DNA of 64,000 nt from Tardiphaga sp. Lineage in GTDB: Bacteria; Pseudomonadota; Alphaproteobacteria; Rhizobiales; Xanthobacteraceae. The stretch covers positions 1-64,000 of the forward strand of contig JASBVG010000037.1 of assembly GCA_030147505.1 (NCBI GenBank), in the 5' to 3' direction. Position numbers and translations under genes: made by a program. Positions within the stretch are counted from its first letter, which is position 1, and every line of letters begins with the position of its first letter. This document shows positions 1 to 64,000 of the stretch, piece by piece. Under the pieces are notes generated by a model that ran no database searches, had not been told where the DNA came from, and was given only the letters and a program-made list of their open reading frames with translations.

Positions 1-54
1 GTCAAGATCAACGAACTCGTCGGACGCTATATGGCGTCCCGCAATCAGGCCTGA
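1..54 (+). CDS. 3' end of a flagellar gene, probably fliH/flbE (partial)
   Basis: The window opens inside a gene: 17 codons ending in ...RYMASRNQA and a TGA, 19 bases before the next start. The fragment is too short to identify by itself. In alphaproteobacteria the gene just before fliN and flbD is usually fliH (flbE), the regulator of the export ATPase, in a fliF-fliG-fliH-fliN-flbD order. The call therefore rests on gene order, and another flagellar gene is possible. Confidence 0.45.
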   Translation, partial: VKINELVGRYMASRNQA

Positions 55-73
55 GCGCCGAGAGGACTGAACC

Positions 74-415
74 ATGAGCGATCCGCAGGTGCCGCTGCCC
101 GATCTCAATGCCGGCGATCCGATGGTGACCGGCGATGTCGGCTACGCCGAAGAGGAACATGTCACGCGCATCGCCGCCGATCTGGAGGCGGTGTTCGACG
201 TGCCGGTGCAGGTCTCGGCGGTGCTCGGACGTTCCAAGATGGATGTGGGCGAGCTGCTCAAGCTCGGGCCCGGCACCGTGCTCGAACTCGACCGCCGCGT
301 CGGCGAAGCGATCGACATCTATGTGAACAACCGCCTGGTGGCGCGCGGCGAAGTCGTGCTGGTCGAGGAAAAGCTCGGCGTCACCATGACCGAAATCATC
401 AAGGCCGATAATTAA
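74..415 (+). CDS. fliN: Flagellar motor switch protein FliN
   Basis: A 113-residue protein, the usual length of FliN. FliN sits in the cytoplasmic C-ring with FliG and FliM, transmits CheY-P binding into a change of rotation and helps dock export cargo through FliH. The C-terminal ~75 residues form the SpoA (surface presentation of antigens) fold, with the family pattern VLGRSKMDVGELLKLGPGTV, an ELDRRVGEAIDIYVNNRLVARGE-type strand-turn block, and a closing GVTMTEII. The N-terminal ~35 residues are acidic and variable. The ATG follows a GAGGA ribosome site at a spacing of about 8. It is followed 52 bases later by flbD, a typical alphaproteobacterial pairing, so they are likely co-transcribed. 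Confidence 0.93.
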   Translation: MSDPQVPLPDLNAGDPMVTGDVGYAEEEHVTRIAADLEAVFDVPVQVSAVLGRSKMDVGELLKLGPGTVLELDRRVGEAIDIYVNNRLVARGEVVLVEEKLGVTMTEIIKADN

Positions 416-467
416 CGGATTTTTGCACGCAACAGCGGCGCATATCGAGAGATAACAGGAGATCACC

Positions 468-1853
468 ATGCGGCTTCTCATCGTCGGCACATTGAAGGGC
501 CAGCTCACGACAGCGACCAAGATCGCCATGGATAACGGCGCTTCGGTGGTGCATGCCGAGGGCCTCGATCAGAGCATGAACGTGCTGCGATCCGGCAAAG
601 GCGCCGACCTTCTGCTGGTGGATGTCGCACTCGACATCCGCGACCTCGTGATGCGACTCGAGGCCGAGCACATCCATGTGCCAATCGTCGCCTGCGGCAT
701 CACCAACGATGCCCGCGCCGCCGTCGCGGCAATTCACGCCGGCGCCAAGGAGTACATCCCGCTCCCACCAGAGCCGGAGCTGATCGCCGCCGTACTCGCC
801 GCCGTCGCCAACGACTCGCGTGACCTGATCTTCCGCGACGAGATGATGGGCAAGGTCGTGAAGCTGGCGCAGCAAATCGCGGGCTCCGATGCATCCGTGA
901 TGATCACTGGCGAGAGTGGCACCGGCAAGGAAGTGTTGGCGCGCTATGTGCACAATCGCTCGGGTCGCGCCAAGAAACCATTCATCTCCATCAATTGCGC
1001 GGCGATCCCCGAGCATCTGCTGGAATCCGAACTGTTCGGTCATGAGAAAGGCGCCTTCACCGGCGCCATCGCACGCCGCATCGGAAAATTTGAGGAAGCC
1101 ACCGGCGGCACGTTGCTGCTCGACGAAATCTCGGAAATGGATGTGCGGCTGCAGTCGAAGCTGCTGCGTGCAATCCAGGAGCGTGTGATCGACCGTGTCG
1201 GCGGCACCAAGCCGGTGCCGGTGGATATCCGCATCATTGCGACGTCGAACCGCAATCTGTCGGACGCGGTGAAGGCCGGCACATTCCGCGAGGATCTGCT
1301 GTTCCGCCTCAACGTCGTGAATTTGAAGATTCCGGCGCTGCGCGATCGCCCGGCGGACATTCTCGAACTCGCCCAGCATTTCGCCAAGAAATATGCCGAT
1401 GCCAATGGCGTGCCGGTACGGCCCCTTTCCGCCGAAGCGCGCCGTGTACTGACCGGCAATCGCTGGCAGGGCAATGTGCGCGAGCTGGAAAACACGATTC
1501 ACCGCTCGGTGCTGATGTCCTCGGGCGACGAGATCGGTGCGGATGCGATCCTGACCCCGGATGGTGATCGCCTCGATCTCGCCAAGACCTCACCGGCCGT
1601 GGCCCATGCGACGATGGCGGCAGAGACAGTGACCCGCGCCCTTGTCGGTCGCACGGTGGCCGATGTGGAGCGCGATCTCATTCTCGAGACGCTGAAGCAC
1701 TGCCTCGGTAACCGTACCCATGCGGCGAACATCCTCGGCATCTCGATCCGCACGCTGCGCAACAAGCTGAACGAATATGCCGATGGCGGTCTGCCGATCA
1801 CCCCGGCCGGCGTCGGCAGCGGTGACTATCGCGGGATGATGGGCGCGGCGTAA
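468..1853 (+). CDS. flbD: Sigma-54-dependent flagellar transcription activator FlbD
   Basis: 461 residues with receiver-like, AAA+ and Fis-type DNA-binding domains. FlbD activates and represses class III/IV flagellar promoters with sigma-54 RNA polymerase. The receiver (about 1-115) is degenerate: the acidic pair normally after strand one is absent (MRLLIVGTLKG), although an aspartate remains in LLLVDVAL. The AAA+ domain shows Walker A GESGTGKE, the sigma-54 contact loop GAFTGA, a Walker B region GGTLLLDEISEM and the FRxDLxxRLNV block. The C-terminus carries the helix-turn-helix in LGNRTHAANILGISIRTLRNKL. AGGAG lies just upstream of the ATG. The degenerate receiver matches Caulobacter FlbD, which is controlled by the partner protein FliX and not by a standard phosphorelay; no fliX lies in the window. 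Confidence 0.92.
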   Translation: MRLLIVGTLKGQLTTATKIAMDNGASVVHAEGLDQSMNVLRSGKGADLLLVDVALDIRDLVMRLEAEHIHVPIVACGITNDARAAVAAIHAGAKEYIPLPPEPELIAAVLAAVANDSRDLIFRDEMMGKVVKLAQQIAGSDASVMITGESGTGKEVLARYVHNRSGRAKKPFISINCAAIPEHLLESELFGHEKGAFTGAIARRIGKFEEATGGTLLLDEISEMDVRLQSKLLRAIQERVIDRVGGTKPVPVDIRIIATSNRNLSDAVKAGTFREDLLFRLNVVNLKIPALRDRPADILELAQHFAKKYADANGVPVRPLSAEARRVLTGNRWQGNVRELENTIHRSVLMSSGDEIGADAILTPDGDRLDLAKTSPAVAHATMAAETVTRALVGRTVADVERDLILETLKHCLGNRTHAANILGISIRTLRNKLNEYADGGLPITPAGVGSGDYRGMMGAA

Positions 1854-1864
1854 ACGCAAACTCG

Positions 1865-1973
1865 TCGTTCCGGGGCGCGCATTTCGCGCGAACCCGGAGC
1901 CTCGATGTAGCGGAGCTCCAGTCCCTCACACTCCGGGATTCCGGGTTCGTGCGTGCCGCGCGCCCCGGAATGA
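1865..1973. repeat. Palindromic intergenic repeat (REP-like)
   Basis: Two arms, TTCCGGGGCGCGC (1868-1880) and its exact complement (1958-1970), enclose a second pair built on GCGAACCCGGA / TCCGGGTTCG. The element fills the space between flbD and a convergent minus-strand gene and could fold from either strand. It looks like a dispersed REP/BIME-type element and may double as a terminator, though no T-run follows. Confidence 0.7.
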
Positions 1974-1985
1974 CCGTGCAAGCGC

Positions 1986-2141
1986 CTATGAATAACTCGG
2001 CGCGCCCTGCTTGCGGAAAATCTTGATCGGATCGCCCGGCGTCAGATCCGGCTGCCGCCACATGTTCCAGGCGAACAGCGCGAGATAGCCGATCGACAGC
2101 GCACCGACGATGTAGATCGCCCAGACACCGAAGCGCTTCAC
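1986..2141 (-). CDS. Small single-pass membrane protein (51 aa)
   Basis: A 51-residue protein starting at GTG, with the initiation codon overlapping the TGA of the upstream DUF4345 gene (GTGA), so it is probably translationally coupled to it. Residues about 5-26 (GVWAIYIVGALSIGYLALFAW) form one membrane helix, followed by a short basic tail with QPDLTPGDPIKIFRKQG. No known domain recognised. The coupling and clean transmembrane helix argue that it is real despite its size; it may be a partner of the DUF4345 protein. Function unknown. Confidence 0.6.
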   Translation of the reverse strand: MKRFGVWAIYIVGALSIGYLALFAWNMWRQPDLTPGDPIKIFRKQGAPSYS

Positions 2142-2524
2142 GCCATCGCCCCTCGGCGCGCATAGTGGCGGTGCCACAGCCAGATCAGCGGCACGACAAT
2201 CAATTCGCCGATCAGGCTGGCCAGGAGACCTATCGTCGGGAAGCCGTGGCCGACCACCGCCATGAGCCGCCCCGCGGCACCGAACATCAGGATGAAGGTC
2301 ACCACCGCGATCCGCTCGCCACGCTTCTCGATCTGCGGGATCGCCGACCAGTAGATCAGGCCCGCGCCGATCAGAACGCCCTTGATGAAGCGCACATAGC
2401 CCTCCAGCGTCACGCCAACCGTGACGCCCGCAAGGCTGGTGCCGAAGAGTACGCCGGTGAGACCGAACAGAATGGCGACAAGGCCGACGATCGCCAGCGC
2501 GATTTGAAGCAGTCTGCGTTCCAA
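2138..2524 (-). CDS. DUF4345-family membrane protein
   Basis: About 128 residues with four hydrophobic segments (for example LQIALAIVGLVAILFGLTGVL and IAVVTFILMFGAAGRLMAVV), the pattern of the small four-helix DUF4345 proteins, whose function is unknown. The frame stays open upstream, so the start is uncertain. I chose TTG at 2524 because AGGAGA lies six bases ahead of it and the product then begins MERRLLQIALAI, typical of the family. An ATG at 2551 in the same frame has no visible ribosome site. The next gene overlaps its stop by four bases. Confidence 0.72.
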   Translation of the reverse strand: MERRLLQIALAIVGLVAILFGLTGVLFGTSLAGVTVGVTLEGYVRFIKGVLIGAGLIYWSAIPQIEKRGERIAVVTFILMFGAAGRLMAVVGHGFPTIGLLASLIGELIVVPLIWLWHRHYARRGAMA

Positions 2525-2691
2525 AGGCCATCTCCTCACTCGACCACCCATAACTGGAACATCGCAGGCGTCCGGGCAAGCCGTCCGGGCGGGCATATTG
2601 CCACCGGAACCGGCGCGCTTGCACCCGCCGCCCGAATGGTTAGCTTCATTCACCGAGTCGCCGCGCTGCCGGCCCCTTTTCCCGAGATTAC

Positions 2692-3801
2692 ATGACCAGT
2701 TTTACCCCGCATCAGGATGCCGCGCTGAAGGCCGTGGGCGATTGGCTGAAGGCCAAGCCCGGCCAAAACGGCACGCCGCAGGTTTTCCGCCTGTTCGGTT
2801 TCGCCGGCACCGGCAAGACCACACTGGCGCGCCATATCGCCGAAGGCGTCGATGGCGAAGTGAAATTCGCCGCCTTTACCGGCAAGGCCGCGCTTGTGAT
2901 GCGCAACAAAGGGTGCCACGAGGCTTCCACCATCCATTCCCTGATCTACCGAGCCCGCGAGAGCGGCGAGGAAACGCCAAACTTCGAACTCTGGGACGAC
3001 GCGCCGGCCTCCAAGGCCAAGCTGATCATTGTTGACGAATGCTCGATGGTGGACGCCGAACTCGGCCGTGACTTGCTCTCCTTCGACTGCCCACTGCTGG
3101 TGCTCGGCGATCCCGCGCAGTTGCCGCCGATCCAGGGTGGCGGCTTCTTCACCGAGAGCGAGCCCGACGCCATGCTCACCGAGGTGCATCGCCAGGCGGA
3201 ACACGATCCGATTGTGCGGATGTCGATGGATGTCCGCGAAGGTCGGCCGCTCTCACTCGGCACCTTCGGCGACAGCGAGGTCGTGTCACGAAAGTCTCTC
3301 GATCCGGAGCGCGTGATGGCGGCGGATCAGGTGCTGGTCGGCCGCAACAATACGCGCCGCGCCTATAATATGCGCGTGCGCGAAAAGCTGGGGCTCACCG
3401 ATCCCCTGCCCGTCGCCGACGACAAGCTCGTCTGCCTGCGCAACAACCGCAAGAAAGCGCTGTTCAATGGCGGATTGTGGCGCGTACGCGCCCGGGCGAC
3501 GTCGAAATCCGCCATCGTCACCATGCGCATCATGCCGGACGAGGATTTTGGCGGGAAGGTTACGAAGGTCTCGGTGCGCGCCGACTGCTTCACCGGCGGC
3601 GTCGAGGGGCTGACCTGGGACCAACGCAAACCCTATGACGAGTTCGATTACGGCTATGTGCTCACCGTGCACAAGAGCCAGGGCTCGCAGTGGGACAACG
3701 TGGTGCTGTTCGACGAGAGTTTTGCGTTCCAGGATAGCCGCGCACGCTGGCTCTATACAGGCATCACGCGCGCCGCCAAGCGATTGAGCATTGTCGTCTG
3801 A
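2692..3801 (+). CDS. RecD-like superfamily 1 DNA helicase / AAA ATPase
   Basis: 369 residues, a compact helicase similar to the RecD/Dda group (AAA_30 plus UvrD_C_2). Walker A is GFAGTGKTT (36-44), Walker B LIIVDECSM (D115, E116), motif III GDPAQLPPI, and the C-terminal helicase motif VLTVHKSQGSQWDNVVLF followed by GITRAAKR. There is no RecB or RecC and no nuclease domain, so this is a stand-alone 5'-3' type motor and not a RecBCD subunit. It stands alone between a minus-strand pair and an exported protein gene. Stand-alone helicases of this size are found in many Rhizobiales and in phages; no phage genes surround it. Its exact DNA substrate is not visible. Confidence 0.85.
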   Translation: MTSFTPHQDAALKAVGDWLKAKPGQNGTPQVFRLFGFAGTGKTTLARHIAEGVDGEVKFAAFTGKAALVMRNKGCHEASTIHSLIYRARESGEETPNFELWDDAPASKAKLIIVDECSMVDAELGRDLLSFDCPLLVLGDPAQLPPIQGGGFFTESEPDAMLTEVHRQAEHDPIVRMSMDVREGRPLSLGTFGDSEVVSRKSLDPERVMAADQVLVGRNNTRRAYNMRVREKLGLTDPLPVADDKLVCLRNNRKKALFNGGLWRVRARATSKSAIVTMRIMPDEDFGGKVTKVSVRADCFTGGVEGLTWDQRKPYDEFDYGYVLTVHKSQGSQWDNVVLFDESFAFQDSRARWLYTGITRAAKRLSIVV

Positions 3802-3908
3802 CCTCTGCATCTGCGCGCGAATGTCGCAGGAACAAAATGCCGGTGCCCCGAAACCGTCATGCTGTTCGCGTGTTAGTCCTGTTCCTAATATCCGAGGCAG
3901 GAGTTGAA

Positions 3909-4304
3909 ATGCGATTGATGAAATCCGCCACCGCCGTGCTTATTGCCGGTATCACCGCCGTGTCCGTTGCGGCGCCCGCCGTGTCTGCGCCTCTGATGAC
4001 GCAGGGCGCGATCAGCCAGGCCGTCGTTGGCAATAATGCCCCCCCTGTCGAGCAGGTGCAGTATTATCGCCGCCATCACCATCATCACGGTTATCACGGC
4101 GGCTATCGCCGCGGCCCGAGCGCCGGTGCCGTCATCGGCGGCCTCGCTGCCGGCGCCATCATCGGCGGCGCCATTGCGGCCAGCCAGGCGCAGGCTGCCC
4201 AGCAGCAACAGAACCACGCCTATTGCGCACAGCGCTACCGGTCGTATGACCCGGCCTCGGGCACCTATCTCAACAAGAACGGCATGCGTTACGCCTGCCC
4301 GTAA
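3909..4304 (+). CDS. BA14K-family exported protein
   Basis: 131 residues. A signal peptide covers about residues 1-27 (MKSATAVLIAGITAVSVAAPAVSA), then a His-rich stretch (RRHHHHHGYHGGYRRG), a glycine/alanine hydrophobic hairpin-like segment (GAVIGGLAAGAIIGGAIAAS) and a C-terminal block HAYCAQRYRSYDPASGTYLNKNGMRYACP. That C-terminal CxxRYRSYxPxSGTY pattern with paired cysteines is the BA14K signature; the Brucella protein is immunoreactive and lectin-like. The ATG at 3909 has AGGAG about six bases upstream; an upstream in-frame extension has no such site. A strong terminator follows. Confidence 0.85.
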   Translation: MRLMKSATAVLIAGITAVSVAAPAVSAPLMTQGAISQAVVGNNAPPVEQVQYYRRHHHHHGYHGGYRRGPSAGAVIGGLAAGAIIGGAIAASQAQAAQQQQNHAYCAQRYRSYDPASGTYLNKNGMRYACP

Positions 4305-4326
4305 CGGCGATTGTCCTTACGATTCG

Positions 4327-4359
4327 AAAAGCCGCGAGACACTCGTCTCGCGGCTTTTT
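4327..4359 (+). terminator. Rho-independent terminator
   Basis: A perfect 10-bp GC-rich stem (GCCGCGAGAC, four-base loop, GTCTCGCGGC) is followed by TTTTT and preceded by AAAA, so it can work in both directions. It lies 23 bases after the BA14K-family stop codon. Confidence 0.9.
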
Positions 4360-4544
4360 CATTGCAGGCGACTTTCCACTGCATGCGACATGCCGAAGAG
4401 GTCTCACGAAACCGTGTGCGGCTCTCCGTAACGCTCCCGACCGGTGTTCGTATCTCCAGTGATCGCCCGTCAACCGGCAATTGCCAGCCGTCGCTGCCGG
4501 GCTAGACTGCCGATATCGGCACGCGACACCCAAGAGGATACGCC

Positions 4545-5258
4545 ATGCGCTCTTTGTTCAGCCGTCTGACACTCGCCGCCGCTGCCGGCGCCCTTGCCGT
4601 CACAACCGCACTGACTGCACCGACCTTCGCGTCCGAAGAGGCCGTTGTCATTCCGGCTCCCGCAGCAGACGCGCAGGCGGCCGATGGTATGCAAACCGCG
4701 GTGATCGCGGGCGGCTGCTTCTGGGGCGTCCAGGGCGTCTACCAGCACACCAAGGGCGTCATCAGCGCCGTGTCAGGCTATGCCGGCGGCAACAAAGCGA
4801 GCGCCAATTATAATGCCGTCAGCTCCGGCTCCACCGGCCACGCCGAAGCGGTCGAGATCAAATACGACCCGAAGCAGGTCAGCTATGGCAAGATCCTGCA
4901 GATTTATTTCTCGGTCGCCCATGATCCGACCCAGTTGAATCGCCAGGGCCCGGACACCGGCACGCAATATCGCTCGGAAATCTTCGCCACCACGCCGGAG
5001 CAGAAGAAGGTTGCGGAGGCCTATATCGCGCAACTGAACGCCGCCAAGGTCTACAAGAAGCCGATCGCCACCAAACTGGGCATGCTGCAGGCGTTCTATC
5101 CGGCCGAGGCCTATCATCAGGACTACCTGACGCTTCACCCCAATCAGCCCTATATCGTCTACAACGACCTGCCGAAGATCGAAAATCTGAAGAAGATCTT
5201 CGCCGAGAATTACATCGAGAAGCCGACGCTGGTGAATGCGGCCAAAGCCACGAACTGA
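4545..5258 (+). CDS. msrA: Peptide-methionine (S)-S-oxide reductase, exported
   Basis: 237 residues. MsrA reduces the S-epimer of methionine sulfoxide in proteins. A signal peptide occupies about residues 1-29 (cleavage near TFA|SEE), so the enzyme is probably periplasmic, unlike the usual cytosolic form. The catalytic cysteine is C58 in GGCFWGVQ, followed by the family blocks VSGYAGG, TGHAEAVEIKYDP, DPTQLNRQGPDTGTQYRS and FYPAEAYHQDYL. It is followed 42 bases later by msrB. The periplasmic location implies an electron donor in that compartment, which is not encoded nearby. Confidence 0.94.
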   Translation: MRSLFSRLTLAAAAGALAVTTALTAPTFASEEAVVIPAPAADAQAADGMQTAVIAGGCFWGVQGVYQHTKGVISAVSGYAGGNKASANYNAVSSGSTGHAEAVEIKYDPKQVSYGKILQIYFSVAHDPTQLNRQGPDTGTQYRSEIFATTPEQKKVAEAYIAQLNAAKVYKKPIATKLGMLQAFYPAEAYHQDYLTLHPNQPYIVYNDLPKIENLKKIFAENYIEKPTLVNAAKATN

Positions 5259-5300
5259 CGTGGCAGTTGCATGCCGGCGAGCGGCAGAACTGGAGGCATG

Positions 5301-5714
5301 ATGTCCGATACCAAATCCACCGCTGACAAAGTCGTGAAAAGCGAAGCCGAATGGCGCGCCGAACTCACGCCGATGCAATTTGCCATTCTGCGCGAGAAAG
5401 CGACCGAACGGCCGTTCAGCGGCGAATATGAATTCACCGAAACACCGGGCACCTATATCTGCGCCGGCTGCGGACAATCGCTGTTCGAATCGGATGCGAA
5501 GTTCGATTCAGGCTGCGGCTGGCCGAGCTTCACGCAGCCATCACGAGAAAGTCATGTCGATGAAGAACAGGACCACACCCACGGCATGATCCGCACGGAA
5601 GTGCTGTGTTCGAAGTGCGATGGGCATCTCGGACATGTGTTCAACGACGGCCCCGGCCCCACCGGCTTGCGATACTGCATCAACTCCGCAGCCTTGAAAC
5701 TGCAGCCGAAGTAA
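5301..5714 (+). CDS. msrB: Peptide-methionine (R)-S-oxide reductase
   Basis: 137 residues from the second of two adjacent ATG codons; the first would add one residue. MsrB reduces the R-epimer of methionine sulfoxide. Zinc ligands are the two CxxC pairs (C54/C57 in CAGC, C103/C106 in CSKC), and the catalytic cysteine is C126 in RYCINSAAL. The blocks [10 protein letters not shown] and [11 protein letters not shown] are diagnostic. No signal peptide is present, so the product should be cytosolic while its neighbour MsrA is exported. GGAGG precedes the start closely. Confidence 0.94.
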
Positions 5715-5742
5715 CTAACTGGGCACCATTGAACGACATGTT

Positions 5743-5779
5743 CGCCCCGCGTGACCTTGATGGTGGCGCGGGGCGTTTC
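5743..5779 (+). terminator. Terminator after msrB
   Basis: A 9-bp perfect stem CGCCCCGCG (5743-5751) / CGCGGGGCG (5767-5775) is followed by TTTCTGT. It lies 29 bases after the msrB stop. The loop is long (15 bases) and partly self-pairing, so efficiency is uncertain. Confidence 0.65.
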
Positions 5780-5871
5780 TGTCCTGAGCCTTGATCACTG
5801 CCTTCAATCTGCCCATGCCGTTTCGGCATGCACGACGTGAAGAACAAGAAATCCCAAGAAGCTGAAATTCG

Positions 5872-6252
5872 ATGTCTATCCGCTCCAACCGTCTGCTGCT
5901 CGGTATCGCGCTCGCGGGTCTCATTCTCGAGAGCGTGGTGTCGCATCCTGCCTTTGCCACCTCGAAGGTCTCGCTGTTCAAGGTGGTCACCGCAAAGGAC
6001 GAGATCGTCATCGGCCTCGACGACGATCAGCTCGCGACCTTCGAGGCGAAGAATGCTGGCGGCGTGGCCAAGCATCTCGCCGAAAAGGGCACGCTGACCG
6101 CCTGGCAGTATGGCGTCCGCAAGGCGGAGGCCGGCGCGCTCGAGCAAGCGCCGCTGCGCCAGATCGGACTGTTTTCCAACGACACGCTGCGCGTGGAACC
6201 CTATACGACGCCACTGAAGATTGTGCCGCTGCCGGATACGACCGGCCAGTGA
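5872..6252 (+). CDS. Exported protein of unknown function
   Basis: 126 residues with a clear signal peptide (about 1-30, LLLGIALAGLILESVVSHPAFA). The mature part is small and mixed in charge: KVSLFKVVTAKDEIVIGL, then ATFEAKNAGGVAKHLAEKGTLTAWQYGVRKA and a C-terminal IGLFSNDTLRVEPYTTPLKIVPL. I recognise no domain. A 7-bp perfect hairpin (CATGCCG ttt CGGCATG, 5814-5830) lies 41 bases upstream and may be an operator or leader structure. The gene stands alone after the msrB terminator. Confidence 0.7.
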   Translation: MSIRSNRLLLGIALAGLILESVVSHPAFATSKVSLFKVVTAKDEIVIGLDDDQLATFEAKNAGGVAKHLAEKGTLTAWQYGVRKAEAGALEQAPLRQIGLFSNDTLRVEPYTTPLKIVPLPDTTGQ

Positions 6253-6501
6253 TCCACGAAGCTTAGATCAAACAAGCTTAATGCAGCCTGTTGCTTCACC
6301 TAACCTACTGTGAAGACATAACTATTACGCGAATACCATTGCCGACACCGCTGGCTTCATGCGCAGTTCCGGGTGTCGCTTTCCGCCGAAACGTGCTTAT
6401 ATACAAACCTGTCCTGACATCTTGTCCGCCCCCGGCCGTCCAGATTGGCCGCCCCGCGAGTGACAGCCCCTTTCGTTGCGTAACAGATGAGGTCCCCCAC
6501 C

Positions 6502-6780
6502 ATGGCAGCTTTCAGCTACAATGCCTCCGCAGAACTCTTCCCCGCCGCGATCCGCAAAAAGAAACGCGCGGGTTTTGCGTATCGTCGCTTCGATACGGCC
6601 GCAGCTGCGGTTCAATTCGCAATGGAGGAGCTGCCGGCAGACTCGCTGAACGGCGCCTATCTGCAGGTGGATGAAGCCCGTTTCGACCAGCGCGGCATCC
6701 GCACCCTCTACGAAAGCGAGCACTTTCCGCTGGAGCGCCGTGCGCGCCCGGAAGAGACGAGCGACGCCGACGCGGCGTAA
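6502..6780 (+). CDS. Conserved small protein of unknown function (92 aa)
   Basis: 92 residues, no signal peptide and no membrane segment. It begins MAAFSYNASAELFPA, then a basic patch RKKKRAGFAYRRF, an amphipathic helix FDTAAAAVQFAMEELPADSL and an acidic tail. The ATG at 6502 has TGAGG nine bases upstream; an in-frame ATG at 6487 is less well placed. The 249 bases before it hold no other gene that I can support. Function unknown. Confidence 0.62.
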   Translation: MAAFSYNASAELFPAAIRKKKRAGFAYRRFDTAAAAVQFAMEELPADSLNGAYLQVDEARFDQRGIRTLYESEHFPLERRARPEETSDADAA

Positions 6781-6789
6781 CGCCGAATT

Positions 6790-6823
6790 GTAGCCCGGAC
6801 CGACCGTAGCGAAGCCGGGCTAC
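6790..6823. repeat. Short inverted repeat (GTAGCCCGG / CCGGGCTAC)
   Basis: A 9-bp perfect inverted repeat with a 16-base loop lies between two convergent genes. It has the look of a dispersed REP-type palindrome and a related half occurs near 45239. It may act as a shared terminator. Confidence 0.6.
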
Positions 6824-6827
6824 GGAT

Positions 6828-7376
6828 CTATATCGTCGGCTGTTTGTCCAGCCAATTCCGCAACATTCTGACGTTGCGGACATTGGCGCGGAACATGACG
6901 TCGAATGCATCGCCGACAAACGGCACGATGCCGACAGCACCATCCACCGCGACATTGCCCAGCATCCGCGCCGTGATGTGCCATGGCGCGCCGAGCGCGC
7001 GTGCCTCGCGCACCAGCCATAGCGAAATGGCGGTCGTGATGATGTCGCCCACCACCGGGATAAGGCCGATCAGGCCATCGATACCATAGCGGATTTTGGT
7101 ACCCGGCACGATGAAGGCGACATCGAGCAACTGTGCGATCGCCTCCAGCCGTGCCACGCGCTGTTCACGCGTCAATGGCCGAAACGGATTGGCGCCACCC
7201 TGCCCGAGATCGAAGCGGAATGCCCGCCCGTTAAATCCCTGAGCACCGAAACCTTGCCCGCCAAAACCGAGTTCATCAGGGCGAATTTCGCGCCCGTCCT
7301 GATCGATGATCGGAGCATTGCCGGCCGACGCTGCGCGCGGGCCTTTGGCTTTTGTGAAGACACGTTCATTGGACAT
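6828..7376 (-). CDS. DUF4112 domain-containing membrane protein
   Basis: 182 residues from the chosen ATG. A Gly/Phe-rich N-terminal region (FGGQGFGAQGFNGRAFRF) precedes the DUF4112 domain, which is marked by RLEAIAQLLDVAFIVPGTKIRYGIDGLIGLIPVVGD and a second copy-like turn GIVPFVGDAFDVMFRAN. Two membrane-associated segments are expected around these PxVGD turns. Function of the family is unknown. The frame is open upstream to 7418; I took the ATG at 7376 (MSNERVFTK) because the extension has no family resemblance, but no strong ribosome site decides it. Confidence 0.8.
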   Translation of the reverse strand: MSNERVFTKAKGPRAASAGNAPIIDQDGREIRPDELGFGGQGFGAQGFNGRAFRFDLGQGGANPFRPLTREQRVARLEAIAQLLDVAFIVPGTKIRYGIDGLIGLIPVVGDIITTAISLWLVREARALGAPWHITARMLGNVAVDGAVGIVPFVGDAFDVMFRANVRNVRMLRNWLDKQPTI

Positions 7377-7547
7377 GGCAACCACATGGGAGCGTTGAAC
7401 GGAGAACGCAAGCGGCATCGCGTCGCGCTTTGTCGAGACGGTTGTGCATCAACAATCCGCTTAGCGAACATTGAATTGGTGCCCAATCGATGTATTCTTT
7501 TGCGGTAGGGGCGGAACTTCAAACAATCACTGAGCGTGGGGCTAAAA

Positions 7548-8060
7548 ATGCGGCGACCGTTGGGGGACGTGTGCCTGGACATCGCCAGCTTTGCGCGCGA
7601 ACGCAAGCATGAGTTCCTGTCCTACATTCTCCGCCTCGCCGCCGCCGAGGCCTACAAATCCACCGCCGCGGAAGATGCGTTCGAATTGCCGATGACGCGC
7701 AAGTTCGCGGCGCGCGAGCTGATTGCCGGTATCTGGGACTGGGACATCAGCAACAACCGCGGCTATCTCGATGCCGGCGCGGCGAATTTCTTCAGCGTCG
7801 ATCCGGAGCGCGCGGCGCGCGGCCTGCCCAATGAGAAATATCTCCGCGCCGTCCATCCCGACGACATCGCGCGCTTGCAGGCAGCGATCGCATCCTCCAT
7901 GCGGCTTGGCGGCATCTTCGAATGCGAGTACCGGCTGATCAGGAACGACCGGATCCACTGGGTGCTGGCCCGCGGCAGCTGTACGCTCGATCGTCATGGC
8001 CGCCCGGTGCGTCTCCCCGGCGCACTGATCGACATCACCCACGACAAGGTAATGAACTGA
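7548..8060 (+). CDS. Single PAS-domain protein
   Basis: 170 residues. The C-terminal ~110 residues form a PAS fold-3 domain: ELIAGIWDWDISNNRGYLDAG, then LRAVHPDDIARLQAAIASS and the closing strands FECEYRLIRNDRIHWVLARGS plus the PAC-type GRPVRLPGALIDITHDK. There is no output domain, so it must signal through a partner. The ATG has GTGGGG seven bases upstream. It converges on the diguanylate cyclase gene next door (25 bases between stops), but a functional link is only a guess. Confidence 0.8.
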   Translation: MRRPLGDVCLDIASFARERKHEFLSYILRLAAAEAYKSTAAEDAFELPMTRKFAARELIAGIWDWDISNNRGYLDAGAANFFSVDPERAARGLPNEKYLRAVHPDDIARLQAAIASSMRLGGIFECEYRLIRNDRIHWVLARGSCTLDRHGRPVRLPGALIDITHDKVMN

Positions 8061-8085
8061 TCTATCTACTGGATCGCACTCCGGC

Positions 8086-9321
8086 TCAGACTGCGCTGCT
8101 CCGGGCACGGTCGATCATGGCGTCCATGTCGATATCCGGCGTCATCGACGGCGAGTCGATCTCGTAGACGGCATAGCGGTTCTTGCCCTCGTTCTTCGCC
8201 ACATAAAGCGCCTGATCGGCGGCGGCGATGAGACGTTCCGGATACTGGCCGATCCGCGTCTCCCATTGCGCGACGCCGATGGAGGCTGCGATCTGGACTT
8301 CGCCGGGCATGCAGGCGGCGGCATCGGCGCGGCACGCATCGAGAACGCGATGTGCGATCGATGCCGCTTCGGACACCGTGGTCGACGGCAGCACGACACA
8401 GAACTCGTCACCGCCGGAGCGTGCCAGCAGATCGCCGGGGCGGAGCTTGCTCTGGGTCATCAGCGTGAAGTGACGCAGGCAATCGTCGCCAGCCGCATGG
8501 CCATGGCCATCATTGATCTCCTTGAAGCCGTCGAGATCGATTGCCAGCAGCGCGAACGGCTTTTGCGTGCGATGCGCGAGCGCGCATTCTTCCGCGAGGC
8601 GCTGCACGAGATGACGGCGATTGGCGACACCGGTGAGATCGTCCACCAGCGCGAGTTCGGCGACCTCGTCGCGCAGGCGATCGATGGCCATCACGAGGAA
8701 CGCGAAATTCCAAGACATCGTGAGGAAAACCAGCACCAGCAGAAGTACGGCTTGCACCTGGTTCAGCTCGATGAAGCCGATCGAGCCGCCCGACTCCAGC
8801 AGACCACTCAGAGAGCGGATCGCATGGGCTACGATCACCAGAACAGCGAGCGTCGCCGACAGCAGGCCGCCTGCGGTGCGACCGCCATGGCTGCGCGACA
8901 GCCCCAGTGGGATCGTGCCGGCAACCGAGACCGACTGGACAGCCGCATAGACCGCGATGCGCATGGCGATGCTGTCGTGCCAAACCGTGAAGAGCGCGAG
9001 ACCGGCGACGCCAATGCCGATCAGCGCGAATTGCAGCTGCCAGCCCGGCGGGCGACCATAGAAGCGGCTGACGCCCATCACAGCAAGGCTGGTGGCGAGC
9101 AGCAACAGTCCATTGCCGATGACGATCGGGACAATCGGATCGATCTCGACGAACACACGCAGCAGCGAGATGGCCATGCCAACGGCTGCAATGAACGCCG
9201 CGGCTGCCCAGTAACGGGCCGCCTGCAGGTTGGGATAGCTGCGCGCCACATAGGCCCAGACCACCCCCAACGCCAGAAAATTGACGTCGAACACCGTGAG
9301 CAGCGTCGGTACGCTCAGCAT
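8086..9321 (-). CDS. Membrane diguanylate cyclase (GGDEF)
   Basis: 411 residues. The N-terminal ~215 residues contain about six to seven hydrophobic segments forming an integral membrane sensor with no domain I can name. The C-terminal GGDEF domain should make cyclic di-GMP from two GTP: LALVDDLTGVANRRHL opens it, the active site is SGGDEF, and the inhibitory I-site RxxD is present as RPGD exactly five residues before GGDEF. The cyclase is therefore expected to be active and subject to product inhibition. No EAL domain is present. The start ATG has GGAG upstream. It may tune the motile/sessile switch, but no target is visible here. Confidence 0.9.
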   Translation of the reverse strand: MLSVPTLLTVFDVNFLALGVVWAYVARSYPNLQAARYWAAAAFIAAVGMAISLLRVFVEIDPIVPIVIGNGLLLLATSLAVMGVSRFYGRPPGWQLQFALIGIGVAGLALFTVWHDSIAMRIAVYAAVQSVSVAGTIPLGLSRSHGGRTAGGLLSATLAVLVIVAHAIRSLSGLLESGGSIGFIELNQVQAVLLLVLVFLTMSWNFAFLVMAIDRLRDEVAELALVDDLTGVANRRHLVQRLAEECALAHRTQKPFALLAIDLDGFKEINDGHGHAAGDDCLRHFTLMTQSKLRPGDLLARSGGDEFCVVLPSTTVSEAASIAHRVLDACRADAAACMPGEVQIAASIGVAQWETRIGQYPERLIAAADQALYVAKNEGKNRYAVYEIDSPSMTPDIDMDAMIDRARSSAV

Positions 9322-9590
9322 GGAGTTGTCTCCATTGGCTGTACGGCGCGCTTGCGCACGCTGGGTTTGATCGCTGTCATTTCGTAGACCTGCCGTTCCC
9401 GTCGAGGCCGCAAATTGCGACCGCGACGCTTAACGGAGTCTCACCAGAGCGGGATAATCCACACCGTGGTTGGGAAAGGATGAAGGGGAACCGGCAAGTC
9501 GTCCTTAACCATGAGACGTCGGCTTGTTCGCCAGACGATCCTCCGTAATGTCAGATACTTGGCGGCAGCGCGCGAAAACAGCCTGCGCGC

Positions 9591-10409
9591 TCAACCGCCA
9601 GCTGCAAGACGGTCGGCGAAATACCCGATGGTCTTGCGATAGATCGTAGCCCTGTTCCACTCGCGCATGGCCTCGAAATTGGCGGTGCCTTCACCATAAG
9701 GCTGACCGCCCTTGAAGCCTGCGGTCTTCAGCAGGTTGGCGGTGGAGGCCAGCACGTCCGGCACCGAGTGCCTGAGATCGACATGGCCGTTGCCGTCGAA
9801 GTCGACGCCATACTTGATATAGCTCGACGGCAGGAACTGGGTCTGGCCGAGTTCGCCGGCATAGGCGCCGACGAGATCCGACTGCGGGAGATCGCCGCGC
9901 TGCAGGATCTTCAGCGCCGCCAGCAGCTCACCTTGAAAAAGCTCGGTGCGGCGGCAATCATGCGCCATGGTGGCGAGGGTACGGATCACCGGCATCTTGC
10001 CGATATCGCCCTTGCCGAAATCGGACTCGAGACCCCAGATCGCCACCACGATTTCAGGCGGCACGCCGAAGCGCTGCTCGATGCGCGACAGCAGCGAGGC
10101 GTGGCGCTGCATCATCGAGAGGCCCATCTTGATGCGCCCGGGGCCGACGCGCGTCGCCACATATTGCTCGAAGGTCTTGTTGAAGGTGCCGCGCTGGCGG
10201 CGATCGAAGGACAGCACCGCCTGATCCTGGGTGACACCGGCGAAGGCCTGCTGGATCACGCCCTGCGAGATGCCGGCCGCGGCAGCCTCTTGCGACATCT
10301 GCGCGACGAAACCCTGAAAGTCGCCGCCGCATCGGGCGGCGTAGGATGGAGTGGCAATGGCAGCGGAAGCAATCGAGAGAGCGGCAATGGCGGCGAATCG
10401 AAACGACAT
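9591..10409 (-). CDS. Lytic murein transglycosylase, MltB family
   Basis: 272 residues with a signal peptide (about 1-25, AAIAALSIASAAIATPSYAA). The enzyme cleaves the MurNAc-GlcNAc bond of peptidoglycan to leave 1,6-anhydroMurNAc. The catalytic glutamate is E128 in AIWGLESDFGKG. Further family blocks are LSFDRRQRGTFNKTFEQYV, GAYAGELGQTQFLPSSYIKYGVDFDGNGHVDL and NLLKTAGFKGGQPYGEG. No lipobox is seen, so the product is a soluble periplasmic form. I start at 10409 (GCAGGA upstream); the frame runs on to 10658 but that extension is low-complexity and crosses the folded element. Confidence 0.9.
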   Translation of the reverse strand: MSFRFAAIAALSIASAAIATPSYAARCGGDFQGFVAQMSQEAAAAGISQGVIQQAFAGVTQDQAVLSFDRRQRGTFNKTFEQYVATRVGPGRIKMGLSMMQRHASLLSRIEQRFGVPPEIVVAIWGLESDFGKGDIGKMPVIRTLATMAHDCRRTELFQGELLAALKILQRGDLPQSDLVGAYAGELGQTQFLPSSYIKYGVDFDGNGHVDLRHSVPDVLASTANLLKTAGFKGGQPYGEGTANFEAMREWNRATIYRKTIGYFADRLAAGG

Positions 10410-10538
10410 GAAAATCCTGCCCGGTTGCGGTTGCGCGAGTGTGGCATGACGGATGTGTCGGAACAACGGCGCCTTCTCGTTCCTGGCGCGTGAAAACGCG
10501 TTCTCGCGGCGCCCATGGCGTCCGAGGTGTGAGTATTT

Positions 10539-10868
10539 CTCCCCAAACACATGAGGGGAGGTGGCACGCCGCAAGGCGCACTTGGTAGCACTTGACGCGA
10601 TCGGTGCGCACTGGATCGCCAGTGCTGGCCGGCCGCGCAACGCCTTACGGCGCGCCACCGCGACGTTCTTTCTGGCCGAAGGACCGTTCTTCCGGGCAAA
10701 GGCCGTTGACCCAACCGGGGTCCGGCAGTTTCCTGCCTTTCGCCAGTGCCACGTCCAGCCGCGTTAGCGGCAGACCCCCGTAGTGGGGTCGGACGGTTAC
10801 CCCCGACCACCCGAGTGCAAAGGGATGCGTGGTCCCCCTGCCCGCAGGCGCCGCATCCTGCCCCACTC
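10539..10868 (-). other. Highly structured 330-nt noncoding element (candidate RNA)
   Basis: Part of a 704-base gene-free stretch (10410-11113). The element is packed with nested helices: CTCCCC/GGGGAG (10539-10544/10555-10560); a 19-bp arm pair 10560-10578/10641-10659 enclosing AGCACT/AGTGCT and GCGATC/GATCGC (10587-10626); GGCAG/CTGCC (10724-10737); a junction CGTCC/GGACG (10752-10756/10791-10795) holding two hairpins (GCCGC gtta GCGGC and GACCCC/GGGGTC); and GAGTG/CACTC around GGATGCG/CGCATCC (10813-10868). In the 19-bp arm the two mismatches are A-C on the plus strand but G-U wobbles on the minus strand, so a minus-strand RNA is favoured. Short ORFs across it lack domains and ribosome sites. 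It may be a standalone RNA, a 5' leader of the transglycosylase gene, or a folded repeat. Confidence 0.55.
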
Positions 10869-10940
10869 AAAGACGCCTCATGAGAGCGCCCCTCGTGAAC
10901 AAGACGAGAGTGATATGGCGAAAGATGGGAATTTTATCAA

Positions 10941-10955
10941 GAACAAATAAAGAAC
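10941..10955 (-). promoter_or_regulatory. LexA-like (SOS) box GTTC-N7-GTTC
   Basis: On the minus strand the site reads GTTCTTTATTTGTTC, the alphaproteobacterial LexA consensus with an AT-rich centre. It overlaps an AT-rich promoter-like stretch (TAAAAT just downstream) and points toward the folded element at 10539-10868. An eight-base core like this is expected about twice by chance in 64 kb counting both strands, so support is modest. Confidence 0.35.
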
Positions 10956-10993
10956 GATATCGCGCGGATGCGCTGCCCGCCACGCGCTCCAAC

Positions 10994-11094
10994 TGTCATC
11001 CCCGCGAAAGCGGGGATCCAGTAAACGCAATATCTTCGGACTAATCACCGAAGCCAGTGTCTACTGGATTGCCCGGTCAAGCCGGGCAATGACA
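10994..11094. repeat. Composite palindromic repeat (REP/BIME-like)
   Basis: A 101-base nested palindrome: outer TGTCAT/ATGACA, then hairpins CCCCGCgaaaGCGGGG and GCCCGGtcaaGCCGGGC, with TCCAGTA/TACTGGA between them and an inner TTCGG/CCGAA. This is the arrangement of dispersed intergenic repeats in Bradyrhizobium-type genomes. It lies just after the isovaleryl-CoA dehydrogenase stop codon. Confidence 0.8.
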
Positions 11095-11113
11095 AACGAG
11101 TATGCGGCTGCGC

Positions 11114-12286
11114 CTAGCCGCTCTTCGCAAACAGCTCCCGCCCGATCAGCATGCGCCTGATCTCGCTCGTGCCGGCGCCGATCTCGTACAGCTTCGCATC
11201 ACGCAGCAGGCGCCCGGTCGGATAGTCGTTGATATAGCCATTACCGCCGAGCAGCTGGATCGCATCGAGGGCGCATTGCGTGGCGCGCTCGGCCGCATAG
11301 AGGATCGCGCCGGCTGCATCCTCGCGCGTGGTCTCGCCGCGGTCGCAGGCTTTTGCCACCGCATAGACGTAGGCACGCGAGGCGTTCATCGTGACATACA
11401 TGTCGGCGACCTTGCCCTGCACGAGCTGGAAATTGCCGATCGGCTCGCCGAACTGCTTGCGCTCATGCACATAGGGCAACACCACATCCATGCAGGCCTG
11501 CATGATACCGAGCGGGCCGCCAGATAGCACCGCGCGTTCATAATCGAGGCCGGACATCAGGATGTTGACGCCCTTGCCGACGGCGCCGAGCACATTTTCT
11601 TCCGGCACTTCGCAATCGGTGAAAACGAGTTCGCACGTATCCGAGCCACGCATGCCGAGCTTGTCGAGCTTTTGCGCGGTCGAGAAACCCTTCATCCCCT
11701 TCTCGATGATGAAGGCGGTGATGCCGCGAGGGCCGCCATTGGGATCGGTCTTGGCATAGACGATCAATGTCTCGGCGACGGGACCATTGGTGATCCACAT
11801 CTTGCTGCCATTGAGGATGTAGCGATCACCCTTCTTGTCGGCGCGGGTCTTCATCGACACGACGTCGCTGCCGGCTCCGGGCTCGGACATCGCCAGTGAG
11901 CCGACATGCTCGCCCGAGATCAGGCCTGGCAGATATTTGCGCTTCTGCGCATCGCTGCCGTTGCGGCGCATCTGGTTGATGCAGAGATTGGAATGCGCGC
12001 CATAGGACAGGCCGACCGACGCCGAAGCGCGCGACACTTCCTCCATGGCGATGACATGTTCGAGATAGCCGAGCCCTGCCCCGCCATACTCTTCCTCGAC
12101 CGTGATACCATGCAGGCCGAGCTCGCCTAGCTTGGGCCACAGGTCGATGGGAAACTGGTTGTTCCTGTCGATGGCGTCGGCGCGCGGCGCGATCTCATTC
12201 TGCGCGAAATCGCGCACGGTCTCGCGGATCGCTTCCGCGGTCTCGCCGAGATCGAAGTTAAACATGTGTTGGGCGTTCGGGATCAT
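11114..12286 (-). CDS. ivd: Isovaleryl-CoA dehydrogenase
   Basis: 390 residues, the family length. The FAD enzyme oxidises isovaleryl-CoA to 3-methylcrotonyl-CoA in leucine breakdown and passes electrons to ETF. The catalytic base in this subfamily lies in the [20 protein letters not shown] block (E250), a feature that separates isovaleryl-CoA dehydrogenase from medium-chain enzymes. Other blocks are [34 protein letters not shown] and [34 protein letters not shown]. The ATG at 12286 has GGAGG seven bases upstream. The usual partners (methylcrotonyl-CoA carboxylase, 3-methylglutaconyl-CoA hydratase) are not adjacent; it is divergent from the CYP153 pair. Confidence 0.92.
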
Positions 12287-12448
12287 CGGGCGGCCTCCGG
12301 TCGTCTCTAAATTATTGCGCGGCACGCGCGCATTTACCCCATTGAAGACAGCAAATGCGCTGGCAAATCAACCTTTTCGGCACGTCCGAAAGTTGTAGTC
12401 GCGCTTGCGTCGATCCACATTCCGGCATCTAATTAGACGCAATAAAGA

Positions 12449-12470
12449 CACCGCGAAGCAAAACGGTGTG
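12449..12470. promoter_or_regulatory. Inverted repeat upstream of the CYP153 genes
   Basis: ACACCG (12449-12454) and CGGTGT (12465-12470) form a perfect 6-bp dyad 33 bases before the first P450 start. A second dyad, TTTCGG-cacgt-CCGAAA (12375-12391), lies nearer the divergent ivd start. Both are operator-like; no cognate regulator gene is adjacent. Confidence 0.4.
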
Positions 12471-12502
12471 CACCAGGGACGAAACGAAACCGGGGAATTG
12501 TC

Positions 12503-13795
12503 ATGCACGGGACAATTGAGACCAGCCGCGCCGAATCCGACCACGCCGAGTCTGAACTCGCACGCCGCCAGCGCCGCGCACGCGACGCCGCCTACACCAC
12601 GCCGCTCGAAGACTTCGATCCGGGCAATCCCGAACTGTTCCGCGACGATACGTTCTGGCCCTACTTCGAGCGCCTGCGCCGCGAGGAGCCGGTGCACTAT
12701 TGCCGCGACAGCATGTTCGGGCCGTACTGGTCGGTGACCAAATACAACGACATCATGTCGGTCGAGATCAATCACAGCACATTCTCATCGGCAGCGGCAT
12801 TCGGCGGCATCACCATCCGCGACGCCGGCGTGCAGTTTCGCCGGCCGATGTTCATCGCCACCGACCCGCCACATCATTCCGCCCAACGCAAGACCGTGGC
12901 GCCGATGTTTGCGCCGAATCATATGGACGAACTCGCAGGACTGATCCGCGAGCGAACCTCAGCGGTGCTCGATGCCCTGCCCCGCAACGAGACCTTCGAC
13001 TGGGTCGACCGGGTTTCCATCGAACTGACGACGCAGATGCTGGCGACCTTGTTCGATTTTCCGTGGGAGGAACGGCGCAAGCTGACGCACTGGTCCGATG
13101 TCGCCACCATGCTGCCGCCGACACCCGAAGCGGAAGCGCAGCGACAGAAGGAACTGCGCGAATGCGGCGAGTTCTTCGGTCGGCTGTTCCAGGAGCGCAT
13201 GAATGCGCCGCCGAAGAGCGATCTGCTGTCAATGATGGCGCATAGCGACGCAACACGACATCTCGATCCGGAAAGCTTCCTCGGCAATATCATCCTGCTC
13301 ATCGTCGGCGGCAACGACACCACGCGCAATTCGATGTCCGGCGGCGTCTATGCGCTGAACCGGTTTCCGGAGCAGTACGACAAGCTGCGCGCCAATCCGG
13401 CACTGATCGAGAGCATGGTGCCGGAGATCATCCGCTGGCAGACGCCGCTCGCGCATATGCGGCGCACCGCGATCGCCGATACCGAACTCGGCGGCAAGCA
13501 GATCAAGAAGGGCGACAAGGTCGTGATGTGGTACGTCTCCGGCAATCGCGACGAGGAGATGATCGACCGGCCGGACGAATTCATCATCGACCGCGAGCGC
13601 CCGAACCGCCACCTCTCCTTCGGCTTCGGCATCCACCGCTGCGTCGGGCTTCGCCTCGCCGAACTGCAACTGAAGATCGTGTGGGAAGAAATCATGAAAC
13701 GCTTTGAGCGCATCGAAGTGGTGGATGAACCACACCGGGTCTTTTCCAGCTTCGTGAAGGGCTACGAGACGCTGCCCGTCCGTATCCCCGGCTAA
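12503..13795 (+). CDS. Cytochrome P450, CYP153 family (first copy)
   Basis: 430 residues. CYP153 enzymes hydroxylate the terminal carbon of alkanes, fatty acids or related chains using ferredoxin and ferredoxin reductase. The heme ligand is C380 in [12 protein letters not shown], the ExxR pair is E308/R311 ([14 protein letters not shown]) and the oxygen-activating I-helix is [17 protein letters not shown] (264-281). The blocks [21 protein letters not shown] and [23 protein letters not shown] are characteristic of CYP153. No membrane anchor, so cytosolic. The next gene, 30 bases on, is a close paralogue and the two are probably one operon. No ferredoxin or reductase is encoded nearby, so redox partners must come from elsewhere. 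Substrate not determinable. Confidence 0.9.
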
Positions 13796-13825
13796 CAGAA
13801 CAAGATCACCAAGAGAGCAGACGCC

Positions 13826-15097
13826 ATGAACATCCAGAACCGTATCGATCCCGACAAGGCGACCCGCGACCGCATCGCACGCGAGCTCGCCTATTCGATG
13901 CCGCTGAAGGATTTCCACCCCGGCGCGCCAAAGCTGTTCGCCACCGATACGCTGTGGCCGTTTTTCGAGCGGCTGCGCGCGGAGGAGCCGGTGCATTACT
14001 GCACCAATGCACCGATAGAACCCTACTGGTCGGTGACGAAGTACAACGACATCATGAAGGTAGATACCAGCCACGGCATCTTCTCGTCGGACTCAAAGCT
14101 CGGCGGCATCGGCATTCGCGACGAGCCGGAGGGCTATAGCTGGCCGAGCTTCATCTCCATGGACGAGCCGAAGCACACGCCGCAGCGCAAGACCGTGACA
14201 CCGATGTTCACCCCCGAACATCTCGACGAACTGGCCAAGCTCATCCGCACACGCACCTGCAAGGTGCTGGACGGGCTGCCGCGCGGCGAGACGTTCGACT
14301 GGGTCGATCGCGTCTCGATCGAACTGACCACGCAGATGCTGGCAACCTTGTTCGACTTCCCGTTCGAGCAGCGCCGCAAGCTGACGCGCTGGTCCGACGT
14401 CGCGACTGCCCTGCCCAAGAGCGGCATCGTGTCGTCCGAGGAGGAGCGTCGCCGCGAGATGGATGAGTGCGCCGCCTATTTCCAGAATCTCTGGAATGAG
14501 CGGGTCAATTCCGAACCGCGGAATGATCTCATTTCCATGATGGCGCACAGCGATGCCACGCGCTTCATGGACAAGGACAATCTGATGGGCAACATGATCC
14601 TGCTCATTGTCGGCGGCAACGATACCACCCGCAACACGATGACCGGCTCGGTGCTCGCGCTGAACGAGAATCCCGACCAGTATCAGAAGCTGCGCGACAA
14701 TCCGGCGCTGATCGAAACCATGGTGCCGGAAGTGATCCGCTGGCAGACGCCGCTGGCGCATATGCGCCGGACAGCATTGCAGGATACCAATCTGGGCGGA
14801 AAGGAGATCAGGAAGGGCGACCGCGTGGTGATGTGGTACGTCTCCGGCAATCGCGACGACGAAGTGATCGAGCGGCCGAATGAATTCATCATCGACCGCA
14901 AACGCCCGAAGATTCATCTGTCATTCGGTTTCGGCATACACCGCTGCGTGGGCATGCGCCTGGCGGAGTTGCAATTGAAGATCGTTTGGGAGGAAATACT
15001 GAAACGGTTCGAGAACATCGAAGTTGTGGGGGAACCCAAGCGCGTGTATTCGAGCTTCGTCAAAGGCTACGAGCATCTTCCGGTCCGTATTACGTAA
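13826..15097 (+). CDS. Cytochrome P450, CYP153 family (second copy)
   Basis: 423 residues, colinear with the preceding P450 over its whole length and matching it residue for residue in long blocks, so the pair arose by tandem duplication. The heme cysteine is C374 in [18 protein letters not shown], the ExxR pair lies in [15 protein letters not shown] and the I-helix in [16 protein letters not shown]. The copies differ most in the substrate-recognition region near residues 85-110 (KLGGIGIRDEPEGYSWPSF against [20 protein letters not shown]) and in the loop around 195-215, which suggests different substrate ranges. No redox partner follows; an acyl-CoA dehydrogenase gene begins 60 bases later. 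Confidence 0.9.
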   Translation: MNIQNRIDPDKATRDRIARELAYSMPLKDFHPGAPKLFATDTLWPFFERLRAEEPVHYCTNAPIEPYWSVTKYNDIMKVDTSHGIFSSDSKLGGIGIRDEPEGYSWPSFISMDEPKHTPQRKTVTPMFTPEHLDELAKLIRTRTCKVLDGLPRGETFDWVDRVSIELTTQMLATLFDFPFEQRRKLTRWSDVATALPKSGIVSSEEERRREMDECAAYFQNLWNERVNSEPRNDLISMMAHSDATRFMDKDNLMGNMILLIVGGNDTTRNTMTGSVLALNENPDQYQKLRDNPALIETMVPEVIRWQTPLAHMRRTALQDTNLGGKEIRKGDRVVMWYVSGNRDDEVIERPNEFIIDRKRPKIHLSFGFGIHRCVGMRLAELQLKIVWEEILKRFENIEVVGEPKRVYSSFVKGYEHLPVRIT

Positions 15098-15156
15098 GGC
15101 CAAGAATCTCGTAGCCGGGATTACCCAATTTCCCCTTGAGAAGAGAAGCCAGTTCC

Positions 15157-16332
15157 TTGACGAAACATGCTGCCGCTGAAGCGGACGAATTTGCTGACAT
15201 CCGCGATGCCGTTGCCAAACTGTGCGCGCAGTTTCCCGGTGAGTACTGGCGCAAGCTCGATCGCGAGATGGCCTATCCGAAAGCCTTCGTCGATGCGTTG
15301 ACGGAGGCGGGTTACCTCTCCGTGCTGATCCCCGAGGAATATGGCGGTTCGGGCCTCAAGCTTTCGGCGGCAGCGGCGATCCTGGAAGAGATCCAGCGCG
15401 CCGGCGCCAATGGCGGCGGCTGCCATGCCCAGATGTATACGATGGGCACGGTGCTGCGTCATGGCAATGACGAGCAGAAGGCCAAGTGGCTGCCGAAGAT
15501 CGCATCGGGCGAAGTCCGTCTGCAGGCGTTCGGGGTCACCGAGCCTACCTCGGGGACGGACACTTCCTCGCTGAAGACCGTCGCCAAGAAAGACGAGAAC
15601 GGCGACTACATCGTCAACGGCCAGAAGATCTGGACCAGCCGCGCCGAATATTCCGACCTGATGGTGCTGCTCGCCCGCACCACGCCGAAGGAACAGGCCG
15701 CGAAGCGCACCGATGGTCTCTCCGTGTTCCTGGTGGACATGAAGGAGGCCAAGAAGAAGGGCCTCGAGATCCGCCCGATCCGCACGATGATGAATCATGC
15801 GACCACCGAAGTGTTCTTCACCGACATGAAGGTGCCGAAAGAAAACCTGATCGGTGAAGAGGGCAAGGGCTTTCGCTACATTCTCTCCGGCATGAATGCC
15901 GAGCGCATCCTGATCGCCTCGGAATGCGTCGGCGATGCGAAGTGGTTCATTGCCAAGGCCAGCGCTTACGCCAAGGAGCGCCAGGTGTTCGGCCGGCCGA
16001 TCGGCCAGAACCAGGGCATCCAGTTCCCGATCGCCAAGGCCTACGCGAACATGCGTGCGGCCGAGCTGATGGTGAAGGAAGCACTGCGCAAATACGAAGC
16101 CGGCATGGAATGCGGCGCCGAGGCCAATATGGCCAAGATGCTCGCGGCCGATGCGAGCTTCGAGGCGGCTAATGCCTGTATCCAGACCCATGGCGGTTTT
16201 GGTTTCGCCGAGGAATATGATGTCGAGCGCAAGTTCCGCGAGACGCGGCTGTATCAGGTCGCGCCGATCTCGACGAACCTGATCCTGTCCTTCGTGGCCG
16301 AGCACGTGCTCGGAATGCCGCGCTCATACTAG
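15157..16332 (+). CDS. Acyl-CoA dehydrogenase
   Basis: 391 residues. An FAD-dependent acyl-CoA dehydrogenase, probably passing electrons to ETF. Blocks: IPEEYGGSGLKLSAAAAILEE, FGVTEPTSGTDTSSLKT, YIVNGQKIWTSRAEYSD, and the C-terminal HGGFGFAEEYDVERKFRETRLYQVAPISTNLI. The usual catalytic glutamate of medium-chain enzymes (YEGT position) is replaced here by YQVAP; E249 in SGMNAERILIASE stands where isovaleryl- and long-chain-type enzymes keep theirs. The start is uncertain: I chose TTG at 15157 over TTG at 15136. With the CoA transferase and hydratase that follow it forms a CoA-ester processing set; the substrate is unknown. Confidence 0.85.
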   Translation: MTKHAAAEADEFADIRDAVAKLCAQFPGEYWRKLDREMAYPKAFVDALTEAGYLSVLIPEEYGGSGLKLSAAAAILEEIQRAGANGGGCHAQMYTMGTVLRHGNDEQKAKWLPKIASGEVRLQAFGVTEPTSGTDTSSLKTVAKKDENGDYIVNGQKIWTSRAEYSDLMVLLARTTPKEQAAKRTDGLSVFLVDMKEAKKKGLEIRPIRTMMNHATTEVFFTDMKVPKENLIGEEGKGFRYILSGMNAERILIASECVGDAKWFIAKASAYAKERQVFGRPIGQNQGIQFPIAKAYANMRAAELMVKEALRKYEAGMECGAEANMAKMLAADASFEAANACIQTHGGFGFAEEYDVERKFRETRLYQVAPISTNLILSFVAEHVLGMPRSY

Positions 16333-16365
16333 GTCATTTGCTCCTCGCCGCTGCGAGGATCCCAA

Positions 16366-16400
16366 CATCGAAGCAATCCATTTTCCGGATTGCTTCGATG
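16366..16400. promoter_or_regulatory. Perfect 14-bp hairpin between acyl-CoA dehydrogenase and CoA transferase genes
   Basis: CATCGAAGCAATCC (16366-16379) pairs perfectly with GGATTGCTTCGATG (16387-16400) across a 7-base loop. No T-run follows on the plus strand, so it is not a textbook terminator. It lies 36 bases before the CoA transferase start and may be an attenuator, an mRNA processing site or an operator. Confidence 0.5.
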
Positions 16401-16436
16401 CGTCTACGATGACAGCTGATCATTCGGGGAATTCAT

Positions 16437-17531
16437 ATGCTGCCGCTCAAAGGCCTCACCGTCGTCGCCGTCGAACAGGCCGTGGCGGCGCCCTATTGCA
16501 GTTCGCGCCTCGCTGATGCCGGCGCCCATGTCATCAAGATCGAACGCCCGGAAGGCGATTTTGCCCGCGGCTATGATGCCGCCGCCAAGGGCCAGAGCAG
16601 CTATTTCGTCTGGCTCAACCGCGGCAAGGATTCGGCCGTCGTCGATCTCGCGACGCCCGAAGGCCGCAAGCAGCTGGAAGAACTGATCGCCACCGCCGAC
16701 GTGCTGATTCAGAATCTCAAGCCCGGCTCCATGGACAAGCTCGGCTTCACGCTGGAGCGCCTGCGCAAGGACTATCCGCGGCTGATCTGCGCCACCATCA
16801 CCGGCTATGGCGACACCGGGCCTTACGCGCATCGCAAGGCCTATGACCTCCTGATCCAGGCCGAGAGCGGCCTCGCTTCCATCACCGGCGGCCCGGAAGG
16901 CCCCTCGCGTGTCGGCGTCTCCATTGTGGATGTCGCCACCGGTGCCACCGCCCATGCCGCGATCCTGGAAGCGCTGATCGGGCGCAGCGTGTCGGGCGAA
17001 GGCGCCGATATCCGCATCTCCATGTTCGACGTGATGGCCGACTGGCTCACCGTGCCGCTGCTCAATGCCGAGAACGGCAAGGAGCCGAAGCGCATGGGCC
17101 TCGCGCATCCTTCCATCGCGCCCTATGGCGTGTTCAATTCGAAGGAAGGCAAGGGCATCCTGATCTCGATCCAGAGCGAGCGCGAATGGAAGATCCTTTG
17201 CGCCAAGGTGCTGGGCAATGCCGACCTCGCCACCGACGCCAAGATGACCAACAATGTCGAGCGCGTGCACAATCGCGACTACACCGACAAGGTTGTCGGC
17301 GACATCTTCGGCTCGCTAAGCCGCGAGGAGCTGCTGAAGCGCCTGAGCGATGCCGACATCGCCTTTGCCGAGGTGAACACGATGGCGGATCTGTCAAAAC
17401 ATCCGCATCTCCGCCGTATCACCGTGGATACGCCTAATGGTCCGGTGGCCTATCCCGCGCCAGGAGCGATCTGGATGGATGCAGATCGCAGCTACGGCGC
17501 GGTACCAGGCATTGGCGACGTGCAGAAGTAA
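16437..17531 (+). CDS. CaiB/BaiF-family CoA transferase
   Basis: 364 residues, somewhat shorter than the ~400 of formyl-CoA transferase. Class III transferases move CoA between carboxylic acids through an aspartyl-CoA thioester; the catalytic aspartate is D137 in RKAYDLLIQAESGLASITG. N-terminal family blocks: LKGLTVVAVEQAVAAPYCSSRLADAGAHVIKIERP and DLATPEGRKQLEELIATADVLIQNLKPG. The gene sits 10 bases before the hot-dog hydratase and after an acyl-CoA dehydrogenase, an order seen for itaconate, citramalate or mesaconate-type CoA pathways. That would fit activation of a C4-C5 dicarboxylic acid, but this is inference from context. Confidence 0.86.
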   Translation: MLPLKGLTVVAVEQAVAAPYCSSRLADAGAHVIKIERPEGDFARGYDAAAKGQSSYFVWLNRGKDSAVVDLATPEGRKQLEELIATADVLIQNLKPGSMDKLGFTLERLRKDYPRLICATITGYGDTGPYAHRKAYDLLIQAESGLASITGGPEGPSRVGVSIVDVATGATAHAAILEALIGRSVSGEGADIRISMFDVMADWLTVPLLNAENGKEPKRMGLAHPSIAPYGVFNSKEGKGILISIQSEREWKILCAKVLGNADLATDAKMTNNVERVHNRDYTDKVVGDIFGSLSREELLKRLSDADIAFAEVNTMADLSKHPHLRRITVDTPNGPVAYPAPGAIWMDADRSYGAVPGIGDVQK

Positions 17532-17541
17532 GGAGCGCGAC

Positions 17542-18393
17542 ATGACCGACAAGCTCGACATCGATCATCTCAAGCAGTGGGTCGGCCGCACCGACGAGCA
17601 GTCAGACGTGATCACGGCGCAGCTCGTGAAGGGCCTGCGCGCCACGCTGTTTCTCGACATCGGCGTACCGAAGACGGGCGACGCCGCGCCGTTCACCACC
17701 CATTGGTGCCTGGCGCAGCCGGTGGCCGCCATGGACAAGCTCGGCCCGGACGGCCATCCCGCCCGCGGCGGCTTCCTGCCGCCGGTGCCGCTGCCGCGCC
17801 GCATGTGGGCCGGCGGCGAGGTACAGTTCATTGCGCCGCTGCTGGTCGGCGATGAGGTGACCCGTTCGTCGAAGATTCTCGACGTCAATGTGAAGACCGG
17901 TTCCACCGGCACGCTGTGCTTCGTCAATGTCGAGCACACCATCACCACGCCGCGCGGCGTCGCCATCCGCGAGCGCCAGGACATCGTCTATCGCGACATG
18001 CCGACCAGCATGGCGCCGCCGGCCCCGGCACCGAAGGAACCGCTGAGCGCGAAGCACCAGGAAACGCATTATGCAGATCCGGTGCTGCTGTTCCGCTATT
18101 CCGCGCTCACCTTCAACGGCCACCGCATCCATTACGACCGCGACTATGTCACCAAGGTCGAATTCTATCCCGGCCTCGTCTTTCACGGCCCGCTGCAGGC
18201 GGCGCTGCTGGTAGAGTTCTGCGCGAAGCTGAAGGGCGGCAAGGCGCCGACCCGGTTTGCCTATCGCGGCGTGTCGCCGTTGTTCGATGGCGCGGATTTC
18301 ACCGTGAATGCCAACGAGACCGCCGATGGCTATGAGGTCTGGACCGCCAACGACAAGGGCGCGCCGACCATGAAGGCCACGGCGAGCTGGTAA
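17542..18393 (+). CDS. Hot-dog fold acyl-CoA hydratase (mesaconyl-C4-CoA hydratase-like)
   Basis: 283 residues, two hot-dog halves as in the FAS1-like/MaoC dehydratases (HTD2, mesaconyl-C4-CoA hydratase). The N-terminal half contains GGFLPPVPLPRRMWAGGEVQF and IRERQDIVYRD; the C-terminal half carries the active-site pattern FRYSALTFNGHRIHYDRDYV, with the Asn-x-His pair and the following Asp, then VEFYPGLVFHGPLQAALL. It would add or remove water across an enoyl-CoA. The ATG has AAGGAG eight bases upstream, directly after the CoA transferase gene, so the two are almost certainly one operon. The exact substrate is not visible. Confidence 0.83.
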   Translation: MTDKLDIDHLKQWVGRTDEQSDVITAQLVKGLRATLFLDIGVPKTGDAAPFTTHWCLAQPVAAMDKLGPDGHPARGGFLPPVPLPRRMWAGGEVQFIAPLLVGDEVTRSSKILDVNVKTGSTGTLCFVNVEHTITTPRGVAIRERQDIVYRDMPTSMAPPAPAPKEPLSAKHQETHYADPVLLFRYSALTFNGHRIHYDRDYVTKVEFYPGLVFHGPLQAALLVEFCAKLKGGKAPTRFAYRGVSPLFDGADFTVNANETADGYEVWTANDKGAPTMKATASW

Positions 18394-18408
18394 TCTCGCC
18401 ACTCACTC

Positions 18409-18536
18409 CGCCCTCATCCTGAGGAGCGCGCCCTTGCGCGCGTCTCCTTGTGAATGGCATAGCCATTCACTGGGATGGCGAGAGTGCGTCGCCATGGTTC
18501 GAGACGGCGCTTCGCGCCTCCTCACCATGAGGGATG
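18409..18536. repeat. Long intergenic inverted repeat
   Basis: The outer arms CCCTCATCCTGAGGAG and CTCCTCACCATGAGGG are inverted copies with two differences, and they bracket inner hairpins (GCGCGCccttGCGCGC, GTGAATGGCatagCCATTCAC, GAGACGGCGCTTCGCGCCTC). It has the architecture of common dispersed repeats in this bacterial family. An ORF reading through it is an artefact upstream of the next gene. Confidence 0.8.
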
Positions 18537-18553
18537 AGCGTGGGGCGACTGAT

Positions 18554-18946
18554 ATGCAAAACCAAGCCGACATCGACGACATCAGATTGAAGGAATTTCT
18601 CTCCTTCTTCGCGGGAAAATACCGGCCCGCCGAAAAACTGCTGACCGAAGCCCTTGCGCCAGCTGCACTCCGCGACGCCGTCAGCGACTGCATGGACATG
18701 TCGCTGCAATTCACGCCGATGGAAGTCGCCAAATTCGACAGCGAACTCCGGCTGAATGACATTCCGTCGCTCTCAGAACTGCGCCGGCGCTATTCGAGGA
18801 CCTATGCGCGCGTCCTCAAGCGCGACCGGATCGAGGACGAGACGGAGTATTACCTGCTGCGGAATGTGCTGTTCGATCCTGGCGAGAAGGCGGAGGGTGA
18901 ACGCGAGCAGCTGGAGCGGCTGATTGCGGAGTTCGAGAAGAAATAA
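18554..18946 (+). CDS. Hypothetical soluble protein (130 aa)
   Basis: 130 residues from the ATG at 18554; the frame is open upstream but only through the intergenic repeat, so I reject the longer form. Mostly helical and charged: DIDDIRLKEFLSFFAGKYRPAEKLL, then LRDAVSDCMDMSLQFTPMEVAKFDSEL, RRRYSRTYARVLKRDRIEDETEYYLLRNVLFDP and a Glu/Lys-rich C-terminal helix. No domain, signal peptide or membrane segment recognised. The ribosome site is weak. It stands between two repeats, and its relation to the catabolic genes on either side is unknown. Confidence 0.6.
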   Translation: MQNQADIDDIRLKEFLSFFAGKYRPAEKLLTEALAPAALRDAVSDCMDMSLQFTPMEVAKFDSELRLNDIPSLSELRRRYSRTYARVLKRDRIEDETEYYLLRNVLFDPGEKAEGEREQLERLIAEFEKK

Positions 18947-18960
18947 GAGGCGGAGCTCCG

Positions 18961-19005
18961 TTTTCCCTCCCCCAAGCGGCGCAGCCGCACAGTGGGGAGG
19001 GAAAA
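18961..19005. repeat. Inverted repeat, copy 1 (TTTTCCCTCCCC ... GGGGAGGGAAAA)
   Basis: A perfect 12-bp stem encloses a nested GCGGC-gca-GCCGC hairpin. A second copy with an identical 25-base core occurs at 23158-23203 in the same orientation. The two copies bracket the decarboxylase and molybdoenzyme genes. It may also terminate transcription of the upstream gene. Confidence 0.75.
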
Positions 19006-19125
19006 GTGGAGCGCCCTCGCCTCTGTCTCATCCTTCCCACGGTTGACTCTCCCCGGCTTTCCGCCGTTGATGAGTCAACCAGACAGACACGGCAGGAAAA
19101 CTGCCCGACCCGTGAGGAAATTGCC

Positions 19126-20742
19126 TTGGCTCGCTCTCCAAAATCCACGACCACCACCGTCAAAGACGCCACCCTGCATCTCCTGCGCGGCTTCGGCATG
19201 ACCAAGGTATTCGGCAATCCCGGCTCCACCGAATTGCCGTTCCTGTCCGACTGGCCGGACGACATCGATTACGTCCTCGGCCTGCAGGAAGCCTCCGTGG
19301 TTGGCATGGCCGATGGTTATGCGCAGGCGACGCGCAATGCGGCCTTCGTCAATCTGCATTCGGCTGCCGGCGTCGGCCATGCGCTGGGCAATATCTACAC
19401 CGCGCATCGCAACCAGACGCCCATGGTCATCACCGCCGGGCAGCAGGCGCGCAGCATCCTGCCGCTGCAGGCCTTTCTCTATGCCGAGCGGGCATCGGAA
19501 TTTCCCCGGCCCTATGTGAAATACAGCGTCGAGCCGGCACGGGCCGAGGACGTGCCCGCAGCAATCGCCCGCGCCTATTATGTCGCGATGCAGCCGCCCT
19601 GCGGACCGACCTTCGTCTCGGTACCGATCGATGACTGGACGCATCCGGCAGATCTGATCGAGGCGCGGCATGTCAGCCGCGAATTCGGGCCGGAGCCGGA
19701 GGCGATGCAGCAGTTGGTCGCTGCGTTCGGCAACAGCAGAAACCCCGCTCTCGTCGTCGGCCCCGGTGTCGATCGCGCCGGTTGTGTCGAGGAGATGGTT
19801 GCCGTTGCAGAGAAGACGAAGGCGGCGGTGTGGGTTGCGCCATTCTCGGCGCGCTGCAGTTTCCCCGAGCGGCATCCGCAATTCCACGGCTTCCTGCATG
19901 CCTCGCCCGCGCAGCTCTCCGATGCACTGAAGGATCATGATCTCGTCGTGGTGATCGGCGCGCCGGTCTTCACCTTCCATGTGGAGGGTCATGCGACGAT
20001 CTTCGATGGCGGCAGCACGATCTTCCAGATTACCGACGATGCCGACAGCGCCGCCATCGCTCCGATCGGCACCAGCATCGTCGCCACCATGAAGCCGGCG
20101 CTGACCATGCTGCGCGATCTGCTGCCAGACACGAAGCGAAATGTAACGAAGGGCCGCGTGCTGCCGCCAGCCCCTGTCGCGGCCGATCCGATCCCGATCG
20201 ACTATCTCCTGCACACGCTGTCGCAGGCGATGCCGGCAGACGCGATGCTCGTGGAAGAAGCGCCGTCGCATCGCCCGGCGATGCACAAATATCTGCCCAT
20301 GCGCGGCGCCAATTCGTTCTACACGATGTCATCCGGCGGTCTCGGCCATTCCCTCCCCGCCTCGGTCGGCATGGCGCTTGCGCATCCTGGCCGCCGCACC
20401 GTGTGCCTGATCGGCGACGGTTCGGCGATGTATTCGATCCAGGCGCTGTGGACCGCAGCGCAGCGCAAACTGCCGCTCACCGTGGTCGTCATCAACAATT
20501 CCGGCTACGGCGCGATGCGCTCGTTCAGCCAGGTGATGCAGGTGAGAAATGTTCCGGGCCTCGATCTGCCCGGAATAGATTTCGTCAAAATTGCCGAAGC
20601 GATGGGTGCACATGCCATGCGCGTCACCACAAGTTCGGAACTTGAAAAGGCCTTCCGGCATAGCCTGCAGCATGCGGGCGTCAGCCTTGTCGAGGTGGTC
20701 GTCGACTCCGCGGTTCCCGTGCTTTATGGACAAAAGCATTGA
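19126..20742 (+). CDS. Benzoylformate decarboxylase-like thiamine diphosphate enzyme
   Basis: 538 residues from a TTG start with AGGAAA seven bases ahead; the frame stays open further upstream through a repeat. The enzyme aligns with benzoylformate decarboxylase (MdlC) from end to end and keeps its active-site residues: S34 in GNPGSTELPFL, E55 in GLQEASVVGMADGYAQ, H78 in NLHSAAGVGHALGN and the histidine in FPERHPQFHG (H250). The ThDP-Mg motif is GDGSAMYSIQALWTAAQ...NNSGYGAMRSF. Expected reaction: non-oxidative decarboxylation of an aryl- or alkyl-2-oxo acid to an aldehyde. No mandelate dehydrogenase or benzaldehyde dehydrogenase is adjacent, so the natural substrate could differ. It lies 27 bases before a molybdoenzyme gene. 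Confidence 0.85.
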   Translation: MARSPKSTTTTVKDATLHLLRGFGMTKVFGNPGSTELPFLSDWPDDIDYVLGLQEASVVGMADGYAQATRNAAFVNLHSAAGVGHALGNIYTAHRNQTPMVITAGQQARSILPLQAFLYAERASEFPRPYVKYSVEPARAEDVPAAIARAYYVAMQPPCGPTFVSVPIDDWTHPADLIEARHVSREFGPEPEAMQQLVAAFGNSRNPALVVGPGVDRAGCVEEMVAVAEKTKAAVWVAPFSARCSFPERHPQFHGFLHASPAQLSDALKDHDLVVVIGAPVFTFHVEGHATIFDGGSTIFQITDDADSAAIAPIGTSIVATMKPALTMLRDLLPDTKRNVTKGRVLPPAPVAADPIPIDYLLHTLSQAMPADAMLVEEAPSHRPAMHKYLPMRGANSFYTMSSGGLGHSLPASVGMALAHPGRRTVCLIGDGSAMYSIQALWTAAQRKLPLTVVVINNSGYGAMRSFSQVMQVRNVPGLDLPGIDFVKIAEAMGAHAMRVTTSSELEKAFRHSLQHAGVSLVEVVVDSAVPVLYGQKH

Positions 20743-20769
20743 TGACGATGCGATGACGGATTGGAACGC

Positions 20770-23124
20770 ATGACGCAGGCGAGTGACCGCACGACCCGGC
20801 CGCAGGGCAAGATGACCCACTCCTCGCATTGGGGCGCCTTCTCCGGTGAATGGATCGACGACAAGCTCGTGATCTCACCGCATCCGATCGACCCCGATCC
20901 GAATCCGATCATCCAGAATTTTCCGGAAGCGCTGCGCCACAAGGCGCGTATCGCAAAACCGATGGTCCGCCGCGGCTGGCTGGAGAATGGGCCCGGCCCG
21001 AGCGATCGCCGTGGCCGTGATGGCTTCGTCGAGATGGAATGGGACGAGGTGCTCGACCTGCTCGCCGGCGAACTCAAGCGCGTCAGGGACAAGCACGGAC
21101 CGCAGGCGGTGTTCGGCGGCTCCTATGGCTGGTCGAGCGCGGGCCGCTTCCATCACGCACAGAGCCAGGTGCATCGTTTTCTCAACATGGCGCTCGGCGG
21201 CTATGTGCGCTCGGTGAACTCCTATTCGGCCGGCGCTTCGACGGTGATCATCCCGCGCATTCTCGGCGACTACGAGGACATGACCCGCCGCAATATCGGC
21301 TGGGACGAAGTGGTCGCGCATTGCGATCTGGTCGTCGCCTTCGGCGGCATGAACACCAAGAATTCGCGCGTCGCCGGCGGCGGCATCAGCAAGCACACCG
21401 AACATGGCGACATGATCGCGGTGAGCAAGCGCGGCGGTGAATTCGTACTGGTCTCGCCGCTGAAGACCGACCTGCCCGACGAGGTCAACCAGGACTGGCT
21501 GCAGGCGACACCGGGCTCGGACGTCGCACTGATGCTGGCGCTGGCGCATACGCTGGTGATGGACGGCACGCATGATCGCGCCTTCATCGATCGTTGCAGT
21601 GTCGGCTTCGATGAATTCGAAAACTACCTGATGGGCCGCAGCGACGGCCAGCCGAAGGACGCCGCCTGGGCAGCTCCGATCACCGGGCTTGAAGCCGATG
21701 TCATCCTCAAGCTCGCGCGAAGACTGCCCGGCAAGCGCGTACTGTTCACCGTCGCGCATTCGCTGCAGCGGGCGCGGCACGGCGAACAGCCGGTGTGGAT
21801 GTCGGCGGTCCTCGCCACCATGCTGGGCCAGATCGGCCTGCCAGGCGGTGGTTTTGGTTACGCACTCGGTGCCATCGCCAATTACGGACGCCGCTACAAC
21901 GCCGTGCCGATTGCAGGACTATCGCAGGGCAAGAACAGCGTGCCCGCCTTCATTCCGGTGGCGCGCATCTCCGACATGCTGCTCAATCCGAACCAGCCGT
22001 TCGACTATAACGGCTCGAAGTTGAACTATCCGGACATCAAGCTGGTCTATTGGGCCGGCGGCAATCCGTTCCACCATCATCAGGACATCAACCGCCTGCG
22101 TCAGGCTTTCGCGCAGGTGGACACGCTGGTGGTGCACGAGCTGGCATGGACGGCGACCGCGCGCCATGCGGATATCGTGCTCCCCGTCACCATGTCGCTG
22201 GAGCGCGAGGATATCGGCAGCGCGCAGACCGATCCGTTGATGGTCGCGATGCATCAGATGGCCGAGCCGTTTGGCGAGGCGCGCAACGATTACGACATCT
22301 TCTCGGGCCTCGCCGAGCGCCTCGGCAAGGGCGCGGAATTCACCGAAGGCCGCACCACGCGCGAGTGGCTGCAGCATCTTTACAAGACGACCTATGACGG
22401 GCTTGTCAACGGAGGCTATGAAGCGCCGGACTTCGAGACCTTCTGGAAGAATGGCGAAGTGCTGCTGCCGCAGAAGCCGCTCGATGGCGGCACGCTGCGT
22501 ATGTTTGTCAGTGATCCCGAAGCACATCCGCTGCCGACGCCGAGCGGGAAGGTGGAGATCTTCTCCTCCACCATCGCCGGCTTCAACTATGCGGACTGCC
22601 CGGGCCATCCGGCATGGCTGCAGCCGCTCGACGTGCCGACCGCGGACGCGCCGCTGCATCTCGTCGCCAATCAGCCGGCCTCGCGCCTGCACAGCCAGCT
22701 CGATTTCGGCGGCCACAGCGCCGCAGAAAAGCGGCGCGGGCGCGAAGTGGCGCGCATGCATCCGATCGACGCGGATGCACGCGAGATCACGGATGGCGAC
22801 ATCATCAAGCTGTTCAACGAGCGCGGCGCCTGTCTCGCATCGGTGGTCGTCACCGAGGACGTGATGGCCGGCGTGATCCAGTTGCCGACCGGCGCCTATT
22901 ACGATCCCGAGGACATCAACGAGGACAAGCCGCTCTGCGTGCACGGCAATCCGAATGTGCTGACGCGCGATATCGGAACGTCGAGCCTGGCGCAGGGATG
23001 TACGGGGCAGCTCACCGTGGTGCAGGTGGAAAAGTTCACCGGCAATCTGCCGCCGATCCAGTGCTACGATCCGCCGGTGCCGGTGGAGCGGCCGGGGCCG
23101 CCGAGGCTGGAAGCTGCGGAGTAG
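20770..23124 (+). CDS. Molybdopterin oxidoreductase, biotin-sulfoxide/TMAO reductase type
   Basis: 784 residues. A DMSO reductase-family enzyme with bis-MGD cofactor. The likely Mo ligand is S153 in NSYSAGASTVI, aligned with the serine of DMSO and TMAO reductases, and YGWSSAGRFHHAQSQVHRF contains the conserved active-site tryptophan. The N-terminal HSSHWGAFSGEW and the C-terminal NQPASRLHSQLDFGG and GDIIKLFNERGACLA are typical of BisC/TorA. No Tat signal and no N-terminal Fe-S motif, so a cytosolic BisC-like reductase of S- or N-oxides (biotin sulfoxide, free methionine sulfoxide) is most likely. The gene follows the decarboxylase closely and is probably in one operon with it; a biochemical link between them is not obvious. 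Confidence 0.86.
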   Translation: MTQASDRTTRPQGKMTHSSHWGAFSGEWIDDKLVISPHPIDPDPNPIIQNFPEALRHKARIAKPMVRRGWLENGPGPSDRRGRDGFVEMEWDEVLDLLAGELKRVRDKHGPQAVFGGSYGWSSAGRFHHAQSQVHRFLNMALGGYVRSVNSYSAGASTVIIPRILGDYEDMTRRNIGWDEVVAHCDLVVAFGGMNTKNSRVAGGGISKHTEHGDMIAVSKRGGEFVLVSPLKTDLPDEVNQDWLQATPGSDVALMLALAHTLVMDGTHDRAFIDRCSVGFDEFENYLMGRSDGQPKDAAWAAPITGLEADVILKLARRLPGKRVLFTVAHSLQRARHGEQPVWMSAVLATMLGQIGLPGGGFGYALGAIANYGRRYNAVPIAGLSQGKNSVPAFIPVARISDMLLNPNQPFDYNGSKLNYPDIKLVYWAGGNPFHHHQDINRLRQAFAQVDTLVVHELAWTATARHADIVLPVTMSLEREDIGSAQTDPLMVAMHQMAEPFGEARNDYDIFSGLAERLGKGAEFTEGRTTREWLQHLYKTTYDGLVNGGYEAPDFETFWKNGEVLLPQKPLDGGTLRMFVSDPEAHPLPTPSGKVEIFSSTIAGFNYADCPGHPAWLQPLDVPTADAPLHLVANQPASRLHSQLDFGGHSAAEKRRGREVARMHPIDADAREITDGDIIKLFNERGACLASVVVTEDVMAGVIQLPTGAYYDPEDINEDKPLCVHGNPNVLTRDIGTSSLAQGCTGQLTVVQVEKFTGNLPPIQCYDPPVPVERPGPPRLEAAE

Positions 23125-23157
23125 TTTTTTCTTTTGTAGCGCGCAGGCCTTTATGGA

Positions 23158-23203
23158 TTCCCTCCCCCAAGCGGCGCAGCCGCGCCGTGCTCGGGGGAGG
23201 GAA
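23158..23203. repeat. Inverted repeat, copy 2 (TTCCCTCCCCC ... GGGGGAGGGAA)
   Basis: An 11-bp stem around the same GCGGCGCAGCCGC core as copy 1 at 18961-19005. It lies between the convergent molybdoenzyme and SDR genes and may terminate both. Confidence 0.75.
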
Positions 23204-23215
23204 AGAGCGCCTTCG

Positions 23216-24010
23216 CTACTTCCCAAAAGTCTCCCGCATCTTCGCCTGGATCTTCGCCATGCCGCCGATCCAGCGGTCGTAATTCTCGGTCTTCTTGCGC
23301 ATATAGTCGACCACCTGCCTGTGCGGCAGGATCAGGAACGTCTCCGCTTCGATACCCGCCAGCGCATCCTGAGCCACCTGCTCCGGCGACAGGTTGCCGT
23401 CATTCGACTGCGGGCCCTTCGGGATGTTCTTGAGCATGTTGGTATCGACGCCCTGCGGACACAGGATCGAGACCTTGATGCCATGGGCGCGATGCGAGAT
23501 GGCGAGGCTTTCGGCGAAACCGACGGCAGCGTGTTTGGTCGTCGAATAAGCGGGGCTGCCGACTTGCGACAGCAGGCCTGCGGCAGAGATCGTGTTGAGG
23601 AAATAGCCGCCGCCGCGCTCCTTCATCAGCGGGACGAGATGCCGCGCGGCATAGACATGGGCCATCACATGGATTGCCCAGCTCCTCGTCCAGGGTTCGT
23701 CGCTGGTGCCGCCGGCATTCGGCATCATCGGATCGAAACCGCCGCCGATGCCCGCATTGGAGCAGAACAGATCGATGGGACCGTAATGCCGTTCGGTCAG
23801 TTCGATCACATGCTGGATATCTGCTTCCTTGCCGACGTCGCATCGGAACGCGGCGCCGCCGATGCTGTCCGCGACCGCCGTCGCGCGCTCGCCATCGAGA
23901 TCGACGACGACGACTTTCTTGGCGCCTGCTTTGTGAAAGGTCTCACACAGCGCCTGGCCGATGCCATTGGCGCCGCCGGTCACGACGACGATCTTGCCGC
24001 CCACCTGCAT
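23216..24010 (-). CDS. Short-chain dehydrogenase/reductase
   Basis: 264 residues, classical SDR. Rossmann cofactor motif TGGANGIG near residues 11-18, an aspartate after strand two (VVVVDLDGE) favouring NAD(H), NAG as CSNAGIGGGFDP, catalytic serine in NTISAAG and the YxxxK pair in YSTTKHAAVGF. The C-terminal ~60 residues (LPHRQVVDYMRKKTENYDRWIGGMAKIQAKMRETFGK) are longer and more basic than usual. It faces the molybdoenzyme gene end-on, so it is a separate transcription unit. Substrate not determinable. Confidence 0.85.
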   Translation of the reverse strand: MQVGGKIVVVTGGANGIGQALCETFHKAGAKKVVVVDLDGERATAVADSIGGAAFRCDVGKEADIQHVIELTERHYGPIDLFCSNAGIGGGFDPMMPNAGGTSDEPWTRSWAIHVMAHVYAARHLVPLMKERGGGYFLNTISAAGLLSQVGSPAYSTTKHAAVGFAESLAISHRAHGIKVSILCPQGVDTNMLKNIPKGPQSNDGNLSPEQVAQDALAGIEAETFLILPHRQVVDYMRKKTENYDRWIGGMAKIQAKMRETFGK

Positions 24011-24045
24011 GGGTTTACTCCCCCGATGTTATATTTTCTTGTCGC

Positions 24046-24750
24046 TTATGCCGCGGTGCTCAGCACCATGTCGAGCACCGCCGTATAGTGGCATGCGGCG
24101 CCGAGCAGGACAAATGCGTGCCAGATCGCATTCTGGAAACGCAGGCGGCGCCAGGCGTGGAAGATGACGCCGAGCGTATAGAGCGTGCCGCCAGCCGCGA
24201 CGAACCACATGGTCATCGGCGGCAACGGCGTGAACACGGCGTCATAGGCCATCATGCCGCTCCAGCCCAAAGCGAGATAGAGCACCACCGCAAGCCCGTC
24301 GAAGCGACCGGGATAGCGCAGCTTGATGACGATGCCCGCGACGGCGACACTCCACACGAACGCGAGCAGCCCGGCGGCGAGCCAGCCATTCCCGATCTGT
24401 GCGAGGAACGGCGTGTAGGTGGCGGCGATCAGGAGATAGATCGCCGAATGATCGAAGCGGCGCAGAAACCATTTTCGCGGCGACACCGGCCACATATTGT
24501 AGGCAGCGGAGAAGCCGAGCATCGCAAGGAGCCCGGCGGCATAGATCGAGACGCTGACGATCTCGGTGGCCGTGGCGAAGACGGCGGTCAGCACGATCAA
24601 CACTGTCAGCGCAATCAGGCCGGCAAACACGCCAAGACCATGGATGATGCCGTCGGCGATCAGTTCGGCGCGGTCGTAGTTCCAGCGGATCGCGCCGGCG
24701 ACCCTATGGGCGGAATTGGCAGTGAGCTGCTTCAGGCGGAAAACGGTCAT
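24046..24750 (-). CDS. Hemolysin III / TrhA-type PAQR membrane protein
   Basis: 234 residues from the chosen ATG (MTVFRLKQL); an in-frame ATG at 24789 is possible. Seven transmembrane helices. The PAQR metal-site pattern is present: DRAELIADGIIHGLG, then FDHSAIYLLIAATYTPFLA and a C-terminal IWHAFVLLGAACHYTAVL supplying His residues. Bacterial TrhA proteins affect membrane fluidity and fatty-acid balance; the hemolysin label is historical. It lies 35 bases after the SDR gene on the same strand, so co-transcription is possible. Confidence 0.85.
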   Translation of the reverse strand: MTVFRLKQLTANSAHRVAGAIRWNYDRAELIADGIIHGLGVFAGLIALTVLIVLTAVFATATEIVSVSIYAAGLLAMLGFSAAYNMWPVSPRKWFLRRFDHSAIYLLIAATYTPFLAQIGNGWLAAGLLAFVWSVAVAGIVIKLRYPGRFDGLAVVLYLALGWSGMMAYDAVFTPLPPMTMWFVAAGGTLYTLGVIFHAWRRLRFQNAIWHAFVLLGAACHYTAVLDMVLSTAA

Positions 24751-24952
24751 GGCGAATGCTGGCCGGTCGGCTGGTGATGCAGATGGCATGCTCGCCCCAA
24801 GCACGCCGCGATATCCCCTCATGTCGCGATAGATGATGCGGTGCGGAAGGTCAATGAAAGCTGAATGACAGAGTTGTAATCACCCTCGATCCAACTTGAT
24901 TTCAGCCCGATAATCGCCACTTTGTGATCGCGTTTCGCATTTTCTTGTTTGC

Positions 24953-24997
24953 GCATGATCTTGTCCGAAAACCGGTACCCACTTTTCGGGATCACGC
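24953..24997. repeat. Short palindromic repeat GCATGATC...GATCACGC
   Basis: GCATGATC and GATCACGC arms enclose CCGAAAA/TTTTCGG around ACCGGTACCC. This 45-base palindrome has the form of a dispersed intergenic element of Rhizobiales genomes. It overlaps an upstream open extension of the next ORF and so argues for the downstream start at 25023. Confidence 0.75.
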
Positions 24998-25022
24998 GCC
25001 CACCGGAGCACTCACGCCCCAT

Positions 25023-26486
25023 ATGGCCAGCCTGTCCGAACTCGTCGAAGAAGCCCGGCTGTCCGCGCGCGCATTGCTCGATTATGGCGACGGTCTGTTC
25101 AATCCCACCGTGCGGCTTGGCGTCACAGGTCTGTCGCGCGCCGGCAAGACCGTGTTCATCACCGCGCTCGTCCACGGGCTGACGCGCGGCGGCAAGTTTC
25201 CGGTATTTGAATCGCTGGCGACCGGACGCATCGCGAAAGCGCGTCTCGCACCGCAGCCGGACGATGCGGTGCCGCGCTTTGCCTATGAGGAACATCTTGC
25301 GACACTGATCGACGGGCGGCGCTGGCCGAATTCGACCACCGATATCAGCGAGCTGCGCCTTGTCATCGACTATCAACGCAAGAACGGCGCAGAGCGTACG
25401 CTCACCCTCGATATCGTCGACTATCCCGGCGAGTGGCTGCTCGACCTGCCACTGCTGAGCAAGAGCTATGAGGAATGGTCGGCGGAAAGCCTCGCGCTGT
25501 CGCGGCAAGGCCCGCGCGCGGCGATCGCGGCGGAATTCCTCGCCCATCTCGCGACGCTCGATCCGAAAGCGCCGGAGAACGAGCCGTTCACGCTGACAGC
25601 GGCGAGGCTGTTCACCGACTATCTGCGCGCCTGCCGCGATGAGCGCTTCGCCATGAGCCTGCTGCCGCCAGGGCGTTTCCTGATGCCTGGCAATCTTGCG
25701 GGATCGCCGGCCCTCACCTTCGCGCCGCTTGATGTGACCAAAGGCGGCGATGCTCCGGACGGATCGCTGTGGGCAATGATGAAGCGGCGCTATGAGGCCT
25801 ACAAGGACGTCGTCGTCCGGCCGTTCTATCGCGATCACTTCGCGCGGCTGGATCGCCAGATCGTGCTGGTCGATGCGCTGTCGGCCTTCAATGCCGGGCC
25901 GGAAGCGCTGCACGATCTCGAAGCGGCGCTGGCCGGCATTCTCGACAGTTTCCGCATCGGCCGCACCAGCATCCTGAGCACGCTATTCCGCCCGCGTGTC
26001 GATCGCATCCTGTTTGCAGCGACCAAGGCGGACCATTTGCATCATCTCAGCCATGACCGGCTGGAAGAGGTGCTGAAGCAGATCGTACGGAAAGCACTGG
26101 CGCGCTCGGAGCTGGCTGGCGCCGCCGTCGATGTGGTCGCCATCGCGGCCGTGCGTGCGACCAAGGAAGCCCTCGTCCAGCGCGGCCGTGAAAAGCTGCC
26201 GTCGATCCTCGGCACGCCGGTCGCCGGCGAATCCGCCAATGGCGAGATTTTCGACGGCGAGACCGAAGTCGCGACCTTCCCCGGCGACCTGCCGAGCAAT
26301 CTCGACGGTCTGTTCGATGGCGGCGCCTTTACCGGCCTGTCCAGCGCCAGCGCCGACAGGGCCGACTACCGCTTCCTCAAATTCCGACCGCCATTGCTCG
26401 CGCGCACGGACGGCGCGGAGCCGGCACTGCCTCACATCCGCCTCGACCGCGCGCTCCAGTTCCTGATCGGAGATCGCCTGCAATGA
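25023..26486 (+). CDS. ycjX: YcjX-family GTP-binding protein
   Basis: 487 residues. YcjX proteins are P-loop NTPases of unknown role, induced with the phage-shock or heat-shock response in enterics. Walker A is GLSRAGKT (36-43); a G3-like motif is DIVDYPGEW; KADHLHHLSHDRL resembles the (T/N)KxD specificity loop. I start at 25023 (MASLSELVEEARLSARALLDYG) because the longer frame runs through a repeat. It overlaps the next gene by four bases (ATGA). The ycjX-ycjF pairing is conserved in many proteobacteria; the psp genes that accompany it in E. coli are absent here. Confidence 0.87.
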   Translation: MASLSELVEEARLSARALLDYGDGLFNPTVRLGVTGLSRAGKTVFITALVHGLTRGGKFPVFESLATGRIAKARLAPQPDDAVPRFAYEEHLATLIDGRRWPNSTTDISELRLVIDYQRKNGAERTLTLDIVDYPGEWLLDLPLLSKSYEEWSAESLALSRQGPRAAIAAEFLAHLATLDPKAPENEPFTLTAARLFTDYLRACRDERFAMSLLPPGRFLMPGNLAGSPALTFAPLDVTKGGDAPDGSLWAMMKRRYEAYKDVVVRPFYRDHFARLDRQIVLVDALSAFNAGPEALHDLEAALAGILDSFRIGRTSILSTLFRPRVDRILFAATKADHLHHLSHDRLEEVLKQIVRKALARSELAGAAVDVVAIAAVRATKEALVQRGREKLPSILGTPVAGESANGEIFDGETEVATFPGDLPSNLDGLFDGGAFTGLSSASADRADYRFLKFRPPLLARTDGAEPALPHIRLDRALQFLIGDRLQ

Positions 26487-27511
26487 CCGACCGCACGCGC
26501 CGCCCGGCCACGTTCCGCCTCGACGATCCCCATGTCACCGTGATGGGCGGCGACGACGATATCGGCCGCCTGGCCCGCGGCGCCATCCGCATCACGCCGG
26601 AGCCGGAGCCGCAACTGCCTGTCGCCATCGAGGAACCGCTGCGCCCGGCACGAAAGGGATTTGGCTGGGGCACGCTGTTCTGGAGTGCGCTCGGCGGCCT
26701 CGTGCTGCTCGGCACCGGCCTCGGCGTCGCCAATCTGATCCGTGACCTTTTCACCATCAATGACGGTCTCGGTTTTCTCGGTCTCGGCCTCGCCGCGCTG
26801 GTGGCGCTGGCGCTGGCGGTGATCATCGCACGGGAGGCGCTCGCCTTGATGCGCCTCGCCACCATCGAGAAGCTGCACGCCCGCGCCGCCGAGGTGATCG
26901 CCAGCGACGATCGGAGCGAGAGCCGCGCCGTCCTCACCGATCTGCTCAAGCTCGCACACAGCAATCCCCGCCTCGCCCGCGCGCGCACCGCGCTTGCCGC
27001 CCATGCCGGCGAGATCATCGACGGAGCCGATCTGATCCGGCTGGCCGAACGCGAACTGATGTCGCCGCTCGATATCGAGGCGCGCCGTCTGGTCTCGGTC
27101 GCAGCGCAGCGCGTCTCCGTCGTCACCGCGATCTCGCCGCGCGCGCTGGTGGATATGCTGTTCGTCGCCGCCGCCGCGATCCGCCTCGTGCGGCAACTGG
27201 CAAAACTCTATGGCGGGCGACCCGGCGCGCTCGGCATGATCGCGCTGCTACGGCAGGTCGTCGGCCATCTCGCAGTCACCGGCGGCATGGCGGCAAGCGA
27301 TGGCATGATCCAGCAGGTGCTCGGCCACGGCATCGCGGCGAAGCTCTCACAGCGGCTCGGCGAAGGCATATTGAACGGCCTCCTTACCGCCCGCTTCGGC
27401 CTCGCAGCCATCGACGTGACACGGCCGCTGCCATTCACCGCCCTGCCGCGGCCACAACTGGCGGATCTCGCGAAGGATCTGGTGCGGAAGAAGGACGACG
27501 AGGAAGCGTAG
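26483..27511 (+). CDS. YcjF / TIGR01620-family inner membrane protein
   Basis: 342 residues. N-terminal cytosolic region with FRLDDPHVTVMGGDDD, two transmembrane helices (about 62-82 and 92-115), then a helical C-terminal domain containing SNPRLARARTALAAHAGEIIDGADLIRLAERELMSPLDIEARRLV and the conserved TAISPRALVDMLFVAAAAIRLVRQLAKLYGGRPG, which defines TIGR01620. Function unknown; it partners YcjX, with which it overlaps by four bases and is surely co-translated. Confidence 0.87.
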   Translation: MTDRTRRPATFRLDDPHVTVMGGDDDIGRLARGAIRITPEPEPQLPVAIEEPLRPARKGFGWGTLFWSALGGLVLLGTGLGVANLIRDLFTINDGLGFLGLGLAALVALALAVIIAREALALMRLATIEKLHARAAEVIASDDRSESRAVLTDLLKLAHSNPRLARARTALAAHAGEIIDGADLIRLAERELMSPLDIEARRLVSVAAQRVSVVTAISPRALVDMLFVAAAAIRLVRQLAKLYGGRPGALGMIALLRQVVGHLAVTGGMAASDGMIQQVLGHGIAAKLSQRLGEGILNGLLTARFGLAAIDVTRPLPFTALPRPQLADLAKDLVRKKDDEEA

Positions 27512-27597
27512 AGCGGATTGGGGGAAGCCGTAATCCGCCGCGCTGCTTCAACTGCAGACTCCGCCGGCAGATTACGCTGCGCTAATCCGCCCTACGG
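27512..27597. repeat. Intergenic repeat with GCGGATT / AATCCGC units
   Basis: Two related units: GCGGATT (27513-27519) with AATCCGC (27532-27538), and ATTACGCTGCGCTAATCCGCC (27571-27591). The second unit contains the stop codon and the last codons of the convergent GT39 gene. It looks like a dispersed repeat. Confidence 0.6.
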
Positions 27598-29158
27598 CAC
27601 AGGCCAGTGACGGCGGCCGATAGAACGGCGTGTCCGGTGCCGGATTGAGGTCCGGCGTCCAGCCGGTGATCTTGTCGATCTGGAACGATCGCATCGGCGT
27701 GCCGCGCCACATCGTGTGCATCTGTCCCAGCGGCTGCAATGTCGCGCCCGCGTTCAGCAACAGCGTACGATCTTCCGCATCAGGCTGCGCAATATAGAGC
27801 CCGGGCTTGTTCTTGATGCGATCCATGCCCGGATCGCGGAAGCCCCGAAAGCGCGCGCGCTCGTTCACCTGGATCACCGGCACGCTGTCCTTCAGGTGCC
27901 AGCGCAGCATCGCATAGACGCGGTAGTTCGTCGTCGCGATCCAGGTGGCGCCGGTGGCCTGCATCTCCTGCACGGCGCGCGCCGCGAGGCGGTCGTAGCC
28001 GGCCTCGGTGCCGATCGGATCGTTGCGGCCGAGCAGATTCCACGGCGCGGCGACGGAATAGAGGAAGGCGAGCACGACGAAGGGAATGCCTGTCGCGATC
28101 GATATGGCGATCCAGCGATGGCCGGCGCGCACCGTGCTCGCCGACCAGCCATCCTCGGCAAGGCGCGTGACATTGATCGCCGCCACCGCGATGGCCGGAG
28201 GCCACATGAACATCGGCCAGGTGTCGCCGACGCGCAGCGTCAGCGAGCGCCACAGAAAATAGGCGAACGGTACCAGCACGCTGAGCGACAGCAGCAGCGC
28301 AACCGGATCGCGCTGACGGGCGCCGCGCCACAGCGTTAGCACGCAGGCCGACACCAGCACGGGAAACAGCACGAAACCGACCTGCGCGAATTGCATGCCG
28401 AAGAACTCGCCGAACGTGCTAAGCGAGAAAGCGTGCGGCGCGGTCACACGCACGAACTGGAACTTGAACGACGCCCAGTCATGCGTCGCATTCCAGATCG
28501 TCACCGGCGACGACACAGCGAGCGCGACCAGCACCGCGAGCCACGGATACGGGCTTTTCAGCCAGCGCATCCGCCAGTCCGGCAGCAGCATGAAGACGAG
28601 AATCGCCGGAACGGTCAGCACCACCGTGAGCTTCGACAGCAATGCGAGCCCGCCGAACGCACCTGCCGCCAGCCACCAGCGGCCATCATCGCTTTCGGCC
28701 AGCCGCACCAGCGACCACAGCATCGCGGTCGCAAAGGGGATCATCGCGACGTCAGGCGCCACCTTGGCCATCAGCAGGCCGTAATACAGCGCGGCCTCCG
28801 TCATCAGCACGGTGACCATCATCGCGCGCAAATCCCGGGTGACGCGGCGGACGATGTCCGCCAGCAGCAACTGCGTCACGGCCAGCGCCACGATGCCGGC
28901 GAAACGGGCGCCGAAAGCGGTGTCGCCAAAGATTGCTGTGCCGGCACGGACGAACCAGGCGATCATCGGCGGATGATCGAGGAAGGACAGCACGCTCTCC
29001 TTCGACCAGGTCCAGTAATAGGCCTCGTCTGTGCGCAGCTCGAACATTCCCGCATAGACCAGCCGCATCACGGCGAGCACGAGCAGCAGCGCACCCACGG
29101 CGGCAAGCGACCGGCGCGAAAGATTACGACGAAGGGGACCGGGGGCGAATGGCGTCAT
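27572..29158 (-). CDS. GT39-family membrane glycosyltransferase
   Basis: 528 residues with about 11-12 transmembrane helices over the first ~375 residues and a C-terminal soluble domain. GT39/ArnT-like enzymes use a polyprenyl-phosphate sugar to glycosylate lipid or protein in the periplasm. The first periplasmic loop carries FELRTDEAYYWTWSKESVLSFLDHPPMIAWFV, with the acidic pair and the YYW...DHPP pattern of the family, and GLLMAKVAPDVAMIPFATA is another family block. The soluble tail (TGATWIATTNYRVYAMLRWHL, GKPGLYI-like) is less conserved. The last ~8 codons lie inside a repeat. Acceptor and sugar are not predictable. Confidence 0.83.
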   Translation of the reverse strand: MTPFAPGPLRRNLSRRSLAAVGALLLVLAVMRLVYAGMFELRTDEAYYWTWSKESVLSFLDHPPMIAWFVRAGTAIFGDTAFGARFAGIVALAVTQLLLADIVRRVTRDLRAMMVTVLMTEAALYYGLLMAKVAPDVAMIPFATAMLWSLVRLAESDDGRWWLAAGAFGGLALLSKLTVVLTVPAILVFMLLPDWRMRWLKSPYPWLAVLVALAVSSPVTIWNATHDWASFKFQFVRVTAPHAFSLSTFGEFFGMQFAQVGFVLFPVLVSACVLTLWRGARQRDPVALLLSLSVLVPFAYFLWRSLTLRVGDTWPMFMWPPAIAVAAINVTRLAEDGWSASTVRAGHRWIAISIATGIPFVVLAFLYSVAAPWNLLGRNDPIGTEAGYDRLAARAVQEMQATGATWIATTNYRVYAMLRWHLKDSVPVIQVNERARFRGFRDPGMDRIKNKPGLYIAQPDAEDRTLLLNAGATLQPLGQMHTMWRGTPMRSFQIDKITGWTPDLNPAPDTPFYRPPSLACAVGRISAA

Positions 29159-29211
29159 GGCGGGCTTTTGGGCTGGTCACGCCATGGTGTCAACTTGTTG
29201 ATCCCGCTGGT

Positions 29212-29292
29212 GTAGGATGGGGTCGAGCGCAGCGATATCCATCACTTCCTGCACCGGAGGCGATGGGTATCGCTGCGCTCGACCCATCCTAC
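29212..29292. repeat. Inverted repeat GTAGGATGGG...CCCATCCTAC
   Basis: Two ~33-base arms (GTAGGATGGGGTCGAGCGCAG and TGCGCTCGACCCATCCTAC at the ends, with GCGATAtCCATC / GATGGgTATCGC inside) form a near-perfect 81-base palindrome between divergent genes. Dispersed repeat type. It ends 20 bases before the cyclase start, so it may affect the promoter. Confidence 0.8.
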
Positions 29293-29312
29293 GCTGCCTC
29301 AATGGTCCCAGC

Positions 29313-31067
29313 ATGACCCGGACTGCCATTCCACTCCCTGCTTCGCATGCCGCCGCGCCGTCCTGGTGGAGGGGCATCGGCCTGCGCCAGATCCGGCTGA
29401 CCTGCGCCCTGGTGCTGTTCACCTATCTGCTCAGCCACTTCATCAATCACGCGCTCGGCAATATCTCGATGGACGCGCTGCAGGCCGGCGTCGTCATCCA
29501 TGCGGGCATCTGGCAGTTCTTCCCGGTGGCCGTGATTTTCTATACGTCCGCGCTGGTCCATGCCTCGCTTGGCATCTGGGCGCTGTATGAGCGCCGCCAG
29601 TTCCAGTGGAAGACCACCGAGCTGCTACAGCTGATGCTGGGCCTCAGCATTCCCGCGCTGATCGTCGCCCATGTCGTGGCCGTGCGCCTCGGCGAAAATA
29701 TCTACGACATCGACCGCAGCTATCCGCAGGTGTTCGCCGCCTGGATCGGCGCGCCTCTGCGCCTGTGGGCGATGTATACGGTGGTGCTGGTGGCGTGGAC
29801 CCATGGCTGCATCGGCCTGTATTTCTGGCTGCGCATGAAACCATGGTTCAGAACGGCGGCGCCATGGCTGCTCGCCGCGGCGGTGATCCTCCCGACACTG
29901 GCGCTGCTCGGCCTCTTCCAGGGTCAGCGCTTCGTCGCGGCTCATATCGCGGCGCCGGAATGGCAGGCCGCCAATCTCGGTCCGAGCCAGGTCGGCACGC
30001 CCGCGCAACAGGAGATGCTGGCGGCCATCACCGACAATCTCCTGATCGGTTATGCCTTGCTGCTGCTGCTCGTGCTCGCCGCCCGCGGCGTCCGCATCAT
30101 CCTCGAGCGATGTGTCGGCATGATCAGCCTCGCTTACGGCAACGGGCGCACCGTGCGCGTACCGGTCGGACTGAGCGTGCTCGAAGCGAGCCTGCGCCAT
30201 AAGGTGCCCCATGCCAGCGTCTGCGGCGGCCGGGCGCGCTGCTCGACCTGCCGTATCCGCATCACCAGCGATCTCTCCGTCCTGCCCGAGCCTTCGGCAC
30301 GCGAGAGCTTCGTACTGAGCCGGCTCGGCAGCGAGGGCGATCCCGCCATCCGCCTCGCCTGCCAGCTGCATCCGACCGCCAATCTCGCCTTCGTGCAGCT
30401 GCTGGCACCGCATGTATCGAGCGCCAATGCCCATGCCACGCATCCCGCACGGATCGGCCAGGAGCGCTATCTCGTCTGCATGTTCGTCGACATGCGCGGC
30501 TCCACCATGCTGGCAGAGAAGCGGCTGCCTTACGACACCGTGTTCATCGTCAACCGATTCCTCGCTGCCGTCTCGCAGGCCGTGGTTGCCTGCGGCGGCA
30601 AGCCGAACCAGTTCATCGGCGACGGCGAACTCGCGCTTTTCGGGCTGAACTGCGATCCGCAGACCGCGTCCCGTCAGGCACTCAGGGCTGCGGCACAGAT
30701 CGCCGAAAATGTCGACGAATTGAATCAAGCTTTACGGCACGACCTTTCGGAGCCGCTCCGCTTCGGCATCGGCATCCATGGCGGCGAGGTGATCGTCGGC
30801 GATATCGGCTATCGCGACAACATGGTGTTCACCGCGCTCGGCGACCCCGTGAATGTCGCTGCACGCTTGCAGGACATGACCAAGGGCCTGTCCTGCGCAG
30901 CAGTCGTCTCGGAAGATGTGTTTGCTTCAGCACAGTTCGATGCAGATAAATTCGCTGCGCATGACCTTGCCGTGCGCGGTCGCAGCGCGCCGATCAAGGT
31001 GCGTGCAATTGCCGACACGCGGCAACTCGCATCCGGACATGTGCAGCATCGCACCGTCGGCGCCTGA
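29313..31067 (+). CDS. Membrane adenylate cyclase with 2Fe-2S ferredoxin domain (CyaC-like)
   Basis: 584 residues in three parts. Residues about 25-265 form six transmembrane helices with several in-membrane histidines (H42, H46, H83, H120, H164), resembling the diheme-b anchor of succinate dehydrogenase/fumarate reductase. Residues about 275-365 form a plant-type 2Fe-2S ferredoxin domain with C304, C310, C313 and C350 (CX5CX2C...C). Residues about 385-575 are a class III adenylate/guanylate cyclase: metal site CMFVDMRGST, FIGDGELALFG, and GDPVNVAARLQD. It should make cAMP in response to the redox state of quinone, heme or the Fe-S cluster. Sinorhizobium CyaC is the best-known relative with a diheme anchor. 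The upstream extension lies in a repeat. Confidence 0.86.
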   Translation: MTRTAIPLPASHAAAPSWWRGIGLRQIRLTCALVLFTYLLSHFINHALGNISMDALQAGVVIHAGIWQFFPVAVIFYTSALVHASLGIWALYERRQFQWKTTELLQLMLGLSIPALIVAHVVAVRLGENIYDIDRSYPQVFAAWIGAPLRLWAMYTVVLVAWTHGCIGLYFWLRMKPWFRTAAPWLLAAAVILPTLALLGLFQGQRFVAAHIAAPEWQAANLGPSQVGTPAQQEMLAAITDNLLIGYALLLLLVLAARGVRIILERCVGMISLAYGNGRTVRVPVGLSVLEASLRHKVPHASVCGGRARCSTCRIRITSDLSVLPEPSARESFVLSRLGSEGDPAIRLACQLHPTANLAFVQLLAPHVSSANAHATHPARIGQERYLVCMFVDMRGSTMLAEKRLPYDTVFIVNRFLAAVSQAVVACGGKPNQFIGDGELALFGLNCDPQTASRQALRAAAQIAENVDELNQALRHDLSEPLRFGIGIHGGEVIVGDIGYRDNMVFTALGDPVNVAARLQDMTKGLSCAAVVSEDVFASAQFDADKFAAHDLAVRGRSAPIKVRAIADTRQLASGHVQHRTVGA

Positions 31068-31191
31068 ACGGATCTTCAGAAAATTCCTGCGAAACGACCT
31101 CGAACCCGGCCTGAAAACGGCACGACGAATGGGCGATGGATCACAATGATCCTGCAACCAGCGCATCGCGCATCACGCCAGGAGAACGACC

Positions 31192-31434
31192 ATGTTTCGC
31201 AAACTTGCTCTCGCAGCTGTCGCCGCAGCGTCGCTCGGCGCCGCCGTACTCGCTCCTTCCGCCGCTTCCGCCCATGGCTGGGGCTGGCATGGCCATCATC
31301 ACCACCATCACGGCGGCTTCTACGGCCCCGCTTTCCGTGTCGGCTTCGTCGGCCCCGGCCCGGGCTGCTACGTTACCCGCCGTGTGATGACGCCCCATGG
31401 CCTGCGTTGGCGGACCTTCAATCGCTGCTATTGA
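31192..31434 (+). CDS. Small exported His/Gly-rich protein
   Basis: 80 residues. Signal peptide about 1-27 (LALAAVAAASLGAAVLAPSAASA), then HGWGWHGHHHHHHGGFYGP and a C-terminal half with CYVTRRVMTPHGLRWRTFNRCY. The mature protein is about 53 residues with two cysteines that could pair and a histidine cluster that could bind metal such as Ni, Zn or Cu. Similar short exported His-rich proteins are frequent in this family, function unknown. AGGAG lies upstream of the ATG and a terminator follows. Confidence 0.78.
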   Translation: MFRKLALAAVAAASLGAAVLAPSAASAHGWGWHGHHHHHHGGFYGPAFRVGFVGPGPGCYVTRRVMTPHGLRWRTFNRCY

Positions 31435-31450
31435 GCGCCACGCCATGGCG

Positions 31451-31479
31451 GAAGCCCTTGCCGACCGGCAGGGGCTTTC
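31451..31479 (+). terminator. Terminator after the His-rich exported protein gene
   Basis: AAGCCCTTGCC, a four-base loop (GACC) and GGCAGGGGCTT form an 11-bp stem with one T-G wobble, followed by TCGTC, so the T-tract is short. It starts 16 bases past the stop codon. Confidence 0.65.
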
Positions 31480-31736
31480 GTCATGCGCTGCACCGTGCTG
31501 CAGCGGAGCTACACTTGCCGTCCTGACTTGCCATCTTGCGGCTTTCCGCCACGCCGCGCGCTTGCACATGCGACCATCGGTGCACGCGATTTCTCGCTGA
31601 GCGTGAAATTGGCGATTGCCGCCTACCCTTTGTGCTGTCAAGCTGTGTTGCCCGCGCGTAAGCTGTGCGGGTCGGATCGACCGGTTGGCGGGGACAGGTC
31701 ATTCGTTCTGAGATGCGATCCTGCGGAGACGACGTG
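31480..31736 (+). other. Noncoding leader region of cspA
   Basis: 257 bases without a supported gene between a terminator and cspA. Long 5' leaders that fold at low temperature are usual for cold-shock genes, but I do not see the E. coli cold box, and no clear -10/-35 pair stands out. The short ORFs here have no ribosome sites. Confidence 0.4.
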
Positions 31737-31937
31737 ATGGCTAAAGGTACTGTTAAGTGGTTCAACGCGACCAAGGGCTATGGCTTCATTCAGCCAGCGG
31801 CCGGTGGCAAGGACGTGTTCGTGCATATCTCTGCGGTTCAGAAAGCTGGCCTGCAGTCGCTGAACGAAGGCCAGACGATCGAATTCGAGGAAGTCGCCAA
31901 CCGCGGCAAGACCTCGGCCGAGAATCTCAAGGTCTGA
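31737..31937 (+). CDS. cspA: Cold-shock protein, CspA family
   Basis: 66 residues, a single OB-fold that binds single-stranded RNA and DNA and melts RNA structure. RNP1 is GYGFIQP and RNP2 VFVHISAV; the N-terminus [14 protein letters not shown] and C-terminal [19 protein letters not shown] are typical. GGAG lies nine bases before the ATG. It is one of what is normally a multi-gene family, and the sequence does not show whether this copy is cold-induced. It is followed by a repeat region. Confidence 0.95.
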
Positions 31938-32073
31938 TCGGGCTCTGAGACGGGCGTGATTGGGGTCGCTGGCCTGCATTGGCCAGCACGAGCGAAATCA
32001 ATAACGCCATCGATCGGAAATGCATTCGGCAGGGCGGCTCTGCGGCCTCCCTGGGCGGGATGCTGCTGGAACT

Positions 32074-32161
32074 CGTCATTGCAAGGAGCCTGTTGGCGAC
32101 AAGCATTCGGTTCCTCGCTAAAAACCTGGATTGCTGCCTCGCTTTGCTCCCTGCAATGACG
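32074..32161. repeat. Inverted repeat CGTCATTGCAAGGAGC...GCTCCCTGCAATGACG
   Basis: Outer 16-base arms match with one mismatch and enclose about 56 bases including AACCTGGATTGCTGCCTCGC. It occupies most of the gap between cspA and a convergent minus-strand gene. Dispersed-repeat type. Confidence 0.75.
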
Positions 32162-32184
32162 ACCGCATTCAGCGTCGCAACTCT

Positions 32185-32820
32185 TCAATCCTCTTTGACC
32201 CATTGCGTCACCGGCATCACTGCCGGCGGCTGTGCATAGGCCTGGGTCCACATATCCACCGACCACTCGGTACCAGTAGACTTTTCGCGCAACACCGCGG
32301 TGTTGTGCGGGGTCTGCAAGACCAGCGCATTGCCGCGATAGTGCGGATTGCCGACCGTGTGATGCCTGAACATGCCCCAGTCCTGCATGATCAGCAGCAG
32401 GCTTGTCACGTTACGCGTCGTGTCCCAGCAGTCGTAATTGTGCTTGTCGTCGAAATAGCGGAAGTCCGCCTTGGCGATGCGCTTGTCGGTGCCAAGCACT
32501 GGACCGAGGCGACGGTCGAACCAGATCACCGCCTTCTGCACGGCGGCGCGCTCGGCCACCGCCGAGGCCTTTCCGCCCGTCATGATCTTGCCGAGCGCCG
32601 CGCGATCCGCGACCGAGAAATCGAAGATATGACGGCGCCGGCAGACGAAGCCGTAGCAGACCGTCATGGAACCGGCCGAGGGCGGATAGATGGATACCGA
32701 CGTATAGAGCTCGGCCACCTCGCGCGACATCTCGATGGCGGGGGCAGGCGATGACGGCAATGTCGCTGCAATGATGCCCGTCGCCAGAATGGCGCAAAGA
32801 CGAAAGAGGCCTGCCCGCAT
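32185..32820 (-). CDS. Exported protein of unknown function (211 aa)
   Basis: 211 residues, start at ATG 32820 with GGAG upstream; a longer frame runs back through putR and is a shadow. Signal peptide about 1-28 (LFRLCAILATGIIAATLPSSPAPA). The mature protein includes YPPSAGSMTVCYGFVCRRRHIFDFSVADRAALGKIM, a DFRYFDDKHNYDCWDTTRNVTSLLLIMQDWG block with conserved-looking acidic, His and Cys residues, and a C-terminal WSVDMWTQAYAQPPAVMPVTQWV. Four cysteines could form disulfides. The DCWDTTRN stretch looks like a possible active site, but I cannot name the family. Confidence 0.7.
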   Translation of the reverse strand: MRAGLFRLCAILATGIIAATLPSSPAPAIEMSREVAELYTSVSIYPPSAGSMTVCYGFVCRRRHIFDFSVADRAALGKIMTGGKASAVAERAAVQKAVIWFDRRLGPVLGTDKRIAKADFRYFDDKHNYDCWDTTRNVTSLLLIMQDWGMFRHHTVGNPHYRGNALVLQTPHNTAVLREKSTGTEWSVDMWTQAYAQPPAVMPVTQWVKED

Positions 32821-32885
32821 GATCTGCTCCGAACGCGATGCGCCGGACCGTATCGCAGGGCTTCCGGACTGCCAAGGCAACCGTG

Positions 32886-33353
32886 TCACGCCCCCACCGG
32901 CAGCGGCGCCTCGCGCTTGATCTCTTCCATCACGGCGTAAGTGCGACTCTCGCGCACCCCCGGCAGCGCCAGCAGGGTCTCGCCGAGAAAGCGCCGATAG
33001 GCCGCCATGTCGGCGACGCGCGCCTTGACCAGATAGTCGAAACCACCGGCGACCATGTGGCACTCGAGCACTTCCGGCGCGAGCCGAACGGCACGCGCGA
33101 AACGCTCGAAGACATCGGGGGTGGTCTTGTCCATCAGCACCTCGACAAAGACCAGCAGACCAAGGCCAAGCAATTGCGGATTGAGCCGCACGCTGTAGCC
33201 CTCGATATAGCCGTCGCGCTGAAGCCGCCGCAGGCGCTCGCCGATCGAAGTCGGCGACAGGCCGACCCGCTCCGCCAGTTCGACATTGGGGATTCGGCCA
33301 TCAGCCTGCAGCACGGTGAGGATCTTGCGGTCGATTTTGTCGATATCGCTCAT
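32886..33353 (-). CDS. putR: Lrp/AsnC-family regulator, probably PutR
   Basis: 155 residues. An N-terminal helix-turn-helix (IDRKILTVLQADGRIPNVELAERVGLSPTSIGERLRRLQRDGYI) and a C-terminal RAM ligand-binding domain (GLLVFVEVLMDKTTPDVFERF ... HMVAGGFDYLVKARVADMAAYRRFL). It is transcribed away from putA with a 133-base gap to the putA start. In Agrobacterium and Bradyrhizobium, PutR in this position activates putA with proline as inducer; that role is inferred here from gene order. Palindromes in the shared promoter are described separately. Confidence 0.88.
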   Translation of the reverse strand: MSDIDKIDRKILTVLQADGRIPNVELAERVGLSPTSIGERLRRLQRDGYIEGYSVRLNPQLLGLGLLVFVEVLMDKTTPDVFERFARAVRLAPEVLECHMVAGGFDYLVKARVADMAAYRRFLGETLLALPGVRESRTYAVMEEIKREAPLPVGA

Positions 33354-33377
33354 ACCTTCCGGATTACACTTGAAATT

Positions 33378-33412
33378 CCGTAATATCTACGGCCGAATAC
33401 AAAAATATCCGG
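33378..33412. promoter_or_regulatory. Candidate PutR operator pair between putR and putA
   Basis: Two adjacent AT-centred palindromes: CCGTA-atatc-TACGG (33378-33392) and CCGaATA-caaaaa-TATcCGG (33393-33412). Lrp-type regulators bind such degenerate 15-bp dyads with AT-rich centres, often in tandem. They sit 25-59 bases upstream of the putR start and 75 or more before putA, fitting joint control. Confidence 0.55.
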
Positions 33413-33486
33413 TCGAAATACGGTTGCACGAAGATTATTCTCCGATGATCCGACAGGAAACCGCCCTCACACGGGATTTCATCCAG

Positions 33487-36468
33487 ATGCCCTTCTCCGC
33501 TCCCTATGCCTCCGACGACACCACCATCGCCGCTACGCTTCTGGCCGAGGCGAGACTGACGCCGGACCGGGAAGCCCGCATCGATGCCACGGCGTCGCGG
33601 CTCATCGCGGCGATCCGCGCCCGGGACGACCGCTTCGGCGGCGTCGAGGACATGCTGCGGGAATACGCGCTTTCGACCAGGGAGGGTCTCGCACTGATGG
33701 TGCTGGCCGAGGCGCTGCTGCGCGTGCCCGATGGGCGCACGGCGGATGCCTTCATCGAGGACAAGCTGGCGGATGGCGATTTCATCCATCACGAAACGAA
33801 ATCGAGTGCGTTCCTGGTCAATGCCTCCGCCTGGGCGCTCGGCCTGTCGCAGCGCGCGATCCAGCCTGGCGAAACACCTCAAGGCACGCTCGGCCGGCTC
33901 GCCAAGCGCATCGGTCTTCCCGCGGTGCGCGCGGCCACGCGTCAGGCAATGCGGCTGATGGGCAGCCATTTCGTCCTCGGCGAGACCATCGGCGATGCAC
34001 TGGCGCGCGCGCGCAAGGCCAGCGAGCGCGCGCCCCGCTACTCCTACGACATGCTCGGCGAAGGCGCCCGCACGGCGGAGGATGCCCAGCGCTATTACGA
34101 CTCATATGCCGCCGCCATCGACGCCATCGGCCGCGCCGCCGGCGACAAGCCCCTGCCCGACCGACCGGGCATCTCCGTAAAACTCTCCGCATTGCATCCG
34201 CGCTTCGAGGCCGTGAGCCGCGGGCGGGTGATGGCGGAGCTGGTGCCGCGTCTGATCGCGCTGGCACAGCAGGCCAAGCGCTACGATCTCAACTTCACCG
34301 TCGATGCGGAGGAAGCCGACCGACTCGAACTCTCCCTCGACATCATCGACGCCGCCCTCGCCGATGTATCGCTATCCGAGTGGAACGGCTTCGGCCTTGC
34401 GATCCAGGCCTACCAGAAGCGCTGCATCGATGTGATCGATCACATCGATGCGCTTGCGCGCAAGCACGATCGCCGGCTTATGGTGCGGCTCGTCAAGGGG
34501 GCCTATTGGGACACCGAGGTCAAACGCGCGCAGGAGCGCGGGCTGGATGGCTATCCCGTCTTCACCCGCAAGGCGATGACGGATCTCAACTACATCGCTT
34601 GCGCACGCAAGCTGCTAACGCTGCGACCGCGCATCTTCCCGCAACTCGCGACGCATAATGCGCTGACGGTGGCGACGATCCTCGAACTCGCCGATGGCGA
34701 CGGCTACGAATTCCAGCGCCTGCATGGCATGGGCGACGCGCTCTACGCGCAGCTCGGCAAGGACCGGCCGGACATCCGCTGGCGCACTTACGCGCCGGTC
34801 GGCAGTCATCGCGACCTACTCGCTTATCTGGTGCGGCGATTGCTGGAGAACGGCGCGAACTCGTCCTTCGTGGCCATCGCAGCCGATGAGAGCGTACCCG
34901 TTTCGGCCTTGCTGCAGCGGCCGGCGGATCAGATCGGCAGCGCAGCTCGAGCGAACCACGCACATATTCCATTGCCGCGCGATCTCTACGGCGCCGAGCG
35001 CACGAACTCATCCGGGATCGAGTTTGGCGAGCGCAAGGCGCTGGACCAGCTGCTTGCGGATGTCGCGACGAGCAAGCTGGAGACGAAGCCGACCCCTTAT
35101 GCGACGACCGAGCAAGCCAACAAGACGATCGCCGATGCCGCGGCGGGTTTTGCTGCGTGGAGCCGAACATCCGCGGACATGCGGGCTGCGATACTGACGC
35201 GCGCCGCCGACCTGCTCGAAACGCGCCACGCCTCCTTCATCGCCCTGTTGCAACACGAGGGCGGCAAGACGCTGGACGATGCTTTGGGAGAAGTACGCGA
35301 AGCCGCCGACTTCTGTCGCTATTATGCCGCGCAGGGCCGCAAGCTGTTCGGCGCAGGCGAAACCATGCCGGGCCCGACCGGAGAGAGCAATGTGCTGACG
35401 CTCCGCGGCCGCGGCGTGTTCGTCGCCATCTCGCCATGGAATTTCCCACTGGCGATCTTCCTCGGCCAGATTGCTGCGGCACTGATGGCCGGCAATGCGG
35501 TAGTCGCCAAACCCGCCGAGCAGACACCGCGCGTGGCAGCCATGGCAATCGCGCTGCTCCATGAATCGGGCGTGCCGGCACATGCGCTACATGTCGTACA
35601 GGGCGACGGCCGCATCGGAGCGACACTGGTCGAACATCCCGCCATCGCTGGCGTCGTCTTCACCGGCTCCACCGAGGTGGCGCGCACGATCAACCGCACG
35701 CTCGCCGCCAAGGATGGCCCGATCGTGCCTGTTATCGCCGAGACCGGCGGCATCAATGCGATGATCGTCGATGCGACCGCACTCCCCGAGCAGGTCGCCG
35801 ACGACGTCGTGACTTCTGCTTTCCGCTCCGCAGGCCAGCGCTGTTCAGCGCTGCGGCTGCTGTTCCTGCAGGATGACGTTGCCGATCGCATGATCGAGAT
35901 GATCATCGGAGCTGCACGCGAGTTGAAGATCGGCGACCCCGTTGATCCTGCGGTGCATGTCGGGCCTGTGATCGATGCCGAAGCGAAACAGAAACTCGAT
36001 GTGCATATCGCACGGATGAAGGGCGAAGCGCGCCTGCTCCATGCGGGCGCCGCACCTTCCGGCAATTTCGTCGCGCCGCATGTGTTCGAACTCGCGAGCG
36101 CGCGGCAGCTCACAGAGGAAGTGTTCGGCCCAGTCCTGCATGTGGTGCGCTATCGTGCCGCGGATTTTGACCGCGTGCTAAGCGACATCGCGGCCACCGG
36201 CTTCGGCCTCACCCTCGGCATCCATTCACGCATCGACGACATGATCGAGCGAACCATTGTCCATCTGCCCGTCGGGAATATCTATGTGAATCGCAACATG
36301 ATCGGCGCCGTTGTCGGCGTGCAGCCGTTCGGCGGCTTCGGCCTTTCGGGCACCGGCCCGAAAGCCGGCGGCCCGCACTATCTCGCGCGCTTCGCCACGG
36401 AGCAGACGGTGAGCATCAACACTGCAGCAGCAGGTGGCAATGCAGCATTGATGACAGCGAACGACTAG
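33487..36468 (+). CDS. putA: Bifunctional proline dehydrogenase / P5C dehydrogenase PutA
   Basis: 993 residues from ATG 33487 (an ATG at 33445 is equally possible). PutA oxidises proline to P5C with FAD and then to glutamate with NAD, channelling the intermediate, at the inner face of the membrane. The proline dehydrogenase barrel is recognisable by YSYDMLGEGARTAEDAQRYY, SVKLSALHPRFE, VDAEEADRLELSLDI, RLVKGAYWDTEVKRAQ and TYAPVGSHRDLLAYLVRRLLENGANSSFV. The aldehyde dehydrogenase part has ISPWNFPLAIF, GFTGSTEVAR-like VVFTGSTEVA, and the catalytic cysteine in SAGQRCSALR. The E. coli-type N-terminal ribbon-helix-helix repressor domain is missing, which agrees with regulation by the divergent Lrp-type gene. 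Confidence 0.95.
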   Translation: MPFSAPYASDDTTIAATLLAEARLTPDREARIDATASRLIAAIRARDDRFGGVEDMLREYALSTREGLALMVLAEALLRVPDGRTADAFIEDKLADGDFIHHETKSSAFLVNASAWALGLSQRAIQPGETPQGTLGRLAKRIGLPAVRAATRQAMRLMGSHFVLGETIGDALARARKASERAPRYSYDMLGEGARTAEDAQRYYDSYAAAIDAIGRAAGDKPLPDRPGISVKLSALHPRFEAVSRGRVMAELVPRLIALAQQAKRYDLNFTVDAEEADRLELSLDIIDAALADVSLSEWNGFGLAIQAYQKRCIDVIDHIDALARKHDRRLMVRLVKGAYWDTEVKRAQERGLDGYPVFTRKAMTDLNYIACARKLLTLRPRIFPQLATHNALTVATILELADGDGYEFQRLHGMGDALYAQLGKDRPDIRWRTYAPVGSHRDLLAYLVRRLLENGANSSFVAIAADESVPVSALLQRPADQIGSAARANHAHIPLPRDLYGAERTNSSGIEFGERKALDQLLADVATSKLETKPTPYATTEQANKTIADAAAGFAAWSRTSADMRAAILTRAADLLETRHASFIALLQHEGGKTLDDALGEVREAADFCRYYAAQGRKLFGAGETMPGPTGESNVLTLRGRGVFVAISPWNFPLAIFLGQIAAALMAGNAVVAKPAEQTPRVAAMAIALLHESGVPAHALHVVQGDGRIGATLVEHPAIAGVVFTGSTEVARTINRTLAAKDGPIVPVIAETGGINAMIVDATALPEQVADDVVTSAFRSAGQRCSALRLLFLQDDVADRMIEMIIGAARELKIGDPVDPAVHVGPVIDAEAKQKLDVHIARMKGEARLLHAGAAPSGNFVAPHVFELASARQLTEEVFGPVLHVVRYRAADFDRVLSDIAATGFGLTLGIHSRIDDMIERTIVHLPVGNIYVNRNMIGAVVGVQPFGGFGLSGTGPKAGGPHYLARFATEQTVSINTAAAGGNAALMTAND

Positions 36469-36594
36469 CGCCGCAGCGTCCCATTTCCGGCCGTTGCATC
36501 CCCACTGCAAGATGGTTCAAATGCGCCGCTGGAGTCGCCGTGGAATTAAATTCCGGCAGACGGCAGGAACAACAATTGCTTTGGGAGTGACGCG

Positions 36595-37800
36595 ATGGAA
36601 GACGGTTTGTTCAAGGGGCTCAAGGTTCTGGATTGCGCGAGCTTCATCGCCGCACCGGCTGCAGCCACTGTTCTGTCCGACTTCGGCGCCGATGTCATCA
36701 AGATCGAGCCACCCGGCGCAGGCGACCCCTATCGCAACCTGCCCAACCTCCCCGGCTATCCCAGGAGCGAGCACAACTACGCCTGGATGATGGAGAGCCG
36801 CAACAAGAAGAGCCTCGCGCTCGATCTCGCCAAGCCGGAAGGCCGCGAGGTGCTCTACAAGCTCGTTGCCGAAGCCGACGTCTTCATCACCAATTTTCCG
36901 CCGCCGGTGCGCAAAAAGCTGAAGATCGCCTATGACGACATCGCGCCGTTGAACGACCGGCTCATCTATGCCTGCTTCACCGGCTATGGCGACAAGGGCG
37001 CCGAGGCCGACAAGCCCGGCTTCGACTCCACCGCTTGGTGGGCGCGCTCCGGCATGATGGATCTCGTCCGTGCCGATGAGGACACCGTGCCGGCACGTTC
37101 GATCGCCGGCATGGGCGACCATCCCTGCGCCATGGCGCTCTACGGCGCCATCGTCACCGCGCTCTACAAGCGCGAGAAGACCGGCAAGGGCTGCCAGGTG
37201 AAATCCAACCTGATGGCCAATGGCGTGTGGTCGTCGAGCGTGCTGGCGCAGGCGAAGCTGTGCGGCGCGACCTTCGAGAAGCGCCGCGGTCGCCACGAGG
37301 CGCTTAATGCCGTGACCAATCACTACCGTTGCCGCGACGGCCGCTGGATCATGCTGTCACTGCTGGCCGAAGAGCGGCAGTGGCCCGCCTTCACCAAGTG
37401 CCTCGAGCGCGAGGACCTGTTCGACGATCCACGCTTTGCCACTAAGCCGGATCGCCATGCCAATTCGGTCGAACTGATCAAGATCCTCGACGGCGTCTTT
37501 GCCAAGCGCGATTTCGCCGACTGGCGCCAGCGTCTCGACGGTCAGGGTCTGGTGTTCGGTTTCGTCGGCATCCTCGACGACATTCCGCACGATCAGCAGA
37601 TGAAGGACAATGACGTCCTTGTGCCATTCGAGAATTCGGACATCCTCACCATCAACAGCCCGATCTGGGTCGGCGGCGAAACCAAGCGGAAGCCACGTTT
37701 GCCGCCCTCGCTCGGCCAGCACAGCGACGAGATCCTTCGCGGCATGGGCTATGACGATCACCAGATCGAAAGGCTGAGGGCCGCGGGAGCCGTGCAGTAA
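36595..37800 (+). CDS. CaiB/BaiF-family CoA transferase
   Basis: 401 residues, full family length. N-terminal blocks LKVLDCASFIAAPAAATVLSDFGADVIKIEPPGAGD and LALDLAKPEGREVLYKLVAEADVFITNFPP; catalytic aspartate D144 in KPGFDSTAWWARSGMMD. The alanine- and tryptophan-rich region after the aspartate and the GMGDHPCAMALYGAIVTALYKREKTG block are typical of the larger transferases. It differs clearly from the 364-residue homologue at 16437. GGGAGT precedes the ATG. It stands alone after putA, and donor and acceptor acids are unknown. Confidence 0.87.
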   Translation: MEDGLFKGLKVLDCASFIAAPAAATVLSDFGADVIKIEPPGAGDPYRNLPNLPGYPRSEHNYAWMMESRNKKSLALDLAKPEGREVLYKLVAEADVFITNFPPPVRKKLKIAYDDIAPLNDRLIYACFTGYGDKGAEADKPGFDSTAWWARSGMMDLVRADEDTVPARSIAGMGDHPCAMALYGAIVTALYKREKTGKGCQVKSNLMANGVWSSSVLAQAKLCGATFEKRRGRHEALNAVTNHYRCRDGRWIMLSLLAEERQWPAFTKCLEREDLFDDPRFATKPDRHANSVELIKILDGVFAKRDFADWRQRLDGQGLVFGFVGILDDIPHDQQMKDNDVLVPFENSDILTINSPIWVGGETKRKPRLPPSLGQHSDEILRGMGYDDHQIERLRAAGAVQ

Positions 37801-37813
37801 AACCCCTTCCTTA

Positions 37814-37842
37814 GCCTCTCCCCGCTCTTGCGCGGGAGAGGC
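37814..37842. terminator. GC-rich hairpin between convergent genes
   Basis: GCCTCTCCC (37814-37822) pairs with GGGAGAGGC (37834-37842), extended by GC/GC toward the loop, and flanking TTA/CCAA. It sits 13 bases after the CoA transferase stop and 17 bases after (in minus orientation) the small peptide gene. Probably a shared terminator or a REP-type hairpin. Confidence 0.5.
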
Positions 37843-37859
37843 CAAGGCCTGCGCGGGGT

Positions 37860-38018
37860 CTATCGCCCCAGCAACCACCCGAAGAAGCCCAGCCCGAGCA
37901 GCACCGCAACGGCCACCGCCCAAACGCTGACCCGGATCGCGCTCCCTGTCTGCCTGGCGCTCTCGTTCTCGTTGATGACGGCTTCCCGATCCTTGATCTC
38001 TTTTTCCGTCTCGTTCAT
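37860..38018 (-). CDS. Small membrane protein (52 aa) coupled to the CxxCH protein gene
   Basis: A 52-residue product reading MNETEKEIKDREAVINENES, then a basic ARQTGSAIR, then one transmembrane helix (about 30-51, VSVWAVAVAVLLGLGFFGWL) ending LGR. The charged N-terminal helix followed by a C-terminal membrane anchor is a tail-anchored layout. The ATG lies 13 bases after the stop codon of the upstream gene on the same strand, with GGGGAC as a possible ribosome site, so the two are probably one transcript. Found by reading the gap directly. No family recognised. Confidence 0.6.
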   Translation of the reverse strand: MNETEKEIKDREAVINENESARQTGSAIRVSVWAVAVAVLLGLGFFGWLLGR

Positions 38019-38031
38019 CGCCCAGTCCCCG

Positions 38032-39525
38032 TCACTTTACAAAACACATGCCGATGCGCGACGCCTTGTCGTCCTCCACCGGCTGGCACGACAGTCCCTC
38101 GGCACAGGTCCATGACGCGAAACTGGCATCGAGCCGCCCCTTCGCGTCGCGGCGGTAGCAGGTCGCGCCCCAGCCGTCATTGACCGAATGTCCTGCGAGT
38201 TCGCGACTGCCGCGCATCTGCGGCCGATCGGAGAATCCCCGTGAAAAGTCCGGCACCTTCCCATCGCGCATCGACATGACGATGGCGCGACGGCGGGGCT
38301 GGTCGCCGATGAAATGCGGCGATGCGGGCACAGCGCCCTGCACCATCTGCGCTGCCAGTGAATCCACGCCGGTGAAATGAAAACCGCCTATCCCGCGTAT
38401 CTGATGGCAGCCCCCGCAGGTGATGTCGCTGAGGCGGCGCGCAAAGCCGGCCGGCGAGCGGATATTCTCAAGCGCGCCATCCTGCGCCGCCTGCGCCAGC
38501 GCGGCGACGACGTCGCCCTCGGTGAACAGCCCGTTGCCTTTGCCGTCCGCCATCAGGCCGAAAGCCGGCTGCAGCGCCGACGGCGCAAAGCCCACCGGAG
38601 TCGCGGCCAGCGACGTGGTGGCGAGAAACCGTTCGGGGATCAGCAGCGTGCCGCGATCGAAGGCGCTGAGATTGGCGGGCGTGAGCAGCCAGTCGCGAAA
38701 CGCCCGGCCAAGCGCGGCATCCGTGAGGAGCCTGTCGCGATCGATCTGGTTCTCCATCGGCGCCTCGCGAAACGACTGTGTGGACGCGTCGCGGCGAAAC
38801 ACCTTCTGCAAGTAGTCGGTGCGGAACTCCGCCGCTTCGGATTTCGGCCGATGGGAGATCTGCAGGTTGGTCTCGATGCGATCGATCTGCGCGGCATCGA
38901 TCGTTGCCAGCGCGCCGTTATGCGCGATCAGGCGAGCGGCAAGCGCAGCGCCGGTTTCGGTGAAAGCCGATGCTGCCAGCCAGCGCGCCGCGAGATCGGC
39001 GCAGGTCGTGCGCTCCTGCGGCAGTTTCGCATGCAGCACCAGATTGAGCGTCATCGGCAAACGCGGCGGCGCATTGCCGGCACTTGTGCGGGTCAGCCGG
39101 TAGATCAGCCGGATCTCGCCGCAGGTTTCCGGTGCGACATAGGCGCGGTCCATGCGATTGACGATGCCGGCCAGCACGAAGCGGGTGTCCGGCGACGCGA
39201 GCATGGCCTGGTCGAACAGCAGCACGTCATGGCCAGCGCCGACACCGATGCTCTCATTCGGCGTGCGCTTGCGGTGATCGGCGAGATAGTTTGCGAAGGC
39301 ATCGTCCAGTGCCGCCCGCACCGGCGCCATGGCAGGCAAAGCGAACAATGCGTCATTGGCGATGGGCGCTGGAGTGGCAGGCGCCAGCATCTGCGCGAGA
39401 CCGAAGCGCGATGTCTCCAGCGCGTGCAAAGCTGGCGCATCGGAGACGGCGAGTTGCCCCTCCGCCCGCGCGGCCAGCGGCGCGAGGCAAAGCAACACGG
39501 CAAGCAGGCGAGATCGAAGTCGCAC
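38032..39525 (-). CDS. Exported protein with a c-type heme motif (CxxCH)
   Basis: 497 residues, signal peptide about 1-21 (LLAVLLCLAPLAARA). A single CGGCHQ heme-c motif occurs late (near residue 373, RRLSDITCGGCHQIRGIGGFHFTG), in a context typical of DUF1592/di-heme-like surface or periplasmic proteins. Earlier stretches include RFVLAGIVNRMDRAYVAPETCGEIRLIYRLTR and HDVLLFDQAMLASPDTRFVLAG. The C-terminus has four more cysteines (TCYRRDAKG..., WTCAEGLSCQPV, GMCFVK). A periplasmic electron-transfer or oxidoreductase role is plausible but no defined family could be assigned. It shares a transcript with a 52-residue membrane peptide. Confidence 0.72.
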   Translation of the reverse strand: MRLRSRLLAVLLCLAPLAARAEGQLAVSDAPALHALETSRFGLAQMLAPATPAPIANDALFALPAMAPVRAALDDAFANYLADHRKRTPNESIGVGAGHDVLLFDQAMLASPDTRFVLAGIVNRMDRAYVAPETCGEIRLIYRLTRTSAGNAPPRLPMTLNLVLHAKLPQERTTCADLAARWLAASAFTETGAALAARLIAHNGALATIDAAQIDRIETNLQISHRPKSEAAEFRTDYLQKVFRRDASTQSFREAPMENQIDRDRLLTDAALGRAFRDWLLTPANLSAFDRGTLLIPERFLATTSLAATPVGFAPSALQPAFGLMADGKGNGLFTEGDVVAALAQAAQDGALENIRSPAGFARRLSDITCGGCHQIRGIGGFHFTGVDSLAAQMVQGAVPASPHFIGDQPRRRAIVMSMRDGKVPDFSRGFSDRPQMRGSRELAGHSVNDGWGATCYRRDAKGRLDASFASWTCAEGLSCQPVEDDKASRIGMCFVK

Positions 39526-39616
39526 GGCACCATCCCGACAGGTCAGAACGCGAGGCTAGCGCAAAACAAAGGCCGCTGCACGGGCAGCGGCCTCGTCAAA
39601 TGCAATGGGAGACGGA

Positions 39617-40510
39617 TCAGCGCGCGACGATCAGGCCGCGGCTGGTGACCACCGTCCAGCGGCCGTCCTGCTTGCGCACCGCATCGACGCGGCCGAGGCC
39701 GGGAACGGGATCGCCGGGATAGACCTCGAACACGCCCTGGCGGCTTTCGATGGTGGCGCCGCCGCCGGCGACATCGAGGATGCGCCAGCCTTCGACAGTC
39801 GGCAGACGGGCGACTTCAGGCTTCGGTGCAGGGGTCGGCGTGGTGTTGATAGAGCCCGTCACTTCCTTTGCGGGGGCGGAGGCGACCGGTGCAGGCGCGG
39901 GAGCAGCTGCCGGAGGAGCCGGCGGCGCGGTGCGCAGCTTCTCGACGGCTTCGTTCAGCTTGGCGATCTTGGCGTTGGGCTCGGCCTGCGCCTTCTCGAT
40001 CTTGTCGAGGCGATCGTTGAATTTTGCCCGCGCGGCAGCAGTGGCCTTGCCGGCCTTGTCGGCATCGGCCTTCAGCGCAGCGACCTCGCTTTCGAGACGA
40101 TTGATATGCTCTTCGAGCGCAAGGGTGGTCGCCTTGCCGTCATCGGCCGCAAGCAGCTTGCCGAGGCCCGATGTCGCCATGGTTCCACCGACCGCGCCGA
40201 CGGTGATGCCGATCGCGATCATCGCGGCGATCGCCAGCATGCGCGCGGTGCCGCTCTTCTGCTCCTGCTCGCTGCGCGGCTCGGCATTGACCATGTCTTC
40301 CCACGAACGCTCGCGCCTGTGATCGTCGCGCTGCGCGCCGTCCAGCGTCGGCCCCATCAGCGTGATGCGGCCGGGCGCGCCGAGCTTCGGCGCTTCCTTC
40401 TTCGCGCCGCCGGCGCCCTGCCCGGGCACCAGTCCCGGCGAGTCCACATGCCTGTTGCCGGCCTGGTCGCCGCTCTGGTCAGGGGTGAAATCGGCGCTGT
40501 GCTCGCTCAC
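39617..40510 (-). CDS. Inner-membrane coiled-coil protein of unknown function
   Basis: 297 residues from a GTG start with GGAG upstream. Layout: ~90-residue charged cytosolic N-terminus, one transmembrane helix (about 91-112, MLAIAAMIAIGITVGAVGG), a coiled coil (about 128-195, EEHINRLESEVAALKADADKAGKATAAARAKFNDRLDKIEKAQ), a proline/alanine-rich linker (APPAPPAAAPAPAPVASAPA), and a compact C-terminal beta domain (VEGWRILDVAGGGATIESRQGVFEVYPGDPVPGLGRVDAVRKQDGRWTVVTSRG). The C-terminal domain recalls PilP/secretin-associated modules, with no firm match. Probably a periplasmic scaffold. Common in related genomes, function unknown. Confidence 0.7.
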   Translation of the reverse strand: MSEHSADFTPDQSGDQAGNRHVDSPGLVPGQGAGGAKKEAPKLGAPGRITLMGPTLDGAQRDDHRRERSWEDMVNAEPRSEQEQKSGTARMLAIAAMIAIGITVGAVGGTMATSGLGKLLAADDGKATTLALEEHINRLESEVAALKADADKAGKATAAARAKFNDRLDKIEKAQAEPNAKIAKLNEAVEKLRTAPPAPPAAAPAPAPVASAPAKEVTGSINTTPTPAPKPEVARLPTVEGWRILDVAGGGATIESRQGVFEVYPGDPVPGLGRVDAVRKQDGRWTVVTSRGLIVAR

Positions 40511-40677
40511 GGTAAAAGTCTCCAGGATCGTTCAACCTTTTGGTAACTTTCATTGCTTGCCAAATTCTTACCCGCGCGCCTGCTTACGAAAATTCACCTC
40601 TCGTCCGGACCGGTGCCGCGCTTGACCCTGTCGCAAGCCCGCCGCACAACGGACGCGACGAAAACACAGGAAACGCC

Positions 40678-41289
40678 ATGAAACTCTACGATTCCATCGG
40701 CCCGAACCCGCGCGTGGTGCGCATTTTCCTGGCCGAAAAAGGCATCAGCCTGCCCGTGCAGACCGTCGATCTGGCTGCCGGCGAGAACCGCGAAGCCGCG
40801 CATCTGGCGCGCAATCCACACGGCCAGATGCCGACGCTCGAACTGGATGACGGCAGTTTCCTGTCGGAAACGGTGGCGATCTGCGAATATTTCGAGGAAA
40901 TGCAGCCGCAGCCGGCGCTGATCGGCACCACGCCGGCCGAACGGGCCGAAGCGCGGATGTGGCGGCAGCGTATCGATCTCAACATCTGCCAGCACATTGC
41001 CAATGGCTATCGTTTCGCCGAAGGCCTCAAGCGGTTCGAGACACGCATCGTCTGCGTGCCCGAAGGCGCGCCGGGGCTGAAGAAGATCGCGATGGACCGA
41101 CTCAAATGGCTCGACGGCCAGATGGGCGACAAGCCGTTCATCGCCGGCAGCCGCTTCACCATGGCCGATATCGTGCTCTATTGCTGGCTCGATTTCGCCG
41201 ACAAGGTCGGCCAGCCCTGGGACCGCGGGCTCACGAAGATCGCGGCGTGGTTCGAGCGGGTGGGACAGAGGGAAACGGTGAAGGCATAA
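40678..41289 (+). CDS. Glutathione S-transferase family protein
   Basis: 203 residues. N-terminal thioredoxin-like domain: MKLYDSIGPNPRVVRIFLAEKGI, the cis-proline in GQMPTLELDDGSFLSETVAICEYFEE. C-terminal helical domain with GSRFTMADIVLYCWLDFA, the N-capping box. It would conjugate or reduce electrophiles with glutathione. The start ATG follows AGGAAACGCC; an upstream extension of the frame has no family match. The gene converges on the TPM operon with only three bases between stops. Confidence 0.88.
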   Translation: MKLYDSIGPNPRVVRIFLAEKGISLPVQTVDLAAGENREAAHLARNPHGQMPTLELDDGSFLSETVAICEYFEEMQPQPALIGTTPAERAEARMWRQRIDLNICQHIANGYRFAEGLKRFETRIVCVPEGAPGLKKIAMDRLKWLDGQMGDKPFIAGSRFTMADIVLYCWLDFADKVGQPWDRGLTKIAAWFERVGQRETVKA

Positions 41290-41292
41290 GAA

Positions 41293-41790
41293 CTACAGCA
41301 CCACCGGTGCGTCAGGCAGTTCGTTCGCGTTTGTATCGTCTCCAGGAAAATGCGCCTGGAGATGCGACGTCACGGCTTCAATGCCGGCGATGACGCCCTG
41401 CTCGAAGCGGCCAGCGCGGAAATGCGCTTCCATCATCTGGCAGATCGTTTCCCATCCGGTAGCGCCGACATGCCTGTCGATACCACGATCGACGACGATC
41501 TCGACATCGCGATCGGCCAGCAGCAAATAGATCAGCACACCGTTATTGTGCTCGGTGTCCCAGATGCGTAGCTGCGCAAACACATCGATGGCGCGCTCGC
41601 GCGCCGACTGATTGCGGAACAGCGGCGCGCCGTCGAGCGCACCTTCGACGACAAAGCGGATCTGGCCGGCATGGCTGGCCTCGGACGACGTGATGGCCCG
41701 TTCGATCCTTGCCAGCGATTGCGGCGGAAACGCCCTGCGGACACGCGAGCGATTGCCGAGTAGATGCTTGCCGATGCGTTTGAGGCTCAT
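41293..41790 (-). CDS. TPM-domain protein (second of the operon)
   Basis: 165 residues, cytosolic (no signal peptide), basic N-terminus MSLKRIGKHLLGNRSRVRRAFPP, then a TPM domain: ARIERAITSSEASHAGQIRFVVEGALDG, WDTEHNNGVLIYLLLADRDVEIVVDRGIDRHVGATGWETICQMMEAHFRAGRFEQGVIAGIEAVT. TPM folds occur in YgcG, in plant TLP18.3 phosphatase and in Psb32. Start overlaps the stop of the exported TPM gene (ATGA), so translation is coupled. The active metal site of phosphatase members is not obvious here. Part of a lemA-TPM-TPM operon. Confidence 0.82.
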   Translation of the reverse strand: MSLKRIGKHLLGNRSRVRRAFPPQSLARIERAITSSEASHAGQIRFVVEGALDGAPLFRNQSARERAIDVFAQLRIWDTEHNNGVLIYLLLADRDVEIVVDRGIDRHVGATGWETICQMMEAHFRAGRFEQGVIAGIEAVTSHLQAHFPGDDTNANELPDAPVVL

Positions 41791-42674
41791 CACCAACTCC
41801 CCGAGGCGCCGCCGCCGCCGAAACTGCCGCCCCCGCCGCTGAAACCGCCGCCGCTCGATGAACTCGAACTGCCGGATGACCACGAACCGCCGCTGCTTCG
41901 GCCGCCGGAATAACCGCCCCCGCTTGACCCGAAGGCATCGCCGATCAGGCTGATGACGCCCGCGATCACACCGAATATCAGGGCGATGGGAAAGCTGCTG
42001 AGCACAAACCACATGCCCAGCGTTACCAGCCCGCCAAAGGCAAGCGAGCCGAACAGCCGGCCGAGGATCGCGCGCAGGATGCCGCCGACAAACAGCGCGC
42101 CGAACAGGAAGAACGGCGCATATTCGAACATCTGCTCGAACACGCCGGAATCCCCGCTCCACTCGGAGCGCGCGGGCGGCGGTGGCAGCGGCTCGCCGTC
42201 GATCACCTTGATCATGCGATCGACACCAGTAGAGATGCCGCCGGCGAAATCGCCCGACTTGAATCGCGGTGCGATGGTTTCGTCGATGATACGTTTGGTC
42301 GTGACGTCCGTGAGTGCGCCCTCGAGGCCATAGCCGACCTCGATACGCAGCTTGCGGTCGTTCTTGGCGACCAGCAGGATAGCTCCGTCGTCCACCTTCT
42401 TGCGGCCGATCTTCCAGGCTTCAGCGACGCGGATGGAGAATTGTTCGATGCTTTCGGGATCGGTGGTCGGCACGATGAGGACGGCGATCTGGCTGCCCTT
42501 GCGCGCCTCGAAATCGGCGAGCGTGCCATTCAGCGTTGCCTGCTCGCCCGCTGTTAGCGTGCCGGTCTGATCGACCACACGGCCGGTCAGAGCCGGCACG
42601 GCCACCTCCGCAAACGCGCTGGCGCTGCAGCAGAACAGCAGCAGCGCCAGCAGGCCGGCTTTGACGAGCCTCAT
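41790..42674 (-). CDS. Exported TPM-domain protein (YgcG-like)
   Basis: 294 residues. Signal peptide about 1-22 (AGLLALLLFCCSASAFA); TPM domain about 28-155 with LTGRVVDQTGTLTAGEQATLNGTLADFE, VLIVPTTDPESIEQFSIRVAEAWKIGRKKVDDGAILLVAKNDRKLRIEVGYGLEG and the DETIAPRFKSGDFAGGISTGVD block; then two or three membrane helices (about 185-250) and a Gly/Ser-rich tail (GGGYSGGRSSGGSWSSGSS...). This is the YgcG/Rv-type architecture usually next to lemA. The domain is held in the periplasm. Function of the LemA-TPM pair is unresolved; roles in envelope maintenance have been proposed. Confidence 0.87.
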   Translation of the reverse strand: MRLVKAGLLALLLFCCSASAFAEVAVPALTGRVVDQTGTLTAGEQATLNGTLADFEARKGSQIAVLIVPTTDPESIEQFSIRVAEAWKIGRKKVDDGAILLVAKNDRKLRIEVGYGLEGALTDVTTKRIIDETIAPRFKSGDFAGGISTGVDRMIKVIDGEPLPPPPARSEWSGDSGVFEQMFEYAPFFLFGALFVGGILRAILGRLFGSLAFGGLVTLGMWFVLSSFPIALIFGVIAGVISLIGDAFGSSGGGYSGGRSSGGSWSSGSSSSSSGGGFSGGGGSFGGGGASGSW

Positions 42675-42683
42675 CGCGGCGCT

Positions 42684-43292
42684 TTACTTCGCAGGCGCCG
42701 GCGTCGGGTTGAAATCAACCTTCGGCGCCGTCGAGATCTCGCTCTCGTTGGCGACGGAGAAATTGGCCTTTTCCTTGAAGCCGAACAGCATAGCGGTGAG
42801 GTTGTTCGGGAAGGTGCGCACGCCGACATTATAGTCCTGCACCGCCTTGATATAGCGGTTGCGCGCCACCGTAATGCGGTTCTCGGTGCCTTCGAGCTGG
42901 GACATCAGGTCCTTGAACAGCGCGTCAGATTTCAACTGCGGATAATTCTCGGTGACGACAAGAAGGCGGGACAGTGCACTGGAGAGCTCGCCCTGCGCCG
43001 CCTGGAATTTCTGCAGCGCGCCGGGATCGTTGACCACGTCAGGCGTCGCCTGCACCGAGCCGACCTTGGCGCGGGCATTGGTGACACCGAGCAGCACGTC
43101 CTTCTCCTGCTGCGCAAAGCCCTTTACCGAATTGACGAGGTTCGGCACCAGATCGGCGCGGCGCTGATACTGGTTCACCACTTCGGACCAGGCGGATTTC
43201 ACCTGTTCGTCATTGGTCTGGATGGCGTTGTAACCGCAACCGGACAGGCCGAGGGTCGCCAGCGCTGCCAGCACGGTCAAGAACTTGCGCAT
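42684..43292 (-). CDS. lemA: LemA family lipoprotein
   Basis: 202 residues. The N-terminus MRKFLTVLAALATLGLSGC is a lipoprotein signal with lipobox LSGC (C19), so the product is probably lipidated. The rest is the LemA helical bundle: QTNDEQVKSAWSEVVNQYQRRADLVPNLVNSVKGFA, GVTNARAKVGSVQATPD, LQKFQAAQGELSSALSRLLVVTENYPQLKSD and GTENRITVARNRYIKAVQDYNVGVRTFPNNLTAMLFGF. AGGAG precedes the ATG at 43292. First gene of the lemA-TPM-TPM operon, 9 bases before the next start. Confidence 0.92.
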   Translation of the reverse strand: MRKFLTVLAALATLGLSGCGYNAIQTNDEQVKSAWSEVVNQYQRRADLVPNLVNSVKGFAQQEKDVLLGVTNARAKVGSVQATPDVVNDPGALQKFQAAQGELSSALSRLLVVTENYPQLKSDALFKDLMSQLEGTENRITVARNRYIKAVQDYNVGVRTFPNNLTAMLFGFKEKANFSVANESEISTAPKVDFNPTPAPAK

Positions 43293-43478
43293 CTTTGTCT
43301 CCTGTGACGCAGCCGAAGCTTCGGCCGGTTTGTAGCACGGGGCAACCGCGGGGACAGCCACAAGTTCGCGCGGCCATGCTGCAATGCGCGCATCGGATTG
43401 TATTTGCGCGCACCGGAATCGTTGCTAGCCTCCCGGTATCAGCGGCCCGCAGAGGCCGGGACAAGATGGGAGGATGCG

Positions 43479-45041
43479 ATGACGGACGCGCTCAACACGT
43501 TTCCGACGGTGGGCCAGCAAACCTTGCGCGCACTGGCGCGCTATCCGGACCGTATCGCTTTCAGCTGGCCAGGCGGCTCTCTCACCTATCGCGGCGCGAC
43601 CGAGACGATCGGACGGCTGCAGCACGTCTTCATGAATCTCGGCGCACGGCCCGGCACCAAGGTCGCTTTGCTCACCGCCAATCGGGCGGAGACGTGGTGC
43701 ACCGGCGTTGCTGCGCAACTGTCACGTTTCGCGATCACCTGGCTGCATCCTTTGGGATCGCTGCAGGATCAGATCGACCAGATCGAGGACGCGGAGGCGG
43801 CGATCCTGGTGATCGATGCCGTCAATTTCGGCCAGCGCGGCAGCGAACTGGCGGCGAAGGCGCAGGGGTTGCGCCATGTGTTCACGCTCGGCCGCGCGGA
43901 CTACGGCGTCGATCTGCTGCAGGTGATTGAGAAGAACGGCACCGCAACCGCACGAGATTTCGCCGATGTCGATGACGTCGCGGTGCTGAACTACACCGGC
44001 GGCACCACCGGGAAATCGAAAGGCGCGTTGCGCCGGCATCGCGAGGTGTCCGGCTTCGCCAATGCCATTCTCTCGGACTTCGAGATTCCGGATACGCCCA
44101 GCTATCTCACCGTGGCGCCGATCAGCCATGTGGCCGGGACCAAGGTGCTGCCGACGCTGATGCGCGGCGGCACCGTGCATATGCTCAAGGGCTTCGATCC
44201 AGAGGCCGTGCTGAAAACCATCGAACGCGAGCGCATCAATTTCACGCTGTTTGTGCCGACGATGGTCTATGTGCTGCTCGATCATCCGGCGATGGAGAAG
44301 ACCGACCTCTCCTCCCTCGACCTCGTGCTCTATGGGGCTTCGCCGATGTCGCCGAGCCGGCTGGTGGAAGGCATCGAACGGATCGGACCGGTGTTCTCGC
44401 AGCTCTATGGGCAGACCGAATGCTATCCCGTCTCGGTGCTCCGCAAGTCCGACCACGATGTGAAGCAGCCGGACCTGTTCCTGTCCTGCGGCTTCCCGGT
44501 CGCCGTGTGCGACGTACGCATTCTCGACGACGAGGATCAGGAAGTGGCGCCGGGAGAAGCCGGCGAGATCTGCGTACGCGCGCCGCATGTGATGCTGGAA
44601 TACTGGAAACGGCCGGAGCAGACAGCGGAGACGCTGAAGAACGGCTGGCTGCATACCGGCGACATCGCGCGCATGGACGAGCGCGGCTATATGTTCATCC
44701 TCGACCGCAAGAAGGACATGATCGTCTCCGGCGGCTTCAACATCTTCCCGCGCGAGATCGAGGACGTGCTGACCACCCATGCGGATGTCGCCATGTGCGC
44801 CGTGGTCGGCATCCCCGACGACAAATGGGGAGAAGCCGTCACCGCCGTGGTGGTGACGCGGAGCGGCGCGCAGCCGAATGCGGATGAACTCATCGATCTC
44901 GTGAAGGCGCAGAAGGGATCGGCGCATGCGCCGAAGCATGTGAAATTCGTGACGGAACTGCCGATGACCGGCGTCGGCAAGATCGACAAGAAGGCGCTGC
45001 GCGCGAGCTTCTGGGTCGGGCGGGAACGAATGGTGGGGTGA
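43479..45041 (+). CDS. AMP-dependent acyl-CoA synthetase/ligase
   Basis: 520 residues, ANL superfamily. Activates a carboxylic acid to acyl-AMP and then acyl-CoA. The P-loop-like A3 motif is YTGGTTGKSKGA, A5 YGQTECYPV, A7 GWLHTGDIARMDERGYMFILDRKKDMI, and the A10 lysine is in GVGKIDKKALRASF. GGFNIFPREIEDVLTTHADV marks the hinge to the C-terminal domain. The size and sequence fit medium-chain or aromatic acid ligases; substrate not determinable. GGGAGG lies seven bases before the ATG at 43479. Monocistronic by position. Confidence 0.88.
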   Translation: MTDALNTFPTVGQQTLRALARYPDRIAFSWPGGSLTYRGATETIGRLQHVFMNLGARPGTKVALLTANRAETWCTGVAAQLSRFAITWLHPLGSLQDQIDQIEDAEAAILVIDAVNFGQRGSELAAKAQGLRHVFTLGRADYGVDLLQVIEKNGTATARDFADVDDVAVLNYTGGTTGKSKGALRRHREVSGFANAILSDFEIPDTPSYLTVAPISHVAGTKVLPTLMRGGTVHMLKGFDPEAVLKTIERERINFTLFVPTMVYVLLDHPAMEKTDLSSLDLVLYGASPMSPSRLVEGIERIGPVFSQLYGQTECYPVSVLRKSDHDVKQPDLFLSCGFPVAVCDVRILDDEDQEVAPGEAGEICVRAPHVMLEYWKRPEQTAETLKNGWLHTGDIARMDERGYMFILDRKKDMIVSGGFNIFPREIEDVLTTHADVAMCAVVGIPDDKWGEAVTAVVVTRSGAQPNADELIDLVKAQKGSAHAPKHVKFVTELPMTGVGKIDKKALRASFWVGRERMVG

Positions 45042-45118
45042 GACGGAACCGCGTTTTAACTTTTCAAGCGCAAGCCGATGCTTTACCGGAAATCATCGTC
45101 TTCCACTTGGGTCTCACA

Positions 45119-45229
45119 ATGTCCTGGTTCCAGCTTCCGCTTCGCGAGCAACTGCTTGTCGGCGCCGCGATGGCGCTAACCTTCGCCGTCTTTTATGTCG
45201 CCGGCCTGCAGGTCGGCGGCCACTGGTAG
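45119..45229 (+). CDS. Possible small membrane protein (36 aa)
   Basis: A 36-residue frame, MSWFQLPLREQLLVGAAMAL..., containing one likely transmembrane helix (about 13-31) and ending GLQVGGHW. The ribosome site is weak, so this is tentative. Single-helix peptides of this size exist in bacteria, but nothing here identifies it. It lies between an acyl-CoA ligase gene and an HxlR regulator. Confidence 0.35.
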   Translation: MSWFQLPLREQLLVGAAMALTFAVFYVAGLQVGGHW

Positions 45230-45297
45230 AATTCCCGTAGCCCGGATGGCGGTACCGGCGTAACACGCTGGACCGCAATCCGGGCAATCTTCGCTCT

Positions 45298-45322
45298 AGT
45301 GACTTGCATGATGATAGTAACT
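45298..45322. promoter_or_regulatory. Paired AGTNACT sites upstream of the HxlR gene
   Basis: AGTGACT (45298-45304) and AGTAACT (45316-45322) are two copies of a small self-complementary motif, 18 bases apart, ending 17 bases before the regulator start. HxlR repressors commonly bind their own promoter at such sites. A GTAGCCCGG repeat half lies just upstream (45238-45246). Confidence 0.4.
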
Positions 45323-45339
45323 CGCCTAGCTTGCCGGTC

Positions 45340-45843
45340 ATGCAACGCAAGAGCTTCAACAAGATGGAGTGCCCGGTCGCCCGCAGCCTTGAGCGCGTGG
45401 GCGAGTGGTGGAGCATCCTGATCATGCGCGACGCCATCTACGGGATGACGCGCTTCGACGCGTTTCAGAAAAACCTGAACATCGCGCCGAACATGCTGAC
45501 CAGACGCCTCGCGGTGCTGGTCGAGGCCGGATTGCTGGAGAAGCGGCTCTATTCCGAGAAGCCGCCGCGCTACGAATACATCGTCACCCCGCGCGGCCGC
45601 GATTTCCGCCCCGTGCTGTGGTCGCTGCAAAGCTGGGGCAACCGGCATTTCGCTCCTGAAGGCGAGAGCGTCATGCTGATCGACAAGGAGACCGGCGAAC
45701 GCGCCGATCCGATCCTGGTCGATCGCCTGACCGGCAAGCCAATCACCGAAGCCACCCACACCAATGCTCCCGGCCCGGCCGCCAGTGCACGCGTGCAGCG
45801 CCGCCTCACCAAACCGCGCCCGCAGAAGGACGGAACGCAATGA
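45340..45843 (+). CDS. HxlR-family transcription regulator
   Basis: 167 residues. Winged helix-turn-helix with the family opening CPVARSLERVGEWWSILIMRDA (C10 in the position of the redox-sensing cysteine of several HxlR proteins), FDAFQKNLNIAPNMLTRRLAVLVEAGLLEKRLYSEKPPRYEYIVTPRGRDFRPVLWSLQSWG. A disordered, basic ~45-residue tail follows. It overlaps the MATE transporter gene by four bases (ATGA), so regulator and pump share a transcript. It probably represses this operon until an inducing compound or oxidant is sensed. Confidence 0.88.
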   Translation: MQRKSFNKMECPVARSLERVGEWWSILIMRDAIYGMTRFDAFQKNLNIAPNMLTRRLAVLVEAGLLEKRLYSEKPPRYEYIVTPRGRDFRPVLWSLQSWGNRHFAPEGESVMLIDKETGERADPILVDRLTGKPITEATHTNAPGPAASARVQRRLTKPRPQKDGTQ

Positions 45844-47246
45844 AACTGGAAACGCCGAAGGCCATCGTGGCTGCCAACCCGACGCCGCTGCCGGAGATGA
45901 ATCCGCGCACACGTATGCTGCTGCAGGCGCCAATCGCCCCCACGCTGGTGAAGCTCGCCTGGCCCAATCTACTGGTGATGCTGGCGCAAGCCTCGACCGG
46001 CCTGATCGAGACCTGGTGGGTGTCGCATCTCGGCAGCGATGCGCTGACCGGCATGGCCGTGGTGTTTCCCGGCTTCATGATGATGCAGATGTTATCTGCC
46101 GGCGCCATGGGCGGCGGCATTTCCTCAGCCATCGCCCGCGCGCTCGGCGCCCGGCGCACCGACGATGCCGAAGCCCTGGTGCTGCACGCGACCGTCATCA
46201 ATATTCTGCTCGGCCTGATCGGCTCGGCGATCTTCCTGATCTTCGGCCGCGCCATCTACACCGGCATGGGCGTCAGCGGCGGCGCGCTGGATGCAGCGCT
46301 GGAGTATTCCAATGTCGTATTTGGCGGCAGCATCCTCGTCTGGCTGATGAACGGGTTCGCCAGCATCATCCGCGGCACCGGCAACATGCTGGTGCCGTCG
46401 TTATCGATCTGTATCGGCGTGGTGATCCTCATCCCGCTGTCGCCGCTGTTGATCTTCGGCTGGGGTCCGGTGCCGGCGCTCGGCATCGCTGGCGGCGGCT
46501 GGGCGGTGGTGATCTCCACCTTGGCCGTCGCAGCCGTGCTCGGCGGTTACATTCTCTCCGGCCGCTGTATCGTGCACTTCAAATGGGCGCGGCTGCGCTG
46601 GGATTTGTCGGCCGACATCCTGCGCGTCGGCGCCATTGCCGCGGTGATCTCGCTGCAGACTAGCTTTACCGTCTTGCTCACCACCGCATTGGTTGGTGGC
46701 TTTGCCGGCGGCGATGCGGTGGCCGGCTTCGGCACCGGCGTGCGGCTAGAATATCTGATGGTGCCGCTCGCCTTCGGCTTCGGCGGCCCGCTGGTTGCCA
46801 TTGTCGGCACCAATATCGGCGCAGGGCAGCAGGATCGCGCATTGCGCGCCGCACTGATCGGTGGCGCCATGGTGTTCGCCATCACCGAAAGCATCGGCCT
46901 CGCCGCTGCGATCTGGCCGGCAGCGTGGCTCGGCCTGTTCGGCTCGGACCCCCAAATGCTCGAGACCGGCAGCACCTATCTGCGCATCGTCGGCCCCGCT
47001 TACGGTTTCTTCGGTCTCGGCCTGTCGCTGTATTTCGCCTCGCAGGGTGCCGGCAAGATGCTCTATCCCCTGCTGGCCGGCGTTTTGCGCCTGCTCATCT
47101 CCATCGGCGGCGGCTGGCTGGTGTTGCAAATGACGGGATCGCTAACCTGGCTGTTCGCCTGCCTCGCGCTGGCCCTGGTCGTCTATGGCAGCATCATCGC
47201 CACCGCTGTCGCCACCGGGACCTGGTTCAAGGCGAAAGCGAACTGA
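45840..47246 (+). CDS. MATE-family efflux transporter
   Basis: 468 residues with 12 predicted transmembrane helices in two related halves. The first half shows LAWPNLLVMLAQASTGLIETWWVSHLGSDALTGMAVVFPG and GGGISSAIARALGARRTDDAEALVLHA; the second repeats with VISLQTSFTVLLTTALVGGFAGGDAVAGFGTGVRLEYLMVPLAFGFGGPLVAIVGTNIGAGQQDRA. These are MATE signatures. It is expected to export cationic or aromatic compounds by Na+ or H+ antiport. It is co-transcribed with the HxlR regulator, which suggests drug- or oxidant-induced expression. Confidence 0.9.
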   Translation: MKLETPKAIVAANPTPLPEMNPRTRMLLQAPIAPTLVKLAWPNLLVMLAQASTGLIETWWVSHLGSDALTGMAVVFPGFMMMQMLSAGAMGGGISSAIARALGARRTDDAEALVLHATVINILLGLIGSAIFLIFGRAIYTGMGVSGGALDAALEYSNVVFGGSILVWLMNGFASIIRGTGNMLVPSLSICIGVVILIPLSPLLIFGWGPVPALGIAGGGWAVVISTLAVAAVLGGYILSGRCIVHFKWARLRWDLSADILRVGAIAAVISLQTSFTVLLTTALVGGFAGGDAVAGFGTGVRLEYLMVPLAFGFGGPLVAIVGTNIGAGQQDRALRAALIGGAMVFAITESIGLAAAIWPAAWLGLFGSDPQMLETGSTYLRIVGPAYGFFGLGLSLYFASQGAGKMLYPLLAGVLRLLISIGGGWLVLQMTGSLTWLFACLALALVVYGSIIATAVATGTWFKAKAN

Positions 47247-47368
47247 CCTGCCTGAAAACCGAGGCAGCATGCATATGCCTCATGCAGTTGGGTGTCTGCA
47301 GACCAGCGGCGAACAGGCCTAGATAGCCGGGGATCGGCCACTCTGGCCGCATCCAGGAATCCCCGCAC

Positions 47369-48760
47369 ATGGCACATGGCATCCCGGCACAGGCTCCCCA
47401 GCCGACGGAAGGGCTGACGCCTCAGCAGCAGCGCTGGGCCCGTGTCGCGATTTTCACGGCGCTGGCCATGGCCTCACTCGACACGGCGATCGCCAATGTC
47501 GCCTTGCCGACGATCGCCGCCGAGTTGAAGGCAACGCCGGCCGATGTGATCTGGGTGGTCAATGTCTACCAGATCGCCATGGTCGCGACGCTGTTGCCGT
47601 TCGGTGCGCTGGGCGAGATTATCGGCCATCAGCGTATCTATCTGTTCGGATTGGTCCTGTTCACGGCGGCCTCGGTCGCCTGCGCATTGTCGTGGTCGCT
47701 GGAGACGCTGCTGATCTCCCGCGTCCTGCAGGGGCTCGGCGCCGCCGGCGCCATGAGCGTCAATGCCGCGCTGGTGCGCACCGTCTATCCGCCGCATCAT
47801 TTCGGCCGCGGCCTCGGACACAATGCGCTCATCGTCGCGACGTCCTTCACCCTGGGGCCGACCATCGCCTCCGCCATCCTCTCGGTGGCCAGCTGGGAAT
47901 GGCTGTTCGCCATCAACCTGCCCTTCGGCCTCGCCGCCCTCGCCATCAGCCTCAAAACCCTGCCCAAGACCGCACGCGCCACGCACAGTTTCGACTATCT
48001 CGGCGCGCTGCTGGCCGTGGCGTGCCTCGGCCTGCTGATCACCGGCATCGACAGCGCCGCGCATCACGTCGCGGCGCCGGTCGTCATCGCAGAGCTTATC
48101 GCCGGGCTACTGATCGGCAGGGTGCTGCTGCGCAAGCAGGCCGGACATCCCGCGCCGATGCTCCCCATCGACCTGTTCCGGCGGCCGCTGTTCGCCCTGT
48201 CGGCGGCGACGGCGGTGTGCTCCTTCTCGGTCCAGAGCCTCGCTTTCGTGTCACTGCCCTTCTATTTCGAGGAGATCCTGCATCGCTCGGCCGTGGAGAC
48301 CGGCTTCTTCCTGACGCCCTGGCCGCTGGTGGTCGGCATCATGGCGCCGATCGCCGGCCGGCTGTCGGACCGCTACCCCGCAGGCTTGCTCGGCGGCATC
48401 GGGCTCGCGCTGCTCGGCATCGGCATGCTGCTGCTGGCGACCCTGCCGCCGGAGCCGAGCATCGCCAATATCGTCTGGCGAATGGTGATCTGCGGCGCCG
48501 GCTTCGGTTTCTTCCAGGCGCCGAACATGAAGGCCATCATGTCCAGCGCCCCCGCCGGCCGCAGCGGCGGCGCCAGCGGCATCGTCGCCACCGCCCGGTT
48601 GACGGGCCAGAGTACCGGCGCGGCGCTGGCTGCGTTCTGTTTCGGACTCTTCGGTCAGGCCGGCGCCACCTGGGCGCTGGCGCTCGGCGCCGGCTTTGCC
48701 GCTATCGGCTGTGTGATGAGCTTCCTGCGGCTGGTGGTGCAGCACCCGACCGACGCCTGA
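47369..48760 (+). CDS. MFS transporter, DHA2 (EmrB/QacA) type
   Basis: 463 residues, about 14 transmembrane helices. Signatures: MASLDTAIANVALPTIAAEL in helix 1 (motif D1 of the DHA2 group), the loop motif PFGALGEIIGHQRIYLFGLVLFTAASVACAL, and SRVLQGLGAAGAMSVNAALVRTVYPPHHFGRGLG. The second half contains FSVQSLAFVSLPFYFEEILHRSAVETGFFLTPWPL and GAGFGFFQAPNMKAIMSSAPAGRSGGASGIVATARLTGQSTG. Likely proton-driven export of a drug-like compound. Separated from the MATE gene by 122 bases containing a GAGGCA/TGCCTC hairpin, so probably independent. Confidence 0.88.
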   Translation: MAHGIPAQAPQPTEGLTPQQQRWARVAIFTALAMASLDTAIANVALPTIAAELKATPADVIWVVNVYQIAMVATLLPFGALGEIIGHQRIYLFGLVLFTAASVACALSWSLETLLISRVLQGLGAAGAMSVNAALVRTVYPPHHFGRGLGHNALIVATSFTLGPTIASAILSVASWEWLFAINLPFGLAALAISLKTLPKTARATHSFDYLGALLAVACLGLLITGIDSAAHHVAAPVVIAELIAGLLIGRVLLRKQAGHPAPMLPIDLFRRPLFALSAATAVCSFSVQSLAFVSLPFYFEEILHRSAVETGFFLTPWPLVVGIMAPIAGRLSDRYPAGLLGGIGLALLGIGMLLLATLPPEPSIANIVWRMVICGAGFGFFQAPNMKAIMSSAPAGRSGGASGIVATARLTGQSTGAALAAFCFGLFGQAGATWALALGAGFAAIGCVMSFLRLVVQHPTDA

Positions 48761-48794
48761 GAAATATTTGCGACAAAGCGCGCGCGTCACATTT

Positions 48795-48844
48795 CTCTTT
48801 TGCAATGCCGCATTAAGTGATGTGATATACTGCAATGCAAAGAG
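48795..48844 (+). promoter_or_regulatory. Inverted repeat with an embedded -10-like element before glgA
   Basis: CTCTTTTGCAATGC (48795-48808) and GCAATGCAAAGAG (48832-48844) form an imperfect dyad, and TATACT (48826-48831) sits between the arms as a good -10. The dyad would allow a repressor to cover the promoter. The site is 115 bases upstream of the glgA start. Confidence 0.4.
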
Positions 48845-48958
48845 GGTTGATTTGCACCGCAAGTAATAAAACTGAGTTCCAGATTCGTTAGGTAGTCATG
48901 CACCCCGACGCTTCGAACCGGTTTCCATTCACTTGCGTATGGGGCACGAGGGGCGCGC

Positions 48959-50377
48959 TTGAGGGTTCTGTTCGTCACGCCTGAGATCGACGACTATGTC
49001 CGCGTCGGCGGCCTTGCTGCCGTGTCGGCTGCCCTTCCCCGCGCGCTTCGCAACTGGACCGATGTCCGCGTCATCCTCCCCGGCTATCGCGACGTGGTCG
49101 CCCATTGCGGGCCGCTTGAGATCGTCGGCCACTGTCCCGCGCTGGCGGAGATGCCGGCCTGCTCGCTCGGCCTCGCCGCCACCAAGGACGGCATGCCGAT
49201 CTATGTGCTGCTCTGCCCGCAGCTCTACGACCGCCCCGGCAATCCCTATGGCGACGAGAACGCGCGCGACTGGCCGGACAATGATATTCGCTTCGCCCGT
49301 TTCGCCTCGGCCGCCGCGCTGCTTGCGGCGGGTCAGCTCGATCCGAATTGGGGCGCCGACCTCGTCCATGCCAATGACTGGCCGGCCTCGCTGGTGCCGG
49401 CCTATCTCCGCTGGAATGGCAGCCAGATCCCGACCATTTTGACGATCCACAATCTGGCCTATCAGGGCCTGTTCCCGAAAACCGCGCTGCGCCGGATCGG
49501 CGCGCCGGAGGACTCGTTCCATATTGACGGGGTCGAGTTCTACGACAAGCTGTCCTTCCTCAAGGGCGGCCTGAACTATGCGACGCATCTCACCACGGTG
49601 AGCGAGACCTATGCCCGCGAGATCACCACCGAGGAATTCGGCTGCGGGTTGCAGGGCCTGCTGAAGAAGCGTTCCAATGCGGCGCAGCTCACCGGCATCC
49701 TCAACGGCATCGACGAGACCTGGGACCCGCGTTTCTGCAACGAGCTGATGCGCCCGTTCGGCGCCGGCGACTGGGAAGCCAAACGCGCCAATGCCGATGG
49801 CGTGCGTCAGCAATTCGGGCTCGCGCTCTCACGCGGGCCTATTTTCGGTCTGGTCGCGCGCTTGGTTCATCAGAAGGGCGTCGATCTCGTGCTCGCCGCT
49901 GCCGACGCCATTGTGTCGGCTGGCGGACAGATCGTCGTCACCGGCCGCGGCGAGACCGCCATCGAGAATGCATTGATGGAAGCCCATCGCCGCCGCCCCG
50001 ATGCCATCGGCGTGGCCATCGGCTTCAACGACCGCGAAGCCCGCCGCATCTTCGCCGGCAGCGATTTCACCCTGATGCCGTCGCGCTTCGAGCCCTGCGG
50101 CCTCAGCCAGATGTATGCCCAGCGCTTCGGTTCGCTGCCGATCGGACACCAGACCGGCGGCCTTGCCGAAACCATCATCGATGGCGAGACCGGCTTCCTG
50201 TTCAGCAAGCCTTCCACCGAATCTTTCCTGGGCGGCATCCTGCGCGCCTTCGCGACCTTCGGCTCGCAGGACCGGCTGAACTCCATGCGCCGCAGCGCCA
50301 TGGCAAAATCGTTCTCTTGGAACATTTCGGCGGCGAGCTACAGCTCGCTGTATCGGAAGATGGCGCTCGCCGCCTGA
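48959..50377 (+). CDS. glgA: Glycogen synthase GlgA (GT5)
   Basis: 472 residues from a TTG start with GAGGGG upstream, the normal length. Adds glucose from ADP-glucose to the non-reducing end of an alpha-1,4-glucan. Conserved blocks: LVHANDWPASLVPAYL, TIHNLAYQGLFP, HLTTVSETYAREITTEEFGCGLQGLL, GILNGIDETWDP and the C-terminal SRFEPCGLSQMYAQRFGSLPIGHQTGGLAET with the catalytic glutamate. The ADP-glucose loop, KTGGL in E. coli (K15), is RVGGL here, so the lysine is arginine and the threonine valine. No glgB, glgC, glgP or glgX is adjacent, so this is an orphan copy and its donor could differ. Confidence 0.9.
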   Translation: MRVLFVTPEIDDYVRVGGLAAVSAALPRALRNWTDVRVILPGYRDVVAHCGPLEIVGHCPALAEMPACSLGLAATKDGMPIYVLLCPQLYDRPGNPYGDENARDWPDNDIRFARFASAAALLAAGQLDPNWGADLVHANDWPASLVPAYLRWNGSQIPTILTIHNLAYQGLFPKTALRRIGAPEDSFHIDGVEFYDKLSFLKGGLNYATHLTTVSETYAREITTEEFGCGLQGLLKKRSNAAQLTGILNGIDETWDPRFCNELMRPFGAGDWEAKRANADGVRQQFGLALSRGPIFGLVARLVHQKGVDLVLAAADAIVSAGGQIVVTGRGETAIENALMEAHRRRPDAIGVAIGFNDREARRIFAGSDFTLMPSRFEPCGLSQMYAQRFGSLPIGHQTGGLAETIIDGETGFLFSKPSTESFLGGILRAFATFGSQDRLNSMRRSAMAKSFSWNISAASYSSLYRKMALAA

Positions 50378-50383
50378 GGCTCG

Positions 50384-50797
50384 TCATTTCTCAAGCTGCT
50401 TGCGCATCAGGTCTTCCTGCTCGCGCAGCTCGGGCGTCATGGCATCGCCGAAATCTTCAGTCGAGAAGATCTGCCGTATCTCGATCTCGGAGCCGCTATC
50501 GAATGGCGCGCGCTTCATCCAGGCGATGGCATCGTCGCGCGTGGCTGTCTCGATGAGCCAGAAGCCGCAGATGAGATCGCCCGACAGCGGATACGGTCCG
50601 TGCGTGACCGCAGGCTCACCACCATCATAGCGAATGCGCGTGGCCTTGGTGGTCGGATGCAAACCTTCACCAGCCTGCATCACATCTGCCTTGACCATCT
50701 CCTCGTTGAAATTGCCCATTGCCGTGAGCAATTCCATCGACGGCATGACCCCCGCCTCCGAGTCCTTCGTCGCTTTCACGATCACCATGAAACGCAT
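50384..50797 (-). CDS. YCII/DGPF-domain protein
   Basis: 137 residues, the longer YCII-related type. MRFMVIVKATKDSEAGVMPS is the usual opening, then ATRIRYDGGEPAVTHGPYPLSGDLICGFWLIETATRDDAIAWMKRAPFDSGSEIEIRQIF, in which HGPYPLSGDLICGFWLIE stands where DGPF occurs in the family. GGGGAGA precedes the ATG at 50797. The gene has an ECF42-type promoter (TGTCAG-N17-CGTC) 35 bases upstream of its start, so it is probably part of the regulon of the sigma factor at 55232. Converges on glgA. Biochemical role of these proteins is unknown; oxidoreductase-like and hydrolase-like roles have been suggested. Confidence 0.86.
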   Translation of the reverse strand: MRFMVIVKATKDSEAGVMPSMELLTAMGNFNEEMVKADVMQAGEGLHPTTKATRIRYDGGEPAVTHGPYPLSGDLICGFWLIETATRDDAIAWMKRAPFDSGSEIEIRQIFSTEDFGDAMTPELREQEDLMRKQLEK

Positions 50798-50832
50798 GAT
50801 ATTCTCCCCGTTTGATGTTCGACTGTCCAAAT

Positions 50833-50859
50833 GACGACTGAGAATGTGTCAGACTGACA
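50833..50859 (-). promoter_or_regulatory. Candidate ECF42 promoter for the YCII protein gene
   Basis: Minus-strand TGTCAG (50859-50854), 17 bases, then CGTC (50836-50833), 35 bases before the start codon. One base off TGTCGG seen at the other three sites. The -35 region is also half of TGTCAGTCTGACA, a 13-bp palindrome that could be an operator in its own right. Confidence 0.6.
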
Positions 50860-50896
50860 TTGCGCGAACATTATTTTGCGACCGTCGACGCGTTCA

Positions 50897-51262
50897 TCAC
50901 GCCTGTTTCTGGAAAACACCGTCTTGATAGGTCGCTCCGAAATAGACCTTGATGGCACGGATGCTCGTCCCTGCGAAGGTGAACACCTCGGTATTGCGGA
51001 AGCTCTTGCCGCTGGTCGTAACGCAGCGATAAGTCACGAAGGCAACATTCCTTTCAACGACAATGTGTTCGATGTCATGCGCGGCGATCCAGTCGGTCGA
51101 TCGCCAGCACCTGGCAAAATATGTGGCCTTATCGACTGCGTCGTCGAACGGGCTGGTGAAGCTGAAGTCGTCGGCGAATGCTGCCTCGATGGCCGAACGG
51201 TCATCTGCCAGATAGGCTGCGAACAGATCGCGGATGATCTCGACCTTATCTATCTGTGGCAT
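50897..51262 (-). CDS. SnoaL-like / NTF2-fold protein
   Basis: 121 residues. The NTF2 cone fold is indicated by KVEIIRDLFAAYLADDRSAIEAAFADDFSFTSPFDDAVDKATYFARCW and the strands VFTFAGTSIRAIKVYFGATY. Members include polyketide cyclases, isomerases and stress-associated proteins of unknown substrate; no diagnostic active site is seen. GGAGGAG lies ahead of the ATG and the gene begins two bases after the stop of the GST gene, so they form an operon driven by the candidate ECF42 promoter at 51946-51972. Confidence 0.82.
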   Translation of the reverse strand: MPQIDKVEIIRDLFAAYLADDRSAIEAAFADDFSFTSPFDDAVDKATYFARCWRSTDWIAAHDIEHIVVERNVAFVTYRCVTTSGKSFRNTEVFTFAGTSIRAIKVYFGATYQDGVFQKQA

Positions 51263-51264
51263 CG

Positions 51265-51912
51265 TCACTCCTCCGGAAACATACCGAGATAGGGCTCCGC
51301 CTCCTTGAGCACCCGCACGACCGACGGTCGCAGTTGCAGCCGCTGAAGATAGGCGAATGCGCGCGGATGGGTCTCTGCATATGGCACAATCTTGTTGGCG
51401 TAGAACAACGGCGGCATGGCTGCACAATCCGCCAGCGTAACGACATCTCCCATCGCCCATTGTCGATCGGTCATGTCGCATTCAATTATGTCCAGCGCGA
51501 TGCGCAGCTTATTCTTTGCTTCCGTGACGCCATACGGATCTCTGGCATCGGCCGGGCGAAGCCGATCACCGACAATCATCTGCATATGGGTATGGACGTG
51601 CAAATCGAAGAATCGATCGCGCAGGCGCGTCTTCAGACCGAGATCTCCCTCCGGGATAAAGCGCGTCGCACCGGGATAATGACGATCGAGATATTCGATG
51701 AGGATGGTCGCCTCAGGCACCACCTCGCCGCGGGCATCATCCAGCAGCACCGGAAATTTTCCGATCGGCCAGAGCTTCAGCAGTGCTGCGCGCTGATCGG
51801 GATCGCCGAGGTTGACGTTGTTCGGCGTGAACGGCGTGTCGTTCTCATACAGTGCGATCAGCGCTTTCCAGCAATAGGACGACAGCGGATGAAAATACAG
51901 AATGAGTGACAA
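51265..51912 (-). CDS. Glutathione S-transferase
   Basis: 215 residues from a TTG start (AGGAGA eight bases upstream); an ATG-started longer frame has a non-family N-terminus. Thioredoxin-like domain SLILYFHPLSSYCWKALIALYENDTPFTPNNVNLG, with PIGKFPVLLDDARGEVVPEATILIEYLDRHYPG; helical domain with DRQWAMGDVVTLADCAAMPPLFYANKIVP. A serine or cysteine in LSSYCWK is likely the catalytic residue. First gene of a GST-SnoaL operon with a TGTCGG-N17-CGTC promoter 33 bases upstream. Divergent from the SDR gene. Confidence 0.88.
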   Translation of the reverse strand: MSLILYFHPLSSYCWKALIALYENDTPFTPNNVNLGDPDQRAALLKLWPIGKFPVLLDDARGEVVPEATILIEYLDRHYPGATRFIPEGDLGLKTRLRDRFFDLHVHTHMQMIVGDRLRPADARDPYGVTEAKNKLRIALDIIECDMTDRQWAMGDVVTLADCAAMPPLFYANKIVPYAETHPRAFAYLQRLQLRPSVVRVLKEAEPYLGMFPEE

Positions 51913-51945
51913 GGGCCTTCTCCTGGTCTTGTTGGATATCTGGAA

Positions 51946-51972
51946 GACGAATCGCAACAGCCATTGCCGACA
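51946..51972 (-). promoter_or_regulatory. Candidate ECF42 promoter for the GST-SnoaL operon
   Basis: Minus-strand TGTCGG (51972-51967), 17 bases, CGTC (51949-51946), 33 bases before the GST start codon. Same hexamer, spacing and orientation as the other ECF42 candidates. Confidence 0.65.
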
Positions 51973-52068
51973 GGCAATTGTCAGGATCCCGATAAAAATC
52001 CGGGTTGTCCCGCCCCGCCGTGTCTCCTAAACACACCGGCAAAGATGACGAAATGATCGGGACGGACA

Positions 52069-52872
52069 ATGGTCAAGACTGAAGGCACCCAAATTACCCG
52101 CAAAGTGGCTCTCGTGACCGGCGCCGCGCGCGGAATCGGGCTCGCAGTGGCGAAGCGGTTTCTCGGCGAGGGCTACCGGGTCGCGCTGCTCGACATCGAG
52201 GGTGAGCTGCTCGCTGCCAGCGTCGAGGCTTTGAACGATCCGGACAACACGCATGCGCTGCATGCGGATGTCTCGGACGAGAATGCTGTGGCCAAAGCCT
52301 TCGCAGACACGCAGGCGCGCTTCGGCCGTCTGGATGCGCTGGTCAACAATGCCGGCATTGCCAATTTCAAGCCGGTGCTGGAAACCACGCTTGACGAGTG
52401 GGAACGTATCATGGCGGTGAACCTCACCGGCCCGTTCCTGTGCACCAAGGCGGCCGCGCCGCTGATGCGCGAACATGGCGGCGGCGCCATCGTCAACATC
52501 GCCTCGATCTCGGCCCTGCGCGCCTCGACGCTGCGCGTCGCCTATGGCACCAGCAAGGCCGGCATCATCCATTTTACCAAGCAGTGTGCCGTCGAACTTG
52601 CGCTGCTCGGGATCCGCGTCAATGCTGTAGCGCCGGGGCCGGTGGAGACGGCCATGGCCAAGGCAGTGCATACGCCCGCGATCCGCGCCGACTACCATGA
52701 TGCCATCCCGCTCAATCGCTACGGCGGCGAGGACGAACTGGCGGACGCTATCTTCTATCTGTGCAGCGAGCGCGCCAGCTACATCACCGGCCAGATGCTC
52801 GCGGTGGATGGCGGCTTCGACGCCACCGGCATCGGCCTCCCGACGCTGCGACGTGAAGGAATCAACGGCTAA
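52069..52872 (+). CDS. Short-chain dehydrogenase/reductase
   Basis: 267 residues, classical SDR. Cofactor motif TGAARGIG near residue 17, an acidic residue after strand two (LLDIEGE) favouring NAD(H), NNAGIANFKPV, catalytic serine in NIASISALRAS, YGTSKAG as the YxxxK active site, and the C-terminal GQMLAVDGGFDATGIG. Closest in style to glucose dehydrogenase and 3-oxoacyl-ACP reductase-like enzymes. It has no ECF42-type promoter in its upstream region. Its stop codon overlaps that of the convergent DUF1772 gene by four bases. Confidence 0.87.
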   Translation: MVKTEGTQITRKVALVTGAARGIGLAVAKRFLGEGYRVALLDIEGELLAASVEALNDPDNTHALHADVSDENAVAKAFADTQARFGRLDALVNNAGIANFKPVLETTLDEWERIMAVNLTGPFLCTKAAAPLMREHGGGAIVNIASISALRASTLRVAYGTSKAGIIHFTKQCAVELALLGIRVNAVAPGPVETAMAKAVHTPAIRADYHDAIPLNRYGGEDELADAIFYLCSERASYITGQMLAVDGGFDATGIGLPTLRREGING

Positions 52873-53351
52873 AGCTGCCTCAGCCCCAGGATGAATGTCC
52901 CGAGCGCAGCGGTCGAGGTGACCGTGCGGACGTGGTTCCAGCCGGTCCAGACCGAGAGATAGCGCGTCCAGAGAGCAGCGGCCTCGCTGCTATCTGCTGC
53001 AGAAGCTGCCAGCGCATCGTTCATCGGGACGTTGAAGACGATGGTGACGAGAAACGTGCCGGCGACGTAGAGCAGCGCGCCTGCCACCAGCCAGCCGGAT
53101 GCCGGACCGGCCCAATTCAGCATCGCGACGATCGCAAGCACGACGCAAACCAGCGCCGTGCCCATGAACGCCGTGAGAAAGAGCGGGCTGAGGATCGTGG
53201 TGTTGATCGACTGCATCGCAGCAATACCGGCAGGAGCCGGCAGCTTGCCGAGCGCACTCATGATCGTGACCGAGAAGACGAAGAAAAGCCCCGCCATCAG
53301 GCCCGATCCGATCGCTGCGGCAAAGGCCAGACTGAACGTCATTCGCTTCAT
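52869..53351 (-). CDS. DUF1772-family membrane protein
   Basis: 160 residues with four transmembrane helices (for example LAFAAAIGSGLMAGLFFVFSVTIM and GWLVAGALLYVAGTFLVTIVFNVPMND). The pattern FFVFSVTIMSALGKLPAPAGIAAMQSIN and FNVPMNDALAA defines DUF1772 (anthrone oxygenase-like). Some members are called anthrone oxygenases in polyketide clusters; no such cluster is present. It lies 28 bases after the MFS gene, so the two are probably one operon. It is adjacent to genes of the ECF42 region but has no promoter of that type. Confidence 0.83.
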   Translation of the reverse strand: MKRMTFSLAFAAAIGSGLMAGLFFVFSVTIMSALGKLPAPAGIAAMQSINTTILSPLFLTAFMGTALVCVVLAIVAMLNWAGPASGWLVAGALLYVAGTFLVTIVFNVPMNDALAASAADSSEAAALWTRYLSVWTGWNHVRTVTSTAALGTFILGLRQL

Positions 53352-53379
53352 CCCTCTCCCTCGAACGATGCAACCTAAC

Positions 53380-54588
53380 CTATTCGGCGAGCTGAGGCGA
53401 CAATTCGCGAGGACGCAACGTAGCCATGGTGATCACCAATGCGGCGACTGCCGTCAACGCGATGGTCGTCACCATCGGCAGCGACGTGCCATTGAAGAAC
53501 AGGCCGGCGACGGCAATCACCGCGCCGCCTGTCAGCATCTGCAGCGTGCCACCGAGCGCACTGGCACTGCCGGCGATCGGGCCATGCTCCTCCAGCGAGA
53601 GCACCATGGTCGATGGGATCACGAGACCGAGGAAGGCGAAGGACGTAAACAACAGCGGGATCAGCACCCACAGGCCGGTGAAGCCGGCCAGCGTCAACGC
53701 CAGCAGCAGCACAGCGAAACTCGTATATGCCACGACAGCGCCCATCACCACGCGCCCCATGCCAAAGTGTCCGCCAAGCCGGCTTGCGAGCTGCGACATG
53801 CCGATGAAGCCGATGGCATTGATCGAGAAAGCCACGCTGTATTCCGCCAGCGTCATTCCATAGGTCTTGATGTAGACGAAAGACGACATCGACAGGAAGG
53901 TGAAGAAACTGGACATCCCGAGACCGCCGATAAAGGTGAGGCCGAGAAAATGCCAGTCGCGAAACAGCACGCCGAAATGGCCGAGCACGCTGCGGACATC
54001 ACCGCGGATTCGTTCATGCACCGGCCGCGTCTCCGGCAGCATCGTTGCCAGCAGCACGATGGCGATCAGTGCAGCAACCGTGACGGCGACAAACACTGCG
54101 CGCCAGCCGAACGGCACGATCAGCGCACTACCACCGAGCGGCGCGAGGATCGGCGAGACCGAGAACACCAGCATCACCAGCGACATGAGCCGCGTCGCCT
54201 CGACGCCGGTATGCAGATCGCGAATGATGGCGCGCGGGATTACCCCCATGGCCGCAGCGCCGAGGCCCTGAACGAAGCGAAACGCGATCAGCCATTCCAC
54301 GGTCGGCGCCAGCGCGCAGCCGATCGAGCCCGCGACGAACAGCGCCAGACCGGCATAAAGCGGCGCCTTGCGGCCATAGACGTCGGAGAGCGGGCCATAA
54401 GCGATCTGGCACAATCCGAAAGCGATGAAATAGGAGGTCAGAGTGAGCTGCGTCGCCGAGGTCGTGGCGCCAAGGTCGGTTTCGATGTCCGGCAGCGCCG
54501 GCAGATACATATCGATGGCGAAGGGACCGACGGCACAGAGCAGGCCGAGCACGATGGCATTGCGGGCAAACGGAGACATTGCAGACAC
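53380..54588 (-). CDS. MFS transporter, Bcr/CflA drug-resistance type
   Basis: 402 residues, 12 transmembrane helices. The family opening LGLLCAVGPFAIDMYLPALPDIETDLGATTSATQLTLTSYFIAFGLCQIAYGPLSDVYGRKAPLY is diagnostic of Bcr/CflA (TIGR00710), followed by RFVQGLGAAAMGVIPRAIIRDLHTG and the second half GGLGMSSFFTFLSMSSFVYIKTYGMTLAEYSVAFSINAIGF. Exports bicyclomycin, sulfonamides or amino acids in known cases. Proton antiport. It precedes the DUF1772 gene on the same strand. A strong hairpin separates it from the VOC gene upstream. Confidence 0.9.
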   Translation of the reverse strand: MSAMSPFARNAIVLGLLCAVGPFAIDMYLPALPDIETDLGATTSATQLTLTSYFIAFGLCQIAYGPLSDVYGRKAPLYAGLALFVAGSIGCALAPTVEWLIAFRFVQGLGAAAMGVIPRAIIRDLHTGVEATRLMSLVMLVFSVSPILAPLGGSALIVPFGWRAVFVAVTVAALIAIVLLATMLPETRPVHERIRGDVRSVLGHFGVLFRDWHFLGLTFIGGLGMSSFFTFLSMSSFVYIKTYGMTLAEYSVAFSINAIGFIGMSQLASRLGGHFGMGRVVMGAVVAYTSFAVLLLALTLAGFTGLWVLIPLLFTSFAFLGLVIPSTMVLSLEEHGPIAGSASALGGTLQMLTGGAVIAVAGLFFNGTSLPMVTTIALTAVAALVITMATLRPRELSPQLAE

Positions 54589-54614
54589 TTTTCAGTTCGG
54601 AAGAATCCAGACGT

Positions 54615-54643
54615 GCTTCTCCCCGCAAATCGCGGGGAGAAGC
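54615..54643. terminator. Perfect hairpin between VOC and MFS genes
   Basis: GCTTCTCCCCGC (54615-54626), five-base loop, GCGGGGAGAAGC (54632-54643): a perfect 12-bp stem. No T-run follows on either strand, so it may be a REP-type element or a weak terminator that separates the VOC and MFS units. Confidence 0.5.
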
Positions 54644-54653
54644 CGGCAAACCA

Positions 54654-55073
54654 TTACTGGTCGGGGCAGTCCTGCGCGGTGTTGATCATCCAGGGCACGC
54701 CGAACTTGTCGACGCACATGCCAAAGCCCTTTGACCAGAACGTGGCAGCGAACGGCATCTTGGTCTCGCCGCCATCGGCTAGCGCGTTGAACCATTTCTC
54801 GCCTTCGGCCGGGGTCTTGGCCTGCAGGCAGACGGAGAAGCCCTGCATCTTCTCAAAGTAATCCGGCGGAGAATCCGATGCCATGATCACTTCGCCATCG
54901 ATGCTGAGCTGCGCATGCAGCACCTTCTTCGCCATCGAGGGCGGCATATGCTCGGCCGCAGGCGAGCCTTCCACATGCATGACGACATCGATCTTGGCGC
55001 CGATCGCCTTTTCATAGAACTTGAAGGCTTCTTCGCAATTTCCGTTGTAATGGAGATAGGGATTGATCTGCAT
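54654..55073 (-). CDS. VOC-family protein (PhnB-like)
   Basis: 139 residues. Opens MQINPYLHYNGNCEEAFKFYEKAIGAKIDVVMHVEGSP, then HAQLSIDGEVIMASDSPPDYFEKMQGFSVCLQAKTPAEGEKWFNALADGGETKMPFAATFWSKGFGMCVDKFGVPWMINTA, the vicinal-oxygen-chelate fold of PhnB/YdcJ-like proteins. These bind divalent metal in some members; the catalytic set is incomplete here. GAAGGAG precedes the ATG. It has a TGTCGG-N17-CGTC promoter 69 bases upstream, so it is likely part of the ECF42 regulon. Despite the family name it is unrelated to phosphonate genes. Confidence 0.87.
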   Translation of the reverse strand: MQINPYLHYNGNCEEAFKFYEKAIGAKIDVVMHVEGSPAAEHMPPSMAKKVLHAQLSIDGEVIMASDSPPDYFEKMQGFSVCLQAKTPAEGEKWFNALADGGETKMPFAATFWSKGFGMCVDKFGVPWMINTAQDCPDQ

Positions 55074-55142
55074 GGTCGTCTCCTTCGGGTTAAGCCAACA
55101 ATCTCGCATCGCCAGATGGCTATGACGTGACGTTGCTTCAAA

Positions 55143-55169
55143 GACGAATGGGCAGCGCCGGATCCGACA
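55143..55169 (-). promoter_or_regulatory. Candidate ECF42 promoter for the VOC gene
   Basis: Minus-strand TGTCGG (55169-55164), 17 bases, CGTC (55146-55143), then a 69-base leader to the start codon. Shares the spacer stretch GCGCTGCCC with the sigma operon promoter. Confidence 0.65.
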
Positions 55170-55231
55170 TCGTCTCAAGATTTTTGCAGACGGCTTGCAC
55201 GGCGGCAGCCTCGGCCTCAGCTCGCCCCGCC

Positions 55232-56503
55232 CTACTGCTTTGCGACAGCCTTTTCCTTGCTGTCTTCCATCAATCGGTCGATATGCTTGCGGATATGATC
55301 CGCTTCGGCAGTCGTGTTCGCCAGCGCGATCGCTCGGTTAAAACTTTCCCGGGCCTCATCGCTGCGACCGAGCTGTAACAGATACGCGCCCTGCACACCG
55401 AAAAAGTGGAAATAATTGGCGAGCTTTGTGGCCAATGGCGCAATCATGTCGAGTGCGGCCTGCGGCCCCCGCACCTTCGACACCGCAACCGAACGATTGA
55501 GCGTGATCACCGGCGACGGTTGCAGGATCTCGAGCGAGCCATACAACAATTCGATCTGCGCCCAATCGGTATTCCCAGGGGTCGCAGCGCGCGCATGCAG
55601 CGCGGCGATGGCCGCCTGGATCTGATAGGCGCCGGTACGGCGATGGCGCATCGCCTTGTCGATCAGCGCCAGGCCTTCAGCGATCATCTTTCCATTCCAG
55701 AACGAGCGATCCTGATCTTCCAGCAGGATCAGCGCGCCATTGGCATCGAAGCGCGCAGCCGAGCGCGCATATTGCAGCAGCATCAATGCAGCGAGGCCCA
55801 TGATCTCGGGCTCGGCGGGAAACAGCTTCAGCAGCAAGCGCGCGAGGCGGATCGCTTCCTCGCAAAGCGGTGCGCGCAGATCGGCGCTTTCGCCGCCGGC
55901 AGAATACCCTTCGTTGAAGACCAGATAAAGCATCGCGGCAACGGCGGCGAGCCGTTCGCTGCGCTCCGGTGCGCCTGGAACCTCGAACGGGACCTTGTTT
56001 TTGGCGATGGCGGATTTGGCGCGGGTGATACGCTGCTCCATCGCGGCCTCGCTGACCAGAAATGCGCGCGCAATCTGCTTCACCGTCAGGCCTGAGACGA
56101 TGCGCAGCGCCAATGCGATCTGCTGGGTCGCCGGCAATTGCGGATGGCAGCAGACGAACAGCAGCCGCAGGATATCGTCGCGATAATGCGATCCATCGAG
56201 CCGGTCGGCGAGTTCGCTCTCGGCATCGTCGAGATCGGAGATCGCACGGTCGTCATCCGGTAACGGCTGCTGTCGCTTGCCGCGGCGGAGATCGTCGATG
56301 GCGGTGTTACGGCCGACCATGATCAGCCACGCCGCGGCATCGCGTGGCGGGCCGTTTTGCGGCCAGGTTTTCAGCGCGCGAAGGCAGGCGTTCTGGAACG
56401 CCTCCTCCGCGGTGTCGAGATCGCGAAAATAACGCAGCAGCGCACCGAGCGCCTGGGGACGCGCCGTGGTCAGCGCCGCATCGATCCAGGCGACATCGGT
56501 CAT
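55232..56503 (-). CDS. ECF sigma factor, group ECF42 (long C-terminal extension)
   Basis: 423 residues. Sigma region 2 (about 15-75: LLRYFRDLDTAEEAFQNACLRALKTWP, AAWLIMVGRNTAIDDLRR) and region 4 (about 115-165: LPATQQIALALRIVSGLTVKQIARAFLVSEAAMEQRITRAKSAI), then a ~250-residue helical, TPR-like C-terminal extension (LYLVFNEGYSAGG, EAIRLARLLLKLFPAEPEIMGLAALMLLQYARSAARFDANGALILLEDQDRSFWNGKMI). This layout is the ECF42 group, which lacks an anti-sigma factor and is usually encoded with DGPF/YCII proteins. Here it overlaps such a gene by four bases (ATGA), behind a TGTCGG-N17-CGTC promoter, so it probably activates itself. Confidence 0.9.
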   Translation of the reverse strand: MTDVAWIDAALTTARPQALGALLRYFRDLDTAEEAFQNACLRALKTWPQNGPPRDAAAWLIMVGRNTAIDDLRRGKRQQPLPDDDRAISDLDDAESELADRLDGSHYRDDILRLLFVCCHPQLPATQQIALALRIVSGLTVKQIARAFLVSEAAMEQRITRAKSAIAKNKVPFEVPGAPERSERLAAVAAMLYLVFNEGYSAGGESADLRAPLCEEAIRLARLLLKLFPAEPEIMGLAALMLLQYARSAARFDANGALILLEDQDRSFWNGKMIAEGLALIDKAMRHRRTGAYQIQAAIAALHARAATPGNTDWAQIELLYGSLEILQPSPVITLNRSVAVSKVRGPQAALDMIAPLATKLANYFHFFGVQGAYLLQLGRSDEARESFNRAIALANTTAEADHIRKHIDRLMEDSKEKAVAKQ

Positions 56504-56865
56504 GACTGAAACGCTCCATGAAAGACACCGATCGGACGGATTTCATAGGCACCGCCGGGATTGGCGCGGCCGAGTTCCTGCGCAATTTCGAGCGCCCCAT
56601 CGAGGTTCTCCGCCTCGACGACATAAAAGCCGAGCAACTGCTCCTTGGTTTCGGCGAACGGACCGTCGAGCACGACAGGCGGATCGTCCTTGCGCAGCGT
56701 GGTGGCCGCCGTGGTCGGCAGCAGCCGCGCCACCGGGCCGAGCCGCCCCTGCTGGGCCAGCTTGCCATGCACGACGGCGAGCTTTGCCATCACGGCATCG
56801 TCCTCGTCTTTCGACCAGCCGCCGACAACGGCTTCATCATGATAGCAGAGAATGGCGTACAGCAT
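56500..56865 (-). CDS. DGPF/YCII-domain protein of the ECF42 operon
   Basis: 121 residues. The family motif is intact: VVLDGPFAETKEQLLGFYVVEAENLDGALEIAQEL, followed by GGAYEIRPIGVFHG. The start MLYAILCYHDEAVVGGWSKDEDDAVMAKLAVVHGKL is typical. These proteins accompany ECF42 sigma factors in many phyla and may be their main targets or their modulators; biochemical role unknown. It is the first gene of the operon: the sigma factor start overlaps its stop by four bases. GGAGC precedes the ATG and a candidate ECF42 promoter lies 19 bases upstream. Confidence 0.9.
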   Translation of the reverse strand: MLYAILCYHDEAVVGGWSKDEDDAVMAKLAVVHGKLAQQGRLGPVARLLPTTAATTLRKDDPPVVLDGPFAETKEQLLGFYVVEAENLDGALEIAQELGRANPGGAYEIRPIGVFHGAFQS

Positions 56866-56884
56866 GGGTGCTCCTTGGTTGAAA

Positions 56885-56911
56885 GACGGGCAGCGCAGGA
56901 CGATGCCGACA
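56885..56911 (-). promoter_or_regulatory. Candidate ECF42 promoter of the sigma factor operon
   Basis: Minus-strand TGTCGG (56911-56906), 17 bases, CGTC (56888-56885), 19 bases before the DGPF start codon. The match to the -35/-10 motif published for ECF42 (TGTCGA ... CGA/TC) supports autoregulation. Confidence 0.7.
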
Positions 56912-56964
56912 GGTTAGCTGAAATTATTGTGGCATGACGCGCATCGGGGGCAGGATGAAATCGA

Positions 56965-57615
56965 TCAGTTCCGGCAGAGCTGTTCGATGGCGCCCGCCAG
57001 CGTCGCTTCGATCTCGGCCCGGGGCATGCCGGCGCGCGAGCGTACCGCGGAGAGATAGATCATGGCCGAGGCCATCTGCGCACGCACGGTCACATCGATG
57101 GTGTCAGGCAATTCCCCGCGGGCGATCGCGGTGCGAAAGCACCAGACGAATGCATCGTCGATATCCTTGAAGCCTTCGCGCACCATTGCGCTGATCTCGG
57201 CATCGGCGATGGCATCGGATGCGACCGTCATGACTGTAAAACAGCCGCTCGGTCCGGCCTCGCCCGCCATATGGATGTCGAGCGCCAGAGTGAGAAACCG
57301 CTTCAACCGCTCGCGGATGTCGATATCGGCGTTGAAGATATCGACGGCTCCGGCGGTGTAGTCATCGCGATAACGCTGATAGCTCTTGATATACAGAGCG
57401 CGCTTGTCGCCAAAAGCGCCATAGAGGCTCGGACGATTCATGCCGGTGGCGGTGCTGAGATCGTCGAGCGACGTCGCCGCATAACCGGTGCGACGAAACA
57501 GATTCAGCGCCTTGCCGATCGCCACATCCGGCTCATAAGCGCGCGGGCGCCCGCGCCGCTTCCCCTCACCCGCCTTCTCCGATCCTGCCGAGGCCGGCTT
57601 CTTTTTTTGTACCAT
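56965..57615 (-). CDS. TetR-family transcription repressor
   Basis: 216 residues from ATG 57615. A basic, low-complexity N-terminus (QKKKPASAGSEKAGEGKRRGRPRAYEPD) leads into the helix-turn-helix AIGKALNLFRRTGYAATSLDDLSTATGMNRPSLYGAFGDKRALYIKSYQRY, then the helical ligand domain with LALDIHMAGEAGPSGCFTVMTVASDAIADAEISAMVREGFKDIDDAF. It is divergent from a GST gene, with a 98-base shared region containing a large dyad that covers its own start codon. It probably represses itself and the GST gene until an electrophilic effector binds. Confidence 0.89.
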   Translation of the reverse strand: MVQKKKPASAGSEKAGEGKRRGRPRAYEPDVAIGKALNLFRRTGYAATSLDDLSTATGMNRPSLYGAFGDKRALYIKSYQRYRDDYTAGAVDIFNADIDIRERLKRFLTLALDIHMAGEAGPSGCFTVMTVASDAIADAEISAMVREGFKDIDDAFVWCFRTAIARGELPDTIDVTVRAQMASAMIYLSAVRSRAGMPRAEIEATLAGAIEQLCRN

Positions 57616-57660
57616 TTCGCAAATAATCCTTGACCACCTCATTATTGTGCGAGACGGTAC
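57609..57660. promoter_or_regulatory. Long dyad between tetR and GST genes (operator)
   Basis: The arms GTACCATTTCGCAAATAAT (57609-57627) and ATTATTGTGCGAGACGGTAC (57641-57660) are inverted copies with a few differences, 13 bases apart. The left arm includes the tetR start codon. Each arm also contains TGCGA(A/G)A(T/C)GGTAC, so these could be two operators or one large palindrome. Confidence 0.65.
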
Positions 57661-57713
57661 GAAAATCAACCGAGAGCGTCGCAGCGTGGCGCCACACCAG
57701 CGAAGGAAACACC

Positions 57714-58358
57714 ATGGATCTGTATTTTTCTCCGATGGCCTGCTCAATGGCCACCCGTATCGCACTTTACGAGGCAGGCGGCGACGCCCGCTTCATTGAG
57801 GTCGATCCGCCGAGCAAGACACTGCTCCAGGATGGTTCGGATTTCCACGCAATCAACCCGCTCGGCCTGGTGCCGGCGCTGCGCACCGATGACGGTGCGA
57901 TCCTGACCGAAAATGCGGCGATCCTTCAGCACGTGGCCGAGCGTTTTCCGGACTCAGCGATTGCGGCCGGGGCCGGGATGGAGCGCAACCGCTTGCAGCA
58001 GTGGCTTTGCTTCATCGGTACCGAATTGCACAAGTCGCTGTTCCAGCCACAGCTCCTGAAGAAAACGCCGGCGGAGGCGAAAGCCTATGCGCTCGAGGTA
58101 GGCCGGTCGCGGCTCGATTATCTCGATAACCACCTCAAAGGCCGTGAATTCCTGCTGGATCGCTTCAGCGTCGCCGATGCCTATCTGACGACAGTGCTGA
58201 ACTGGACCATGGTGATCCCGCAGCTCGATCTCAATCAGTGGCCGGCGATCAAGGCCTATCACGCCCGGATGCGCGAACGGCCGAGCGTCGTGCGCGCCGT
58301 GACCGAGGAATTCGAGCTGTTCAAGGCCGAACAGGCGCGCCACAAGGCGGCGGCGTAA
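57714..58358 (+). CDS. Glutathione S-transferase (TetR-linked)
   Basis: 214 residues. Opens MDLYFSPMACSMATRIALYEAGGDARFIEVDP, with a cysteine in ACSMATR typical of beta-class GSTs (GstB type), NPLGLVPALRTDDGAILTENAAILQHVAERFPDS as the cis-Pro/glutathione region, and DRFSVADAYLTTVLNWTMVIPQLDLNQWPAIKAYHARMRERPSV. Beta-class enzymes use cysteine, often in mixed disulfide with glutathione. GAAGGAAACACC precedes the ATG. Divergent TetR gene and shared operator imply induction by an electrophile or aromatic compound. It has no ECF42 promoter. Confidence 0.89.
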   Translation: MDLYFSPMACSMATRIALYEAGGDARFIEVDPPSKTLLQDGSDFHAINPLGLVPALRTDDGAILTENAAILQHVAERFPDSAIAAGAGMERNRLQQWLCFIGTELHKSLFQPQLLKKTPAEAKAYALEVGRSRLDYLDNHLKGREFLLDRFSVADAYLTTVLNWTMVIPQLDLNQWPAIKAYHARMRERPSVVRAVTEEFELFKAEQARHKAAA

Positions 58359-59207
58359 CTACGCCACCGCGCGGCGACCGATGATCGCGAAACGGAGGCG
58401 GCCGGAGATCCAGTCGATGGCCGCCACCGCAACCAGAATCATCAGGATCAGGAACGACACTTTCTGCCATTCCAGCACGCGAATCTGCTCCGCGAGCTGC
58501 AGGCCGATTCCGCCGGCGCCAACGATGCCGATGATGGTGGCAGAGCGTGTGTTCGACTCGATGAAATAGAGCACCTGTCCGGCGATCACGGGCAGCACCT
58601 GGGGCATCAGTCCGAAGCGGATTTCATGCAACGGACTGCCGCCGGAGGCCCGGATACCCTCGACCTGCTTCTTGTCGGCCCCCTCGATGGCCTCGGAGAA
58701 CAATTTGCCGAAGGCGCCGAAATCCGACACCGCGATGGCGAGCACGCCGGCGAACGGACCGAGCCCGACGACATTGATCCAAACCAGCGCCCAGATCAGC
58801 GTATCGATGCCGCGGATGGTATCGAGCGAGCGGCGCACGGGGAAACGTAGCCAGGCCGACGGAATGACGTTGCGCGCGGCGAGGAGGCTGACCGGCAGCG
58901 CAAGCAATGCCGCAAGCGTGGTACCGAGCACCGCAATGGATAGCGTCTCACCCATCGCCTGCAGATAGGCCGGGAGCGACGAACCGGGGTCCGGCGGGAT
59001 CATCATCATGGTGATCCAGCCGAGTTGCTGCAGGCCATGCAGCATGCGCGCCGGCGAGAAATCGAGCTCATTGAGGCCGAAGATCAGGAGCGCCAGGGCC
59101 GCGACGAGAACTGTCGGCACAGCCGCGCGGGACTTCAGTGGACGGTCGAATACATCCGGATAACGGTTGCGCAGTTCCTGGGTGTCGATGTCCGGATGCT
59201 TGTTCAC
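58359..59207 (-). CDS. phnE: Phosphonate ABC transporter permease PhnE (second)
   Basis: 282 residues starting at GTG 59207, whose first bases overlap the stop of the upstream permease (GTGA) with GGGAGG ahead of it. About six transmembrane helices. EAA-type loop: EAIEGADKKQVEGIRASGGSPLHEIRFGLMPQVLPVIAGQVLYFIESNTRSATIIGIVGAGGIGLQL, the PhnE signature, and IPSAWLRFPVRRSLDTIRGIDTLIWALVWI. Pairs with the other PhnE and with PhnC to import phosphonates. The ORF seems to run on upstream, but that reading is out of frame with the first permease and is a shadow. Confidence 0.9.
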   Translation of the reverse strand: MNKHPDIDTQELRNRYPDVFDRPLKSRAAVPTVLVAALALLIFGLNELDFSPARMLHGLQQLGWITMMMIPPDPGSSLPAYLQAMGETLSIAVLGTTLAALLALPVSLLAARNVIPSAWLRFPVRRSLDTIRGIDTLIWALVWINVVGLGPFAGVLAIAVSDFGAFGKLFSEAIEGADKKQVEGIRASGGSPLHEIRFGLMPQVLPVIAGQVLYFIESNTRSATIIGIVGAGGIGLQLAEQIRVLEWQKVSFLILMILVAVAAIDWISGRLRFAIIGRRAVA

Positions 59208-60088
59208 GACCGCGCCTCCCTGCCGAACAGGCGACCACGCAGCCAGCCAGTGCCGATATCGATCACGAAGACGGTGACGATGATCATCAGCAAAATGGCG
59301 CTGACGTCGGAATAGTAGAACTTGCGCACGGCGACCACGAGCTCCTGCCCAATGCCTCCCGCACCGACAAAGCCCATCACCGAAGCGCCACGCACATTGA
59401 TCTCGAAGCGCAGCAGCGTGTAGCTGGCAAAGCCCGCCGAGACCTGTGGCAGCACCGCGAAGCGCATGCAGTCGATCCAGCTCGCACCGGTGGAACGGAT
59501 GCCCTCCACCGGCTTCATGTCGATATTCTCGACGATCTCGCCATACAGTTTGCCGAGCGCACCGACGCAGTGGATAGCGATGGCGAGCACGCCGGCCATG
59601 GGACCGAGGCCGAAAGCGATCACGAAGATCAGTGCAAAGACGATGTCCGGCACCGTGCGGCAGAATTCCATGAAGCGCTTGACGACAAAACGCAACCAGC
59701 GCGACGGCGCGGTATTTTCCGCACCGAGAAAGTTCAAACCAAAGGCAAGCAACGCGCCGACCACGGTGCCGACATAGCTGATCAGCACAGTCTCGCCGAG
59801 CAGAGCGAGCCACTTCTTCCAGCCCCAGAACCATTCGCCGATGTCGTTCCAAACCCGCACACCACTATCGAGCGTGAAGATGCGATCGAAATAGCTGAAG
59901 AAGTTGCCGATCTTGGTAAGGAAGGTCGCGATATTCACCTCGGCGCCGACGGCCGCGACGAACAGAACCACGGCACAAGCCACGACCGACAACAGCGTGC
60001 GCAACCGACGGCGCGACACGGCCTTGCGATAATCAGCGTTCAGCGCGGCAAGCTGCTGGCTCGGCAGAATGGAGACGGCGGCAGGCAA
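59204..60088 (-). CDS. phnE: Phosphonate ABC transporter permease PhnE (first)
   Basis: 294 residues from TTG 60088 (GAGG five bases upstream, MPAAVSILPSQQLAALNADYRKAV typical of PhnE); a longer frame begins inside a GGGGAGAGG hairpin and is less likely. About six transmembrane helices with ALLGETVLISYVGTVVGALLAFGLNFL and the EAA loop GEIVENIDMKPVEGIRSTGASWIDCMRFAVLPQVSAGFASYTLLRFEINVRGASVMGFVGAGGIGQEL. Two distinct permeases form a heterodimeric channel, as in many Rhizobiales. Translation is coupled to the second permease. Confidence 0.9.
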   Translation of the reverse strand: MPAAVSILPSQQLAALNADYRKAVSRRRLRTLLSVVACAVVLFVAAVGAEVNIATFLTKIGNFFSYFDRIFTLDSGVRVWNDIGEWFWGWKKWLALLGETVLISYVGTVVGALLAFGLNFLGAENTAPSRWLRFVVKRFMEFCRTVPDIVFALIFVIAFGLGPMAGVLAIAIHCVGALGKLYGEIVENIDMKPVEGIRSTGASWIDCMRFAVLPQVSAGFASYTLLRFEINVRGASVMGFVGAGGIGQELVVAVRKFYYSDVSAILLMIIVTVFVIDIGTGWLRGRLFGREARS

Positions 60089-60125
60089 AACAACCTCGAT
60101 ATCCGAGAGTAAAACTGAGTAGTCC

Positions 60126-60146
60126 CCTCTCCCCTCCGGGGAGAGG
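60126..60146. repeat. Short GC-rich hairpin CCTCTCCCC/GGGGAGAGG
   Basis: A perfect 9-bp stem with a three-base loop just upstream of the first phnE. Related CTCTCCCC hairpins occur at 37814, 54615 and (longer) 18961 and 23158. REP-type element. Confidence 0.6.
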
Positions 60147-60170
60147 TGAAACAAGAGGGCGTTCACCTAT

Positions 60171-60204
60171 AAAAAAGGAGCCGGATCATGCCCGATCCGG
60201 CTCC
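60171..60204 (-). terminator. Terminator between phnD and phnE
   Basis: Reading the minus strand, GGAGCCGGATC, a six-base loop, GATCCGGCTCC and then TTTTTT: a perfect 11-bp stem with a T-run 17 bases after the phnD stop. Read-through to the permeases would be partial, giving more binding protein than channel. Confidence 0.85.
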
Positions 60205-60220
60205 CGTGTGAAGTTGGGCC

Positions 60221-61159
60221 TTACGACGCCTTCTTCTTGCGCAGGGCGTCCACGAACTTGATCAGCTCGATGGTCGCGTCCCAGTCCTTGGTGGTGGCGG
60301 GATGGAAGCCCTTCTTCTGACCATCCGACAGCTTGTCGAACGCGGCCTTGTCCTTGGTGGGGGCTTCCTCGAAAGCCTTGCGGATCGCGGCCTTGAGATC
60401 GTCCGGCAGATCCGAACCATAGGCATAGGGGCCGTTGATGATCGGGGCCGACTTGTGGATGATGCGGAAGTCGTCCTTCTTCATCGCCGAACCATCGGCA
60501 TTCTTCAGCATGCCCTTGGTGAGCATCTGCTGCAGCGTGGAGTCGCCGTCGTTGGTCCACTGATTGGCGGCGATATCGACGGTGCCCTGGGACAGCGCCA
60601 GCATCGCGTTTTCGTGGCTGCCGGTGAACACGACCTTGCTGAAGAAGGTGTCGGCATCGGTGATGCCCATCTTGTCGAGTTCGAAGCGCGGCACATTGTT
60701 GCCCGAGGTCGAGTTCGGATCGACAAGGCCGAGATTCTTGCCCTTCAGATCCTGCACGGTCTTGTAGGGGCTCGACGCCTTGACGAAGAACACCGAATAA
60801 TAACCGGTCGAACCATCGATATTGATGTCGTTGGCAAACGCATCGGTCTTCACGCCAGTGAGGCGGGCGCGAGCGAACGAGGCCGAACCATAGCTGGCGA
60901 GATGGATGTTGCCCGAACGCTGGCCTTCAATGACCGCCGCATAGTCGTTGGCGATGCGCAGATTGACCTTCACGCCGAGCTCCTTGGAGAGATAGGCGGT
61001 GAATGGCGTCCAGCGCTCGGTCACACCCGAGGCATTCTCTGCCGGGACGACGGCGAAGGTCAGTTCCGGATATTTGGCCTTGTAGTCCTGCGCGTGAGCG
61101 GAGGTGGCGGCGAATGCGAGCACGGCGGCGCCGAGCACGATGGAACGACGATTGATCAT
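60221..61159 (-). CDS. phnD: Phosphonate-binding periplasmic protein PhnD
   Basis: 312 residues. Signal peptide 1-23 (IVLGAAVLAFAATSAHA). PhnD-type fold: LTFAVVPAENASGVTERWTPFTAYLSKELGVKVNLRIANDYAAVIEGQRSGNIHLASYGSASFARA, with the phosphonate-contacting stretch GYYSVFFVKASSPYKTVQDLKGKNLGLVDPNSTSGNNVPRFEL, and GSHENAMLALSQGTVDIAANQW. It captures phosphonates in the periplasm and delivers them to PhnE/PhnC. It is preceded by phnC and followed by a terminator, which should raise its dose relative to the permeases. Confidence 0.93.
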   Translation of the reverse strand: MINRRSIVLGAAVLAFAATSAHAQDYKAKYPELTFAVVPAENASGVTERWTPFTAYLSKELGVKVNLRIANDYAAVIEGQRSGNIHLASYGSASFARARLTGVKTDAFANDINIDGSTGYYSVFFVKASSPYKTVQDLKGKNLGLVDPNSTSGNNVPRFELDKMGITDADTFFSKVVFTGSHENAMLALSQGTVDIAANQWTNDGDSTLQQMLTKGMLKNADGSAMKKDDFRIIHKSAPIINGPYAYGSDLPDDLKAAIRKAFEEAPTKDKAAFDKLSDGQKKGFHPATTKDWDATIELIKFVDALRKKKAS

Positions 61160-61276
61160 GGCAATCCCTGCGTGATCTGTGGGGGTAACGGAGTTTCTTA
61201 TTGGTAGACAGAACGTCTATCGCCGCGATGACACTATACGCCTGAAATACAGGCAGGCATCATCACGGCAATTCGG

Positions 61277-62092
61277 TCAGGCGACGGCGGCAGTGCCGTA
61301 TTCGGGCAAGCGACCATCGTTTGGCGCATGCGCTGGCGCCGATCCCATCACCTCATCGGCTTCGAGATCGTAGAGTTCCCGTGCAATATAGTCGGTGAGC
61401 TGTGCAGGCACTCCGTCGAACACGACGCGGCCAGCCGACATGCCGATCAGACGATCGCAATAGGTGCGCGCCAGATCGAGCGAATGCAGGTTGCACATCA
61501 CGGTGATGCCGAAATGCTTGTTGATGCGCAGCAGCGCATCCATGACGATGCGGGTGTTGCGCGGATCGAGCGAGGCGATCGGCTCGTCGGCGAGAATAAT
61601 GTCGGGCTGCTGCACCAGCGCGCGTGCAATCGCGACGCGCTGCTGCTGACCGCCGGAAAGCTGATCGGCACGCTGCGACGCATATTGCGCCATATCGAAT
61701 TGCTCCAGCGCGGACATCGCCATGGCGCGATCCTGCTCCGGCCACATCTGGGTCAGCGAGCGCCATTGCGGCATGCCGGCGAGACGGCCCATCAATACAT
61801 TGGTCAGCACATCGAGGCGACCGACGAGATTGAACTGCTGGAAGATCATCGCCGAGCGTGCGCGCCACTTGCGCAGCTCGCGCCCCTTCAATGCCGTCAC
61901 GTCGAGGCCATCGAACACGATGCGGCCGGAGGTCGGCTCGGCCAGGCGATTGATCATGCGCAGCATCGTCGACTTACCGGCGCCGGAGCGCCCGATCACA
62001 CCGACAAACGAGCCCGGCGCAATCGTGTAGTTGGCATTATCGACTGCCGCCTTGGTGCCGAAACGGCACGTCAGGCCTTCGACTGCAAGCAT
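61277..62092 (-). CDS. phnC: Phosphonate ABC transporter ATP-binding protein PhnC
   Basis: 271 residues from ATG 62092 (TTGGAG seven bases upstream). ABC ATPase: Walker [10 protein letters not shown], signature [15 protein letters not shown], Walker [14 protein letters not shown] and H-loop CNLHSLDLA. The extension [33 protein letters not shown] is characteristic of PhnC. First gene of phnC-phnD-phnE-phnE; a Pho-box-like site lies about 47 bases upstream of the start. A short TAGAC/GTCTA hairpin occurs in the 117-base gap before phnD. Confidence 0.94.
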
Positions 62093-62138
62093 GAATAACT
62101 CCAAGCGTTAACAAACATTGCACGCCTATCGCCGGCGA

Positions 62139-62156
62139 ATGACAGTGATGTGACGC
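62139..62156 (-). promoter_or_regulatory. Pho box-like site facing phnCDEE
   Basis: On the minus strand GCGTCAC-ATCA-CTGTCAT: two direct heptamers with an 11-base period, the second a perfect PhoB consensus CTGTCAT. It lies about 47 bases before the phnC start codon, where a PhoB-activated -35 would be. Confidence 0.65.
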
Positions 62157-62214
62157 CACTGTCACAATGCTCAACCCGCAGCCCTGCAGCTCCTGCGGGC
62201 GGAATTTCATTCTC

Positions 62215-62232
62215 TTGTCACGTCACCGTCAC
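62215..62232 (+). promoter_or_regulatory. Pho box-like site facing the acetyltransferase-phnM operon
   Basis: On the plus strand TTGTCAC-GTCA-CCGTCAC: two heptamers with the 11-base period, each matching CTGTCAT at four to five of seven positions. It is 48 bases before the ATG at 62281. Divergent to the other box, so PhoB could switch both operons. Confidence 0.55.
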
Positions 62233-62280
62233 GAAACGGTCTGATGACGTGCGCGCACGAGTACTCGTCATGGATGTGTC

Positions 62281-62931
62281 ATGGTTGGAAAGATGTTATC
62301 GCTCGATCCCGTCATCGAGCCGAGCGCAAGGCTGAAAGATGCAACATTCGGCCGCTATAATCAGGTGGGCGCGCGGACCGTGCTGCATGAAGTCTCGATG
62401 GGCGACTACTCCTATGTGGAGCACGAGTCCCAGATCGCCTATGCGACGATCGGCAAGTTCTGCTCGATCGCATCCATGACCCGGATCAATCCCGGCAACC
62501 ATCCAATGCAGCGTGCATCACAATCGCATTTCACTTATCGCGCCAGCGCCTATTTTCCCGGCGAGACGGACGATACCGACTTCTTCGCCTGGCGCCGTGA
62601 GCACCACTGCACGCTCGGACACGACGTCTGGATAGGCCATGGCGCCGTCGTACTTCCGGGTCGACACGTCGGCACCGGCGCGGTCATCGCCGCGGGTGCC
62701 ATCGTCACCAAGGATGTCCCGCCCTATACGATCGTGGCCGGCAATCCGGCACGGCCCATCCGCCGCCGCTTTTCGGAAACGGTGGAACAGAGCCTGATGG
62801 ACCTTGCCTGGTGGGATTGGGATCACGAAACCTTGCGGCTGGCGCTGCCGGATTTCCGGGCAATGTCGGTGGAAGATTTTGTAAGTAAATACAAAGGCGT
62901 CAAATCGACGCGGCAGATGGATGCGACATGA
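62281..62931 (+). CDS. Phosphonate-cluster hexapeptide acetyltransferase
   Basis: 216 residues, left-handed beta-helix type (TIGR03308 style, found in phn operons). [55 protein letters not shown] shows the hexapeptide repeats, with [57 protein letters not shown] completing the acceptor side. The role in phosphonate metabolism is unclear; acetylation of an aminophosphonate has been suggested. Two ATG codons (62281 and 62293) are possible. It overlaps phnM by four bases (ATGA). Confidence 0.87.
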
Positions 62932-64000
62932 CGGAACTCTTTATCGAAGGCGGACGGACCCTGCTTGGACAGGAGATCGGCGAAACTTCGCTCACGGTCT
63001 CGGGCAACGCTATTGCAGATATCGGCAATGCCGCGCATGGCGCTCTCGGTATCGACGCCCGTGGCCTTCTGGTGATGCCGGGCATCGTCGATATCCATGG
63101 CGACGCCTTCGAACGGCAATTGATGCCGCGCCCCGGCGTCGATTTTCCCGTCGATGTGGCGCTGATCGACAGCGACAAGCAGGCGATCACCAACGGCATC
63201 ACCACCGTGTTTCACGGCACCACCTGGTCCTGGGAGCCTGGCCTGCGCGGCGCCGAGAACGCGCGCGGATTGCTGACCGCGATCGAGACGCTGCGCCCGC
63301 ATCTCGCAGCGGATACCCGCTTCCACCTGCGGCAGGAGACTTTCAATCTCGACGCCGAGGAAGAGATCATTGGATGGATGAGGGACGGTCGCATCGATCT
63401 TCTCGCCTTCAACGATCATATGGACCTCACCGGCATCTCCAAGCCGGCGAAGCGCGCGAGGATGGTGGAGCGCACGGGTCTCAGCGCCGAAGCCTTCGAT
63501 CAGTTGGTGGATGGCGTACTGTCCCGCGCCGATCAGGTGCCGGCCTCGATCAAGCGGCTTGCTAAAGTCGCCAATGCATCCGATGTCGCGACGCTCTCGC
63601 ATGACGACAGCAGCCCCGCCATGCGCAGCGGATTTCGCGATCTCGGCGTTCGTATCGCGGAATTTCCGATCAACGAAGAGACCGCAATCGCAGCTGCGGC
63701 GGCTGGCGATTTCATCGTCTATGGCGCACCGAACGTGGTGCGCGGCGGCAGCCATACCGGCTGGACCAAGGCGTCCGACATGATCGCCAAGGGCCTGTGC
63801 TCGGTGCTGGCATCCGATTACTATTATCCTGCACAACTGCTCGCGGCTTTCCGCCTCGCGCATGACCGCATCCTCACGCTGCAGCAGGCCTGGTCGTTGA
63901 TCTCCGCCGCACCGGCGAAGGCCGCAGGACTAGTGGATCGCGGTGAAATCGCGACCGGTCGTCGCGCGGATATTCTGCTAATCGACGACAGCGTAGCCTT
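62928..64000 (+). CDS. phnM: Alpha-D-ribose 1-methylphosphonate 5-triphosphate diphosphatase PhnM (3' end beyond window)
   Basis: At least 357 residues, cut off by the window. PhnM removes pyrophosphate from the ribose-phosphonate triphosphate in the C-P lyase pathway. Amidohydrolase metal motif: [25 protein letters not shown], then [36 protein letters not shown] and [43 protein letters not shown]. Start ATG overlaps the stop of the acetyltransferase, so they are coupled. No phnG-L genes fall within the window; they should lie beyond it or elsewhere. Confidence 0.93.

Follow-up and report, generated by a model that had tools for sequence, protein, structure and literature searches.

What, if anything, is encoded in the gene-free gap ahead of a lytic transglycosylase-like gene of Tardiphaga sp.? 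In the window analysed here, which is the whole 64,000-nucleotide stretch of DNA, the gap measures about 700 nt and separates an acyl-CoA dehydrogenase-like gene (11114-12325, minus strand) from the lytic transglycosylase-like gene (start at 10409, minus strand), both named from translations read by eye. An earlier note had pointed to multiple stems at 10539-10868 and had proposed that they belong to an undescribed noncoding RNA of the minus strand, to a long regulatory leader of the transglycosylase gene or to a large folded repeat. Comparison of homologous sequences supports the first of these readings, on the basis of covariation, an asymmetry of wobble pairs, a promoter-like sequence and the lack of any Rfam match above threshold. 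The last reading is also true, the element occurring in many dispersed copies, and is one thing with the RNA reading.

Extent of the element and its genomic setting

Alignment of the copies delimits a conserved dispersed unit of about 459 nt on the minus strand, with approximate ends, the 5' end near 10955 and the 3' end near 10497. The interval first described lies inside this unit and is too short, covering 330 of its nucleotides.

10497 to 10955, minus strand: whole conserved element (promoter, RNA and 3' terminal hairpin), defined by the extent of similarity among copies.
10503 to 10526, minus strand: 3' terminal hairpin CTCGGACGC..GCGCCGCGAG, common to several copies of classes B and C (see below); letters checked.

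Full-length copies in two genomes, G013 and G010, start sharply at GTTC-N7-GTTCTTGACA (ATTC in one of 20), and in most of them the last feature is the hairpin CTCGGACGC..GCGCCGCGAG. In L042, L075 and L305, which belong to classes A and B and to different genera, the usual terminal hairpin gives way to another 3' end, GACGGCGTCCCCGCGCCG..AAACAA.AGGGG. Just upstream of the element in the window, at 10998-11093, lies a second dispersed palindromic repeat (TGTCATTGCCCGGC..CCAGTA..GGGGATGACA); repeats resembling it precede copies L005, L009, L014, L016, L072 and L074, and other copies have different hairpin repeats. Elsewhere in the window, adjacent similar plus-strand ORFs at 12503-13795 and 13826-15097 read, from translation alone, as tandem cytochrome P450 genes.

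When the same genome (134 contigs) was searched at the DNA level, with 40 of 61 candidates scored, there were 23 matches including the window copy, the other 22 being 74-89% identical to it. This is far from the hundreds of identical copies that, according to the earlier note, would mark the element as nothing but a dispersed repeat. The element breaks assemblies: 11 of the 23 matches have a contig end within about 25 nt.

The element lies on the same strand as the transglycosylase-like gene and its 3' parts come within about 95-145 nt of that gene's ATG (10409), as one would expect of a riboswitch-like element or long 5' leader belonging to the gene. The other copies tell against such a role, as the ORFs 3' of them vary (read by eye, we take them to be ruvC, an amidase, a TetR regulator and a thiolase), and in G012 the same locus lacks the element. 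We consider the leader reading highly improbable.

Compensatory changes and choice of strand

The stems reported in 10539-10868 are present. As minus-strand RNA the interval folds at -176.9 kcal/mol (z -3.26), below dinucleotide shuffles, none of 100 being as low. The plus strand reaches -160.8 kcal/mol (z -3.30, again 0/100); since the z values are alike on both strands, single-sequence folding gives no choice between them. The features distinguished by comparing copies are the following, those labelled P being helices.

10856 to 10904, minus strand: P1 (10897-10904 with 10856-10864), with hairpin P2 in its loop; P1 is 95.2% paired, with both sides changed at 6 of 8 pairs.
10842 to 10857, minus strand: GATGCGGCGCCTGCGG motif, the invariant core in both alignments by construction, as the row pattern includes GCGGCGCYTGCG.
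10817 to 10843, minus strand: P3 hairpin; both sides changed at 7 of 7 pairs.
10676 to 10806, minus strand: long-range helix P4 (10800-10806 with 10676-10682), which closes the central domain; found by the structure-free scan, both sides changed at 5 of 7 pairs.
10752 to 10795, minus strand: P5 junction with P6 (10773-10790) and P7 (10758-10771); both sides changed at 5 of 6 pairs in P6, 2 of 4 in P7 and 0 of 4 in P5.
10684 to 10694, minus strand: CGGAAGNACGG motif, present in many copies; required of the rows of A2 and so invariant there by construction.
10560 to 10660, minus strand: P12 long arm (10641-10660 with 10560-10578), with an apical hairpin at 10607-10626; 97.2% and 86.4% paired, both sides changed at 14 of 25 pairs.
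10889 to 10894, minus strand: GAGGGG, 5' strand of the proposed pseudoknot P0; complementary to 10553-10558, by inspection.
10553 to 10558, minus strand: CCCCTC, 3' strand of the proposed P0; also pairs locally in a hairpin at 10539-10560.

Two MAFFT alignments were built from sequence alone: A1, of 30 5' domains, and A2, of 39 full-length sequences. Covariation scores were 0.385 in A1 against 0.077-0.110 in slid controls, and 0.360 in A2 against 0.072-0.110, and none of 500 shuffles reached the score in either case; because the helices were picked on the same alignments that were used for counting, the comparison with slid controls is partly favourable by construction. In A2, 94.8% of 2434 cells are paired and changes on both sides occur at 40 of the 64 pairs. 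Compensatory changes in homologues, for which the earlier note had proposed to look and which are the mark of a structured noncoding RNA gene, are thus found, with at least one such pair in eight of nine helices; P5, which has none, is the exception. The 19-bp arm pair singled out at the start (10560-10578 with 10641-10660) receives strong support of this kind. The CGTCC/GGACG junction at 10752-10795 came through in part: it is kept in 97.4% of cells, and its closing helix P5 is nearly invariant, so that covariation speaks neither for nor against that helix. As to the two hairpins inside the junction, P6 covaries strongly, P7 in two of its four pairs. P2 is only 78.3% paired in A1.

The rows of both alignments are chosen representatives, each matching the search pattern; of 48 dereplicated sequences, nine were left out of A2 because their 3' ends were uncertain or their junction was of another type. 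That GGGGCG, GAGRCGTY and GCGGCGCYTGCG do not vary, nor CGGAAGNACGG in A2, is therefore by construction; the helices scored for covariation lie outside these motifs. A helix scan made without a prior structure ranked P3, the long-range helix P4, P6, P12 with its apical hairpin and outer P1 near the top, and also listed weaker competing helices. RNAalifold applied to 40 mixed copies gave a poor consensus. Mechanical ORFs cross the element region, but indels between copies are often of 1-2 nt.

The strand is indicated by the mismatches. Over 64 pairs in 39 sequences, the cells read as minus-strand RNA contain 257 G-U, 29 A-C and 97 other mismatches, and the excess of G-U over A-C places the RNA on the minus strand. 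An argument first made from the two mismatches of a single arm pair thus generalises.

Inspection of the sequence suggests a further, probable interaction in which GAGGGG, close to the 5' end, would pair with CCCCUC at the 3' end. A compensated case (L159) and a class B variant are in keeping with this pseudoknot. The best complement lay elsewhere, often in the 3' strand of P12, in about 25 of the 37 loci listed, and in part of A2 the 3' strand of P0 is one column out of register.

These data bear on the possibility that the element is a DNA-level repeat, a palindromic mosaic or a MITE- or BIME-like unit whose folding is incidental. It is indeed dispersed, has other hairpin repeats alongside and acts as a recombination substrate (see below). 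Such a reading is nonetheless already contradicted by the asymmetry between G-U and A-C, and it also has to face the compensatory changes, seen at 40 of the 64 pairs, a conserved promoter-like sequence and ends at which no terminal inverted repeat is seen by eye. We regard it as improbable; the RNA is very probably the selected product of the element.

A promoter-like sequence and a LexA-box-like repeat

Upstream of the RNA, the copies share elements of the kind expected of a promoter.

10935 to 10940, minus strand: -35-like TTGATA (TTGACA in most copies); from the copy alignment, letters checked.
10912 to 10917, minus strand: -10-like CATATC, 17 nt from the -35; the RNA would be expected to start near 10905.
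10941 to 10955, minus strand: GTTCTTTATTTGTTC, a LexA-box-like GTTC-N7-GTTC, which occupies this position in 19 of the 20 full-length copies of G013 and G010; letters checked.

Under a loose definition made for this analysis, a -35/-10-like pair is found within 70 nt before GGGGCG in 63 of 85 dereplicated copies and in none of 85 control windows further upstream; shuffles gave a mean of 4.2 and a maximum of 9. TTGAC itself occurs in 57 of the 85 copies (4 in the control window), and in 52 of these 57 it stands 47-50 nt before GGGGCG. Coding-like pattern matches had been removed before this count (L089, L096, L104, L140, L173 and L177); the first four of these had also been left out of the ORF clustering described below.

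Directly before the -35 lies the direct repeat GTTC-N7-GTTC, which we take to be the alphaproteobacterial LexA box. It is present in all 14 full-length G013 copies, in five of the six G010 copies and in the class B and C copies L073, L075, L079 and L295. In each of four Tardiphaga genomes the main lexA locus carries one GTTC-N7-GTTC, which reads on the opposite strand and lies upstream of the estimated start by about 170-190 nt; the motif is missing from three secondary LexA-like loci. One of the four genomes, G001, has the repeat at lexA and none at its elements. It is likewise absent from the divergent copies L065, L067, L069 and L080, from class B copies L081 and L082, from G000 copies L003, L007, L013, L014 and L021-L023, and from twelve loci (L029-L032, L034-L041) that belong to the other Tardiphaga clade or to different genera. 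Taken together, the sequences make it reasonably likely that the element is under LexA control in this Tardiphaga clade, through the candidate box.

At L010, L028, L053 and L063, in four species, copies lie upstream of what reads by eye as ruvC-ruvA. The ruvC and ruvA genes are SOS genes elsewhere.

Distribution and divergent classes

A covariance model, R1, was built on the 5' domain. It found 20 copies in the genome of the window (150 of 3499 candidates scored) and 16, 9, 17, 16, 18 and 7 copies in six single-contig relatives. With 15 candidates scored per genome, 110 of 198 genomes of the family matched, representing 32 of 47 genera; the number of copies in these 110 has a median of 8 (counting capped at 15), with at least four in 90 and a single one in nine. 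Outside the family, 11 of 297 genomes of the order matched, two of the 11 being Tardiphaga. In a sample of 385 genomes of the class only the genome of the window matched, which is weak evidence of absence, as seven candidates were scored per genome. A DNA search of relatives gave a similar picture, with matches in 25 of 61 genomes: all 18 of the genus (own included), six of 19 others of the family and, among 24 genomes representing further families of the order, one. A pattern scan of named genomes matched at least 104 stretches; among the matches listed, likely true copies by eye belong to Tardiphaga, Afipia, Rhodopseudomonas rhenobacensis, Pseudolabrys, Pseudorhodoplanes, Enterovirga and Methyloceanibacter.

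Besides copies of the type found in the window (class A), G010 and G013 hold elements of classes B and C, with a similar promoter, mostly the same 3' hairpin and a different interior. By eye these retain UCCCGCCUC/GAGGUGGGA-like P1 strands, GAGAGGGG, GGAUGCGG and the long 3' arm, and for this reason we read them as distant homologues. Class B DNA matched 25 of 100 family genomes, in 12 of 47 genera (five candidates scored per genome), many of the matches being partial. For one genus, g45, R1 gave no class A match in the eight genomes listed; in three of its genomes class B DNA matched through the 3' arm alone, and no 5' motif turned up in g45 loci L307 and L308, nor in L302 and L311. One could envision a superfamily of pseudoknotted RNAs of about 400 nt whose classes A, B and C share P1, GAGGGG, GGATGCGG, the long 3' arm and the ends and differ in their interiors. 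Such a superfamily would be maintained at high copy number throughout Hyphomicrobiales; recombination would have homogenised it in some genomes, and in one clade of Tardiphaga the whole set would have come under LexA control. As a whole, this extended picture is a tentative one that we think unlikely to hold in full.

Comparison with known RNAs and repeats

Searched against Rfam 15, as the earlier note had suggested, the window contained no family at threshold anywhere along its length; within 10400-11120 a single match appeared at E values up to 5, its score falling well short of threshold. Fifteen further loci gave seven matches up to E=2, of which the only one above threshold was a tRNA beside the element of L073. 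In L079, a flanking GGGTGGGG-type repeat (1308-1478 and 2107-2272) scored about 41 bits against Rfam MIR1858 (threshold 137), probably by chance or composition. Text searches of the literature, including 13-mers in full text and with preprints and supplements outside their scope, returned no description of the element.

The large orphan structured RNAs OLE, GOLLD, ROOL and HEARO are the obvious comparison. Like them, the element is several hundred nucleotides long, has many helices and has a function that cannot be read from its neighbours; unlike them, it has no Rfam 15 family at threshold, a distinction made through the Rfam search and not by direct comparison. Rfam holds a HEARO model and a group II model. 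Neither HEARO (IscB omega-RNA) nor a group II intron was matched in the window, in 10400-11120 or in the 15 further loci.

Other repeats and RNAs of related bacteria resemble the element in part. Br-REP1 and Br-REP2 of Bradyrhizobium are dispersed intergenic repeats that can appear in transcripts (PMC5082802); they differ from the element in that their consensus is a palindrome of about 20-40 nt, as against a unit of about 459 nt with its own promoter-like sequence. The same source describes the sRNAs BjsR5, R6, R7 and R10 as present in two to four imperfect copies in Bradyrhizobium genomes (PMC5082802), which likens them, by description and not by sequence, to an RNA gene in several imperfect copies. 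The Rhizobiales-1 motif, a candidate from the order of the element, is listed in Table 1 of its source as 'ambiguous' as an RNA and probably not cis-regulatory, with no Rfam entry (PMC2864571); compared by description only, it may overlap with the element. Rhizobiales-2 (RF01723) did not match the element in the Rfam search.

Possible mobility and concerted evolution of the copies

A close rival to a host function is a selfish reading, in which the element would be mobile but non-autonomous, would depend on its RNA structure in order to spread and would bring the host no benefit, like solo omega-RNA/HEARO or a SINE-like sequence. The copy number where it is present is in keeping with this (at least four copies in 90 of the 110 matching family genomes, median 8, though nine have one), as is the fact that, in some genomes, classes A, B and C have their 5' and 3' ends in common and differ inside. 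Close relatives also show empty sites: the site occupied in the window is empty in G012, and a leuD-citE site (names by eye), occupied in G013, is empty in G000 and G010. At both empty sites the sequence consists of other repeats, in which neither an insertion junction nor a target duplication can be read.

No partner protein was found at a fixed place. When the ORFs around 100 loci, many of them short, were clustered by blastp, the largest clusters consisted of ORFs inside the element and the largest outside it drew on seven loci with scattered offsets and strands; some clusters of three to five loci look like shared neighbourhoods. An autonomous copy with a partner gene, considered as a candidate, was rejected, none appearing in these clusters. 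The Y1 (IS200/IS605/RAYT) tyrosine transposase was found in none of seven genomes, as against five of 14 control genomes. The -35 and -10 lie upstream of the RNA start, and a retro-copied RNA would lose its promoter. Many positions are, moreover, common to different species, with flanks mostly 85-93% identical, and one is common to Tardiphaga (L034, L038, L039) and a second genus (L040). An orientation of copies by replichore was considered and dropped: in five complete genomes the two-arc agreement was no better than in shuffles, of which 198, 914, 899, 1689 and 1864 of 2000 reached it.

Positions common to several species allow the history of the copies to be followed. In 14 of 19 same-position pairs each element resembles its best paralogue more closely than it resembles the other member of the pair; three pairs are mixed and two show the reverse. 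This comparison lacks the G013 copy L051, which is absent from the alignment, and for several pairs the link depends on a single flank. Thirteen of the 14 pairs involve G013; of the five pairs without it one fits, two are mixed and two show the reverse. In G013, six copies have 94-100% identity with a seventh, a feature that recent selfish spread would also account for, and the near-identical inverted copies L028 and L051 of this genome have exchanged flanks relative to L010 and L053. From these alignments, homogenisation or recent replacement is clear in G013 and less so elsewhere. That it is clear mainly there slightly lowers our confidence in a trans-acting host RNA and slightly raises that in the selfish reading, which we judge a serious possibility, though at less than even odds.

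rRNA operons are multi-copy RNA genes that evolve in concert. The element resembles them in that G013 copies are more alike than they are to their counterparts in other species, and in that copies mark flank exchanges; it differs in having no known role, in occurring in 7-18 copies in complete genomes and in that its homogenisation is unclear outside G013.

A possible mode of action

The reading that we favour, with confidence just short of even, is that of a multi-copy RNA with a host function, acting in trans as a ribonucleoprotein or regulator. Trans action seems the most likely mode because one structure and one promoter have been kept, no fixed partner gene was found and the copies are homogenised in at least one genome, G013. 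Each copy would have a sigma-70-type promoter of its own and would yield a minus-strand transcript of about 370-400 nt that would fold into P1-P12, probably with the GAGGGG/CCCCUC pseudoknot. The RNA would then act in trans, its dose mattering. In the Tardiphaga clade, where the promoter abuts the LexA-box-like direct repeat, transcription would be expected to stay low until DNA damage removes LexA, and the family is thus possibly SOS-inducible in this clade. Recombination between copies has swapped flanks and probably spreads sequence among them by gene conversion.

A large covarying RNA with a promoter-like sequence, present in 7-18 copies per complete genome, appears to have been missed by the family library even though 110 of 198 genomes of the family match. 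As a dispersed set of RNA genes that may be under SOS control and that, in at least one genome, evolves in concert, the element lends itself to direct test. If the superfamily reading were true, these bacteria would possess a DNA-damage-induced, gene-dosage-amplified RNA machine without known counterpart.
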